Shown here one piece after another: positions 1 through 42,986 of a stretch of 42,986 nucleotides of DNA. Made by a program: the position numbers and the translations under genes. The notes below the pieces were generated by a model. The model did not search any database. It was not told the origin of the DNA and was given only the letters and a program-made list of their open reading frames with translations. This DNA comes from Methanosaeta sp. PtaB.Bin018 (GTDB lineage: Archaea > Halobacteriota > Methanosarcinia > Methanotrichales > Methanotrichaceae): positions 1 to 42,986 of the forward strand of contig MVQH01000060.1 of the NCBI GenBank assembly GCA_002067755.1. Direction: 5' to 3'. Position 1 is the first letter of the stretch. The number at the start of each line of letters is the position of its first letter.

Positions 1-68
1 CCACGCTTGACAAGAGCCTCGTTATATTCTTGCCAATTGCGTTTTTTGGTTACCGCATATCCCTCCAT
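1..68 (-). CDS. IS5-like transposase, N-terminal part (runs off window)
   Basis: Only the first 22-23 codons lie in the window; the gene continues past base 1. On the minus strand the ATG at 68-66 opens a peptide with the motif RNWQEYNEALVKRG. The same WxEYNExLVxRG motif starts the transposase fragment at 2246, so this is most likely a second member of that IS5-like DDE family. A TATA-like AATATTTAAA lies upstream at 101-110, and a small hairpin (CCCACT 78-83 / AGTGGG 95-100) sits between promoter and start. Whether the element is intact cannot be judged here. Confidence 0.6.
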   Translation of the reverse strand, partial: MEGYAVTKKRNWQEYNEALVKR

Positions 69-192
69 GCTGCTATCCCCACTTAATAAATAGTAGTGGG
101 AATATTTAAACATTATTCAACACAGCATCTCCATTCAAAAAGTTTTTAAGTGCATAGGAAATACAACTGTAATATAGGTCTGTGGTGGGGAC

Positions 193-549
193 ATGTCGGG
201 TTGCGAGCATAAGGTCTCAGGCAGCAAGGAGAAGGTATGGTTGCCTTACTATTATGAGGGCAGAGAGCGAGGGCTCAAGCCACACCCATACTGCGTCGAG
301 TGCGGGCTTATCAAGAATCTGTCATCTGAAAGGCCGCACACCGTTGGCTTTTTTATGAACATAGTCGCGGAGATGGCCAAGCACTATAAGATCACACAGG
401 TCCAAACCAGGCTAATCGCTTTGGAGATGGAGAGGCAGGCGCTGGATGACCAATTTGGATTAGATCGACTGCAGCAGGAGAAGCTATTCATTGATATGGC
501 AACGCGGATCCTCAATGTGCCTGCCAGTGTTGTATCTGGACTTCTATGA
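193..549 (+). CDS. Small protein with CxH...CxxC zinc-site motif, unknown function
   Basis: 118 residues, not recognised as a named family. The N-terminus has a plausible metal site: Cys4 and His6, then CVEC near residues 34-37. The rest is predicted mainly helical (an amphipathic segment around residues 65-100), which could mediate protein-protein or nucleic-acid contact. The start is supported by a GGTGGGGAC purine-rich site directly upstream and a TATA-like TTTTTAAG near 140. It stands alone, with AT-rich repeats downstream. It could be a small regulator; that is inference from the Zn-like motif only. Confidence 0.6.
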   Translation: MSGCEHKVSGSKEKVWLPYYYEGRERGLKPHPYCVECGLIKNLSSERPHTVGFFMNIVAEMAKHYKITQVQTRLIALEMERQALDDQFGLDRLQQEKLFIDMATRILNVPASVVSGLL

Positions 550-800
550 GTAGAACAAACTAGTCTGAGCAGAGGGCTACATTTTTTGTTTGTGGAGATT
601 ATTAAAATCAGGTTCTGAGTTGAGATCAGTTTATTAATTCAGTTTATTAATTAAGTTTGTTAATTAAGTTTGTTAATTAAGTTTATATAATAAGATGTGA
701 TCATTCATGATTTCTTAAATTCTAATAAAGATACTAATCTGCCATAACAAAGGTATGGTATAAAGATTCGACCGGAGAGCGAAAAAGAAGGAGGATAGTC
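549..800. other. AT-rich intergenic region
   Basis: There is no convincing gene here. It contains the 13-bp tandem repeat listed separately and the probable promoter and ribosome site (GGAGGA at about 791) of the next gene. Confidence 0.6.
627..690. repeat. 13-bp AT-rich tandem repeat, about five units
   Basis: Four full 13-bp units starting at 627, 640, 653 and 666 follow CAGTTTATTAATT / AAGTTTGTTAATT, with a degenerate fifth unit to about 690. Neighbouring units differ by two or three bases. No coding capacity is seen. Confidence 0.85.
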
Positions 801-1226
801 ATGATATTGAATTTCAATTTGGAGGAGGCCAACACAATTTTGTCAGCATTAAGCGACATGGACGATTTTTATTTGCCAAAATCAATATCCAGAAAGGATC
901 TGTATACGTTGGCGAGGAAATTTGCTGTCGCGATGGGCTTGAAACTCACTGAAGATGGCAAATTGCCACTTCCAAATCTGTTTCAAGACAGGTTTGACAC
1001 CTCCATAATCATAGTGGTAAATATTACGCAAACAGAGATCGACTACATTATCTGTGCCCTGGCTGCGATGAACTTTGAGAAAACTGGCCATCCCAAGAAT
1101 ATAATTTCGGCCACCAGAAGGGCTTACAATAAGCTAAGCGCCGTTTATAGAGATGGCTTATTTGACGACCATGAGAGGGAAATATGGGAAATAATTGTCA
1201 CAAAGCGACCAGCTGATAGAGATTAA
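801..1226 (+). CDS. Hypothetical protein, 141 aa
   Basis: Not recognised. Good GGAGGA ribosome site 6-7 bases before the ATG. The sequence seems to be an internal duplication: an N-terminal half (residues 1-60) with NLEEANTILSALSDMD and a C-terminal half (residues 70-135) with TQTEIDYIICALAAMN, each a helix-rich 'leu-rich search' module of about 60 residues linked by an FQDRFDTS segment. No transmembrane segment or signal peptide. The neighbours (repeat on the left, convergent MFS gene on the right) give no functional clue. Probably a cytosolic helical protein. Confidence 0.6.
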   Translation: MILNFNLEEANTILSALSDMDDFYLPKSISRKDLYTLARKFAVAMGLKLTEDGKLPLPNLFQDRFDTSIIIVVNITQTEIDYIICALAAMNFEKTGHPKNIISATRRAYNKLSAVYRDGLFDDHEREIWEIIVTKRPADRD

Positions 1227-1279
1227 TCTGCCAAAAAGCTGTCTAAAGGAGATCCTCACCTTTTGCTCGATCTTCAATT

Positions 1280-1313
1280 AGATCAAGCTCTCTGTCAGAT
1301 CAAGCTCTCTGTC
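1280..1313. repeat. 17-bp direct tandem duplication
   Basis: AGATCAAGCTCTCTGTC occurs at 1280-1296 and again immediately at 1297-1313 without mismatch. It lies between the convergent 801 gene and the MFS gene, just past the MFS stop codon. Confidence 0.9.
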
Positions 1314-1335
1314 TGGGAACTGGCCTGCCAGCAGA

Positions 1336-1965
1336 TCAAAAGCAACGAACTCCATCCCCACTCTTTCGGAGACGGCCCTCACCACCCAAAGATTTTGCAG
1401 CCCTCGCATCCCTTCGCTCCATCAACAGGAGAGCGGCACAGCCGAGAAGGCAGAGCGATCCTGCAAGGAGGAATGTGGCGGAAAATCCGATCAGGCTGGC
1501 AACAGCTGCGCCCAAGGCTCCTGTTGCTGCAGTCCCAATGCCGGTTGACGTAGAGTAGACTGACCACTGGAAACTCTCCTTTCCCTTCTCCAAATTTGCG
1601 GACCACAGGCCAAGCCAGGTCGGATAAGCCAGTCCACTTCCCAGGCCGTATACAATCTCCGCCAAGTATATCTGGTAGATGCTGTTCGCAGTCACATAGA
1701 TAACTGGCACCAGGGTCATGAGCAGCGTCCCTAAAATCAACCATTGCGTCTTCCTGGACTGGCTGTCTACGTATTTGCCAAAAGGCAGTTGCACTAGGGA
1801 TTTGGTTAACATGAACAGGGCGCTCGCTATGCCTGCTGAGAGCATACTACCGCCAGATACGCCTCCGTCGATGTATATGGCAAGGATGGGCTGGATCAGC
1901 CCGAATCCAGTGAGTACGAAGATGTCAGAGAGCAGGAGCAGCTTCATAGTACGATTCATCATCAT
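1336..1965 (-). CDS. Half-length MFS transporter (six TM segments)
   Basis: 209 residues with about six hydrophobic segments and MFS features: an N-terminal TM1 ending QPILAIYID and the loop 2-3 region KYVDSQSRKTQ, which matches the MFS motif-A position (Gx(3)DxxGRR-like). Usual MFS proteins are about 400 residues with 12 TM, so only the N-terminal half is present. It ends in an unusual basic, low-complexity tail after TM6, which suggests a deletion or frameshift in the original gene. GGAGGTGA precedes the ATG triplet well. It may be a degraded transporter or one of the rare half-size MFS proteins; substrate unknown. Confidence 0.65.
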   Translation of the reverse strand: MMMNRTMKLLLLSDIFVLTGFGLIQPILAIYIDGGVSGGSMLSAGIASALFMLTKSLVQLPFGKYVDSQSRKTQWLILGTLLMTLVPVIYVTANSIYQIYLAEIVYGLGSGLAYPTWLGLWSANLEKGKESFQWSVYSTSTGIGTAATGALGAAVASLIGFSATFLLAGSLCLLGCAALLLMERRDARAAKSLGGEGRLRKSGDGVRCF

Positions 1966-2245
1966 AGCGAATCACCTCCAATATTTATAATGTTTATTTT
2001 ATAATTATATTCGGCGGGATAGATATCCTTCTGGATGGATGATATGAGAATATCTACGGCTGTAGCTAATGCTAGAAAAGTGTCCGTTCTAAACCGGACT
2101 TGATGGTTATACAGTAGACGATTGCGCTTAGCTCCATCGACAATTGTGCATGTTGATATTCCATATAAAGCTTTCTCCACCATGCTGTGTTGACCAAATA
2201 GATAAATAGTTTGACTACATGACTATTATAATAATGATGATGTAG
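1966..2245. other. Intergenic region with inverted repeat
   Basis: No gene supported. It holds the promoter side of the leftward MFS gene (TATAAATATT close to its ribosome site) and the 10-bp inverted repeat at 2211-2249. Confidence 0.5.
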
Positions 2246-2249
2246 TCAA
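2211..2249. repeat. Perfect 10-bp inverted repeat
   Basis: TTGACTACAT at 2211-2220 is matched by ATGTAGTCAA at 2240-2249 around a 19-base AT-rich loop. It lies directly upstream of the transposase remnant, and its right arm contains the in-frame TAG at 2243. It may be a hairpin of the transposable element or its insertion scar. Confidence 0.8.
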
Positions 2250-2812
2250 TCACAAGAAGAGAATATGTTGCCAAGCAAGACTGGATCGAATACAATGAGA
2301 GATTAGTGCGCCGTGGCGAATTATATTTTTCATTTGAATTTTTAGATAGCTGGTCAAAGGATCTCGCTTTGGCGAATGAGGGCAAAGTAGGACGCAGATA
2401 TGAATTTCCTGAACCATTCATCCAGCATTTAATGATGTTGCATATTATTCTCAAGGTATCCTATAGGTCGCTCGAAGGAATGGTCCGAAAATTATCCACA
2501 TATATCCCAGTGATTCCTACGATTGATTATACCACTATCTGGAAAAGGGGCACCAAATTGGATCTCAAGCTGTCAGACACGATCGCAGAGAGTGACGAAC
2601 CAGTGGTTATCGCGATAGACTCCACTGGCATAAAGGTAACGAACAGCGGCGAGTGGATGAGGGAAGTTTGGAAAGTACACAGAGGATGGATCAAGGTCCA
2701 TATTGCAGTAATTGTTAAGACAGGGGAATCTGTATCTGTTACCAAGATCGAATATATATTCCATGAAGTAGGGTTGAAATTCAAATTTGTAAATATATTA
2801 ATAAACGCTTAG
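2246..2812 (+). pseudogene. IS5-like DDE transposase, broken at both ends
   Basis: The reading frame carries recognisable IS5-group features: DWIEYNERLVRRGELYFSFE, then GKVGRRYEFPEPFIQ, the SLEGMVRKLS helix, DYTTIW and the first catalytic Asp block AIDSTGIKV followed by KVHRGWIKVHIAV. Homology begins upstream of the only usable start (GTG at 2306), but the frame is closed by TAG at 2243, right after three ATG codons. Downstream, the frame stops at 2812, well before the second Asp and the Glu of the DDE triad; the last 20 or so residues no longer look like transposase. The gene is therefore truncated and inactive. The fragment at the left edge belongs to the same broad family. Confidence 0.75.
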
Positions 2813-2961
2813 AAATAAACGCTTAGAACAAAAATATTAACAAGACAATCATAAAAAGACCTCATTAAAATTGATCAACACAGCAGGCCAGGGATAACTG
2901 AAAATGTTTGAATATGCCTAAATTATGGGGAGCTTAGGCTTCAAAGCTCCTGCCCATCTAC

Positions 2962-3168
2962 TCACCAACGCAAAACGCCACAGGCCATAGTCTCTTCGTA
3001 CCAGCTCCTCTCCACCAGCCTCCTCTGTATCATCTCCTCCACCTCACCCGGCCGGGCATCGAATACCTCTGCTAAGATCTCCTTGGCCGTCTGCAGCTCC
3101 ATAGCCCTGCTGCTGATAGCCAGCCTGGGCTCGATCGGCCTGGCAGCCTTTCGCCAGGGCCACCTCAT
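2962..3168 (-). CDS. Hypothetical protein, 68 aa (second gene of a pair)
   Basis: Not recognised. A basic N-terminus (RWPWRKAARP) is followed by a helical segment, LQTAKEILAEVFDARPGEVE. Its ATG overlaps the stop of the upstream minus-strand gene as ATGA, the usual sign of translational coupling, which is the main reason to believe both are real. No membrane segment is evident. Confidence 0.5.
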   Translation of the reverse strand: MRWPWRKAARPIEPRLAISSRAMELQTAKEILAEVFDARPGEVEEMIQRRLVERSWYEETMACGVLRW

Positions 3169-3431
3169 GAGTACGCCTCCAGCATGGCCTGTGCTCCGGG
3201 CATTCTCACCTCGGCCTTCTGACCCCCGGACTGCTCCTCGTAGAAGCAGAACATTCGATCGGCCAGCTCGGCCATCTTCTGCAGCTGAGGATCCAGAGCG
3301 TGCGCATAGAGCAGGACCGTCGCCTCCCGGGAGGACTGCTTGAGGGCACCGGCCAGCAGCTCCGCAGGAGAGATGAGGACGTTGAAGGTCTCTTCGAGCA
3401 GGGAGGCCGCGGGATGAAGTTCGATTTCCAT
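3165..3431 (-). CDS. Hypothetical helical protein, about 88 aa (first gene of a pair)
   Basis: Not recognised. Largely helical with several Ala/Leu-rich turns (residues 5-60) and a C-terminal EEQSGGQKAEVRMPG stretch. The start used is the internal ATG that opens MEIELHPAA; an upstream in-frame ATG at 3443 would add four residues. The next gene starts inside its stop codon. Base composition (GC-rich) differs from the AT-rich flanks, which suggests a small imported cassette. Function unknown. Confidence 0.5.
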   Translation of the reverse strand: MEIELHPAASLLEETFNVLISPAELLAGALKQSSREATVLLYAHALDPQLQKMAELADRMFCFYEEQSGGQKAEVRMPGAQAMLEAYS

Positions 3432-3598
3432 GATAGAGAACATAGGGCTTTGAGGTTATGAGGCTGAGGCGAGGGAGCGGGGCGAAAGTGATCTACGGTG
3501 CCGATGAAATGGATTTCAACCTTATACCAAATGGGAGGCCCCATCCTTCAGTATGGTGCAGTTAACTTATCAAAAAAATGTGTGGAGACTGCGCACCA

Positions 3599-3919
3599 CT
3601 ATGCGTATAATGTATCATCATAATGAGCTTCTTGCTCATTTTCGGGACTGAAAGCGGTTTTGGGCATATATTGCTGCAGATATTCCCACACATTCATAGT
3701 GTAGGGATCCTGATAGTGTATAAATATCCCACTGGTGTTGATCTGCGTCAAAGGATTGATCTCTTCTGGCTTTACAATACTGCGATCGATGTTGGCATTG
3801 CCCAAGTAAGAGTGCCGGTCATGATCACCGTAATATGATGCCACGCCGCTTGATGCTAGCATCGCCGCCAACATGACGGCAAGCGCTGATAATTTTAGCG
3901 CAATTCCGATATTCGACAA
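3599..3919 (-). CDS. Small secreted protein, unknown function
   Basis: About 106 residues. The N-terminus is a clear signal peptide: a positive start, then a hydrophobic run with KLSALAVMLAAMLASSG and a likely cleavage near GVAS-YYG. The mature part is hydrophilic, rich in Tyr, His, Asp and Asn, with no Cys. I prefer the TTG at 3919: GGAGGG lies six bases before it but directly against the ATG at 3925. It is probably exported as a soluble or surface-associated peptide. Confidence 0.5.
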   Translation of the reverse strand: MSNIGIALKLSALAVMLAAMLASSGVASYYGDHDRHSYLGNANIDRSIVKPEEINPLTQINTSGIFIHYQDPYTMNVWEYLQQYMPKTAFSPENEQEAHYDDTLYA

Positions 3920-3925
3920 ACACAT

Positions 3926-4454
3926 CCCTCCGTTTTATTTGGTGCTACTAAAAATGCATTCATGTGATATAAATTATCTGCTCGGTCTTTGGACCGTTGG
4001 TTTAACTTGTGGGATTACGAAGGACTGACCGGGAAGCTCCGCCCTTCAGGGTGTGGGAGGAGTTCACATGAGTTCTCCAAAACCCATGGCTGGCTTTTAA
4101 GGCTAAATGAGAGCAGATCTTCAATTCCGGGGCCTCCCAGAGGCTCGAACAATCACGGCCTCGGCATTGAAAAAGGATAATGGCTCTTCACTGAATTGTG
4201 TGGGTGAGATCGGGCATGAGATATCTCCTCTGCGCCTTCGTGTCTCTGTGGTTGAGTTAGTGCATCACGTTTCAGTACATAGTCACGAAGACAAGAGAGA
4301 TTTCGCGATTAAAGTTCACCCATGCTAAACAGCTAGGAACCAGAAAAAGGATTGATGGCTAAGGGCTTCTAGCCATCATCGTGCGACCATCGATACTAGC
4401 CACCGATCTTGAGATCGCCATGGCGAGCAGCACCCTGAGGACCTCAGCCAAAGC
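3926..4454. other. Intergenic region with mobile-element debris
   Basis: No intact gene. It contains the IS605-type terminus described separately (3985-4066). Further right, 4225-4255 carries, on the minus strand, the AACCACAGAGACACGAAG-like string often seen beside GxxExxY-type genes, but no such gene is present. The stretch is best read as accumulated relics. Confidence 0.45.
3985..4066 (+). mobile_element. Remnant of IS200/IS605-type tnpB 3' end and right terminus
   Basis: A plus-strand frame reads WTVGLTCGITKD then stops, resembling the GTVGxTxxACGD tail of TnpB proteins. It is followed by GGAAGCTCCGCCCTTCAGGG and a GTTCAC end, the form of an IS605 right-end hairpin and of the conserved 3' end of the TnpB guide RNA. 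A similar string occurs on the minus strand at 24344-24382, which supports a shared origin. No other TnpB part remains. Confidence 0.4.
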
Positions 4455-7400
4455 TCAAGATGTCAGCTTCAAGGGCTTGACGTAGATGTTCTGGCCTGCC
4501 GCATCCTTTGAGGAATATGCCACCCAGTACATCCTATCAGCTGAAGAGAAGACCATCGAGGACGAGGTCTGATCGCCTTGAGCTGCTACTGCGGCTGTGC
4601 TGTCGATGAGCTTTCCATCCTTCGAATACCTATCCAGCATTATGTCATAGCTGCCTGTCTTCTTGGAGGCATACAGCAGCAGGAACTGGTCGTTCAGCCA
4701 TTTGAGCGACGGATAATCCTGATCAGACCTGTCCAGCGTCATCCTCTTGGTCTCAACTACCTCCAGATTTTCATCCAGCTTCTTTTGGAATATATCCAGA
4801 TTGCCACTCTCTTTAGAGGCGTAAGTCACATAGAAGTTGCCGTTGGCATAAGCCAGCGATGGATGATCCTGATACGACTTCTGGTCCGTCAGCTGTACAG
4901 TCTCCACAAGCTTCCAGTTCTGGTCGTACTTGTTGAGGAATATATCTCCACCGCTATCAGCACCAGTATCCCATGACTGATACGCCAGGTAAAAGTTGTT
5001 GCCCGTGGCGATAAGCGATGGAGAATCCTGGTTGGTAGGCGAGCTCGTAAGCTGCTTGGTATCGATCAGCCTCAGGTTGTTGTCATATTTTTTGACGAAT
5101 ATCTCCCTGTTTCCATACAATTCGGATGTGTAGGCCACGTAATAGTTTCCGCCTGCTGCAATCAGCGATGGTGCGCTCTCATTGGCCCTGCTGCTCGCAA
5201 CCCAAATGGTTCTCTGCTTGTTCCAGGCCAAATCCAGCTTCTGCAACGCAACATCTCCCAGGTTCGCTCGCCCTAGCTCCTGCGACTGGTAGGCCAGTAG
5301 GTAGCCGTCGCCCAAAAAGACGAGTGACGGCATGGTTCCAGCGGCACTTCCTGTTGTGAGCGCCTTCGTTGTCATCGGACTGTTCAGCGTGTATGCCTGG
5401 CCTGCAGCGCTGTCGTATCCCGTCGCAGGGGCGTGCTTTCCGTCCCTGGCGTAAACGTAGACGCTATAGCTGCCAGCATCTGCAAGAGAGCTCGTCCATA
5501 CCCACTGATTGCTGGTGGACCAGTCCTGCACTATCTTCCAGGCATTGCCAGTTGACGGGCCCTTCAGCCAGAATCGGTAGAGGATCGGGTCAAAATTCGC
5601 ATCAGATGCCAGAGCAGTCCATCTCACAGTCGTTCCGGCGCTCTGCGGGCTGGCCCTGTCGGGCGTGAAGGCCGTGATCTTCGGCGGCTGGTTGGTGCTC
5701 AGGAGCATATACTGCGCTCCCAGGGCGCTGTCGTATCCCGTCGCAGGGGCGTGCTTTCCGTCTCTGGCGTAAACGTAGACGCTATAGGCTCCGGCATCAG
5801 AAGGAGCATTGGCCCATGTCCATTGGTTCTTGGTGGACCAGTCCTGCGCCACAACCCATACGTTCCCGGTGCTCGGGCCTTTCAGCCAGAATTTGTAGAG
5901 AACTGGCTCGCCATCAGGATCTGAAGCGACTGCAGTCCACCTCACAAGTGTGCCCGTGCTCTGCGGGCTAGGCCTGTCAGCCTGCAATGAGACCAGTTTG
6001 GGTGGCTGATTTGGCAGAAGCACAGTGAACAGAGCCCCTGCATCATCATCCCATCCGGTGGGGCTTGCATGCAGGCCATCCCTTACCTGTACCTGAACCT
6101 CGCTGGTGCCTACATCCGCTAAGGACGTCGGCCAGGTCCAGGTCGGATCTGTGGACCAGTCACGCACAAGCCTCCAGAGCCCTCCTGTGGACGGTCCCTT
6201 CAGCCAGTACCTGTAGAACACGGGATTGCCTTCCCTGTCGGCGGCCGTGGCCCTCCACTGGATTGTAGCCCCCACAGGCTGGGGGCTTGGGGCGCTGGTA
6301 CCAATGCTCGTGATAACCGGCGGCTGGTTCAGGTTTACGATGAAGTAGCTGGCAATATCATAGTCGTCCGAACCTGCAGGTCCTGCATGCTTGCCATCCC
6401 TGACTGCCACCAGCACCTCGCTGTAGCCGACATCCAGAGGATTGGTCCTCCAGATCCATCTGTTGTTCTTGCCCCAACCAGTCTGGTCTACCCAGAACCC
6501 GCCTGTGGACGGCCCACGCAAATAGAATTTGTACTGCAGTGGATCACCCTCAGGGTCTGAGGCCAGAGCAGTCCACTTAATCCAGCTTCCTGCAAACTGG
6601 GGGGCCGGACGGTCTGCGAAGAGCACGTTCACCACTGGTTTATGATTGGTGCTGGTCAGTGCAAAGGATACCGTCTTCTTGACGTCGAAGCTCTCAGGCC
6701 CCGCATGCTTGCCGTCTCTTATCCATACCTCCACTTGATAGCTCCCTGGAGCAAAGACGCCTGTGCTCCATGTCCAGGTGCCAGAAGAAGTCCAGTCCGT
6801 TTGAGGCTGCATGTGCTCACCCGTGGAAGGACCCTTCACAAAGAACCTGAACTGCAGAGCATCTCCATCAGGATCGGTGGCGCCTGCGGTCCAGACTATT
6901 GGAGTTCCGACCTTCTGCGGGCTGCCTTTGTCTGGGACGAGCGTTGGGTCCTTGGGCGGCAGATTGTTATTGAAGTTGCCGAAATTCTTGCCAGTGGCCA
7001 CTGGATTTGTGGCGCTCAGAGTTACTGTGTAGCTGCCTGATGCAGGCTCCTTGACCGACCAGCCGCTCTGGAGATCTTCGCTTACGACCCAGTCGCCAAA
7101 GGCCAGATCCTCGAATATATAAGATCCATCTGCACCAGTGGTCGCGGTCTTGACCTTCGTTCCTGCAGGCTGTTCCAGGTTGATGGTCCAGTCCTTCACC
7201 CCCGGCTCTCCGGGATCTCTCTTGCCATTGCCGTTCAGATCGTTATATTTGACGCCTGAGATGGATCTTTCGGATGGCTGGTTGTAGAAGTCGTTCTTCT
7301 TAGCCTCCCTGGAAGGCTCCCCTAGCGCAAACGTCACTGAGTATGATCCGCTTGCTGGAGAGGTCAGGGTCCAGCCAGGCCTTGCAACCTCCTTTACAGT

Positions 7401-10400
7401 GTACTTGCCATGGAGCAGTCCAGTGAACTTATAGAATCCATTGGAGTCCGTGTATATCGTTCTGGAAGGCACTGGGTTCAGCCAGTCGGGCCCAGTTAGC
7501 ACAATCTCCCAGTTCGGCTCACCCTTATCGACTGAATCCAAGGCACCATTTCCGTTGAAGTCCTTGTATTTTGTGCCTGAGATCGCATAGGATCCTGTCA
7601 CAGGAATTGGTCCGACGATAACTGATTTCACACTAACTGTTACGACTATTGGATCATCGACCTCATAAGTTCCTGGCTCTAGGTTGCTGAATGTGAATGA
7701 GCCATCACTGTCAGTCGTAGTTTTAGCTATCTCTTTTCCATCTTTCACCAGCTTTACTTCCTGCCCTGGAAGCGCAGGCTCATCCTCATCCTGTACCCCA
7801 TTGCCGTTTAGATCATAGAACTTCTTGCTAGATATTGTGAAATTGCCTCTATTGCCGAAATCCTTGCCGATTACATCCGCATCCTTCAGGTCCACTGTGT
7901 AGGCCCCTTGAGGAACTGTCTGGGCCCATCCTTCCTGAGCGCCCTCGCTCACAGTGTATGTTCCAGGCGCAAGGCTCTCAAACTTGTAGGAGCCATCTTG
8001 GCCGGTCGCAGTGACATTGACGACGCTGCCCTCTTTGGCAAGCTGGACATTCCAGCCGGCGAGGCCAATTTCATCTGTACCCCTTGCCCCGTCTCCGTTT
8101 AAATCCTTGAAGACCGTCCCAGAGATCGACCAGGACCCATGGTTTCCGAAGTCCTTGCCGCTCACATCTGAGTCCTTCAGCTCCACGAGATAGGAGCCTT
8201 CTTTTGGAGCTGTTCTGGTCCAACCGGATTGCTCTACCTCTGCTACAGTATAGCTTCCAGGCTCGAGGCTCTCAAACTTGTAAGAGCCGTCCTGGCCGGT
8301 CGTAGTGGTGCTGACGATGCTGCCGTCTTTGGAGAGCTGGATTGTCCATCCCTGCATGCCTGGCTCGCCGTCGTTTGCACCATTGCCGTTGAGGTCGTTG
8401 AACTTCATGCCGAAGATGCTATAGGATGTCAGCCTATTGGCAAAGTCCTTCCCAGTGACGTCGGCATCTTTCAGATCGACTGTATATGATCCGCTTTCTG
8501 GATTGATGGCGTTCCATCCTGAGGGAAGTGCCTCGCTTACAGTATAGCTCCCTGGAGATAGCTGCTCGAACCTGTACGATCCATCGTCCTTGGTCATCGT
8601 GCTGACCTCGCTGTTGTCAGGCTTGACCAGTTTGATCGTCCAACCGGCAAGGGCCTCGCCTCCGTCCAATTGGCCATTGCCGTTCTTGTCGTTGAACGCA
8701 GATCCGGAGATGTTGTGGACAGGCTCGATCAAAGAGAAGTAAGCGGACTGCTCAGCATCGAAGCTATCCTCGCCCGCATGCTTGCCATCCCGTATCCAGA
8801 CGCGGACCTGGTTTTCACCTGCATCTGCAGAGGAGGTGCTCCAGGTCCAGGTGCTTGTCTCGCTCCATTCTGTCTCCGGCTCCCATGACCCGCCAGTTGC
8901 AGGGCCTTTGTGGAAGAACCTGAAGAGTATTGCGTCCAAATCAGCATCTGTGGCATTGGCAGTCCAGATGATTGTCGTGCCGGGCGTTTGAGGACTTGTC
9001 TTGTCCGGCACCAGCGCATCGAGGACTGGAGTTTGGTTCTGAGCCACTGGTGCAGCAGGCTCAGTTACATTCGCAGGCACCAGGGGTTGAGTGACATTCT
9101 CGGCCACAGGCGCTGTTATGTTCTCAGGGCTTGGCAAAGTCACATTGCCAGGCTGCACGACTGCTGGCGCAGTCACATTCTCCTCGGCTGCCTTTGCCTC
9201 CGGTGCGGTTATGATGAACTCTGCGCTCATGTTGCCGCCCGCACCCTCGGGGAGGTCGTGCTTGTCATCCTTCACCTGCACTTGGATCTGGCTGGCTCCA
9301 ACCTCATTGGCCGTCCATGACCATTGATTTTGTGTCTGCCAGTCGGTTACAGGAGTGCCATTCAAGAGGAACCTGTAGGCGATAGGATCGTTTTCCGGAT
9401 CGGAGGCGGTTGCGGTCCAGGTCACTACAGTTCCTGCACTCTGGGGGCTGGCCTTGTCTGCCACGAGATCGCTCAGACTAGGCGATTCGTTCAGCTTGGC
9501 AGGCGCTACCTGCTGCACAGGTGCTGTTATTGTGAACGACGCTGTGCGGCTGTCATCGAAGCTCTCCTGATCGGCATGCTTGCCGTCCAGGATCCTGACC
9601 TCCAGCTGGTTCTCGCCGACATTTGAGTCTGTGCTCGTCCAGACGAACTGGTTCTGAGGCTGCCAGTCGGTTACAGGCTGGCCGTTCAAGATGAACCTGT
9701 AGGCGATAGGATCGCCCTCAGGGTCTGAGGCCTGGGCAGTCCAGGTTATGACAGACCCCGCTTCTTGAGGACTTGCCTTGTCCGAGACCAGGCTTGCGAT
9801 CGAAGGCTTCTGGTTTGGTGCTGTTATTGTGAACGACGCTGTGCGGCTGTCATCGAAGCTCTCCTGATCGGCATGCTTGCCGTCCAGGATCCTGACCTCC
9901 AGCTGGTTCTCGCCGACATTTGAGTCTGTGCTCGTCCAGACGAACTGGTTCTGAGGCTGCCAGTCGGTTACAGGCTGGCCGTTCAAGATGAACCTGTAGG
10001 CGATAGGATCGCCCTCAGGGTCTGAGGCCTGGGCAGTCCAGGTTATGACAGACCCCGCTTCTTGAGGACTTGCCTTGTCTGAGACCAGGCTTGCGATCGA
10101 AGGCTTCTGGTTTGGTGCTGTTATTGTGAACGACGCTGTCCTGGAATCGTCACCATCTGCAGTGTGCCTATTATCCCTGACTCTCACTTCAACCGTGTGG
10201 GATCCAACGTCACTTGCAGTTGTGGTCCAGGTCCAGGTGGGATTGTCCTGCCAGTCGGTCACACTCTGACCGTCAATCGAGAACAAGAACTGAAGAGGAT
10301 CATTTTCCATATCAGTAGCCTGAGCCATCCAGGTCACGACGGCTCCAGCCTCCTGTGGGCTTTCCAGGTTCGATGTGAGGACCATCATGACAGGTGGCTG

Positions 10401-10997
10401 GTTTGCAGGAGCTGTCACATCGGACGCTGTCTGCTGCCCTGACAATTGCAAAGCCTCCTGTCCAGGTACGTTTACTGGAGGAACAAAATTCTGCTCCTGA
10501 GATGCCCCTTGACCTGCAACAACCTGAGTCTCGGGCTGAGTTATCTGATAATCCTGTATCATCTGATCGTCGAAGCCATCAGCATTGGCGTGCTTGCCAT
10601 CCCTAACCCATGCTGCAATCTGGTTATCTCCGATGTCCTCATTGGATGTATACCATTCCCAAGCATTTTCTGGCGACCATCCGGACACCGTCCGCCATCT
10701 GCCTCCTGTCGAGGGGCCATTCAGCCGGAACATGTAGAGCAGAACATCATCATCCGAGTCCCGTGCAGCGACAGTCCATTTTATGGAGGTGCCCGCCTCC
10801 TGCGGCCCAGGCTTGTCGGGCGTCAAGTTTGAGATCCTCGGCGCCAGGTTAGAGCCGTCTGCTGCCGAAACTCCGGCAAACGACGACTGGTCTATCTGCC
10901 CAGGCATTTGGTTTGGTTGCGCCGAGGCAAACGACGCCAAAAATATTCCTGAAACCAACACTGTCAAAAAGATGAGAAACAGATTCTTTTCGTGCAT
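4455..10997 (-). CDS. Giant secreted multi-domain surface protein
   Basis: 2180 residues with a signal peptide (LIFLTVLVSGIFLASFASA) from the ATG at 10997, which follows GGAGTGAGG; an upstream ATG at 11069 would put 24 polar residues before the signal and is rejected. Layout by residue: five Ig/PKD-like repeats (about 50-590, hallmark SPQxxGTxxxWTAxAxDP then RDGKHA), an Asn-Val-Thr-rich linker with N-glycosylation sequons (600-652), a sixth such repeat (655-755), six SdrD-B-like domains (760-1340, hallmark DLNGNGxxDxxEPGxxxW, a Ca-binding loop), five more Ig-like repeats (1345-1870), then six propeller-like blades (1872-2172, PSLxxxxxxFYxxYxS). No transmembrane anchor, LPXTG or archaeosortase tail is visible. 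Likely a cell-surface or sheath protein; adhesive role is inference. Confidence 0.8.
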   Translation of the reverse strand: MHEKNLFLIFLTVLVSGIFLASFASAQPNQMPGQIDQSSFAGVSAADGSNLAPRISNLTPDKPGPQEAGTSIKWTVAARDSDDDVLLYMFRLNGPSTGGRWRTVSGWSPENAWEWYTSNEDIGDNQIAAWVRDGKHANADGFDDQMIQDYQITQPETQVVAGQGASQEQNFVPPVNVPGQEALQLSGQQTASDVTAPANQPPVMMVLTSNLESPQEAGAVVTWMAQATDMENDPLQFLFSIDGQSVTDWQDNPTWTWTTTASDVGSHTVEVRVRDNRHTADGDDSRTASFTITAPNQKPSIASLVSDKASPQEAGSVITWTAQASDPEGDPIAYRFILNGQPVTDWQPQNQFVWTSTDSNVGENQLEVRILDGKHADQESFDDSRTASFTITAPNQKPSIASLVSDKASPQEAGSVITWTAQASDPEGDPIAYRFILNGQPVTDWQPQNQFVWTSTDSNVGENQLEVRILDGKHADQESFDDSRTASFTITAPVQQVAPAKLNESPSLSDLVADKASPQSAGTVVTWTATASDPENDPIAYRFLLNGTPVTDWQTQNQWSWTANEVGASQIQVQVKDDKHDLPEGAGGNMSAEFIITAPEAKAAEENVTAPAVVQPGNVTLPSPENITAPVAENVTQPLVPANVTEPAAPVAQNQTPVLDALVPDKTSPQTPGTTIIWTANATDADLDAILFRFFHKGPATGGSWEPETEWSETSTWTWSTSSADAGENQVRVWIRDGKHAGEDSFDAEQSAYFSLIEPVHNISGSAFNDKNGNGQLDGGEALAGWTIKLVKPDNSEVSTMTKDDGSYRFEQLSPGSYTVSEALPSGWNAINPESGSYTVDLKDADVTGKDFANRLTSYSIFGMKFNDLNGNGANDGEPGMQGWTIQLSKDGSIVSTTTTGQDGSYKFESLEPGSYTVAEVEQSGWTRTAPKEGSYLVELKDSDVSGKDFGNHGSWSISGTVFKDLNGDGARGTDEIGLAGWNVQLAKEGSVVNVTATGQDGSYKFESLAPGTYTVSEGAQEGWAQTVPQGAYTVDLKDADVIGKDFGNRGNFTISSKKFYDLNGNGVQDEDEPALPGQEVKLVKDGKEIAKTTTDSDGSFTFSNLEPGTYEVDDPIVVTVSVKSVIVGPIPVTGSYAISGTKYKDFNGNGALDSVDKGEPNWEIVLTGPDWLNPVPSRTIYTDSNGFYKFTGLLHGKYTVKEVARPGWTLTSPASGSYSVTFALGEPSREAKKNDFYNQPSERSISGVKYNDLNGNGKRDPGEPGVKDWTINLEQPAGTKVKTATTGADGSYIFEDLAFGDWVVSEDLQSGWSVKEPASGSYTVTLSATNPVATGKNFGNFNNNLPPKDPTLVPDKGSPQKVGTPIVWTAGATDPDGDALQFRFFVKGPSTGEHMQPQTDWTSSGTWTWSTGVFAPGSYQVEVWIRDGKHAGPESFDVKKTVSFALTSTNHKPVVNVLFADRPAPQFAGSWIKWTALASDPEGDPLQYKFYLRGPSTGGFWVDQTGWGKNNRWIWRTNPLDVGYSEVLVAVRDGKHAGPAGSDDYDIASYFIVNLNQPPVITSIGTSAPSPQPVGATIQWRATAADREGNPVFYRYWLKGPSTGGLWRLVRDWSTDPTWTWPTSLADVGTSEVQVQVRDGLHASPTGWDDDAGALFTVLLPNQPPKLVSLQADRPSPQSTGTLVRWTAVASDPDGEPVLYKFWLKGPSTGNVWVVAQDWSTKNQWTWANAPSDAGAYSVYVYARDGKHAPATGYDSALGAQYMLLSTNQPPKITAFTPDRASPQSAGTTVRWTALASDANFDPILYRFWLKGPSTGNAWKIVQDWSTSNQWVWTSSLADAGSYSVYVYARDGKHAPATGYDSAAGQAYTLNSPMTTKALTTGSAAGTMPSLVFLGDGYLLAYQSQELGRANLGDVALQKLDLAWNKQRTIWVASSRANESAPSLIAAGGNYYVAYTSELYGNREIFVKKYDNNLRLIDTKQLTSSPTNQDSPSLIATGNNFYLAYQSWDTGADSGGDIFLNKYDQNWKLVETVQLTDQKSYQDHPSLAYANGNFYVTYASKESGNLDIFQKKLDENLEVVETKRMTLDRSDQDYPSLKWLNDQFLLLYASKKTGSYDIMLDRYSKDGKLIDSTAAVAAQGDQTSSSMVFSSADRMYWVAYSSKDAAGQNIYVKPLKLTS
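9521..10114 (-). repeat. 297-bp tandem duplication inside the surface-protein gene
   Basis: The block 9521-9817 repeats as 9818-10114 with one base difference that I can see (TCCGAG versus TCTGAG at the same place). The unit is exactly 99 codons, so it adds one complete Ig-like repeat without shifting frame. Other repeats in the protein are much more divergent, so this duplication is recent. Confidence 0.9.
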
Positions 10998-11179
10998 ATC
11001 CTCACTCCTCAATTCTTTCGTATCCCACTTGCTCCTAAATGCATTTGCATAGAGATCTATGCTCTGCATTTAAGAAGCTTTTTTTCACATTGATGTCCTC
11101 ATCAACCGATCGGCTCCGTTCGGATCTCATGTGAACCTTCTGTGGATCTTATGTGGATAAGAATCCACAGGCATCCTGT

Positions 11180-11686
11180 TCATGCAAATGGATGCTTCGC
11201 CAAGTCTTTTCCTGCCAGAACCTCTTTCGCAGTCGGCTTTCGAGCAACAGCGCGCTCGATGGCAAGCTTGGTGGCCTGATAGTTGTAATCGTAGACCTTC
11301 GTCTTATCCTTCGCGTCCCACTCTATGAATACGGACACTATTATCATGATATCATCAGCCATCTCTGCAGGAAGCGTCCCCTCAGATACGCAGTCCATCA
11401 CAGCTTTGGCCACGGCCGCCTGGGCTGGTCCGAAAATGAGGACCGCCTGGCCTGCGCGCTTGATGGTAACCTTGTTCACCATCAAAGTGTACGGCTTCGC
11501 TGGCAGGTTAGGCTCGAGGACCGCCAGCAAGGGCGTATGCCCAACTGCAGGCGAAGCCAGTGCATTCACGAACGCCTGCTCCACTGGGCCTCCCCTGGAC
11601 CCGATCACAAGGTCGATATGCGCTATCTCTGGCCCCTCTCCTACCAACGCCTCCCCTACAAGAGTGCCTCTGAAATGATCTGTCAT
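11180..11686 (-). CDS. fae: Formaldehyde-activating enzyme
   Basis: 168 residues, the normal length of the Fae family. The N-terminus shows the family signature VGEALVGEGPEIAHIDLVIG, which includes the general acid/base His. Fae condenses formaldehyde with tetrahydromethanopterin to methylene-H4MPT; in methanogens it links formaldehyde (for example from ribulose-monophosphate metabolism) to the C1 pathway. It is cytosolic and pentameric in studied cases. No Hps domain is fused, unlike some archaeal versions. A TATA-like TTTATATGAAA at about 11725-11737 lies upstream; no clear ribosome site, so the message may be nearly leaderless. Monocistronic by position. Confidence 0.93.
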   Translation of the reverse strand: MTDHFRGTLVGEALVGEGPEIAHIDLVIGSRGGPVEQAFVNALASPAVGHTPLLAVLEPNLPAKPYTLMVNKVTIKRAGQAVLIFGPAQAAVAKAVMDCVSEGTLPAEMADDIMIIVSVFIEWDAKDKTKVYDYNYQATKLAIERAVARKPTAKEVLAGKDLAKHPFA

Positions 11687-11803
11687 GATCTTATCTTATG
11701 CTATATTTTCATATAAATCTGTGCACACCGTCCGGCAAATCATAAGATCGCCAAATCCTTCAAGCCAAAAAATATATCATCGTAACAAGTATCAAGGTGT
11801 GCA

Positions 11804-12349
11804 ATGCGAATACTTGTCGTCAACAACTATGGACAGTTTAACCACCTCATCCGAAGGAGCATAAGGGAGAAGGTTGAGACCGATCTCATCTCCAACCAGA
11901 CCCCTCCTGAGAAGATCGATGCCGATGGCCTGATCTTGGGCGGAGGGCCGACTCTGGAGCGCGCCGGACGCTGCGCAGATTATCTGCGAGACCTGGATGT
12001 ACCGATCCTGGGAATTTGCCTGGGCATGCAGCTGATGGGAACTGTCTTCGGAGGATCGGTTAAGCCTGGAATCATCGGAGGCTATGCCGAGGTAGACGTT
12101 GAGATCGTCAAAGAAAATGACATCCTGAAGGGGCTCCCACCGAAATTCAAGACGTGGGCCTCTCACATGGATCAGGTAGTCCAGCTGCCCCCGGGGTTCG
12201 AAGTCCTTGCACGATCAGATGTCTGCGAGATCGAGGCCATGAAACATCTCACCAGGCCTCTGTATGGCGTGCAGTGGCATCCAGAAGTGGTTCATACAGA
12301 GCACGGACAGGAACTCCTCGACAACTTCATCGCAGTGTGCAAGAGATGA
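11804..12349 (+). CDS. guaAA: GMP synthase, glutamine amidotransferase subunit
   Basis: 181 residues forming only the class-I glutaminase half of GMP synthase, as usual in archaea where the ATP-PPase half (GuaAB) is a separate gene, not seen here. The catalytic triad is visible: Cys in GICLGMQ (about residue 76) and His/Glu in WHPEV near residue 164. It hydrolyses glutamine and channels ammonia for XMP to GMP conversion. AAGGTG precedes the ATG and an AAAATATATCAT TATA element lies at about 11768. Its stop codon overlaps the next start (ATGA), so the two genes are co-translated. Confidence 0.93.
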   Translation: MRILVVNNYGQFNHLIRRSIREKVETDLISNQTPPEKIDADGLILGGGPTLERAGRCADYLRDLDVPILGICLGMQLMGTVFGGSVKPGIIGGYAEVDVEIVKENDILKGLPPKFKTWASHMDQVVQLPPGFEVLARSDVCEIEAMKHLTRPLYGVQWHPEVVHTEHGQELLDNFIAVCKR

Positions 12350-12969
12350 GACGAAAAGATTCGACAGAGGTGCTGCTCGCCAAGCTGCGCGATGATCTGC
12401 GGGCAGCAAGAGGGCTTTCGACCGAGAGGCTCGCCGCACAGATTCAAGAGATAGGCTTTCAATGCCTGCGCTGCGGGGATTGCTGCACCGGTGAGGACAA
12501 CAGCGTGGTTGTCTTTCCCTTTGAGATCAGACGCATTCTAGGAGCTACGGCCATGGACTGGAGCGATGTGGTCGAGCCACCACAGGAAGGCGAGTGGGAC
12601 AGCGAAGGCATCTTTCATACGCTGGAGTGGCGACTAAAGAGAGAGGATGGCTCTTGCAAATTTTATGCAAAATGTAACTGCAAGATCTACGGGTCAAGGC
12701 CGCTGCTCTGCAGCACCTATCCCTTTTATCTGGACAGTGGAGCCTTAAGGTGCTCAGAGTGCCGGGGACTGGGCAGGAAGATTCGGCCTGGCGAGGCTTG
12801 GAAGATCGCTGCGCTATTGAAAAGGAGGTGCATCATCGAGATTCGTGAGGCCATAGCCCTTCTGGAAAGATACGAGGACTTCGAGCGAGGCAGGCCTGGA
12901 AAGAGGGGATTGTGCGTAGTGCACGACAGCGAAGGAGAGCACAGGGTCATCACTGAACTGCACTCTTGA
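12346..12969 (+). CDS. YkgJ-family cysteine-cluster protein
   Basis: 207 residues. The conserved Cys pattern is present: CLRCGDCC (residues about 41-48), [12 protein letters not shown] with the following [10 protein letters not shown], and CSECRGLG. These match the CxxC..C, metal- or iron-sulfur-binding fold of the YkgJ/Fli-B-like family, whose role is not settled. The start is the ATG overlapping the guaAA stop; a longer in-frame reading upstream lies inside guaAA and is rejected. The C-terminal 60 residues are helical and lack Cys. The 3' end overlaps the convergent dnaJ by 20 bases. Confidence 0.8.
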
Positions 12970-14107
12970 CCTCATCGACGATCTTGTCTATGATGCTCTT
13001 CTCCTTCTCGCTCGAAGGCCTCTTCTTCTCGCCGAACTCTGCTGCGAGCGCTTCCATAAGCTGTCTTTGCCGCTCAGTCAGGGCAGAAGGCGTCTTGACC
13101 CTGACCTTTACGTGCAGGTCACCAGACCCCAGGCCCTGAAGTCTGGGCATGCCCTTTCCTCTCAGCCGGAAGACTGAGCCCGTCTGCGTGCCCGCAGGCA
13201 CCCTGATCCTGGCTCGGCCATTCAAGGTCGGAACCTCCAACTCTGCGCCCAGGGCCGCCTGGGTGATGCTGATGGGCATCTCGATGAAGAGGTCGCTATC
13301 CTGGCGCTGGAACCTTGGATGCGGCATGACGTTGATGACCACATACAGGTCGCCCGCCTCGCCACCCATGCTCGCTGCGTCTCCCTGGCCGCGAAGTTTC
13401 AGGTGCTGCCCATCCTCCACTCCAGCAGGTATTTTGATGTTGATCTTGCGCGTTTTACGCGCCCTTCCCGTTCCGGCGCAATCGCTACAAGGGCTCGTTA
13501 TGATCTGGCCACGACCTTTGCACTTATTGCACGTGGTGGAGGCGACGATCTGGCCAAAAGGAGTGTTCTGGGCCCGAGTCATCTGGCCAGTTCCTCGGCA
13601 GGCGCTGCATACCACAGGACTGGTGCCGGGCTTTGCCCCGCTTCCAGAACATGTTGAACATGTTTCGGTTCTTGGAACGTCGATGGTCATCTCAAGGCCT
13701 GAGGCTGCCTGCTCAAGGGTCAAGTTGACATCATAGCGCAGGTCGCGGCCACGCGCAGGGCCTCGGCCCCGGCTGCCACCGAAGAACATGTCGAAGATGC
13801 TCTCGCCACCGCCGAAGCCAAATCCACGCAGCAGGTCCTCGAAGTTCACTCCGCGGAAGATGTCCTCCTGAGAGTACTGGCCGCTGATCCCTGCGTGACC
13901 GAACTGGTCGTACTTCTGGCGCTTTTCCGGATCGGAGAGGACTGCATACGCCTCTGAGATCTCCTTGAACCTCTCCTCTGCATCGGATGCATCCGATCTG
14001 TCTGGATGGTACTTCATGGCGAGCTTGCGATAGGCGCTTTTGATGTCCTTCTCGCTAGCATCTTTGGTGACCCCAAGCACCTCGTAGTAGTCCTTTTTAT
14101 CCGGCAT
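12950..14107 (-). CDS. dnaJ: Chaperone protein DnaJ
   Basis: 385 residues, full-length type I Hsp40. The J domain is at residues 1-70 with the HPD motif (KYHPDRSD); a Gly/Phe-rich segment follows (about 70-125). Four zinc-finger repeats are visible: [24 protein letters not shown] and CSDCAGTG. Then come two C-terminal substrate-binding domains. It stimulates the DnaK ATPase and delivers unfolded client proteins. It is the last gene of the grpE-dnaK-dnaJ series, 49 bases after dnaK. The system was acquired from bacteria in archaea that have it. Confidence 0.97.
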
Positions 14108-14156
14108 GCGCTATCCAGGTCCTCTTTTCCCAGTTTTTCCCGTCTATTTCTCAGGC

Positions 14157-16013
14157 TTACTTCTTATCGTTTACTACTTCATAGTCAGCATCTACTGTGG
14201 GACCTGATTGCCCGGACGCCTGGTCCTGCTGCTGGCCTGAGCCCTGCTGCGAAGATTGCTGTTGCTGTGCCGCCTTCTGATACATGGCGCTTGAGAGCTC
14301 GTAGATGGAGTTTTGCAGTGCCTCAGTCTTGGCTTTGATCTCGGAGATCTCGCCGCCTGCTTGGGCGTTCTTCAGATCTGCAATTGCCTTCTCGATCTTC
14401 TCCTTCTGGTCCTTTGTGGCAACATCGCCTGCTTCTTTTAGCATCTTCTCAGAGGCATAGATCAGCGAGTCTGCTGCGTTCTTGACCTCGATCTCCTCTT
14501 TCCTCTTCAGATCTTCAGCAGCGAAGCGCTCCGCATCCTTGATCTTGGCGTTGATCTCCTCCTGGCTGAGCTTGTGCGGAGCGGTGATGGTGATCCTCTG
14601 CTCCTTCTTTGTGGCCAGATCCTTGGCCGATACATGGATGATGCCGTTTGCATCGATATCGAATGTGACCTCGATCTGAGGAATGCCACGTGGAGCGGGC
14701 GGAATGCCAACCAAAGTGAACCTTCCAAGGGATACGTTATCTTTGGCCATTGGCCTCTCGCCCTGCAGGACATTGACCTCGACGCTGGTCTGGTTGTCTG
14801 CTGCGGTGGTGAAGACCTGGCTCTTGCGTGTGGGAATTGTGGTATTCCTCTCGATCAATCTCGTCGTAACGCCCCCCAGGGTCTCAATGCCAAGGGACAG
14901 AGGGGTGACGTCCAGCAATAGCAGGTCTTTGACCTCGCCGCCAAGAACTCCGGCCTGAATCGCAGCGCCCATGGCCACGCACTCCATTGGGTCCACGCCG
15001 CGCTCGATGTCCTTGCCCATGAAGCTCTTCACGAACTCCTGAACAGCTGGCATCCTCGTAGGTCCGCCAACCAGAATGATCTTGCCTATGTCTGATTTCT
15101 CAAGCTTCGAGTCTTTTAGCGCCTGGATCATGGGGCCGCGGCAGCGCTCCAGAACATCGTGAATAAGCTCTTCCAGCTTGGCCCGCGTCAGTGTCATGCT
15201 CAGGTGCTTGGGACCACTTGCGTCTGCAGTGATGTAAGGAAGGTTGAGGTTTGTCTGCAAAACTGATGAAAGCTCTATCTTGGCCACCTCCACAGCCTCC
15301 CTCAGGCGCTGCATGGCCATGGAATCCCGGCGCAAATCGACCCCAGACTCCTGCTTGAACCTCTCCAGGACGTAATCCATCAGCCGCTCGTCCATGTCCC
15401 TGCCGCCAAGCTGCGTGTCCCCTGACGTCGAGCGTACCTCAAAGACTCCCTCACCGATCTCCATGATGGTGACATCCAGTGTGCCGCCGCCCAGATCAAA
15501 GACCATGATCTTGTGCTCGCCTGCCTTGTCCAGCCCAAATGCGAGGGCTGCTGCAGTAGGCTCATTGATGATCCTGACTACCTCAAGTCCGGCAATTGTA
15601 CCTGCATCCTTCGTCGCTTGTCTCTGGTTGTCGTTGAAGTAGGCGGGGACTGTTATCACAGCTTTATCCACTGTGTCGGCCAGATACGTCTCTGCATCCG
15701 TCTTGATCTTGCGCAGAATCTGTGCGGACACCTCCTCAGGAGTATATTCCTTTCCATATACTTTGACCTTGTAGTCGGTGCCCATCTTCCTCTTGATGCC
15801 TGTGATGGTTCCTTCTGGGTTGGTGACTGCCTGCCTCTTGGCAGGCTCGCCTACCAGAACCTGTCCGTCCTTGGTATAGGCCACGTATGATGGAAAGGCC
15901 TTTCCGCCAAGGCTTGTTCCTTCAGCACTGGGAATGATAGATGGCCTACCTCCGATAAGGGCAGCTGCTGCCGAGTTGCTGGTTCCAAGGTCAATGCCGA
16001 TAATTTTAGACAA
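14157..16013 (-). CDS. dnaK: Chaperone protein DnaK (Hsp70)
   Basis: 618 residues. The nucleotide-binding domain opens [13 protein letters not shown] and contains [27 protein letters not shown] and [10 protein letters not shown]; the linker [16 protein letters not shown] leads to the substrate-binding domain. The C-terminus is Gln/Ser/Gly-rich. It lacks the roughly 25-residue insertion near residue 80 seen in proteobacterial DnaK, as expected for the Gram-positive/archaeal lineage. It folds and protects proteins using ATP with DnaJ and GrpE. It sits 57 bases after grpE. A box A-like AAATATTTA lies between them (about 16050-16060), so a second promoter is possible. Confidence 0.98.
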
Positions 16014-16070
16014 GATCTCATCTCCTGAAATTGAAAGTTATCAATACTTCGTAAATATTTAAACTTATCA

Positions 16071-16571
16071 TCACCGCTTTGCCACTGCCACTTTGCAGAA
16101 ACGAATGACGTGAGAGTTGAAGAGATATCCCTTTTGAATCACTTCCGCCACTGTGCCCTCCTCCAGGCTCTCCGACTTTATGGAGCATAATGCCTCATGC
16201 CTGTAGGGATCGAACTTCTTGCCGATCTCATCCATTGGCACCAGCCCTTCAGTTTTAAGTATATCGAGAAGCTGCTGGTATAGCACCCGGGTCCCTTCGT
16301 CGTGTTTTGCTGCTTGGTCGAGGCTGTCGAGCACTGGGAGAAGCTTGCAGACGAGCTTCTCAGAAGCGTATTTCACAATCTCCTCCTTCTCCCGAGCAGA
16401 TCTCTTCATCAAGTTATCAAGATCTGCCCTGCACCGCTTCAGAGACTCGAGGCGCTCTTCCGCCAGACTCTGAGCTTGCAAGATCTGCTCTTTGAGCACC
16501 TCTAGCTCGGACTTTGCCTCCGAAGGCTCATTTTGATTCTCTTTTGAAACCACATCTGCATCTTCAGCCAT
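16071..16571 (-). CDS. grpE: Nucleotide exchange factor GrpE
   Basis: About 166 residues from the ATG at 16571, chosen because GGTGGAGC lies just before it; an upstream ATG at 16643 would add a 24-residue unlike-family tail. The N-terminal half is a long coiled coil (SELEVLKEQILQAQSLAEER), the rest the compact beta domain ending VIQKGYLFNSHVIRF, the GrpE hallmark. It releases ADP from DnaK. It lies 83 bases after the thermosome gene on the same strand, so these four chaperone genes can be read as one transcription unit. Confidence 0.93.
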   Translation of the reverse strand: MAEDADVVSKENQNEPSEAKSELEVLKEQILQAQSLAEERLESLKRCRADLDNLMKRSAREKEEIVKYASEKLVCKLLPVLDSLDQAAKHDEGTRVLYQQLLDILKTEGLVPMDEIGKKFDPYRHEALCSIKSESLEEGTVAEVIQKGYLFNSHVIRFCKVAVAKR

Positions 16572-16654
16572 AAGCTCCACCCACACGATTGATCGTATTT
16601 GAAATTGGAAAGGAGGACTGTCCGGCTGGATTTTGCCGGGCATCCTGACAGTTT

Positions 16655-18301
16655 TTAGTAATGAGGCATTGGCATCTGAGGCATTGTGTAGTCGTGCGGG
16701 CTTTGGCCTGGCTTGGGCTTCATCATCTCTTCCCTCTTGGCCGAGATGACATCGTCCACGCGAAGAACCATGGTAGCAGCTTCTGCTGCTGATTTGATCG
16801 CCTGAATCTTTACCTTCAGGGGCTCTACTATGCCCTGCACGAGCATATCATCGGGCTCGCCTGTATTTATGTTCAGGCCGAAATTCATCTTGCCCTGACC
16901 ATGCTTGGCACGCAGGCCTGCGAGAGAGTCCACAGGATCGAAGCCTGCGTTCTCGGCCAAAGTCAGAGGAATTGCCTCAACGGCTTCGGCAAAGGCACGA
17001 ATGGCCAGTTGCTCTCTCCCTTCCAGGGCAGAGGCGTACTGTCTCAGATTCTCAGCCACTCTGATCTCAGGTGCGCCGCCGCCTGGAACTATCTTTCCTG
17101 AGCGAATGACATCCAAGACCACGTTGAGCGCATCGTCCAGGGCGCGCTCCATCTCATCCAGGAACTGCTCAGAGACGCCATGCAATATGATGGAGACCGC
17201 CTTGGCCTTCTCGCAGCCCTCCACGAAGATCATGTGCTTGTCCTTGCCGACCTTGCGCTCTTCCACTACGGCTGCGGATCCCAGGTCCTGTGGCGCAACC
17301 TGCATCACATCGCCCACCAGCCTTGCGCCAGTGGCCAGTGCCAGCATCTTGAGATCCTCTCTTTTGACCCTGCGGGCAGCCAGAATTCCATTCCTGGACA
17401 GATAATTTTGTGCAGTGACGCCGATGCCCTTCTCGCAGAATACCACATTGGCACCAGCTGCAACTATCGCATCTACCTGGCTCTTGATGATGTTCTCCTC
17501 GCCCTCCTTGAAAGTGGCGAGGTTCTTGGCCTCGGTTATGGTGATCTTGGCATCTGTGTCCAGCTTCTTGAGCTCTAATGTGCCTTCAAGCAGCAAGATC
17601 CTGGCGTTCTCGACTTTTTTCGGCATCTCGGGGCTGGTCCTCTCCTTTTCTACAACGATTCCATAGTTTATGAACGAGTCCTCGATCCTGCCACCTGGGA
17701 TCTTGACGGCCTTGACGAACTCCTCGATGTCCTTTCCTTGCGAGCCTGATACTGCCAATGCGGCATCTACGGAGATCTGGGCCAGCTTGTCCATAGCGAT
17801 CTCAATGCCCTTTCCTCGCATGGCCGTCTGGGCTATCTTCAGAAGCATCGCCTGGTCGCCAGAGACGTCTATTGCCATATCCTTCAGCACGCTTTGAGCC
17901 CTGGACTGAGCCAGCTTATATCCTGAAACTATGACCGTGGGATGAACGTCCTGATCTAGGAGAGCCTCTGCCTTTTTTAGCAACTCGCCGGCAATTATCA
18001 CAGCCGTGGTAGTGCCGTCTCCAATCTCGTCATCCTGGGCCCTGGCCACCTCTACTATCATCTTTGCCACAGGATGCTCTATGTCCATCTCTCTGAGGAT
18101 GGTAGCGCCGTCGTTGGTAACAGTAGCATCTCCACTGCTATCGATGAGCATTTTATCCATCCCTTTCGGTCCAAGGGTGGTACGGACTGCCTCGGCTATC
18201 GCCTTGGCCGCCAAGATGTTCTTGCGCTGCGCATCCTTACCTGTCTCTCGCTTGCTTCCTTCTTTCAGTATTATTACTGGTACGCCACTCAAACCAGCCA
18301 A
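16655..18301 (-). CDS. ths: Thermosome subunit (group II chaperonin)
   Basis: 548 residues, standard length. Signature motifs: [16 protein letters not shown], the ATPase [15 protein letters not shown], and GGGAPEI near residue 400. It assembles into a double-ring protein-folding machine in the cytosol. The C-terminus is short and Met/Pro-rich (MPQMPMPHY) instead of the more usual GGM tail. A TATA element is visible upstream, and GGGGAGG precedes the start. Only one subunit is in the window; other paralogues may exist elsewhere. Its position directly ahead of grpE-dnaK-dnaJ places both archaeal and bacterial-type chaperone systems side by side. Confidence 0.97.
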
Positions 18302-18346
18302 ACCTTAGTCCTCCCCGACTTTTTTCCTAATACCAGTTTGAAGTTC

Positions 18347-18355
18347 TATATAAAG
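18347..18355 (-). promoter_or_regulatory. TATA box of the thermosome gene
   Basis: On the minus strand, CTTTATATA lies 46 bases before the thermosome ATG, leaving room for a start about 25 bases downstream and a leader of roughly 20 bases with the GGGGAGG site. A purine-rich transcription factor B element is not obvious. Confidence 0.6.
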
Positions 18356-18414
18356 AATTCGCACGACTGTTGCCTCACATTTGAATGTGGATCCGCATAT
18401 ATAGTATAGAGGAA

Positions 18415-18428
18415 GAACTATATAGTTC
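18415..18428 (+). promoter_or_regulatory. 14-bp palindrome with TATA core upstream of pstB
   Basis: GAACTATATAGTTC is a perfect palindrome centred on TATATA and lies 30 bases before the pstB start, at normal TATA distance. A protein bound here would block the basal factors, so it is a candidate operator overlapping the promoter. An alternative TATA (CATATATAGTA) lies at about 18397. Confidence 0.5.
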
Positions 18429-18457
18429 CACGACCACTGCCGTGAAGAAAGGGATTC

Positions 18458-19207
18458 GTGGTGACCTCGAAGATCGTCTCTAAAAACTTGAGCCTATGGT
18501 ACGGGGAGAAGCAAGCTCTCAAGAACATATCGCTGGAGATTCCTGAGAAGAAGATAACTGCGCTCATCGGCCCGTCGGGCTGTGGCAAATCCACATTTAT
18601 CCGCTGCCTGAACAGGATGAACGATCTGGTGGATAAGATCAGGATCGAGGGAGAAGTATTTTATGATAATAATAATATTTATGAAAAAAATGTTGATGTT
18701 GTCGAATTGCGAAAAAGAATAGGCATGGTCTTTCAAAAGCCAAATCCATTCCCCATGTCCATCTACGACAATGTCGCCTATGGTCCACGGATACACGGCA
18801 TGAAAAATGTCGATAAGATAGTGGAGCGCAGTCTGAAGGATGCCGCCCTCTGGGAGGAGGTGAGTGATAGGCTGGACCATCCGGCGTTAGGACTTTCAGG
18901 TGGTCAGCAGCAGAGGCTGTGCATAGCCAGGACCCTGGCCATGAGGCCGGATGTGATCTTATTTGACGAGCCATGCAGCGCTCTTGACCCAATATCCACC
19001 GGCAAGATAGAGAGCCTCATGGAGACGCTTAAGGATAACTACACTCAGGTGATAGTGACACACAACATGCAGCAAGCTGCCAGGGTCTCATCGTTTACTG
19101 CATTTTTCTTGCTTGGAGAGCTGATAGAGGTAGGGGAGACGAAGCGCATCTTTGAGATGCCACAGATGAAGAGCACTGAAGATTATATCACAGGGAGATT
19201 CGGGTAA
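18458..19207 (+). CDS. pstB: Phosphate ABC transporter ATP-binding protein
   Basis: 249 residues. Walker [10 protein letters not shown], the PstB-typical [19 protein letters not shown], signature LSGGQQQR and Walker B VILFDEP are all present; the family residue pattern SALDPIST follows. It powers inorganic phosphate import through PstCA. GTG is the start; two GTG codons in a row (18458 and 18461) follow a GGGATTC leader and either may be used. The usual pstS, pstC and pstA do not precede it: the upstream gene is the divergent thermosome. Two phoU-type genes follow within 25 bases each, so it is the first gene of a regulatory operon. Confidence 0.95.
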
Positions 19208-19230
19208 GAGTTTCATGGAGGGGATGGAAG

Positions 19231-19890
19231 ATGAGCCCGTACAGAGAGAGGTACCACAGAAAGTTGGACGATCTAGTGGATCAAACACGGGACCTTGCAA
19301 ACCAGGCGAGCTCTGCAATAGGCAAATCGGTTGCCGCCTTGAGTGAGTCGAACGTCGACTTAGCCAAAGAGGTCATCAAAAATGATCAGAGCGTGGACGA
19401 TCAGAGCCAGAGGATAGAGGACCTCTGCATGGAGCTTCTGGCACTGCAACAGCCCATGGCAAAAGACCTGAGGAGGGTCATCGGAATTCTTAAGATAGCC
19501 ATAGACCTGGAGAGGATAAGCGACCTGGCGGTGGACGTGGCCAGAGTGACTGCCCAATCAAAGGACAAGATCCAGATAACGAAGCTGGAGTACATACCCA
19601 AAATGGCAGAGGTAGACAGGAAGATGTTAGCTCAAACGATGGAGGCTCTGGCAAATGGCGATGCTGATCTGGCAAGGCAGGTTACCAAGTGGGACTACGA
19701 GATAGATGGGCTATATGTTAAAGCAAGGGATAAGATATTGAAGATAATAATCGAGAGGCCCGAGGTGATAAACGAAGGGACATCGCTGCTCATGGTGAAC
19801 AGGCATCTGGAGCGGATTGGAGATCACATATGCAATATTTGCGAGGCCATAGTCTATATGGTTGAAGGGAGAAGAGAACATCTCAATTAA
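19231..19890 (+). CDS. phoU: Phosphate signalling regulator PhoU
   Basis: 219 residues made of two repeats of a three-helix bundle. The metal-binding PhoU motif ExxxD is visible as ERISDLAVDVARV in the first half and ERIGDHICNICEAI in the second. PhoU modulates the Pst transporter and, in bacteria, a phosphate sensor kinase; in archaea the kinase is absent, so it probably acts directly on PstB or phosphate flux. GGAGGGG is upstream. It lies 23 bases after pstB and just before a second phoU-like gene. Confidence 0.93.
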   Translation: MSPYRERYHRKLDDLVDQTRDLANQASSAIGKSVAALSESNVDLAKEVIKNDQSVDDQSQRIEDLCMELLALQQPMAKDLRRVIGILKIAIDLERISDLAVDVARVTAQSKDKIQITKLEYIPKMAEVDRKMLAQTMEALANGDADLARQVTKWDYEIDGLYVKARDKILKIIIERPEVINEGTSLLMVNRHLERIGDHICNICEAIVYMVEGRREHLN

Positions 19891-19897
19891 GGTGCTT

Positions 19898-20899
19898 ATG
19901 GACACAAGAAAAGTACAGAGGACCGGCAAATCCACATTTATAGTCTCTCTGCCAAAGAATTGGGCCACGAAGAATGGCGTGCAGGCAGGCTCGATAATTT
20001 ACATAAATCAAGGCGACAACGGTGCCCTGACGCTCTCCACCGATCGGTCCGAACGCGATCTGCGAGCGAAGCTGGACATCGGGAATAAATCAGGAGAGCA
20101 TTTGATCAGAGATATCATAGGGTGCTACGTTAGCGGATACAGGACCATAGAGGTAACATCCAGTCATATGTCATCGGCCCAGAAGAAGGACCTGCACCAG
20201 ATAGTGAACAAACTGATCGGGCCTGAGATCCTGGAGGAGACCATAAACAAGGTAGTCATTCAGGATCTGCTCAGCTCAGAGGAACTCCAGTCGGAGAGGG
20301 CTTTGAGGCGGATCAAGACTGTGGTAAAATCCATGATCCAAGATGCACTGACGGCTCTATTAAACAACAATGAAGAGCTGGCAATGGATGTGATATTGAG
20401 GGACAACGACGTGGACAGGCTATACCTCCTGATATCCCGCCAGTTCACAGAGATCCTGCGATCGGGCTCTGTAAAACAAGAGACTTTGAATCCCATTATT
20501 GCATTCAACTATATGCATGCTGCATCGAACCTGGAGAGGATCGCAGACCATGCTCATAAAATTGCTGAGATCGCAAGTCGGTGTAACTACACCTTGCCAG
20601 AGGATATGAGAGAAGAGCTTTCCAGCATGGAGGCCCTGCTTTGCACCCTGATAGATGAGTCGATATCCAATCTGCTGCAGACCAACTCCGATAAAGCCAA
20701 TGAGCTGATAGACAAAATAAGCGAAATGCAGAGGCGTGCCCAGGGTATTGCGAAATCATCTATAACCAAAGACAGTTCGGAGATGTTGGTCAGGCTGGTC
20801 ATAGCCAGCAGCCTGGAGCGCATGTTGGACTACATCATGAACATCGGAGAGCTGACCATAAACCTCAGCCAGGCCACAAACCACTCAGACAAAATCTGA
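19898..20899 (+). CDS. PhoU-domain protein with AbrB/SpoVT-like N-terminus
   Basis: About 333 residues. Residues 1-45 form an AbrB-like swapped-hairpin fold (RKVQRTGKSTFIVSLPKNWA and GVQAGSIIYI), a DNA-binding module. The rest holds two PhoU repeats with ERIADHAHKIAEIA and ERMLDYIMNIGELT. This archaeal 'phosphate uptake regulator' architecture probably lets PhoU sensing control transcription directly, taking the place of the PhoB/PhoR route. The start chosen is ATG at 19898 after AAGGTG; an upstream ATG would overlap phoU. It is a candidate to bind the palindrome upstream of pstB (inference). Confidence 0.9.
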   Translation: MDTRKVQRTGKSTFIVSLPKNWATKNGVQAGSIIYINQGDNGALTLSTDRSERDLRAKLDIGNKSGEHLIRDIIGCYVSGYRTIEVTSSHMSSAQKKDLHQIVNKLIGPEILEETINKVVIQDLLSSEELQSERALRRIKTVVKSMIQDALTALLNNNEELAMDVILRDNDVDRLYLLISRQFTEILRSGSVKQETLNPIIAFNYMHAASNLERIADHAHKIAEIASRCNYTLPEDMREELSSMEALLCTLIDESISNLLQTNSDKANELIDKISEMQRRAQGIAKSSITKDSSEMLVRLVIASSLERMLDYIMNIGELTINLSQATNHSDKI

Positions 20900-20950
20900 G
20901 GATAAGCTTCTCGAACCCTGCCGTCTAAGCACACGAGCAAGCCTGCAGGC

Positions 20951-21391
20951 TCACGTCTGAATGCGCTCCAGAGAAAGAAGCTTCTCCTTGAGCTCGAGGC
21001 CCCAGGCAAAGCCACCCAAACCATCCCGCGAGACAACTCGGTGGCAGGGCACGAGGATGGCAAAGGGATTGAGGGCCATAGCTCGACCCACAGCACGCGC
21101 AGCTCCCGGCTTGCCTGCCAGCAAAGCGACATCTCCATAAGTCATCGTCCGGCCGCGCGGGATTTCCCGCACGACTGCAAAGACCTTCTTTTGAAAATCT
21201 GTGATGCCAGAGATTCTCAGCAATACATCAGGGCAAGGCGCATCTCCCAGCAGATAATCCACAATGCTCCTGGCCAAATCCGATGGCTCATCTGGCGGAA
21301 CAGCCGAGAAGGAGATCCGCACGATCTCATCGCCTGACTGCTCTACCAATAGATAAATCCCGAGCGGCTCGATCCGCACTCCGCTCGTCAT
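20951..21391 (-). CDS. ogt: Methylated-DNA-protein cysteine methyltransferase
   Basis: 146 residues. The active-site motif PCHRVV (acceptor Cys at about residue 121) is followed by GLGGFAWGLELKEKLLSLE, the expected family tail, and preceded by the helix-turn-helix segment GRTMTYGDVALLAG and RAVGRAM. It repairs O6-alkylguanine by moving the alkyl group onto its own Cys, and is used once. The N-terminal domain is short but normal for archaeal types. The start overlaps the stop of the upstream phosphoesterase gene (ATGA), so the two are co-translated. Confidence 0.93.
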   Translation of the reverse strand: MTSGVRIEPLGIYLLVEQSGDEIVRISFSAVPPDEPSDLARSIVDYLLGDAPCPDVLLRISGITDFQKKVFAVVREIPRGRTMTYGDVALLAGKPGAARAVGRAMALNPFAILVPCHRVVSRDGLGGFAWGLELKEKLLSLERIQT

Positions 21392-21918
21392 TGGTTCAGG
21401 ATCTCCCGAAATGTCTTGAGCCTGCCAAGCTCGATCATCTCTACATTCAGGCTGGAGGTGTCCAGGATGGCCGCACTGCGCAGGCCTGTGAAGTTCCCCC
21501 AGATCTCGCCAGGATTTATGAGAAGCGTTTTGCCATGCCTCGTCACTTCCCAGCGGTGATTGTGACCTCTGACCACGACATCGTAGAGCTGTGAGGCTAC
21601 AACGGCCTGCACAAGTGGCTCCTCAGTTCCGTGAAGCATGGCGATCTTCAGGCCGTCTGCCTCGATCTCACCGAAGTCGCCCAGGTACTCGCCTCCTACG
21701 CGAGCGAAGTCGCGGTACAGGCCCAAACGATCGCCATCATTGTTTCCGTAAACCAGCTTGATGGGCATGCCGCAGCCCTCGAAGGTGTAGCAGTTGCCCG
21801 AGCCGATCATGTCTCCAGCAAATAGCACGAGCTTTGCGCCTTTGTTAGAAAATGCTTGCAGGGCATCTTTGACGCCCTGAATGCTGTCGTGAGCATCTGA
21901 CATAATTCCAATTAGCAT
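21388..21918 (-). CDS. YfcE/MJ0936-type metallophosphoesterase
   Basis: About 176 residues from the ATG that opens MLIGIMSDAHDS; longer readings add a non-family N-terminus. Dinuclear metal motifs are visible: SDAHD, then FAGDMI, then VYGNNDGDRL, MLHGTE and VRGHNHRWE, in the order of the calcineurin-like fold. Family members hydrolyse phosphodiesters or nucleotides with Mn or Ni. Cytosolic. It comes before ogt and overlaps it by four bases; whether the pairing is functional is unknown. Confidence 0.88.
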   Translation of the reverse strand: MLIGIMSDAHDSIQGVKDALQAFSNKGAKLVLFAGDMIGSGNCYTFEGCGMPIKLVYGNNDGDRLGLYRDFARVGGEYLGDFGEIEADGLKIAMLHGTEEPLVQAVVASQLYDVVVRGHNHRWEVTRHGKTLLINPGEIWGNFTGLRSAAILDTSSLNVEMIELGRLKTFREILNQ

Positions 21919-22021
21919 CGAATCACACACTTTTGCCTTTGAGACGATCATGGGATAAAGGATTTTTGCGGGCCTCAGGCTCGAAAGGTCTAAGTACAAG
22001 GAATAACCTGGTAGCGAGAGG

Positions 22022-22131
22022 CCCGCCTTAACTCAGCCTGGTAGAGTGCGCGGCTGTAGTATGTCTCGCACCACAATGGTGCTTTACGCGCAGTCACCGC
22101 GATGTCCCCGGTTCGAATCTGGGAGGCGGGA
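22022..22131 (+). tRNA. tRNA-Tyr (GTA) with 36-nt intron
   Basis: The acceptor stem CCCGCCT (22022-22028) pairs with AGGCGGG (22124-22130), discriminator A at 22131. The D arm is ACTC/GAGT, the anticodon stem CGCGG (22049-22053)/CCGCG (22097-22101), the T arm CCCGG-TTCGAAT-CTGGG. Anticodon GTA is at 22056-22058. The C1:G72 pair is the archaeal tRNA-Tyr identity element. The intron runs about 22060-22095, between positions 37 and 38, the canonical site, and would be cut by the archaeal splicing endonuclease. No encoded CCA. Confidence 0.93.
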
Positions 22132-22141
22132 TCTGCTATAA

Positions 22142-22214
22142 GTCCGGATGGTGTAGTGGCCTATCATGAAAGCCTGTCGAGCTTTCGACCCGGGTTCGAA
22201 TCCCGGTCCGGGCG
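22142..22214 (+). tRNA. tRNA-Asp (GTC)
   Basis: Acceptor GTCCGGA (22142-22148) pairs with TCCGGGC (22207-22213) with one G:T pair; discriminator G. The anticodon arm AAAGC-CTGTCGA-GCTTT gives GTC, and the T arm is CCGGG-TTCGAAT-CCCGG. No intron and no encoded CCA. It lies 10 bases after tRNA-Tyr, so they may share one transcript. Confidence 0.93.
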
Positions 22215-22446
22215 TTAAATCATCGGTAAAGTTGAGGGTGCTGGTTGCCCTCTATTTCTAAAAAGACCGGAGCAATATGGGCGTTGGGCAAAATGATTTT
22301 GTCGGCACTACTTAATGCAAGTCTGCCATGTCCGATCTCCTGGATGGGCCTGAACGCAGAGCCAGAAATTTGCGGTTTTTTTGGATCTTTTGGTTTTGCT
22401 CCCATGGTTGGGCATGTGCCCATGCTCTTTTCTGGGAGGGAAGATG

Positions 22447-23355
22447 ATGCTGAACATCTCTGATTTTAAGGATGTTTCCATGAGAGACAGAGATCTCTTC
22501 GCCAGGCACTACGAGCGCTACCCGCAAGTTCATAGCGATAATACCTTTACTAACATGGTCTGCTGGAACCATTATGCTCACTACAGATTCGCCTTGGTCG
22601 ATGATAACATAGTGCTCTCAAGCACCATCGAAGGCATGACGCGCTACCGAGTGCCTATTGGGCCTCAAGACACAGATCTGCTCGTGGATGTCATGAGGAT
22701 CGCTCTCAGAAGCAAAGATGGTCATCCGTTGGTCATCTTCGGTCATGATGCAAAGAACTGGATATCAGGACGCTATCCCAACCTAAGGCTCTATCCGGAG
22801 AGAAAGTACTTTGATTACGTCTATCTTGCCAGCGATCTGGCTGAGTTGCCAGGCAAAAAATACCTTACCATCAGACATCAATTGAACAAATTTCAGAAGA
22901 TGTGCTCGCCACATGTCGAAAAGGTAGACTGCGATCATGTTGACGAGATTTTAGAATTCCTGGATCTGTGGTGCGACTGGAAAGACTGCGATTCCGACCC
23001 CATGCTCGCTCATGAAAAAGATGCACTGACCTTTGCCATATCTCACTTTGCTGATCTGAAATTATCAGGCCTTGTCATCAGGACCGAGGGCAAGATTGGA
23101 GCCCTGTCTCTCTTTGAGGGCCTCAACAAGGATACCGCAGTGGTGCATTTCGAAAAAGGCCTTCCGAACTGCAAGGGGATCTATAGGGCGATCAATGCAG
23201 AGACTGCGAAAATACTGGCAAAACAGTATACCTTCATCAACCGTGAGAGCGACATGGGCGTGGAAGGAATTAGGGAGGCAAAGATGCGATATCATCCGCA
23301 TCACATGGTAGAAGAGTATCTCGTAAAAAAGGAGGACCTGGAGAGCCTTTTCTGA
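22447..23355 (+). CDS. DUF2156 / phosphatidylglycerol lysyltransferase C-terminal-like protein
   Basis: About 302 residues with two GNAT-like halves typical of the DUF2156 family: residues 20-75 (FTNMVCWNHYAHYRFALVDD) and a C-terminal half with KYLTIRHQLNKF, FEKGLPNCKGIYRAIN and the end INRESDMGVEGIREAKMRYHP. In bacteria, relatives transfer lysine from tRNA to phosphatidylglycerol; the soluble archaeal form lacks the membrane part, so its real substrate is unknown. GGGAGG precedes two ATG codons; the second (22447) gives better spacing than 22444. Preceded by two tRNA genes, which fits, weakly, a tRNA-linked activity. Confidence 0.8.
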   Translation: MLNISDFKDVSMRDRDLFARHYERYPQVHSDNTFTNMVCWNHYAHYRFALVDDNIVLSSTIEGMTRYRVPIGPQDTDLLVDVMRIALRSKDGHPLVIFGHDAKNWISGRYPNLRLYPERKYFDYVYLASDLAELPGKKYLTIRHQLNKFQKMCSPHVEKVDCDHVDEILEFLDLWCDWKDCDSDPMLAHEKDALTFAISHFADLKLSGLVIRTEGKIGALSLFEGLNKDTAVVHFEKGLPNCKGIYRAINAETAKILAKQYTFINRESDMGVEGIREAKMRYHPHHMVEEYLVKKEDLESLF

Positions 23356-23821
23356 GAATGTCCTGGCTTTTTTTAGGGTTTGTGAGGTCTGGTTGTGAAC
23401 CGATTATAGGTTGGAATTTGGGACCGACTTCGAATTCATCCCTATTGGATATCGCTTTCCACAGGATAGCATCACTCGGACAATGCCGCAAAATCGTCAT
23501 ACATAAGCGTGCTCCAAAAACTCCAACCCATTTTCGGAGCATGACCTAGCAGGACCGTCTTGAACACGTCCGCTTTTCAGAGTCGTCTATTTATATCAAA
23601 GACTCGTAAGGTGCCTATTAGCCGGAGAGGAGGTACCATCGACAACCGAATTATCCTCTGTTCGGTTAGAGACAGTGTGGAATAGTCGCCAATGAAGAAT
23701 TATTGAAGATCAATTGAACCATTTCGTTAATAGGGAAAGCATCCCATGGCAAATCATTCTCAAATCACTATGCTCATAAAAACCTAAATTGGTATTTCGA
23801 GAATATGAGGTTAGAATTCAT
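23356..23821. other. Intergenic region with MITE-like repeat and a possible decayed promoter
   Basis: Holds the MITE-like copy at 23404-23535. Beyond it, CTATTTATATC (about 23585-23595) looks like a TATA box and GGAGAGGAGGT (about 23621-23632) like a strong ribosome site, but the following codons have no start and a stop soon after; a small gene seems to have been lost here. Confidence 0.45.
23404..23535. repeat. MITE-like repeat, copy 1
   Basis: About 130 bases bounded by inverted ends AGGTTGGAATTTGG (23408-23421) and, reversed, GGGTTGGAGTTTTTGG (23529-23514). The right end, CCAAAAACTCCAACCCATTTT plus GGA and ACCT, is shared almost base for base with the copy at 40195-40345. The interior is less similar. 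No coding sequence. It resembles a small non-autonomous element or conserved IS terminus. Confidence 0.55.
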
Positions 23822-24271
23822 ATGATAGAGGCTTGTGGAGACGAGAGAGGCAACGACGCTCTTAAAAAGGCAGTACGTCTCTTGTCCGTAGATGGGCTGG
23901 ATGGCGCCATGATGGTAGTGGAAAAGGAGCTCGAGAGCAATCCGGAGAGCTGGGAGGCCAGATGTGCAAAGGCCGACATATTATATCTCCAAGGATTATA
24001 TGGTGCATCCCTGCAGTGGAGCGAGAAATCTCTCGCCCTGAATCCCAACAATGCACTAGCTTGGAACACCAAGGGAAATGCTCTTTACAAGCTGGGAAGG
24101 TATAAAGAAGCCATCGAATGCTATGGCAAAGCCATCGAGATCGAACCCCTATTCATAAGGGCCTGGTATAACAAGAAGCTGGCTGTCGAGATCCAGCTTA
24201 AGAGATTGAGGCCACAAGTCCATTACCTCTCGGTGAAGGCGAAAAGAAAGAAGCATTCAGATGAGAGGTAA
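23822..24271 (+). CDS. TPR-repeat protein
   Basis: 149 residues. Helical repeats are clear in the middle: AWNTKGNALYKLGRYKEAIECYGKAIEI is a canonical TPR, preceded by a degenerate one (ARCAKADILYLQGLYGASL). Such proteins act as docking platforms. The C-terminus is very basic (VKAKRKKHSDER), which could mean nucleic-acid binding or membrane docking. The start at 23822 follows GAGGTTAGA; the more upstream reading lacks a ribosome site. Orphan gene next to mobile debris; partner unknown. Confidence 0.75.
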   Translation: MIEACGDERGNDALKKAVRLLSVDGLDGAMMVVEKELESNPESWEARCAKADILYLQGLYGASLQWSEKSLALNPNNALAWNTKGNALYKLGRYKEAIECYGKAIEIEPLFIRAWYNKKLAVEIQLKRLRPQVHYLSVKAKRKKHSDER

Positions 24272-24724
24272 ACGCTATCAGAAAAATACCAAGGTAGCGA
24301 AGTGGCGGAGATGTATCTGGTCGACTGAATACTATATGGGATTTGTGACTTCCACCCAATGCCCCTGAAGGAGCAGGGCTTCCAGCTTCATCGAGCACCT
24401 TTGGTTCTCCACAGGCTTGAATATGCCTCGATTACATCGAGGCTGCTGTCGACGTAGCCGCAGCACGACACAGTCTGTGCCAGACTACGTTGTTGCTCAA
24501 TCCAAGTTCGACTTTACGGGGCACATGATACAGACAACTGACTTGTACTCCCGACCAAGCGAGTCTGAAGGTTAACGCCTGTAAGGAGATTGGTTCAATG
24601 ACATGTATAGTTGGCTGTCGCGAAGCGAAAGTGACTGAGGATCGTGTGGCATTCATCCCCGAAGGGGGTCTTCTGCCTGCTTTTCTATAAATAGGGCGTA
24701 GAATATATAAAATGATTTTTTATT
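24272..24724. other. Intergenic region of TnpB-element debris
   Basis: No intact gene. The minus strand shows TnpB-tail-like sequence (see the next entry). At 24650-24680 ATTCATCCCCGAAGGGGG makes a strong hairpin, as in the flanks of IS605-type elements. The rest is unassigned. Confidence 0.45.
24330..24440 (-). mobile_element. Remnant of IS200/IS605-type tnpB 3' end
   Basis: A minus-strand frame reads QACGEPKVLDEAGSPAPSGA, similar to the ACGD...EAGSP tail of TnpB proteins, and the DNA GGAAGCCCTGCTCCTTCAGGG with a GTCAC end matches the terminus at 4031-4066. The catalytic RuvC and zinc-finger parts are gone. Confidence 0.4.
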
Positions 24725-25420
24725 TTATCCATATATCGGTCCTAATATATGAAGCCCATCCTCGTCGACCATAAGCTGGTGTTTATCTAGGGCGTGTTTT
24801 GTTGCTCGCATCTTGGTGATCTGGATGTATCTCTTGATGCCACCTTTGCCCTCGATAACTCCCAGCTCGATCACGCCGTCTGCGAGAAAATGCTCGTGGC
24901 GTATCCGATTCACGAGGATCTCAGAGCGAGGGGCTTCTCTGATCAGAAAAGATGTCAAACCATCGTCTCTAAGCTTCGAGAAGAATTGGTATATGTTTTT
25001 CCTCATAGGAGCCTTCTCCGACAGAGAGTAAAGGGATTCGAGAGAGTCCAGGGCAAAGAGAGTCAAGTTGTCGTACTTCTCTTTGTAGAAATCGATGATC
25101 TCCTCATTTATTCTAATCATGTCAAGTTCGCCATTCTTCCATTCCCTTCGCATATCATGATAATCAAAGATGTGAAGCGATTCATTCTTTTCCAGACCTA
25201 GGCTTTCCATGTTCTGGAGATGACTCTCCTTGCTCTGATCCAACGTCATATAGAGACCATGTTCGCCGCTGGCAGCCAAGGCGCTTGAGACCAGCCTGAA
25301 CACAAGGCCAGACTTCAGAGTGCCCTCAGCTCCAGTCACCACTATGACTGAGCCCTTAGGAATCTCGCTATCCAGGAGATTTTCAAGACCGTCGATGGCC
25401 TCCCTGAACATAGCCATCAC
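24725..25420 (-). CDS. KaiC/RAD55-like single-domain ATPase
   Basis: 231 residues, one RecA-fold domain. The P-loop is VVTGAEGTLKSGLVF (Leu before the Lys instead of Gly, a variant seen in archaeal KaiC-like proteins); the Walker B-like strand is LTLFALDSLESLY. Such proteins integrate signals and often occur beside DUF835 and histidine kinase genes; GvpD, the haloarchaeal gas vesicle repressor, is also a P-loop protein, though no close similarity is claimed. Its ATG overlaps the PadR stop (ATGATG), so it is the last gene of the five-gene operon. No signal peptide. Confidence 0.8.
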   Translation of the reverse strand: MMAMFREAIDGLENLLDSEIPKGSVIVVTGAEGTLKSGLVFRLVSSALAASGEHGLYMTLDQSKESHLQNMESLGLEKNESLHIFDYHDMRREWKNGELDMIRINEEIIDFYKEKYDNLTLFALDSLESLYSLSEKAPMRKNIYQFFSKLRDDGLTSFLIREAPRSEILVNRIRHEHFLADGVIELGVIEGKGGIKRYIQITKMRATKHALDKHQLMVDEDGLHILGPIYG

Positions 25421-25848
25421 CTTTTCATCCGGTAGTGTATATATTCCATTGCCTTGATGAAATCCTCTACCTTCTTCTGCGCAACTTTCCGGCCCACGGG
25501 GGTTAGAGAGTATATCTTGGTTCTCATATCTCCTCTACCATATTCTGCGCGAAGTGTACCTTCGTCCTCAAAAGAATACAAGACGGGATACACAGTTCCC
25601 TGGCTGAGAAGAACATCCCACTTCAAAAAGATTTTTTTTATCAATTCATAGCCACACGCCTCTCTCTCTTGGAGCAAGGATAGTATAAATACATCTCTAT
25701 TTATTCTAACTATTTTATCGACATAGTCCATATATTCATGAATAAAGGGATTATCTGAACCATGCTTTTCTACATCAATATCCTTCTGGATGAATAACGA
25801 TTCCTCGGGCACAAAACACACACTCCATGGATTTTTTAGTGAACGCAA
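25417..25848 (-). CDS. PadR-family transcriptional regulator
   Basis: 143 residues. The winged helix is residues 50-130: DVFILSLLQEREACGYELIKK, then the recognition helix LSQGTVYPVLYSFEDEGTLRAEY, and the wing MRTKIYSLTPVGRK with ending KKVEDFIKAM. PadR proteins bind DNA as dimers and respond to ligands or partner proteins. The start is TTG at 25848 after GAGGG; an internal ATG (MDYVDKIV) could give a shorter form. It is preceded by the DUF835 gene (seven bases) and followed by the KaiC-like gene. Candidate regulator of the gas vesicle promoter (inference from context). Confidence 0.85.
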   Translation of the reverse strand: MRSLKNPWSVCFVPEESLFIQKDIDVEKHGSDNPFIHEYMDYVDKIVRINRDVFILSLLQEREACGYELIKKIFLKWDVLLSQGTVYPVLYSFEDEGTLRAEYGRGDMRTKIYSLTPVGRKVAQKKVEDFIKAMEYIHYRMKR

Positions 25849-25855
25849 TCCCTCG

Positions 25856-26575
25856 TTAGGCTACTCTTTGCATAAACATATTAAATTCGTCCTCTGTATT
25901 TACACCTCCGTTCAACCATTCGTATTCTTCATCCTTCGCGTCTATCTCTTTCATGGTCCTCTCCATCAGAGCAAGCTCTTTTTCTCCCACAGCTTTCGGG
26001 TTAATGGGCAAGATGAATATCGCGTTGTACATGGTGATTTTCTCTTCGACATCGCGAAGGAACCTCAAAACAGGGACAGAGCCATTAGATAGTATCATAT
26101 GCTCTATTCCGTCTAAAAGAACCACAGGGTTTCTGCTCTTTTTCAGAAACTTGCTTATGATGTTCGCGATCATCTCCAAGTTCGTCGGGCTTACGTTCTC
26201 AGGGCCGTGGCTGCTTATCCAAAATATGAGGGTTGTCTGAAGAGCATACCGCAATCTTACCTCCATGGGTGAGTTTATCGTGAAACAGAGTCCCTGTGCT
26301 CTGAAGTTCTTGCATTCTTTGCAGGTACATGGCAACGTGCATCTCTCACAGCCTATGCTCTCACAGGGAAAGGCATCGAGGTGTTGACAGTTCGTGCATC
26401 TTCCTTTGACAAGAGAGACAAAGATCTCAAAGCACAACTCCGCCCTCTGCTCCTTCACGAGGTAACTCGATCCCCTCATGAGATCACGACGGATTACGTG
26501 GTTGAGCGGCTCTGTGGCAGGCACGACCCTTGGAGTCCTTCTCGCAATGCGAAAGATCTCTTTAATTCCAATCAT
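25856..26575 (-). CDS. DUF835 protein with a cysteine-rich cluster
   Basis: About 239 residues. The C-terminal half matches DUF835, a KaiC-related but P-loop-less domain: NPVVLLDGIEHMILSNGS and FLRDVEEKITMYNAIFILPINP. The middle part (residues 60-90) is unusual: at least eight Cys in CTNCQHLDAFPCESIGCERC and CTCKECKNF, a likely zinc or iron-sulfur site that could sense redox. Start at ATG 26575, which overlaps the histidine kinase stop by 14 bases. It probably receives a signal from the kinase and passes it to PadR or the KaiC-like protein (inference). Confidence 0.75.
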   Translation of the reverse strand: MIGIKEIFRIARRTPRVVPATEPLNHVIRRDLMRGSSYLVKEQRAELCFEIFVSLVKGRCTNCQHLDAFPCESIGCERCTLPCTCKECKNFRAQGLCFTINSPMEVRLRYALQTTLIFWISSHGPENVSPTNLEMIANIISKFLKKSRNPVVLLDGIEHMILSNGSVPVLRFLRDVEEKITMYNAIFILPINPKAVGEKELALMERTMKEIDAKDEEYEWLNGGVNTEDEFNMFMQRVA

Positions 26576-27713
26576 ATTTGGGCAACGTGAAGGTGAAGGT
26601 GCTTCCCTCACCCGGCATGCTCTCCACCCAGATGTGGCCGTTGTGAGCCTCCACTATGCCTTTTGCTATGGCGAGACCAAGGCCCATCCTCCCTGACTCC
26701 CTGGTCAGAGAGCTTCCGCTTCCAGTGAAGAACTTCTGGAAGATCTTCTCCTGATCTTTCTTTGCTATCCCGATGCCGTTATCTGTTATGGAGACCTTCA
26801 CCTGCATGGGTTCATCTTCTATGGTCACATCGATCACCCCCTTCTCTGGGGTGTACTTGATGGCGTTCGTCAGAAGGTTATTGAAGACCTGCTTGATCCG
26901 CCTCTCATCTCCTCCGATTTCAGGGAGGGACCCATTTATCTTCAGGGACATGGTGTGCTCCTTTAGCCCTGCCAGCCTGCTCAATTCATCGAGTGCGTTT
27001 CTTGCGATCTCCTCAAGTCTCATGGGGCTCTTATTGGCTTTGAACTTCTTTGACTCAAGCCTCGAGGCGTCAAGCATATCCTCGACCAGCCTTATCATGT
27101 GATCCGTCTGAGAGCGAATGATTTGGATCTTTTCGCGCTGGGCCTCGTTCAGATCTCCGAGCATTCCTTCCTCGAACATCTCGATGTAGCTGTTTATCAC
27201 TGTAAGGGGAGTCCGCAGCTCGTGTGACGCTGTGGATATGAACTCCGACTTCACCTTGTCGTTCTCCTTGAGGTCCTCATAGGCATTCTCCAGCTTGACA
27301 TATGATTCCCTCAGCTCCTCTTCGAGCCTTGTGAGCTCTGTGATGTTCTCCATGAAGATCACCACCTTGCTGATGGCCTCTCCACCCTCCTTCAGAGGGT
27401 ATATTTTATAGAAGTAGAACATGCCTCCAGGATACCTGAGCTGATCGCCATCAAAGGGCTCGCCCCTCAGGAAAACCTCTCTGATCTTATCATCGATCCT
27501 GGTCTTCTCTATCAGCATCTGCGGAAAAGCCCGGGAGAGCCGCTCGCCAATGACGTTCCGATCTCTCTTGCCCGACTTCACATAATAGTTCCTGTTCGCG
27601 TAAAGAATCTCTAAGTTCCTGTTGACGACTATGATAGTGCTAGGTATCGCCTCTATGATGTCTTCCTGATAGCCCCTGACTGCCTCGATTCCCATCATGG
27701 TTTTGTCGCTCAT
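26562..27713 (-). CDS. Cytosolic PAS-domain sensor histidine kinase
   Basis: About 383 residues, no transmembrane segment. A PAS domain is at residues 15-125 (IPSTIIVVNRNLEILYANR), then a coiled coil, the HisKA domain with phospho-acceptor His in SHELRTPLTVINSYIEM, and HATPase_c with NLLTNAIKYTP, ITDNGIGIA and GLGLAIAKGIVEAHNG. It should phosphorylate the receiver encoded four bases upstream. The start at 27713 follows GAGAGGGTA; an earlier in-frame reading overlaps the receiver gene and is rejected. Sensing is internal (ligand, redox or light), since no outside domain exists. Confidence 0.93.
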   Translation of the reverse strand: MSDKTMMGIEAVRGYQEDIIEAIPSTIIVVNRNLEILYANRNYYVKSGKRDRNVIGERLSRAFPQMLIEKTRIDDKIREVFLRGEPFDGDQLRYPGGMFYFYKIYPLKEGGEAISKVVIFMENITELTRLEEELRESYVKLENAYEDLKENDKVKSEFISTASHELRTPLTVINSYIEMFEEGMLGDLNEAQREKIQIIRSQTDHMIRLVEDMLDASRLESKKFKANKSPMRLEEIARNALDELSRLAGLKEHTMSLKINGSLPEIGGDERRIKQVFNNLLTNAIKYTPEKGVIDVTIEDEPMQVKVSITDNGIGIAKKDQEKIFQKFFTGSGSSLTRESGRMGLGLAIAKGIVEAHNGHIWVESMPGEGSTFTFTLPKYDWN

Positions 27714-27717
27714 ATTG

Positions 27718-28074
27718 CTACCCTCTCGCCAGAGATTTAATAGAGGCAAGCAGCTCTTGGATCTTGAAGGGTTTCAGGATGAAATCCTTGACTCCAGCCT
27801 CCATGCACTCCTTTTCCAGGCCGCTCTTTCCCATGGCGGATACGACGATGATCTTCGCCGAAGGATCTCGCTCAAGGATCTTCTTGGTCGCTGTAACTCC
27901 ATCGAGCTTGGGCATCAGTATATCCATGAGGACTATGTCTGGCTTCACCTCTGAATATACGGCCAGCGCTTCTTCTCCGTTGGTGGCCTCGAAGACTTCG
28001 TATTCGCTTGCTTCCAGAATATCTCTGAACGCCTTGAGCATGCACGGTGCATCATCCACCACGAGAAGCCTCAT
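27718..28074 (-). CDS. Stand-alone response-regulator receiver
   Basis: 118 residues, only the REC fold: acidic pair DDAP near the N-terminus, phospho-acceptor Asp in VLMDILMP (about residue 53), Ser/Thr in VVSAMG, and Lys in FILKPFKI. No output domain, so it must act by protein contact. First gene of the minus-strand operon, 651 bases from gvpA and divergent to it. In many archaea such CheY-like proteins precede a PAS kinase and DUF835 protein. Confidence 0.93.
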   Translation of the reverse strand: MRLLVVDDAPCMLKAFRDILEASEYEVFEATNGEEALAVYSEVKPDIVLMDILMPKLDGVTATKKILERDPSAKIIVVSAMGKSGLEKECMEAGVKDFILKPFKIQELLASIKSLARG

Positions 28075-28729
28075 GTCTACCCTTCACTTTGATGGTTTCG
28101 AATTACTGCTACTTATAATAAGTACCTACTTAGAATAATTACTTAATCTTATTTTCATAGCACTTAATCCTTACTAAACCTCAAATTTCGAAACAAAATC
28201 CAAAACTACATTTGAAATTATATTCGAAAAATGAAAGGTTATTTTAGCTAAAAGATGCAATTGGCATGTGGTGCGATGGAGTTCTTGGGAGATCGTACCG
28301 GGAAGAGTAAGTCGAAGATCTGAAGTCGGTGGTGTCAGACACACAGGGATCTGGGCGGGCAGCATGGGCGGCCTCCTCTATCTGCCCGCTTTGTCCTTTG
28401 GTACAGTTGAAAGGGGAAGTCAAGCACAAGATGAACAATAAACCCAGTAAAATTGCCAATAAAAATTTGTAATAAGTTCCGAGACGTTAAATCTAAAAAT
28501 AGTAATAAATTAAAGATAGTAATAAATTAAAATAATTAAAGTTAAAAATAATCGTATTTAACATAATCATATTCAATCAGGCAGGAGGGACCTTGCATTG
28601 ACGCTATATAGCGAAGGTTGTCGATCTTTGCAAGGAGTTCAATGAAAAGCAAATGCACGATTCCAGGCGCTCTCTGGAGAATCATATTCCTCGAGATCTC
28701 AGGAAACAGGTTTCAGGAGGTGAAATGTG
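28075..28729. promoter_or_regulatory. Divergent control region between the regulator operon and gvpA
   Basis: 655 bases with no firm gene. 28080-28260 holds the probable leftward promoter (AT-rich, TTACTTATAATAAG near 28110). 28480-28570 is very AT-rich with imperfect repeats of AGTAATAAATTAAA (28500-28535), good for protein binding or melting. 28591-28634 is the hairpin leader and 28642 a possible leader peptide, both listed separately. GGAGGTGA at 28717-28724 is the gvpA1 ribosome site. Confidence 0.55.
28591..28634 (+). promoter_or_regulatory. Hairpin with palindromic TATATA core in the gvp leader
   Basis: CCTTGCA (28591-28597) pairs with TGCAAGG (28628-28634). Inside lies the perfect 12-bp palindrome CGCTATATAGCG (28602-28613). 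As RNA the outer stem would cover the AAGGAG at 28631-28636 that serves the following small ORF; as DNA the palindrome could be a TATA box with overlapping operator. Confidence 0.45.
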
Positions 28730-28776
28730 ATGGTAACAGCAACACCGGACGCATCAAGCCTTGCCGAGGTCCTTGA
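28642..28776 (+). CDS. Possible 44-aa leader peptide overlapping gvpA1
   Basis: An ATG with a good AAGGAG six bases upstream opens [20 protein letters not shown] and runs 44 residues, out of frame with gvpA, ending 46 bases inside it. Translation would load ribosomes across the gvpA1 start and could control it. No homology is recognised. It may be chance; it is listed because the ribosome site falls in the hairpin above. Confidence 0.3.
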
Positions 28777-28960
28777 TCGGATTCTCGACAAGGGAATTGT
28801 GGTCGATGTCTGGGCGAGGGTCAGCCTCGTTGGCATCGAGATCCTGACGGTCGAGTCAAGGGTCGTCGTGGCATCGGTCGACACCTTCCTCCACTACTCT
28901 GAGGAGATGGCCAAGATCGAGCAGGCTGCCATTGGCGCAACCCCGAAGGTTCCAGCGTAG
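28730..28960 (+). CDS. gvpA: Gas vesicle major structural protein GvpA, copy 1
   Basis: 76 residues. The core [20 protein letters not shown] followed by [20 protein letters not shown] and DTFLHYSEE is diagnostic GvpA, the small hydrophobic subunit that polymerises into the ribs of the gas vesicle wall. The ATG follows GGAGGTGA; a GTG directly before it is rejected for spacing. Protein identical to copy 2. High expression is expected for the main shell protein, consistent with three copies and strong ribosome sites. Confidence 0.97.
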
Positions 28961-28986
28961 GATGATAGACAAAGGAGGGAAAGAGA

Positions 28987-29217
28987 ATGGTAACAGCAAC
29001 ACCGGACGCATCAAGCCTTGCCGAGGTCCTTGATCGGATTCTCGACAAGGGAATCGTGGTCGATGTCTGGGCGAGGGTCAGCCTCGTTGGCATCGAGATC
29101 CTGACGGTCGAGTCAAGGGTCGTCGTGGCATCGGTCGACACCTTCCTCCACTACTCTGAGGAGATGGCCAAGATCGAGCAGGCTGCCATTGGCGCAACCC
29201 CGAAGGTTCCAGCGTAG
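28987..29217 (+). CDS. gvpA: Gas vesicle major structural protein GvpA, copy 2
   Basis: Same 76-residue protein as copy 1; DNA differs at about one synonymous site (GGGAATT versus GGGAATC). Own ribosome site AAGGAGGG, in the 26-base spacer. Second unit of a 257-bp tandem repeat. Confidence 0.97.
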
Positions 29218-29243
29218 GATGATAGACAAAGGAGGGAAAGAGA

Positions 29244-29474
29244 ATGGTAACAGCAACACCGGACGCATCAAGCCTTGCCGAGGTCCTTGATCGGATTCTC
29301 GACAAGGGAATCGTGGTCGATGTCTGGGCGAGGGTCAGCCTCGTTGGCATCGAGATCCTGACGGTCGAGTCGAGAGTCGTCGTGGCATCGGTCGACACCT
29401 TCCTCCACTACTCTGAGGAGATGGCCAAGATCGAGCAGGCTGCCATTGGCGCCACTCCAGGAGTTCCTGCCTGA
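29244..29474 (+). CDS. gvpA: Gas vesicle major structural protein GvpA, copy 3
   Basis: 76 residues; differs from copies 1 and 2 only at the C-terminus (ATPGVPA instead of ATPKVPA), with several silent changes in the last 120 bases. Third unit of the repeat. The extra divergence at its 3' end suggests that gene conversion does not reach the border of the array. Confidence 0.97.
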
Positions 29475-29510
29475 ACAGCAGGTCTCCCCTAACTTATTTT
29501 TGGAGGAGCC

Positions 29511-30317
29511 ATGGAAGAGACTTTCGACGAGCTGGTGACCAAGCATACCCGGAGAGAGCTGGAAGAGATGGCTCTGAAGTACGGCGTCCAGACCTTCGGC
29601 GGGCCCAAGGCCCAGCTGGCCGAGGCCATCCTGGAAGCAGCAAAGAAGCAGAAAGAGATGTCACAGCCTGCAGCACAGGAGGGCTCCAAAGAAGCCACCC
29701 CTAAACAGACCATAGCTGCCGAGAAGCCAAAACCCAAAGAGGGGCAGCCAAGTGTGGGCAAAAGGGGAGTGATGGCCAAGGCCGCAGCCATCGATAACAA
29801 GTCCAGAGAGCTTCAAAAGGCTGGCAGAAGCATCAGGGAAGAGGGAATCAAGGAGATGACGAAGAGCGTCAAGGAGTTCCAATCGTCAGTGGGCAAGATG
29901 TCTAAAGAGATGCATTCAGAAGCCCGCAAGATGTTGGAGGATGGTCAGCAGAGGCTCAACGCAGGCCTCACTGAGTTCAGACGGGCAACCGACGACCAGA
30001 TCAGAGAGAACAGGGACGCCATAGCCAAGTTCAACTCCGGTGCGAGGGAGATCCGGTCTTCCACGGAGACTATGTCGAAAGAGCTTCAGAGAGCCGGAAA
30101 GAGGATCAGAGAAGAGGGCTACAAGAACCTTCAAAATGGTCTAAGCAGTTTCAGGAACAGCGTGGACGCCCAGATCAAAGAGAACCAGGCAGCCATCTCA
30201 AGGATCGACTCTGCAACCAGGGAGCTGATAGGCAGGGCCAACTCCTTCCAGGAAGAGATCCGCAGGTACCAAGGGCAAGACTTGCAGAACTATATAAAAG
30301 ATTTCTACTATGGGTAA
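29511..30317 (+). CDS. Coiled-coil repeat protein, GvpC-like candidate
   Basis: 268 residues, not a recognised named family. Residues 1-45 resemble a SAP/Rho-N-like helix pair (HTRRELEEMALKYGVQTFGG then KAQLAEAILEAAKK). Residues 45-85 are a Lys/Pro/Glu linker. Residues 90-268 are three imperfect helical repeats of about 50 residues, e.g. LQKAGRSIREEGIKEM and LQRAGKRIREEGYKNL, each followed by DQIRENRDAI or AQIKENQAAI. In size, position next to gvpA and helical repeats it recalls GvpC, which clamps the outside of the vesicle, but sequence similarity is not evident. GGAGGAGCC precedes the ATG. Confidence 0.7.
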   Translation: MEETFDELVTKHTRRELEEMALKYGVQTFGGPKAQLAEAILEAAKKQKEMSQPAAQEGSKEATPKQTIAAEKPKPKEGQPSVGKRGVMAKAAAIDNKSRELQKAGRSIREEGIKEMTKSVKEFQSSVGKMSKEMHSEARKMLEDGQQRLNAGLTEFRRATDDQIRENRDAIAKFNSGAREIRSSTETMSKELQRAGKRIREEGYKNLQNGLSSFRNSVDAQIKENQAAISRIDSATRELIGRANSFQEEIRRYQGQDLQNYIKDFYYG

Positions 30318-30365
30318 ACCCCTAGTAGATATTTTATTTATTAAAAATATAATAATCAGTAATAT

Positions 30366-30375
30366 CTTATAAAAA
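30366..30375 (+). promoter_or_regulatory. TATA-like element before gvpN
   Basis: CTTATAAAAA lies about 29 bases before the preferred gvpN start, in an AT-rich 68-base gap that is the largest in the cluster. The transcript would begin within a few bases of the ribosome site. It suggests that the gvpN-onward genes can be expressed apart from gvpA. Confidence 0.45.
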
Positions 30376-30403
30376 ATCGCCTAATTTGCAGGAGATGTCA
30401 GGG

Positions 30404-31486
30404 ATGAAGTACATTGTTTCGCACCCGAGGAGGGTGAGGGGCGAATCTGTTCACCAAACGGCCTCTGAGAAGCGAGAGTCTGAGAAGGATCGAAGGGCTG
30501 CAGCTGATTTTTCACAGCCCGATGTTCAGGTTACTATCAGACCCCATGTATCTGCTGCAGAGGGCTGCGGTGAGTTGCTCACTGAGGAGGCTAAGCGAAA
30601 GGCCATAGAGGAGGCTTATCTCAAGCCCGAGGCCAACCACTTCATCAGCACACCCGAGGTGAAAGAGGTCGAGAACAGGATGATGCTCTGGCTTCAGGCA
30701 GGCTACCCTGTACATCTCATCGGGCCGACCGGCTGCGGTAAGACAAGCCTCGCCATCCATGTGGCCAGCGAGCTTGGGCGGCCGATCGTCTGGATAAACG
30801 GAGACGAGTCGATAACCACGACCGACCTGATCGGCGGCTACTCTCAGATCCAGAACGAGAGCGTGCGAGACAAATACATCCACAACGTCTTCAAGAGCAA
30901 GGACGTGATGAAGATCGAGTGGGTGGACAACCCTCTCTCCTTAGCCTGCAAGTACGGCTACACACTGATCTACAACGAGTTCTCCAGAACCAAACCCGCC
31001 TCAAACAACATCTTGCTCTCCGTCTTTGAGGAGAGAATACTCGAGCTTCCCACGAAGTTCGGGGAGGAGAGGTACATCAAGGTCCATCCCGAGTTCAAGG
31101 CAATTCTCACCAGCAATTCCATAGAGTACGCAGGGATTCACAGGCCCCAGGATGCGCTTCTCGACAGGATGGTGGGGATCTACACAGATTACTACAGCTA
31201 CGAGACAGAGGTCCAGATAGTGATGGAACACACGGGCATCACGAAGGCCAAGGCTGAGAGGATAGCGAGCGTTGTGCGCTCGATTAGGGAGAAGCTGCCC
31301 GATGCCCAGAAGCCTGGTACCAGGGCCTGCATCATGATCGCAAAGGGGTTGAAGACCCTGAACGGTCACGGGAAGATAGATTTCGAGCAGCTCTGCATCG
31401 ATGTTATAGCCAACAAGACCAGCTCGCCAAAGGACATGGCGGAAAAGAAGCGGCTGGTCTTGGATTCGATAGCCCAACTGGGATGA
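30404..31486 (+). CDS. gvpN: Gas vesicle AAA+ protein GvpN
   Basis: About 360 residues. Walker A GPTGCGKTSLAIH, the GvpN-typical NGDESITTTDLIGGY, Walker B YTLIYNEFSR and sensor AILTSNSIEYAG are clear. GvpN is a MoxR-type ATPase needed to enlarge vesicles. An N-terminal extension of some 65 charged residues before the AAA+ core is longer than in many homologues. ATG at 30404 follows GGAG; TTG and ATG codons just upstream are possible alternatives. Confidence 0.95.
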   Translation: MKYIVSHPRRVRGESVHQTASEKRESEKDRRAAADFSQPDVQVTIRPHVSAAEGCGELLTEEAKRKAIEEAYLKPEANHFISTPEVKEVENRMMLWLQAGYPVHLIGPTGCGKTSLAIHVASELGRPIVWINGDESITTTDLIGGYSQIQNESVRDKYIHNVFKSKDVMKIEWVDNPLSLACKYGYTLIYNEFSRTKPASNNILLSVFEERILELPTKFGEERYIKVHPEFKAILTSNSIEYAGIHRPQDALLDRMVGIYTDYYSYETEVQIVMEHTGITKAKAERIASVVRSIREKLPDAQKPGTRACIMIAKGLKTLNGHGKIDFEQLCIDVIANKTSSPKDMAEKKRLVLDSIAQLG

Positions 31487-31496
31487 TGATGCAGTC

Positions 31497-31865
31497 ATGG
31501 ATCGAATTGAAGCAGTGATAGAGGCTGCAGAAGTCCGGAAGGTAGGTGATATCTTTCGCAAAAAGCCTGGCGGACTGAGGTTCAATGAGACTGATGCTTT
31601 GATAGTGAAGGCCAGGACGAGGGATGGAAGGCAAGTGGGAGCCACCTTCTACTTCTGCCTCAAGCCTGATGGGACCTTTGAAGATCATGCCCTTGGCGCT
31701 GATGCCGCAAAGGCCAGGAGACGGAGATTGGCCGCATTTCTCAAATACTACAGGATAGCGGAAGACGTCAGTGATTACAAGTTGAAAGAGAGAGTGGATG
31801 AGTGGAAGGGCCGGATCGTTGAGGCTGTTCTCTCAGACGGTGAGCTTGCCATATACTACCATTGA
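31497..31865 (+). CDS. Unknown gas-vesicle-cluster protein
   Basis: 122 residues, not recognised. Predicted alpha/beta: beta-rich residues 25-60 (DALIVKARTRDGRQVGATFY) then a basic helix KARRRRLAAFLKYYRI and a C-terminal strand pair (EWKGRIVEAVLSDGELAIYY). Located between gvpN (10 bases) and gvpO (31 bases), so co-transcribed. Basic helix and small size would suit an adaptor or a nucleic-acid binder; neither is shown. Confidence 0.7.
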   Translation: MDRIEAVIEAAEVRKVGDIFRKKPGGLRFNETDALIVKARTRDGRQVGATFYFCLKPDGTFEDHALGADAAKARRRRLAAFLKYYRIAEDVSDYKLKERVDEWKGRIVEAVLSDGELAIYYH

Positions 31866-31896
31866 GGGCGAACTTTTCAGAATCAGGTGATTTTAT

Positions 31897-32184
31897 ATGG
31901 CTGATACGACAGATAAACCCGGAATTCAGAGGATCTACGAGAAGGCTAGCATGACCGCTGAGGCCCTGCTGAAGAAGAAGCTCGATGCCATAGTATCTCT
32001 CAACAGGGAACCAGATGGGTGGCTCGCTGAGGTGGAGCTGGTGGAGCGAAAGTCCATTCCCGATACGCAGGACATTCTAGGAAGGTACGAGATGATGTTC
32101 GATCTCGATGGCGAGCTTCTGAGCTACAAGAGGATCATGCTGCGCCGCAGGTCGGACATGGAGACTGTAGCCGAAGAGGTGTAG
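31897..32184 (+). CDS. gvpO: Gas vesicle protein GvpO
   Basis: 95 residues. The GvpO core is plain: DGWLAEVELVERKSIPDTQD then LGRYEMMFDLDGELLSYKRI. GvpO is a soluble accessory protein found in archaeal and actinobacterial clusters and needed for vesicle formation in haloarchaea. AGGTGA precedes the start. It ends four bases before gvpF. Confidence 0.9.
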   Translation: MADTTDKPGIQRIYEKASMTAEALLKKKLDAIVSLNREPDGWLAEVELVERKSIPDTQDILGRYEMMFDLDGELLSYKRIMLRRRSDMETVAEEV

Positions 32185-32188
32185 CCTC

Positions 32189-32875
32189 TTGATAAGGCGG
32201 ATCGTGCAGAGAGATAGGCGGCCCCAGGAGGGCAAGGGGAAGTACGTCTACTGTGTCATCCGCCGCCCTTCGGAGCAGGAGAGCTTCGGAGATCTGGGGT
32301 TTGAGGGGGAGAAGGTTTACACATTGGACTACAGAGACCTGTCTCCAGTCGTCAGCGATGCAGTCGTTAGGGAGTACTCAGTCGGAGAGGATGAGGTCGA
32401 GGTCCACAGAAAGGTAGTAGAGAGGGTCATGCAGGAGCACAGCGTCCTGCCCGTGGCCTATGGCATGGTCTTCAAGAGCCGCAAGCTCCTCCAGATCGCC
32501 ATGGGGGCAGGCTACCAGGCGATGCAAGAAGCCTTTGGCGTCGTAGATGGTCGAGTCGAGCTGGGTATCAAGGTCTTTCTGCCGAGAGAGATCGAGGCAT
32601 GGGATGAGAAGAGAAGGGCAGAGTGCAGGTCGGACTTCATCGAGGGCCTCGATGCCTCAGCGTCAGACAGAAAAGACCTCAAGCTCTTCAGCGATCGCCT
32701 TGTGTTCAACGCGGCCTTTCTTGTAGAGAGGGCGAGGATCGAGGAATTCTCAGGTAAAGTGAGCGGCCTTGCATCCAAGTACGAAGATGCAAAGGTGCAG
32801 TACTCGGGGCCGTGGCCTGCCTACAACTTTGTGGACATCCACATCCTGGGAAAGAAGCGCAAGGGGTTCAGATAG
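32189..32875 (+). CDS. gvpF: Gas vesicle protein GvpF/GvpL family (first copy)
   Basis: 228 residues. Family marks: KYVYCVIRRP near the start, VHRKVVERVMQEHSVLPVAYG with MVF, and the C-terminal GPWPAYNFVDI. These proteins bind GvpA and are thought to help nucleate the vesicle. Start is TTG with GAAGAGGTG eight bases upstream. It overlaps nothing but touches gvpG (stop and start adjoin), as in haloarchaeal gvpFG. Confidence 0.93.
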   Translation: MIRRIVQRDRRPQEGKGKYVYCVIRRPSEQESFGDLGFEGEKVYTLDYRDLSPVVSDAVVREYSVGEDEVEVHRKVVERVMQEHSVLPVAYGMVFKSRKLLQIAMGAGYQAMQEAFGVVDGRVELGIKVFLPREIEAWDEKRRAECRSDFIEGLDASASDRKDLKLFSDRLVFNAAFLVERARIEEFSGKVSGLASKYEDAKVQYSGPWPAYNFVDIHILGKKRKGFR

Positions 32876-33163
32876 ATGTTCTTCCTGGACGATCTTCTCA
32901 TCAGATCTTTGGGCATCTCCCTGCCTGGCCTTGATCTGATCTGGACGCTGGAGCAGATTCAGAGATTCGCCCACAAGGAGCTTTACAATCCCGAGAATAT
33001 CAAGAACCAGATAAAAGAGACGCGTCTGCTCTATGAGTTCGGGGAGCTGACAAGGGAAGAGTACGAGCGTAGAAGCTCAAAGCTGATGCACAAGCTGAGG
33101 ATGGCCGAAAAGGCAGGGGAGATGAACCTCGGGACCAGGATGGACATTCTCGGAGGGAGATGA
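32876..33163 (+). CDS. gvpG: Gas vesicle protein GvpG
   Basis: 95 residues. The N-terminus FFLDDLL and PGLDLIWTLEQIQRFAHKEL, plus ETRLLYEFGELTREEYERR, match the GvpG family, a small helical accessory protein. Immediately after gvpF, and its stop overlaps the next start (ATGA). Confidence 0.9.
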   Translation: MFFLDDLLIRSLGISLPGLDLIWTLEQIQRFAHKELYNPENIKNQIKETRLLYEFGELTREEYERRSSKLMHKLRMAEKAGEMNLGTRMDILGGR

Positions 33164-33429
33164 GAGAGAAGGGGATTGCCCTCAAGGGGGACGGGCTTGT
33201 CCAGTGGATGGGGAGGGCTCTGCAGATCTTGCAGGAGATGGATGAGACGAATGAGGAAGAACGAGAGCTCTCCGGAACCCTGGAGGGTCCTCTCTTCTCC
33301 AGAGCAGTTTACGATCTTGTGATCAAGATAGGATTGAGGAACGGATTCAAGCGAGAGGCACGAAGAAGAAGGATTGCCGTCTCGGGGGTTAAGAATGGCT
33401 CGACTGGTGCAGAAGCTCATCGAGAATAG
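33160..33429 (+). CDS. Unknown small gas-vesicle-cluster protein
   Basis: 89 residues, not recognised. N-terminal helix GLVQWMGRALQILQEMDETN, then EGPLFSRAVYDLVIKIGLRN and a basic, probably unstructured end KREARRRRIAVSG. ATGA overlap with gvpG indicates coupled translation. Its 3' end overlaps the next gene by 35 bases. The mid-part is faintly like the helical segment SxxxDLxLRxGL of bacterial GvpJ/S-type and phage adaptor proteins, too weak to name. Confidence 0.65.
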   Translation: MREKGIALKGDGLVQWMGRALQILQEMDETNEEERELSGTLEGPLFSRAVYDLVIKIGLRNGFKREARRRRIAVSGVKNGSTGAEAHRE

Positions 33430-33691
33430 GAGGAGGCAGCATGCCGTTGTGACAGCTCACAAGAGAAAGATCAGGGATGAAGTCAACCCTCAGCTGAGGG
33501 CGGCCAAAAGGGCATGGAGCGATTCATCAAAGGAGAAGAACCTCAACATGAAGTGCAACTGGCACTCTCAGAGGACGCGGGTGCAGAGGCTCCAGAGAGA
33601 GCAGAAGCGCCTTCACATGATGAAGATTCTGGCTCACAAGAGAAGGCTGAAGGCCAAGATAGCAGGCCGAGATAGCGGCAGGCGGGATTGA
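33395..33691 (+). CDS. Very basic small protein, GvpI-like candidate
   Basis: About 98 residues with Arg/Lys close to a third of the sequence: NRRRQHAVVTAHKRKIRDE, KLHMM-like segments, LQREQKRLHMMKILAHKRRL. Predicted one long helix. Haloarchaeal GvpI is likewise small and strongly basic, and sits in the same kind of cluster, but alignment is not evident. The ATG at 33395 gives a start inside the previous gene; an upstream ATG at 33374 is possible. It ends four bases before the GvpJ-type gene. Confidence 0.6.
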   Translation: MARLVQKLIENRRRQHAVVTAHKRKIRDEVNPQLRAAKRAWSDSSKEKNLNMKCNWHSQRTRVQRLQREQKRLHMMKILAHKRRLKAKIAGRDSGRRD

Positions 33692-33695
33692 GAGA

Positions 33696-34064
33696 ATGAC
33701 GGAGTTTGGGCCGAGAAGAACCAGCAACCTTGCTGATGTGATTGAGAGGATCCTGGACAAGGGGCTCGTCATCAACGCGGACATAGCAGTCTCAGTGGCG
33801 GGAACTGAGCTTCTCGGAATAAAGATCAGGGCGACGTTGGCATCCTTCGAGACTGCGGCGAGATATGGCCTTGAGCTTCCCTCAGGCACGAACATGAATG
33901 CACCGGGCTGGAAGGATCTGGAAAGGCCCAAGGCGTACTGCCCTGAGTGTGGAAACAGAAGAGACGAGGAGCTTTTGATCAAGGATGGCTGTCCCGTCTG
34001 TGGCTGGCAGAGCATGGAGCGCAGGCTGCCGATGATAGAGCCTAACTCCCACGGCTATGAATGA
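33696..34064 (+). CDS. gvpJ: GvpJ-type protein with C-terminal zinc ribbon
   Basis: 122 residues. Residues 8-65 are a GvpA-fold segment of the GvpJ/GvpM kind: SNLADVIERILDKGLVINAD then IAVSVAGTELLGIKIRATLA. After a short linker comes YCPECGNRR...DGCPVCGW, a CxxC-CxxC zinc ribbon (residues about 88-110). GvpJ forms a minor shell or tip component; the ribbon is not part of the normal protein and may dock a cytosolic partner or nucleic acid. Confidence 0.85.
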   Translation: MTEFGPRRTSNLADVIERILDKGLVINADIAVSVAGTELLGIKIRATLASFETAARYGLELPSGTNMNAPGWKDLERPKAYCPECGNRRDEELLIKDGCPVCGWQSMERRLPMIEPNSHGYE

Positions 34065-34123
34065 TCCCATGGGGCGAATCTCATGAAATAAGTCTCGTGA
34101 GTCAAGATCTTTTGGAGGAGACG

Positions 34124-34780
34124 ATGGCGAAGGAACCAGAGGAGAAAGACGAGGGCAAGAATGCAGGGGAAGATGGCATGGCGCCTGAGAAAGGGGACAA
34201 GGGGGAAGAGAGCGACAAGGAGGAGAGCAAGAGATTAGAAGAGAGGATAGCCCTCCTGGAGAAGAAGATCGATGAGCTGGAAAAGGAATCCAGGAGGCCA
34301 GCCGAGGGCGTCTCGGGGGAGAGAATCGTGGAGAGCGTGGTAGGGCAGTTCATTCCAGGTCTCGGAGGCATCATAAAGGCCCTCGAAGGATCTTCCCCCG
34401 AGTTCAGACAGAGGATAGCCGAGACCGACGCTGAGATACGCCACAGGATTGATGTTGGGTGGTCCAGCAAGCCTGTGATAGACTACCAAGTCTCCACCAG
34501 GCCTATCAGGCGCGGCCAGCCCCGCACTGAGAGCGTCCGGCTGCCACGGACTGGGCCTACGCGAGATCCGATTGTGGATGTGCTGGAGGGAAAGGATGGG
34601 ATAACGGTCATCGCAGAGCTTCCAGGCGTCTCTGAGGAGGAGCTGAGGCTCTTCCTAGATCGAGATGCTCTGGAGATCTCAGCAGGCCAGTTCAGCAAGA
34701 AGGTAACACTGCCCCGTACAGCAAAATCCATCGTCGAGCGTAGCTTCAAGAACGGCATACTCCAGATCAGACTGAAGTAG
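34124..34780 (+). CDS. gvpH: Gas vesicle protein GvpH (Hsp20-like domain)
   Basis: About 218 residues. N-terminal 45 are acidic and probably disordered; a coiled coil follows (RLEERIALLEKKIDELEKES); the middle (FIPGLGGIIKALEGSSPEFR) and the C-terminal alpha-crystallin-like domain (VIAELPGVSEEELRLF, ERSFKNGILQIRLK) match GvpH, an Hsp20-related chaperone of the gas vesicle. TTTTGGAGGAGACG precedes the ATG at 34124, which is why the longer reading from 34061 is rejected. Confidence 0.85.
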   Translation: MAKEPEEKDEGKNAGEDGMAPEKGDKGEESDKEESKRLEERIALLEKKIDELEKESRRPAEGVSGERIVESVVGQFIPGLGGIIKALEGSSPEFRQRIAETDAEIRHRIDVGWSSKPVIDYQVSTRPIRRGQPRTESVRLPRTGPTRDPIVDVLEGKDGITVIAELPGVSEEELRLFLDRDALEISAGQFSKKVTLPRTAKSIVERSFKNGILQIRLK

Positions 34781-34803
34781 AATGAATCCGGAGCCGCAGG
34801 AAG

Positions 34804-35118
34804 ATGACCATCAACCTGGATGAAGAGAACCTGAAGGATGGGCTGCTGGGCCTCGTCGTCGCCCTGGTGGAGATCGTGCAGGAGCTTTTGGAGCGCCAGG
34901 CCCTGAGGAGGATGGAGAGCGGAAGCCTCAGCGATGCAGAGGTGGAGCGCCTGGGCGAGTCACTCTCTGAGCTGCAGGAAGCCCTTGAGAAAATCAAGAT
35001 CGACAACGGCATCGAGGACTCCGTGGAGAACCTCAGGGACAGTCTCGACCAGGTTGCTGAGGATCTGGTGGACAAGTTTCTGGACCCAGAGGAATGGGTA
35101 AAGGAGGCTGGACCATGA
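34804..35118 (+). CDS. gvpK: Gas vesicle protein GvpK
   Basis: 104 residues. GvpK marks: LKDGLLGLVVALVEIVQELL, ALRRMESGSLSDAEVERLG and the long helical C-terminus ending LDPEEWVKEAG. GvpK is a minor accessory protein. Its stop overlaps the gvpL start (ATGA). Confidence 0.93.
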   Translation: MTINLDEENLKDGLLGLVVALVEIVQELLERQALRRMESGSLSDAEVERLGESLSELQEALEKIKIDNGIEDSVENLRDSLDQVAEDLVDKFLDPEEWVKEAGP

Positions 35119-35912
35119 CCGAAGGCCCCAGGGTCGCAAAGGCCAGGTACCTATACGCCATCGCCTCCACGAGAGAGAAGCAGAGCATAGGAAATATCGG
35201 GATCGATGAGAGCGCTGTCTACACCATACCTTTCAAAAGTATTTCTGCAGTGGTACACTCGTGCGAGCCTAGGCCATACGAGACGAGGGACAGAGCATTG
35301 GCAGAGGGCTGGATCCTGGAGCACAGCTACGTGATAGACCAGGCAATGAAGCTCTTCGGGACAGTCCTTCCCTTCTCCTTTGACGTAATAGTGAGGGGAG
35401 ACGATTCTACGATCGAGGGTTGGCTATGCAGGAACTATGACCGCCTCGCAAGCGAGCTGCAGCGAGTCGAGGGCAGGGCAGAGTACTCAGTTGAGATCTA
35501 CTACGACTACGATCAGCTCGCTGAGGAGGCATTGCGGGAAAACCAGGAGCTGAGAGAGCTTGCAAGCAGGATCGAGAAAGAGCCGAAGGGCAGGGCTTAC
35601 ATGCTGAAGAGGACTCTGGATCAGAAGCTGAAGGAGATCGTCGCTTCCGAGGCGCGCAGGCAGGTTGATCGGGCCATCTCACAGATCAAGTCGCTAGCAG
35701 ACGAGGCGAAGGTCGAGACCAAACGATCGCAGCCCCCTGAGAAATACAGAGACAAGAGGCTTATTGGATCGTATTCCTGTCTTGTCCACACTGATAGTGT
35801 GAACAAGCTAGGCGATGTTCTGGAGGAGATTAATGCATTGAGCGGCTTCGCTGTCAGGTTCACCGGCCCGTGGGCTCCCTTCAGCTTCGTGAAGCTCGGT
35901 GATGCGGCATGA
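35115..35912 (+). CDS. gvpL: Gas vesicle protein GvpL/GvpF family (second copy)
   Basis: 265 residues from the ATG in the gvpK stop. N-terminus RYLYAIASTREKQSIGNIG, middle ILEHSYVIDQAMKLFGTVLP and C-terminus GFAVRFTGPWAPFSFVKLGD match the GvpF/L family. It has a central extra helical segment compared with gvpF (KRTLDQKLKEIVASEARRQV). It likely scaffolds other gas vesicle proteins. Confidence 0.93.
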   Translation: MTEGPRVAKARYLYAIASTREKQSIGNIGIDESAVYTIPFKSISAVVHSCEPRPYETRDRALAEGWILEHSYVIDQAMKLFGTVLPFSFDVIVRGDDSTIEGWLCRNYDRLASELQRVEGRAEYSVEIYYDYDQLAEEALRENQELRELASRIEKEPKGRAYMLKRTLDQKLKEIVASEARRQVDRAISQIKSLADEAKVETKRSQPPEKYRDKRLIGSYSCLVHTDSVNKLGDVLEEINALSGFAVRFTGPWAPFSFVKLGDAA

Positions 35913-35942
35913 AGATGGAGACTAAATGAATCGGGTGACTGT

Positions 35943-36500
35943 GTGAAGCCTGAGAGGGAGAGCTGTCTTGTCGAGGTCCTGGACAGGCTTCTCGAAAAGG
36001 GCGCAGTCCTCAGCGCCGACCTGATCATATCAGTGGCAGGCATTCCCCTGATCGGCCTGAACCTGAGGGCGGCGCTGGCAAGCATGGAAACGATGCTGAA
36101 ATACGGAATTATGGAGGACTGGGACAGGAGCAGCAGGGAGAGCGCCCAGAGGGAGGAGCTTCCCCTTGCAGAGGATGAGGAGGTCCTCTTCAGGGCCTTC
36201 GGATACCTGCAGAGCCAAGGGGCTTTGAGCTCCTGGCTTCCCGGAGTCTGGCACCTAACAAGCAAGAGACTCATCCTGTGGAGGAGGTCGCCGTGTGAGG
36301 TAGTCTTCGAGGTGCCCCTACGAGAGATCTGCCTCCTGGAGGCGGATGAGTCTGAAGGGTGCTCAGAGCTGGACCTGATTTACTCCGGCGGCTCGGCCCG
36401 GATCCGCCTCACCGAGACGGAGGAGCTGAGGGTGGCTCTTGATCGCGTCTTGAGGCTCAGAGCAGAGAATTATAATGATCTTATGACCACTGATGCTTAA
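35943..36500 (+). CDS. GvpJ/GvpM-type protein fused to a PH/GRAM-like domain
   Basis: 185 residues; GTG start. Residues 8-60 are a GvpA-fold segment of the GvpJ/M kind: CLVEVLDRLLEKGAVLSADL then IISVAGIPLIGLNLRAALA. A charged linker (70-85) is followed by about 85 residues resembling a bacterial PH/GRAM domain: EEVLFRAFGYLQ, GVWHLTSKRLILWRR, FEVPLREICLLEA, RLTETEELRVAL. Such domains bind lipids or proteins. It is the last gene of the cluster, converging with the next minus-strand gene. Confidence 0.75.
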   Translation: MKPERESCLVEVLDRLLEKGAVLSADLIISVAGIPLIGLNLRAALASMETMLKYGIMEDWDRSSRESAQREELPLAEDEEVLFRAFGYLQSQGALSSWLPGVWHLTSKRLILWRRSPCEVVFEVPLREICLLEADESEGCSELDLIYSGGSARIRLTETEELRVALDRVLRLRAENYNDLMTTDA

Positions 36501-36530
36501 TTTAATAGATCGCCTTCTAAATCTTGCGGC

Positions 36531-37115
36531 TCAATCGAGGCACTTTACCTCAATCTCCTTCGGAATCCGGGGTAGAACATTGTGGGAGGCCCCAATGAAG
36601 AGCAGCCCTGTCTCGCCCTCCTGGAGGGTAGAGTCGATCGACTTGGCGATGAAGGCATCGCGTTCCTCCAACAGCCGATCCTTGACCTGATTGTACCTGG
36701 CCTCGGCGCCTCTTCTCTCCACTTCGGTCTTAGCCTCCATAAGAGCCTTGATGTAGCTGTACTCCTGCCTCAGAAGATCTGGACTCTCAGTCGCCTCTAT
36801 TCTGGCACCCTTCGCCATCAGCCTCTCGATGATCTGGTAGTTCTTACTGCCCTTCGAGGCAGTCTCTTTCACGATCTTCTCCCCCAGCTCGCCTGCACAT
36901 GGCAGGCCGTCCTGGTAGATCCGAAGCTTGGAAGGATCCAGGCCTTGTGCCATCACCTCCTTCTCAACGTCCTCCCAGAAACGTTCGATTCGCCTCTGGT
37001 TCTCCTCCCATCTCTGCCTACCGATCTTGCCGACACCATCTCTTTCCAGGCCCTCCTTCATAGATCCCATGTCAGATGGCGTATGTACAATCCTCACTAC
37101 TATCAGCTTTCTCAT
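36531..37115 (-). CDS. Conserved hypothetical protein
   Basis: About 194 residues, not recognised as a named family. N-terminus MRKLIVVRIVHTPSDMG, then a helical middle (RRIERFWEDVEKEVMAQGLD), a segment LRIYQDGLPCAGELGEKIVK and a C-terminal LLFIGASHNVLPRIPKEIEV. The layout (strand, long helices, closing strand with GxxH) suggests an alpha/beta enzyme-like fold; the H and the conserved Cys might be functional. ATG at 37115 follows GTGAGG. Convergent to the gas vesicle cluster, so unlikely to be part of it. Confidence 0.6.
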   Translation of the reverse strand: MRKLIVVRIVHTPSDMGSMKEGLERDGVGKIGRQRWEENQRRIERFWEDVEKEVMAQGLDPSKLRIYQDGLPCAGELGEKIVKETASKGSKNYQIIERLMAKGARIEATESPDLLRQEYSYIKALMEAKTEVERRGAEARYNQVKDRLLEERDAFIAKSIDSTLQEGETGLLFIGASHNVLPRIPKEIEVKCLD

Positions 37116-37380
37116 AAGCCTCACAGCCAAACTGAGCCCCTCTGGACCTGTCCAAGTCCGCGAACATCATGCTCATTCACTCAATCCATATCGCCGGCCT
37201 CCCAGGTTCTGCCTGGTGGCTCTTGCCCTTCGCTCCGGGCTCGTCAGCCGAACACACATCGATCGGCACCCACAGCGCCTTTGCCAGATACTCTCTTTCT
37301 GCAATCTGACCATTCTTCTTCCCTTCTTACTGCGTGAAGGCATCTATAATATGTCGAAGATAGATGAAGTCTACGTTTTC

Positions 37381-37510
37381 TCATATCATATCGAAGACAT
37401 CGAGCAGCTCAGCTTGTGCCTCTTCGGGAGTTTGTCCCCAAGGCATGGCACCCTGGAATAGCTGGCACGAAGGCCACGAATGTACCTCATCATCCGGACG
37501 GAGGACTACG
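37381..37510 (-). pseudogene. HicB-like antitoxin fragment, 5' end lost
   Basis: The minus-strand frame reads VVLRPDDEVHSWPSCQLFQG then TPEEAQAELLDVFDMI and stops at 37381. It fits the HicB-type pattern of a degraded RNase H-like fold (strand, CPxLxGC, xxGxTPEEAxxxLxxVxxMI). The frame abuts the left inverted repeat of the IS481-like element, so the start is missing. No hicA toxin is visible next to it. Confidence 0.45.
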
Positions 37511-37967
37511 TGTAGAGTCCCGAAAGTATGGCATTTATATACCCCGCGATTTCCTTTTAATTTACGTCGTTGCATATAAATCGCTCTCCATTCAGGACAG
37601 GAATAAGTTCAGCTTGCAACCATTTGGCAATCTCGACCAGAATGCATCCTCTGGTGTATGTATTTTGCTCTTTGTGGATTTTCAGGATTAATTGAATATC
37701 TGGTTCGCCAAGACTATTCTTTGGCCAAATTTCTTCGGAGCCCACGGCTTCTTGTTCTTCATCCAGTAACTCCAGACGCGATTTACTGTTCGGATGCCAA
37801 CCTTCATCTCAGCCGCAATGATTTTAGAGCTGATATTATTCGGTTTTTGCGCGGATTATGTAATTAACTTTGGCAGCAGTCAGCTTTAAAACTTTATTCT
37901 TTCTGCCTTTGCCCATGCCCTTGGAAAGTGCCTGAGTATATAAATGCCAAGCTTTTAGGACTCTACA
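37511..37967 (-). mobile_element. Internally deleted IS481-like element with 32-bp terminal repeats
   Basis: The ends match as imperfect inverted repeats: TGTAGAGTCC...GGCATTTATATAC at 37511-37542 against its reverse at 37936-37967, 4 mismatches in 32. Inside, on the minus strand, pieces in three frames give the transposase start (KLTAAKVNYIIRAK, ATG at 37916), the HTH (TVNRVWSYWMKNKKP), LILKIHKEQN, then directly TPEDAFWSRLPNGCKLNLFL, the usual C-terminus. The DDE core of some 200 codons is gone and there are frameshifts, so it cannot encode a working enzyme but keeps both ends. No target-site duplication is seen. Confidence 0.75.
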
Positions 37968-38039
37968 TTTATCTCATAAAGGTGGCTGGAGATTTGGAGC
38001 TCGATTCTCTTATCTACTGGGATAAACAGCCTCCTCAGG

Positions 38040-40142
38040 CTACATTTTTAGAAGCCTGGCATTGACGGCCACAATAACCGTGCTGGCGCTCATGAGTATT
38101 GCGCCGATGGCTGGGCTGAGAATTATTCCGTAGCCATAGAGGATGCCCGCTGCGAGGGGAATGGCTAAGGCGTTGTAGCCCGTCGCCCATAACAGGTTCT
38201 GGGACATCTTTGTGTAGGTTTTCCTGGATAAGCTGACGATGCTCGCCACATCCCTGGGATCGTTCCTGACCAGAACGATGTCTGCCGACTCAACGGCTAC
38301 GTCTGTTCCAGCTCCGATGGCAATTCCTACATCAGCCTGCACTAAGGCAGGAGCATCATTGACTCCGTCCCCAACCATGGCCACGACATATTCTTTCTGA
38401 ACATTTTTTATGGTTTGGGCCTTTTCGTGAGGCAATACTTCAGCAAAGAAATCGTCTAATCCCAGATCCTCCGCCACCCACCGGGCCACGAAACGGTTGT
38501 CTCCCGTGAGCATCATGCACTTGATATTCATCGATTTTAGCTTGTCGATTGCCTCCCGGGATTCCTTTCTTATTATGTCGGCAAGGGCTATGGCACCGAC
38601 TGGTCTATTTTCTTCCAGCAAGAAGACGACTGTTTTGCCCTGCTGGGCCAGCTTCTCCAGCCTCTTGTCCCGAAGATCAATCCTGTTCTCTTTCAAATAT
38701 CCGGGGCTCACTACCATCCAGATCTTTCCTTCTGCCCGGCCTTCAATTCCCTTTCCGGGTATAGCCTTGAACTCATGGATATGAATCAGCTCGACTCCTT
38801 TCTCTTTGGAGCTGTTAACAATCCCGGCAGCAATGGGATGTTCCGAACTGGCTTCCAGGGATGCGGTCATTCTCAAGATTCCAGCTTCATCCAGCTCGGC
38901 CAGGGCTACGACATCAGTTACGCCAAATTTGCCTTCCGTCAGAGTTCCAGTCTTATCGAATACCACTGCCTGCAGGTCCCTGGCTTGCTCAAAAGCGGAT
39001 CTATCCCGGATCAAAAGGCCAGCTTTGGCAGCCAATGAAGTAGAAACCGCGACCACAAGAGGAACTGCCAGTCCCAGAGCATGAGGACAGGATATGACCA
39101 TAACAGTCACTGCCCTCTCGACGGCGAACGCCGCGTCCCTGCCAAAGTAAAGCCAGGCTACAAGAGTAATGGCTCCAACGCTCAAGGATATTATCGTAAG
39201 CCAGCGGGCAGCATTATCAGCCAGATCCTGGGTCTTTGATTTGCTTTCCTGGGCCTGCCTGACCAATTCGATGACCTGACTGAGGTAAGTCTCGGATCCA
39301 ATCTTCTTGACTTCTACGGATATTGAGCCTTCCCCGTTGATCGAACCGCCTATCACATTGTCGTTCAGTTTCTTAGCAACTGGCTTGGATTCGCCTGTTA
39401 GCATCGATTCGTTGACACTTGTCTCCCCTTCGATTACAGATCCATCGACAGGCACCTTCTCGCCGGGCTTGACAAGGACTATGTCACCGGGCTTCAGGGT
39501 ATCGACTTTGACGTCCAACGTCCGGCCATCTTTTATCAAATGAGCTTCCGACGGCATGATCTTGACAAGCTCTTCCAGAGCTCTGGAAGCTCCTAATACC
39601 GATCGCATCTCGATCCAGTGGCCGAGAAGCATGATATCGATAAGAGTGACCAATTCCCAGAAAAAGACTTCACCTTTAAGACCAAAGACCACAGCTGAAC
39701 TATAAAAATATGCTGCACTGATAGCTATGGCGATCAGTGTCATCATTCCTATGTTATTCTCTTTAATTTCTTTGAAAAATCCCTTAATGAAGGGGTAACC
39801 TCCATAGAAGTAAACAAAGGTGGATAACAGAAATAAAACATAGATGGAGCCAGGAAACTCTAACGTAAACCGAAACAGCTCCTGAATAAAAGTTGAGAGA
39901 GCGAGTATTGGTATGGTAACCATCAGAGATATTAAAAATCGTCTTTTGAAATCCTCAGTTACATGGCCTTCATGCCTGCCACGATGTGTCCTATGAGGTT
40001 CGATCGGTTGCAGGCCTGTGTCCATATCGTGCATCTTATGTCCGTCACCTGCTTCACCCATCTTCTGGCCCACTTTCATGCTATGCATTTTATGCTCCAT
40101 ACCAGTCTTTGGCGGTTCGGTTGTACCCTTTTCATCCATCAT
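38040..40142 (-). CDS. copB: CopB-type heavy-metal P-type ATPase
   Basis: 700 residues. Marks: TGES (residue about 250), the membrane metal site CPHALGLAVP (CPH defines the CopB/P1B-3 branch), DKTGTLTEG, SSEHPIAAGI and GDGVNDAPAL. No N-terminal HMA domain; instead about 70 residues rich in Met and His (KMHSMKVGQKMGEAGDGHKM), a metal-loading tail. About eight transmembrane segments. It should export copper or silver; exact ion is inferred. ATG at 40142. The gene stands alone, with a TATA and an imperfect inverted repeat upstream. Confidence 0.93.
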   Translation of the reverse strand: MMDEKGTTEPPKTGMEHKMHSMKVGQKMGEAGDGHKMHDMDTGLQPIEPHRTHRGRHEGHVTEDFKRRFLISLMVTIPILALSTFIQELFRFTLEFPGSIYVLFLLSTFVYFYGGYPFIKGFFKEIKENNIGMMTLIAIAISAAYFYSSAVVFGLKGEVFFWELVTLIDIMLLGHWIEMRSVLGASRALEELVKIMPSEAHLIKDGRTLDVKVDTLKPGDIVLVKPGEKVPVDGSVIEGETSVNESMLTGESKPVAKKLNDNVIGGSINGEGSISVEVKKIGSETYLSQVIELVRQAQESKSKTQDLADNAARWLTIISLSVGAITLVAWLYFGRDAAFAVERAVTVMVISCPHALGLAVPLVVAVSTSLAAKAGLLIRDRSAFEQARDLQAVVFDKTGTLTEGKFGVTDVVALAELDEAGILRMTASLEASSEHPIAAGIVNSSKEKGVELIHIHEFKAIPGKGIEGRAEGKIWMVVSPGYLKENRIDLRDKRLEKLAQQGKTVVFLLEENRPVGAIALADIIRKESREAIDKLKSMNIKCMMLTGDNRFVARWVAEDLGLDDFFAEVLPHEKAQTIKNVQKEYVVAMVGDGVNDAPALVQADVGIAIGAGTDVAVESADIVLVRNDPRDVASIVSLSRKTYTKMSQNLLWATGYNALAIPLAAGILYGYGIILSPAIGAILMSASTVIVAVNARLLKM

Positions 40143-40158
40143 CTGTTATCCCCACAAC

Positions 40159-40187
40159 AATATATTAGGATGACAACAAATTTTGTC
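40159..40187 (-). promoter_or_regulatory. copB promoter with candidate operator
   Basis: TATA-like TAATATATT at about 40159-40167 on the minus strand, with the imperfect inverted repeat GACAACAAATTTTGTC (40172-40187) just upstream of it. Its GACAA/TTGTC arms could bind a metal-responsive regulator. Confidence 0.35.
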
Positions 40188-40194
40188 GTGAATC

Positions 40195-40345
40195 AGTTAT
40201 AGGTTTGAATTTTGACCTACACGAAACTTAGCGTTATCAGGATGTTGATTTTCTTAGGATGATCGTGAGTGGAGCATGTCCGTATGGTCGCTATCCACAA
40301 GAGAGGACCAAAAAACTCCAACCCATTTTTGGATCACTACCTGTT
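40195..40345. repeat. MITE-like repeat, copy 2
   Basis: Left part TTATAGGTTTGAATTTTG (40197-40214) and right part CCAAAAAACTCCAACCCATTTT (40308-40329) followed by GGATCA and ACCT, matching the copy at 23404-23535. Same spacing, divergent interior, no coding sequence. Confidence 0.55.
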
Positions 40346-40499
40346 GTTCGCCAGGAGAAAAATAATTCCTTTTTCTCCTTTGCTCAGCATTATCCCTCAC
40401 TCCTGAATTATACAATTGGGCATTCGATATATATTACTTTTCTCCGCATGCTGGGCGAAAGTAATATCATCCCATCAATTCCCGACTCGCCCGATTAGA

Positions 40500-40735
40500 T
40501 ATGTCTCGAGAATACCGGACCGCGCTCCAGTCCATCCCACAGTAGGCATCTGCTAGGGGGCAGCCACACGGCCCCGCCAGCCCCTCGTGCAGGGAGAGGC
40601 GTGGCATCCAGGGGGCCAAAGAGCTTCAGGGCATGGGGGGACCGGCGCGCATACGTGTGGACAGGGACTATCCTGGCCCGGAAGAGGATGGATCTTGGAT
40701 GCGGGGTACGGGAACCCCACTCTGATTTACTAGTA
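40500..40735 (+). ncRNA. GC-rich segment, possible structured RNA
   Basis: GC-rich block between AT-rich flanks with no long reading frame. Pairings visible: GGGGC/GCCCC (40557-40575), CCACACG (40564-40570) with CGTGTGG (40654-40660), CAGG/CCTG (40662-40675) and GGGGT-ACGGGA-ACCCC (40703-40718). It does not carry RNase P, SRP or box C/D hallmarks. The strand is assumed. Confidence 0.3.
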
Positions 40736-40932
40736 ATAAGACAAACTTAGCTAACTCTAAATGAACCAAAGGCATGTCCCTCATCAAATAGATTTAGCTC
40801 AAAGCTTGCTCAGTCGAACAAGCAGAGCCTCCCACCTATAACATAGCTTTTCAGGCCTAAAACAAGCAGAAGCCTTTATCAGCTTTATCTGAGATCTATA
40901 GCATATTGGCGATATAGTATGCTGAGCAAAAT

Positions 40933-42648
40933 ATGATTTCGGAACTTCTACGCGAGATTATAGCCAAGGGCGAAAGCCTAAACGTTGAATTCAAGGGCGA
41001 AGAGAGGAAGGCCCTGGAAGACCCAGAGCTGGTCGAGGCGGTCATCTGCCTTGCAAACCGCTCCGGAGATGAGCCAGGCTGGCTGCTGGTCGGAGTGGAG
41101 GACGATGGCAGGATCACCGGTGCCAGGCCTCGTCACGCAGGAAAAAATACTGATACTTATCGCGTTCAGGCCCTCATCGCAAACCGCACCCGCCCGTCTC
41201 TGGCCTGTCGGGTGGAGATAGTCGATCTGGATGGTTTGTCGGTTCTTGTTATTGAAGTTCCAACGTCCCGAACGCCGGTGAGCACTCCAGAGGGCAAGTA
41301 TCAGCGCCGTGCCATTGGAGGCAAGGGAAAGCCTGAGTGCATGCCCTACCTCTTCCCAGAGATGCTCGCCCGCCAGGCTGACCGTGGAATACAGGATTAC
41401 TCATCTCTAGTAGTTCCTGATGCCCGCTGGGAGGATCTGGACCCCCTAGAGTTCGAGCGCTTCCGCAGGGTGATTCGCGAAGGACGGGGTAGAGGCGATG
41501 CGGCCCTGGCCGAGCTGCCTGATAAGGAGATAGCCAAGGCCCTTGGTGCGGTGGAGGCAAACCACGAGGTTTCAGCCGTAAGAGTCCTAGGTCTACTGCT
41601 CTTCGGAAAGGAGGATGCTCTCAGACGTTTCCTTCCCACACACGAGGTTGCATTCCAGGTTCTCACTGATACCAGAGTTCAGGTTAATGAGTTTTTCAAG
41701 TGGCCGCTCATGCGCATCATGGAGGAACTCATAACCCGCTTCCGGGCTAGGAACAGTGCGGAGGAGTTGATGGTGAACATCTTCCGCATTGGTATCCCGG
41801 ACTACTCTGAGCAAGCTTTCCGAGAGGGGCTAGCCAACGCACTGATTCACAGGGACTACTCCAGGCTTGGGGCCGTGTATGTACAGTGGCATGAGGACCG
41901 GATTGAGATCTCCAATCCCGGTGGGTTCCCTGAGGGTGTACGGCTGGATAACCTGCTGGTCACTCCGCCAAGACCGCGCAATCCCTCCCTTGCAGATGCC
42001 TTCAAGCGGGCAGGCATCGTAGAGCGTACTGCCAGAGGTATAGACACCATATTTTTCGAGCAGCTCAGGAATGGCCGTCCAGCGCCCTCTTATGAGCGAA
42101 GCACCGAGACCGACGTTATTCTGGTTCTACCAGGAGGGAAGGCCAACCTGGACTTTGTGCGGCTGGTAGTGGAGGAGAACCAGGCCGGACGGGCCTTCAG
42201 GCTGGATGATTTGCTATTGCTGAACCAGTTATGGCTGGAGCGCCGTTTGACTATATCAGAGGCTGCTACAGTTATTCAAAAGCCAATCGCAGAGGCACGT
42301 GCGATACTTGAGCGTTTGATGGAAGGCGGATTTGTGGATGCCCATGGAGAGGGCAAGAACAGATCATATCAGCTCTCTGCCAATACCTACAGGAGACTTG
42401 GCGAGAAAGCAGCATACGTGCGCCAGCGAGGCTTTGAACCTGTTCAGGCGGAGCAGATGATTCTTCAGTATGTGAAGGCTTACGGAAAGATCACACGTAG
42501 GCAGGTGGTGGAGCTATGCAAGATATCTTCAACACAAGCTCGCGATCTTCTGGCTCGTCTGGTAAAGAAAGGTGCTCTTGAAAAGCACGGCCTCAAGAAA
42601 GGGGCATATTACATAGAGACGTCCAAAAATATGGACGAATCCAAATAG
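40933..42648 (+). CDS. AlbA_2/RecG-like ATP-binding transcriptional regulator
   Basis: 571 residues. N-terminal AlbA_2 (Schlafen-AAA_4-type) domain, residues 1-130: ESLNVEFKGEER, WLLVGVEDDGRITG. Middle GHKL-like ATP-binding region (HATPase_c_4) around residues 290-400: FREGLANALIHRDYS, DRIEISNPGGFPEGV, LADAFKRAGIVERTARGI. The C-terminus has winged-helix segments (TISEAATVIQKPIAEARAIL, KITRRQVVELCKISSTQARD). Such proteins are often labelled RecG-like regulators or occur in toxin-antitoxin and defence settings; none is confirmed here. ATG at 40933 with no clear ribosome site. Confidence 0.85.
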   Translation: MISELLREIIAKGESLNVEFKGEERKALEDPELVEAVICLANRSGDEPGWLLVGVEDDGRITGARPRHAGKNTDTYRVQALIANRTRPSLACRVEIVDLDGLSVLVIEVPTSRTPVSTPEGKYQRRAIGGKGKPECMPYLFPEMLARQADRGIQDYSSLVVPDARWEDLDPLEFERFRRVIREGRGRGDAALAELPDKEIAKALGAVEANHEVSAVRVLGLLLFGKEDALRRFLPTHEVAFQVLTDTRVQVNEFFKWPLMRIMEELITRFRARNSAEELMVNIFRIGIPDYSEQAFREGLANALIHRDYSRLGAVYVQWHEDRIEISNPGGFPEGVRLDNLLVTPPRPRNPSLADAFKRAGIVERTARGIDTIFFEQLRNGRPAPSYERSTETDVILVLPGGKANLDFVRLVVEENQAGRAFRLDDLLLLNQLWLERRLTISEAATVIQKPIAEARAILERLMEGGFVDAHGEGKNRSYQLSANTYRRLGEKAAYVRQRGFEPVQAEQMILQYVKAYGKITRRQVVELCKISSTQARDLLARLVKKGALEKHGLKKGAYYIETSKNMDESK

Positions 42649-42986
42649 GATTTGGACATGTCCAAAAAAGAGCCAAATTCGTCAAATTCTTCTGCTGCCC
42701 TGCATCAGCTCCTTCCCAAGGGACTGCTTGCCCAACTCATTGTCTACACGAGGGGTGCAGTCCACCTAAGCGATCTCTTTTATTTTTAAATGAATACCCG
42801 AGGATTCCTAAAAAACCTTGCTTTAAAACATCATTCATCCTGAGATCAATTCCTTTTTTAATTTTTTAGCTTTTATGTTCGAATACTATCGATTCTCCTT
42901 GAATTTCTCTCTTCGATGGCATCCGCTATGTCTAAATAACCTTGGCATTTTTTAATGTGCAGAGCTGATATAGGTTAAAAGCGAAC
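42649..42986. other. Right-edge intergenic region
   Basis: No gene supported. It starts with the palindrome at 42651-42666. Around 42780-42850 it is AT-rich with T-runs (TTTTATTTTTAAAT) that could terminate transcription. Confidence 0.5.
42651..42666. promoter_or_regulatory. 16-bp perfect palindrome after the AlbA_2 gene
   Basis: TTTGGACATGTCCAAA is a perfect palindrome starting three bases after the stop codon. GTCCAAA and ATCCAAAT strings recur in the last 40 bases of the gene. Candidate operator or transcript-end hairpin. Confidence 0.5.

Follow-up and report, generated by a model that had tools for sequence, protein, structure and literature searches.

The minor gas-vesicle protein GvpJ carries the fold of the major shell protein GvpA, and its role is stated as unknown in the available parts of two reports (PMC10903477, PMC8716928). 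GvpJ, GvpM and GvpS were identified in purified bicones and were absent from the cylinder wall, according to the accessible text of one of them (PMC10903477). In the available sections of the other, Halobacterium GvpJ is essential and cysteine-free, the loss of its five C-terminal residues leaves the cells without vesicles, and the fragment J47-114 binds GvpG, GvpH and GvpL (PMC8716928). As far as the accessible portions go, conservation of GvpJ is limited to its N-terminal part, the C terminus being cluster-specific (PMC8716928, PMC9501494), and a zinc finger is placed on Halobacterium GvpC (PMC9501494). The GvpJ of Anabaena flos-aquae, in the available part of its description, is likewise a GvpA homologue with a C-terminal addition of its own, but this addition consists of six 21-residue repeats and no ribbon. 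We found no publication describing a cysteine ribbon on GvpJ in the literature searched, which comprised papers outside subscription journals, and the conserved ribbon reported here is apparently undescribed so far.

The window, the whole stretch of 42,986 nucleotides analysed from Methanosaeta sp. PtaB.Bin018, contains a gas-vesicle cluster with profile matches to GvpA, GvpG, GvpK, GvpL and GvpM, and the ORF at 33696-34064 is gvpJ (Table 1). The shell fold matches PF00741 with an E-value of 6e-16 (58.7 bits against a cut-off of 25), and in an NCBIfam comparison the GvpJ model scored best at 105.3 bits, followed by GvpA and GvpM models at 50.7, 47.2 and 45.9 bits. The assignment as a GvpJ-type shell protein in the preliminary description thus stands. 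The score lies below the curated cut-off of 125 of the GvpJ model NF046090, a haloarchaeal "exception" model whose cut-off was reached by no match in four bacterial phyla either; because the model was built for haloarchaea, the ORF falls outside this narrow model and is still a GvpJ in the broad sense. The gene is single-copy in its own genome (2.23 Mb in 104 contigs), where four further matches are gvpA and gvpM paralogues, and among the best 80 of 258 relatives its closest named ones belong to Methanothrix and Methanotrichaceae. The opposite strand was rejected as the coding strand because of stops in minus-strand frame 1, and the minus-strand ORFs overlapping gvpJ were treated as mechanical. 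A search of phages with this GvpJ gave no match.

Table 1. Features of the gas-vesicle cluster in the window and of related genes in the fetched loci (prefix L)
Feature	Position	Strand	Remarks
gvpA, three copies	28727..29474	+	Tandem, near-identical, about 257 bases apart; major shell; without ribbon
ORF behind gvpA	29511-30317		268 aa
AAA ATPase at the gvpN place	30386..31486	+	AAA_5; name gvpN from context
gvpO	31897..32184	+	PF05800
gvpF/L-type	32189..32875	+	PF06386
gvpG	32876..33163	+	PF05120
Small ORF	33160-33429		
Small ORF	33374-33691		
gvpJ	33696..34064	+	122 aa; ATG to TGA; minor GvpA-fold shell protein with C-terminal ribbon
GvpA-type shell fold of GvpJ	33726..33842	+	Residues 11-49; PF00741
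Four-Cys ribbon of GvpJ	33939..34001	+	C82-C102, CPECG-x12-CPVC then GW; part of gvpJ
gvpH-like, Hsp20 domain	34061..34780	+	Start is the mechanical ORF start
gvpK	34804..35118	+	PF05121
gvpL	35094..35912	+	NF045778 over cut-off
GvpM-type paralogue	35943..36500	+	185 aa; no Cys ribbon; GvpM model best, 95 bits
GvpM-type with one or two PH/GRAM-like domains	L093:8448-9542, L145:3387-4469, L149:427-1515, L063:7745-8482; window 35943-36500		
GvpH-like Hsp20 protein with N-terminal ribbon	L044:2665-3147, L055:5275-5757, L060:6311-6802		J-ribbon HMM
Double-ribbon genes	L068:6342-6647, L085:2780-3214, L076:6660-7076, L112:4181-4552, L070:7611-8039, others		

The order of the cluster is three gvpA genes, the AAA ATPase, gvpO, gvpF/L, gvpG, two small ORFs, gvpJ, the gvpH-like gene, gvpK, gvpL and the gvpM-type gene. 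Neither small ORF between gvpG and gvpJ matched a family over its cut-off. The true start of the gvpH-like gene may be an ATG near 34124, behind GGAGGA. The ORF behind the gvpA copies gave weak helical-repeat matches only; it may encode a GvpC-like protein, a guess made from its position. In the accessible part of an expression table, Methanothrix thermoacetophila Mthe_0070, annotated gvpA, lies between gvpG and gvpM, which is the place of gvpJ (PMC10470525). The locus resembles that of haloarchaeal GvpJ (Halobacterium salinarum; NF046090) in the shell fold, at 105 bits, and in its place among the G, H, K, L and M genes, but it differs at the C terminus: the haloarchaeal protein has an acidic tail, and none of the 33 that were read carries a ribbon.

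GvpJ of the window has its cysteines at positions 82, 85, 99 and 102 (CPECG-x12-CPVCGW). These form the two CxxC knuckles that had been noted as about 17 residues apart, which holds for the distance from the first to the third cysteine; 13 residues lie between the knuckles. When the tail of the protein was shuffled with its four cysteines kept, the C..C-C..C arrangement appeared in 286 of 200,000 shuffles, and conservation is the stronger argument for the ribbon. The two knuckles are 13 residues apart in 100 of 102 ribbon-bearing GvpJ sequences and 14 apart in the other 2. Both TGC and TGT are used at each of the four cysteines in these 102 (59 to 43 for the first cysteine), so the cysteines were retained while the DNA changed, and 101 of 106 GvpJ cores have no cysteine at all. 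An alignment of 67 ribbon-bearing sequences (A1) shows no variation at W72, P83, L94, G103 and W104; this set was picked by its cysteine pattern, so its invariant cysteines prove nothing, and the other residues are unselected. W72 is the invariant tryptophan of a conserved linker between shell fold and ribbon, and the residues between the knuckles vary except for L94. Beyond the ribbon, many GvpJ proteins have lysine-rich tails; that of the window does not.

Conservation in orthologues, whose absence the preliminary description had named as the refuting observation, was found to be extensive. Sequences were drawn with NF046090 (73 positions), whose matches to ribbon-bearing GvpJ stop at about position 62-66, ahead of the ribbon. 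Across 392 genomes of the phylum of the window, the J-type matches form two sets. The first consists of 35 haloarchaeal proteins over the cut-off, of which 33 were read (the others being that of genome G385 and a second one in G100); none of the 33 has the ribbon, and their tails are acidic, with a median of 31% Asp+Glu. The second consists of 22 non-haloarchaeal proteins at 86-106 bits, 21 of them with the ribbon. Four bacterial phyla (247, 246, 251 and 249 genomes) yielded 5, 4, 4 and 4 J-type matches, taken as those with at least 83 bits, everything else reaching at most 60; the ribbon is present in 4, 4, 3 and 4 of them, or in 10 of 12 when the preselected ribbon carriers G422-G425 and G431 are left out. 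Over all fetched loci, the four cysteines occur in 102 of 106 distinct non-haloarchaeal J-type sequences, a set enriched in ribbons since it includes loci from a peptide-pattern search that contained the ribbon (best 80 of 258 relatives). Among the four exceptions, L158 (also the one ribbon-less member of the second archaeal set) is frameshifted, its second knuckle being preserved in the following frame; L249 has an in-frame nonsense codon within the second knuckle, L196 is truncated, and in the protein of L055 all four cysteines are changed together and much of the rest is recognisable. No full-length GvpJ has a partial site, which fits a single metal site. Judged from these comparisons, the ribbon is the usual C terminus of one GvpJ lineage in archaea and bacteria, with haloarchaeal GvpJ as the exception. 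The earlier statement that GvpJ normally ends soon after the fold had to be given up: the haloarchaeal tail is long and essential, the Anabaena protein has its repeats, and in the present lineage the ribbon is the rule.

By their record titles, the loci of the best 80 of 258 relatives belong to Methanothrix, Methanosarcina, Methanoperedens, Bathyarchaeota, Desulfobacteraceae, Chloroflexi, Actinomadura, Planctomycetota, Nitrospinae and further groups; several carriers are metagenome-assembled genomes that are possibly mis-binned (e.g. L046, L047), and isolates or complete chromosomes among them are Actinomadura mexicana, Desulfoluna, a Synergistota strain and Ca. Formimonas. A GvpA-fold match was also present in 46 plasmid records, from which five GvpJ were read: the ribbon is present in those of Natronococcus occultus, Natrinema zhouii and a Streptomyces, and missing from those of Haladaptatus and Halalkalicoccus. 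A few haloarchaeal plasmids therefore do carry a ribbon-bearing GvpJ. In a quick tree of 65 columns the sampled haloarchaeal GvpJ form one group (SH-aLRT 99), and the AU test did not reject a single clade of ribbon-bearing GvpJ (p 0.67); tree and test would be compatible with a gain of the ribbon or with its loss in haloarchaea, and both histories stay in play. Since 33 haloarchaeal GvpJ lack the ribbon, vesicles as such do not depend on it. One ribbon-less haloarchaeal GvpJ (L117) has a different Cys/His-rich stretch, CKALTASGERCSRPAKDDGFCHQH, within its acidic tail.

Compact J-M-K-L modules without gvpA nearby retain the ribbon on GvpJ, in three plasmids (L304, L305, L306) and in Actinomadura (L082, L100). 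That such "A-less" modules form a separate machine was considered, and the idea is weakened by gvpA being present elsewhere in three of four Actinomadura genomes; one 7.1-Mb Actinomadura draft has GvpJ and GvpM only, and for the three plasmid modules gvpA was looked for in the plasmid record alone. TetR regulators adjoin the J-M-K-L modules in haloarchaeal and Streptomyces plasmids.

Similar ribbons are found on other gas-vesicle proteins. The motif is absent from all 76 distinct sequences of the major shell protein GvpA, and it stands at the end of 23 of 96 distinct non-haloarchaeal M-type sequences. It also occurs in 3 of 92 other GvpA-fold proteins, all three of a Bathyarchaeal type. In Bathyarchaeota (L069, L102, L178), a third GvpA-fold type of about 109 residues, with a ribbon, adjoins the ribbon-bearing GvpJ. 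GvpM shares the GvpA-type fold with GvpJ and, in these 23 sequences, a very similar terminal ribbon; it differs in that one or two PH/GRAM-like domains separate the fold from the ribbon, and the GvpM of the window is ribbon-less. The C-terminal extension of the latter resembles the PH/GRAM-like part of other GvpM in a by-eye comparison with L145 and L176. In the L093 GvpM, Vps36/GRAM PH-like models score over their cut-offs, and its AlphaFold2 model has two PH-like domains followed by a ribbon, with BBS5 as the best PDB match (E 3.6e-9).

A scan of 27,900 ORFs from the window and the loci with an HMM built on the J ribbon detected the N-terminal ribbon of three GvpH-like Hsp20 proteins (Table 1); in L055, the GvpH-like protein has a ribbon and the neighbouring GvpJ is the one that lacks the four cysteines. 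It also detected a stand-alone gene of 100-155 codons with two ribbons that adjoins gvpJ; an ORF with two matches of at least 15 bits occurs in 14 of 80 loci (best 80 of 258 relatives). The remaining cysteine-rich ORFs of the loci score at most 12.6. Three double-ribbon proteins that were scanned fell into no named family, one of them giving a marginal DUF3797 match (25.4 against 25.1), and the double-ribbon gene is a candidate for an unrecognised gvp gene. Within the window the HMM finds the ribbon on GvpJ alone, and the search of its own genome gave no clear double-ribbon gene, the best match being the GvpJ ribbon (5e-4), followed by two weak matches at 0.02 and 0.07.

An AlphaFold2 model of GvpJ on alignment A1 has an overall mean pLDDT of 60.9 with a poor shell part, which may be expected when one subunit of a polymer is modelled alone. 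The model is best in the ribbon, with mean pLDDT values of 70, 86, 86 and 79 for residues 71-80, 81-90, 91-100 and 101-110; the ribbon consists of strands 79-81 and 88-90 and helix 91-97. The predicted ribbon of the L093 GvpM has the same order of elements (323-325, 332-334, 335-340). Foldseek with the GvpJ ribbon returned nothing significant (best E 0.58); among its weak, non-significant matches are zinc elements of the ribosomal, AccD and NZF types, and VIA gave a single row with Z 2.4 and an rmsd of 4.3 over 37 residues. A sequence search of the PDB gave GvpA-type shells and weak cysteine-rich matches only, with no solved relative of the ribbon. Membership in an ordinary zinc-ribbon family was rejected, the best Pfam score being 16.0 against 24.5 bits and that of HVO_0416 21.9 against 80. 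The segment shares two CxxC(G) knuckles with the CPxCG zinc ribbons (Cys_rich_CPCC, the Zn_ribbon families, the HVO_0416 zinc finger), but it lies below every family cut-off and is joined to a gas-vesicle shell fold. Of the profile comparison proposed earlier, the GvpJ side held, as the best model under its cut-off, and the zinc-ribbon side did not, no profile exceeding its threshold. The segment would therefore be called ribbon-like by its motif and is not filed in a named zinc-ribbon family.

How might this ribbon act? The reading that we favour, by a modest balance of probability, is that gvpJ encodes a shell protein whose metal-stabilised ribbon docks accessory proteins at the nucleating tip. 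Judged from the motif, the four cysteines would coordinate a single structural metal, most likely zinc; iron, bound through rubredoxin-like knuckles, is conceivable, although the spacing of 13 is far below that of rubredoxin. During nucleation GvpJ would be built into the conical tip of the shell, and its ribbon would project from the outer face as a docking knob gathering accessory proteins, with GvpL, GvpK, GvpM, GvpG and GvpH as candidates. In haloarchaea, GvpJ would do the same job through its long acidic tail. Such a knob is suggested by the location in bicones, the partners bound by the Halobacterium tail, the occurrence of ribbons on minor and accessory proteins only, and the persistence of the GvpJ ribbon in compact J-M-K-L modules. 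The recruitment of a factor, raised in the preliminary description, is accordingly plausible by analogy. The weak step of this analogy is that the Halobacterium tail is ribbon-less, so that its partners need not be those of the ribbon, and the lysine-rich tails beyond the ribbon in many GvpJ would also fit other partners.

An extended form of the docking proposal, which we put forward as an unlikely possibility, is that shared metal ribbons on GvpJ, GvpM, sometimes GvpH and the stand-alone double-ribbon protein keep the nucleation complex assembled, either by binding each other or by way of a common partner. The PH/GRAM-like domains of GvpM would then tie the nucleus to a membrane or another cell surface, and Methanothrix, with the ribbon on GvpJ alone, would have a reduced form.

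The ribbon could also be no more than a folded cap at the C terminus, with no specific partner, by which GvpJ stays soluble or is marked as the first subunit. Haloarchaeal GvpJ functions with an unrelated acidic tail and the residues between the knuckles are variable apart from L94, as a cap would allow; however, the five invariant residues outside the cysteines and the recurrence of ribbons on several accessory proteins encoded in these clusters make this reading improbable. Next, the ribbon could bind a component outside the Gvp set (nucleic acid, ribosome, membrane) and so place the nucleus in the cell. The ribosomal, AccD and NZF-type ribbons among the non-significant structural matches, the lysine-rich tails of many GvpJ and the PH/GRAM-like domains on GvpM of the same clusters point in this direction, but GvpJ of the window has no such tail, and we give the proposal a small chance. 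Slightly lower still do we place a metal or redox switch, by which the zinc level or the oxidation state would control nucleation. CPxC knuckles can be redox active and many ribbon carriers are anaerobic; on the other hand, tetra-cysteine ribbons usually bind zinc tightly, and Actinomadura and haloarchaeal records contain the ribbon as well. No regulatory feature was found alongside it, and the earlier suggestion that zinc might control nucleation found no backing here. Finally, an artefactual ORF or a fusion confined to a single genome is ruled out for practical purposes by the conservation of the ribbon in orthologues, with its fixed spacing across many phyla, isolates and complete chromosomes included, and its mixed cysteine codons.

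For the study of gas-vesicle nucleation, the ribbon provides a defined site at which an essential protein can be mutated. It makes a search for partners testable and serves as a marker by which two kinds of GvpJ can be told apart. For the engineering of gas vesicles from anaerobes, the supply of zinc or tags at the C terminus of GvpJ may matter.

Follow-up and report, generated by a model that had tools for sequence, protein, structure and literature searches.

In Halobacterium salinarum, the only organism reported on in both respects, GvpM (84 aa) is required for vesicle formation and binds GvpL (PMC8716928). GvpL of this species binds all accessory Gvps; GvpM binds it via its N-terminal 25 residues, and the C-terminal 25 residues (60-84) of GvpM contact GvpF, GvpH and GvpL (PMC8716928, PMC7688916). 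Two bacterial proteins, GvpS of Bacillus megaterium and GvpA2 of Serratia, have been called GvpM-related (PMC9501494, PMC11445434). Like GvpM, they are GvpA-related, essential accessory proteins that interact with GvpL, and GvpS is required for the contact between GvpA2 and GvpL, tolerates fusions and may sit at the tips (PMC11445434). No PH domain was described for either protein in PMC9501494 or PMC11445434, and both are likened to GvpM here from these published descriptions. The gvpM gene of Methanothrix thermoacetophila (Mthe_0071) shows transcription, and its regulation goes together with that of its cluster (PMC10470525). No paper joining gas vesicles with PH, GRAM or pleckstrin domains was found in the open-access literature, the one co-mention being unrelated; each component is known by itself, and for the long members of the family the pairing of GvpM with PH should show in domain databases.

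The window, the whole stretch of 42,986 nucleotides analysed here, is contig G000:C60, one of 104 in a draft genome of 2.2 Mb that belongs to the genus common to genomes deposited as Methanothrix. Its plus strand carried three gvpA genes, a gvpC-like coiled-coil gene, gvpN, a 122-aa ORF, gvpO, gvpF and gvpG, followed by two small ORFs, gvpJ, gvpH, gvpK, gvpL and, as the last gene of the cluster, a gvpM extended by a PH-type domain (Table 1), which began 30 bp after the stop codon of gvpL. The gvpA trio was near-identical, with a period of 257 bp. The 122-aa ORF between gvpN and gvpO (31497-31865) had no match in Pfam and NCBIfam scans and is conserved at this position in further Methanothrix clusters. 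A 105-aa ORF between gvpG and gvpJ (33374-33691) was very basic and resembled the basic GvpI of haloarchaea.

Table 1. Features of the gas-vesicle cluster in the window.
Feature	Position	Strand	Evidence
gvpA x3, tandem	28727..29474	+	PF00741 1.5e-13 each; NCBIfam GvpA 1.2e-38
gvpN (AAA-type ATPase)	30386..31486	+	named by sequence (P-loop GPTGCGKTS) and place only
gvpO	31897..32184	+	Pfam GvpO 5.5e-21
gvpF	32189-32875	+	Pfam GvpL_GvpF 1.7e-43
gvpG	32876-33163	+	Pfam GvpG 4.1e-14
gvpJ, C-terminal CPEC...CPVC zinc-ribbon-like motif	33696..34064	+	NCBIfam GvpJ 1.3e-30 over 7-68; cysteines from sequence
gvpH, Hsp20-like C-terminus	34061..34780	+	Pfam ArsA_HSP20 1.6e-7, GvpH 0.0015; NCBIfam Hsp20 4e-16
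gvpK	34804..35118	+	Pfam GvpK 1.2e-21
gvpL, directly upstream of gvpM	35094..35912	+	Pfam GvpL_GvpF 9.3e-61; NCBIfam GvpL 9.6e-61
Shine-Dalgarno-like GGGTGA	35933..35938	+	4 nt upstream of gvpM GTG; read from sequence
gvpM-PH CDS, 185 aa, GTG start	35943..36500	+	ORF; NCBIfam GvpM 1.8e-27; tree
GvpA-type shell domain, GvpM kind, residues 1-70	35943..36152	+	Pfam Gas_vesicle 6.9e-15; model helices/strands 9-70, lower confidence
Predicted PH/GRAM-fold domain, residues 81-183	36183..36491	+	AlphaFold2; Foldseek PDB; Pfam in relatives

The 185-aa protein was assigned to GvpM by its gene order, the NCBIfam model and the tree. The Pfam Gas_vesicle profile (PF00741) matched residues 9-46 with 55.3 bits against a cutoff of 25. 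The NCBIfam GvpM model matched residues 1-65 with 94.8 bits, which lies below the cutoff of 109 of this haloarchaeal model, and the matches to NCBIfam GvpJ (8e-13, 48 bits) and GvpA (2e-9, 37 bits) were weaker. A tree built from 82 shell domains placed all GvpM rows, the window and haloarchaeal ones included, in one group (support 98/90) and GvpA in a separate one (100/99), the finer branching being weak with 75 columns. The order J-H-K-L-M, found in the window and in its relatives, is like the J-K-L-M order of Halobacterium and makes the gene gvpM by position as well. A GvpJ identity was rejected, since the window protein fell outside GvpJ in the tree and the cluster has its own gvpJ; of the original "GvpJ/M-type" assignment, the M was thus retained and the J dropped. 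H. salinarum GvpM shares with the window protein the shell-type domain, the tree group and the place after gvpL. Unlike it, haloarchaeal GvpM has no PH domain and, in the examples read, ended about 15-60 residues past the shell domain.

The C-terminal half is predicted to be a PH/GRAM domain at the level of fold, on the strength of its relatives and of the structural model. The AlphaFold2 model, computed from 64 aligned sequences (the window and the fetched loci), contained seven strands (81-90, 98-106, 109-114, 119-125, 129-137, 140-147 and 150-156) followed by a C-terminal helix (159-183), and the mean pLDDT per ten residues of this part was mostly 87-96. Confidence was low for the shell domain, and the model therefore gives no prediction of how the two domains are placed relative to each other. 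Foldseek searches against the PDB returned the PH proteins GRK2, TAPP1, DAPP1, BTK and Vps36 with E values of 1e-5 to 4e-4 (TAPP1, TMt 0.73 and rmsd 2.7; DAPP1, 0.75). Among the relatives, the 369-aa homologue L058 was modelled with two PH-type domains, and its structural matches were the tandem-PH proteins BBS5, FARP and Rtt106 as well as the archaeal adaptor CheF. In Pfam, L058 scored 32.1 bits for Vps36_ESCRT-II/GLUE and 29.6 bits for GRAM, above the respective cutoffs of 24.1 and 23.6. At E <= 1, Vps36-GLUE matched 30 of 33 long members and GRAM 25 of 33. The profile matches in relatives also included bPH_3. The window protein thus shares the PH fold with bacterial PH families (PHb PF08000, bPH_3, GRAM and Vps36 GLUE), the last three through its relatives' profile matches. 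It differs from them in that its own sequence stays below every curated cutoff. For its C-terminal half the best Pfam match was DUF7628 (E 0.03-0.06), which was taken as chance, and neither Pfam nor a PDB sequence search revealed the PH domain when the window protein was the sole query. A profile search of its own genome found no second copy of the domain. The original prediction, a fusion of a GvpA-like part (8-60) with a PH/GRAM part (85-180), proved right at the level of fold, its boundaries lying close to those in Table 1; the structure prediction and fold search that it had proposed returned a PH fold and no unrelated one.

Three architectures of PH-bearing GvpM were observed. The long form (~340-390 aa, with many relatives at about 370 aa) consists of GvpM, PH1, PH2 and a C-terminal CPxCG...GCxxCGW zinc-ribbon-like motif; the actinobacterial form (~300 aa) consists of GvpM, PH1 and PH2; and the short form (~180-240 aa), which is that of Methanothrix, Methanoperedens, Methanosarcina and the window, has GvpM and PH1. 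The Streptomyces and Actinomadura proteins of ~300 aa named GvpJ in databases resemble the window protein in having a GvpM-group shell domain followed by PH and in lying in gvp clusters, and differ in having PH2 besides PH1; judged by the tree, their name appears to be a misnomer. One genome (G027) offers a natural comparison, since one of its two gvp loci encodes a 359-aa GvpM-PH-PH-zinc-ribbon protein (L021) and the other an 80-aa GvpM without PH (L030/L101). A zinc-ribbon-like motif was also common on GvpJ in relatives, and the CPEC...CPVC of the window GvpJ resembles the C-terminal motif of long GvpM (L053, L058, L060, L081).

The pairing of GvpM with PH is widespread in archaeal and bacterial gas-vesicle clusters. 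A first panel comprised the window's own genome plus 99 relatives; 23 of these 100 genomes had a match at E <= 0.001, and the extended protein was present in all 23, G027 among them. A single-sequence search of genome contigs gave no match. An alignment-based GTDB genome scan yielded 322 confirmed relatives, and the best 79, which were ranked by similarity to a PH-bearing query and are therefore no census, were analysed. Among these best 79 loci, the extension was present in 78, and other gvp genes, usually gvpL or gvpK, adjoined in 76; in the remaining three, the gene started less than 200 bp from a contig end. The 79 loci carry labels of about 20 phyla. They come from isolates, which include Streptomyces, Actinomadura, Desulfoluna, Methanosarcina and Hakubella, and from many MAGs, for some of which (e.g. 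L048, L062, L091) the label probably reflects misbinning. Matches in a sample of 393 genomes from the window's phylum were of two classes, one (19 genomes) running into the PH part and the other ending by about residue 83. Examples read from the latter class were GvpM of the haloarchaeal type, with an acidic tail, and a pair of short forms. No relative was found in the viral contigs of IMG/VR. The original prediction had described a single fusion; the fusion stood, and the window protein turned out to be a shortened version of a widespread GvpM architecture.

Other PH proteins were observed in the same surroundings. About 27 further ORFs in the fetched loci, not called GvpM, matched the PH profile (E <= 1e-3), several of them with an Hsp20/GvpH-like domain as well. 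PH-domain proteins of bacterial gvp clusters other than GvpM lie at L058:4686-5960, L059:12276-13580, L062:6069-7082, L063:18600-19517 and L098:12848-13756, and several of these end in an Hsp20/GvpH-like domain.

The substitution pattern points to purifying selection on the PH part, looser than that on the shell part. In Methanothrix and near relatives, dN/dS of the PH part (Nei-Gojobori) was about 0.1-0.4 in most unsaturated pairs and reached 0.69 in the most diverged ones, and the PH part evolved faster than the shell part. PH1 has residues that are invariant across relatives.

Loss of the PH domain has occurred. The stub with which L127 (EGEEVVQKEK) and L128 terminate corresponds to the beginning of PH2 in L118, a relative of both, and the PH-less L101 was placed within Methanothrix in the tree; no PH remnant was recognised in the three forward frames after this short gvpM (L101/L030). 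The tree suggests a loss in haloarchaea as well. In the best tree, haloarchaeal GvpM lay inside the PH-bearing clade, joined with the actinobacterial forms (98/85), while an AU test did not reject its placing as outgroup to the PH lineage (p-AU 0.35). No C-terminal PH was hidden in the long haloarchaeal frames, whose extra length is mostly upstream. It is a tentative and rather doubtful idea that the PH-bearing GvpM is ancestral, its two PH domains and zinc ribbon belonging to a scaffold that builds the vesicle nucleus; haloarchaeal GvpM would then be a stripped derivative lacking a main nucleation module.

Starting from the fold, family, gene order and conservation observed, we infer a place on the vesicle, a docking role and partners for the PH domain. 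With a probability of roughly 0.55, it is a docking module that gathers accessory Gvps at the nascent vesicle, with the GvpM shell domain at the wall or tip. Residues 1-70 would join or seed the nascent wall or tip, and the PH-fold domain on the C-terminal side would face the cytosol and hold the accessory assembly complex at the site of the new vesicle, GvpL first and then GvpF, GvpH, GvpK or GvpJ. It may thereby strengthen or replace the contact made by the short C-terminal tail of haloarchaeal GvpM; the PH domain is attached at the same end of GvpM as the C-terminal contact region of H. salinarum. Prokaryotic PH domains are thought to work via protein contacts (PMC2817789). Docking is supported by the presence of the adaptor CheF among the structural matches and by the recurrence of PH ORFs in bacterial gvp clusters, some of them joined to Hsp20/GvpH-like domains. 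Against it counts the finding that the last 25 residues of H. salinarum GvpM are dispensable for vesicles (PMC8716928). The absence of PH from haloarchaea, from L101 of a Methanothrix relative and from L127 and L128 indicates that the domain is not universally essential. From the relatives L082 and L099, which share the gene order G-J-M-K-L, we infer that Mthe_0071 of M. thermoacetophila carries PH.

Many eukaryotic PH and GRAM domains are lipid binders, and several of the structural matches (TAPP1, DAPP1, BTK) are lipid-binding PH domains; the PH domain might accordingly bind membrane lipids as a tether or sensor, siting vesicle formation at the membrane or anchoring vesicles to it. The C-terminal part is indeed basic in some long bacterial forms (pI 9.1 in L060 and 8.6 in L062). 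In the window, however, the PH region is acidic (pI 4.6; 20 D/E against 12 K/R), and basic residues are absent from its beta1-beta2 loop (SQGALSS), as is the basic phosphoinositide motif; the close relatives L036, L040, L042, L046 and L047 are likewise acidic (pI 4.8-5.9). Protein docking was favoured over a membrane tether because the domain is acidic and has no basic lipid site, which makes the membrane tether of the original prediction unlikely and leaves a tether to a protein partner, which it had also named, plausible. A domain without a specific partner, serving as a steric cap or solubility tag that keeps GvpM soluble, out of the ribs and at the tips, would fit the aggregation of haloarchaeal GvpM made alone (PMC9501494), the faster evolution of the PH part and the expected misfit of a bulky domain on each subunit of a packed wall. 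Such a cap is nevertheless improbable, as the PH domain, often in two copies, is kept across many phyla with its invariant PH1 residues, which is more than a generic tag would need.

Self-association of the PH domain could also bring GvpM molecules together in a small, tip-seeding ring, as PHb domains (PF08000) form cyclic rings via sheet extension (PMC2817789) and many GvpM proteins have two PH domains; with a single PH in the window form and a window sequence outside the PF08000 family, this is quite improbable. The idea that PH replaces GvpI was rejected as a clean swap, since GvpI-like ORFs and PH-bearing GvpM coexist in the Methanoperedens loci L049, L050 and L074. That assembly or gene calling had fused two genes could be suspected from the 104-contig draft and from the missing Pfam match to PH in the window protein alone; conservation of the extension in the panel and in the best 79 loci, isolates included, refuted such an artefact, which is also opposed by the purifying selection on the PH part and is left with a negligible probability.

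Gas-vesicle nucleation is an open question, and the essential proteins with an unclear role include GvpM and GvpS. The PH domain conserved on GvpM in many phyla, being defined, deletable and soluble, offers a handle in the search for the nucleation complex, and for engineered vesicles the PH end of GvpM marks a place where fusions occur naturally and are tolerated. These results suggest that the haloarchaeal laboratory model shows a reduced version of GvpM. If the ancestral reading were true, a main vesicle-nucleation module would be absent from the haloarchaeal model on which laboratory knowledge of GvpM is based.
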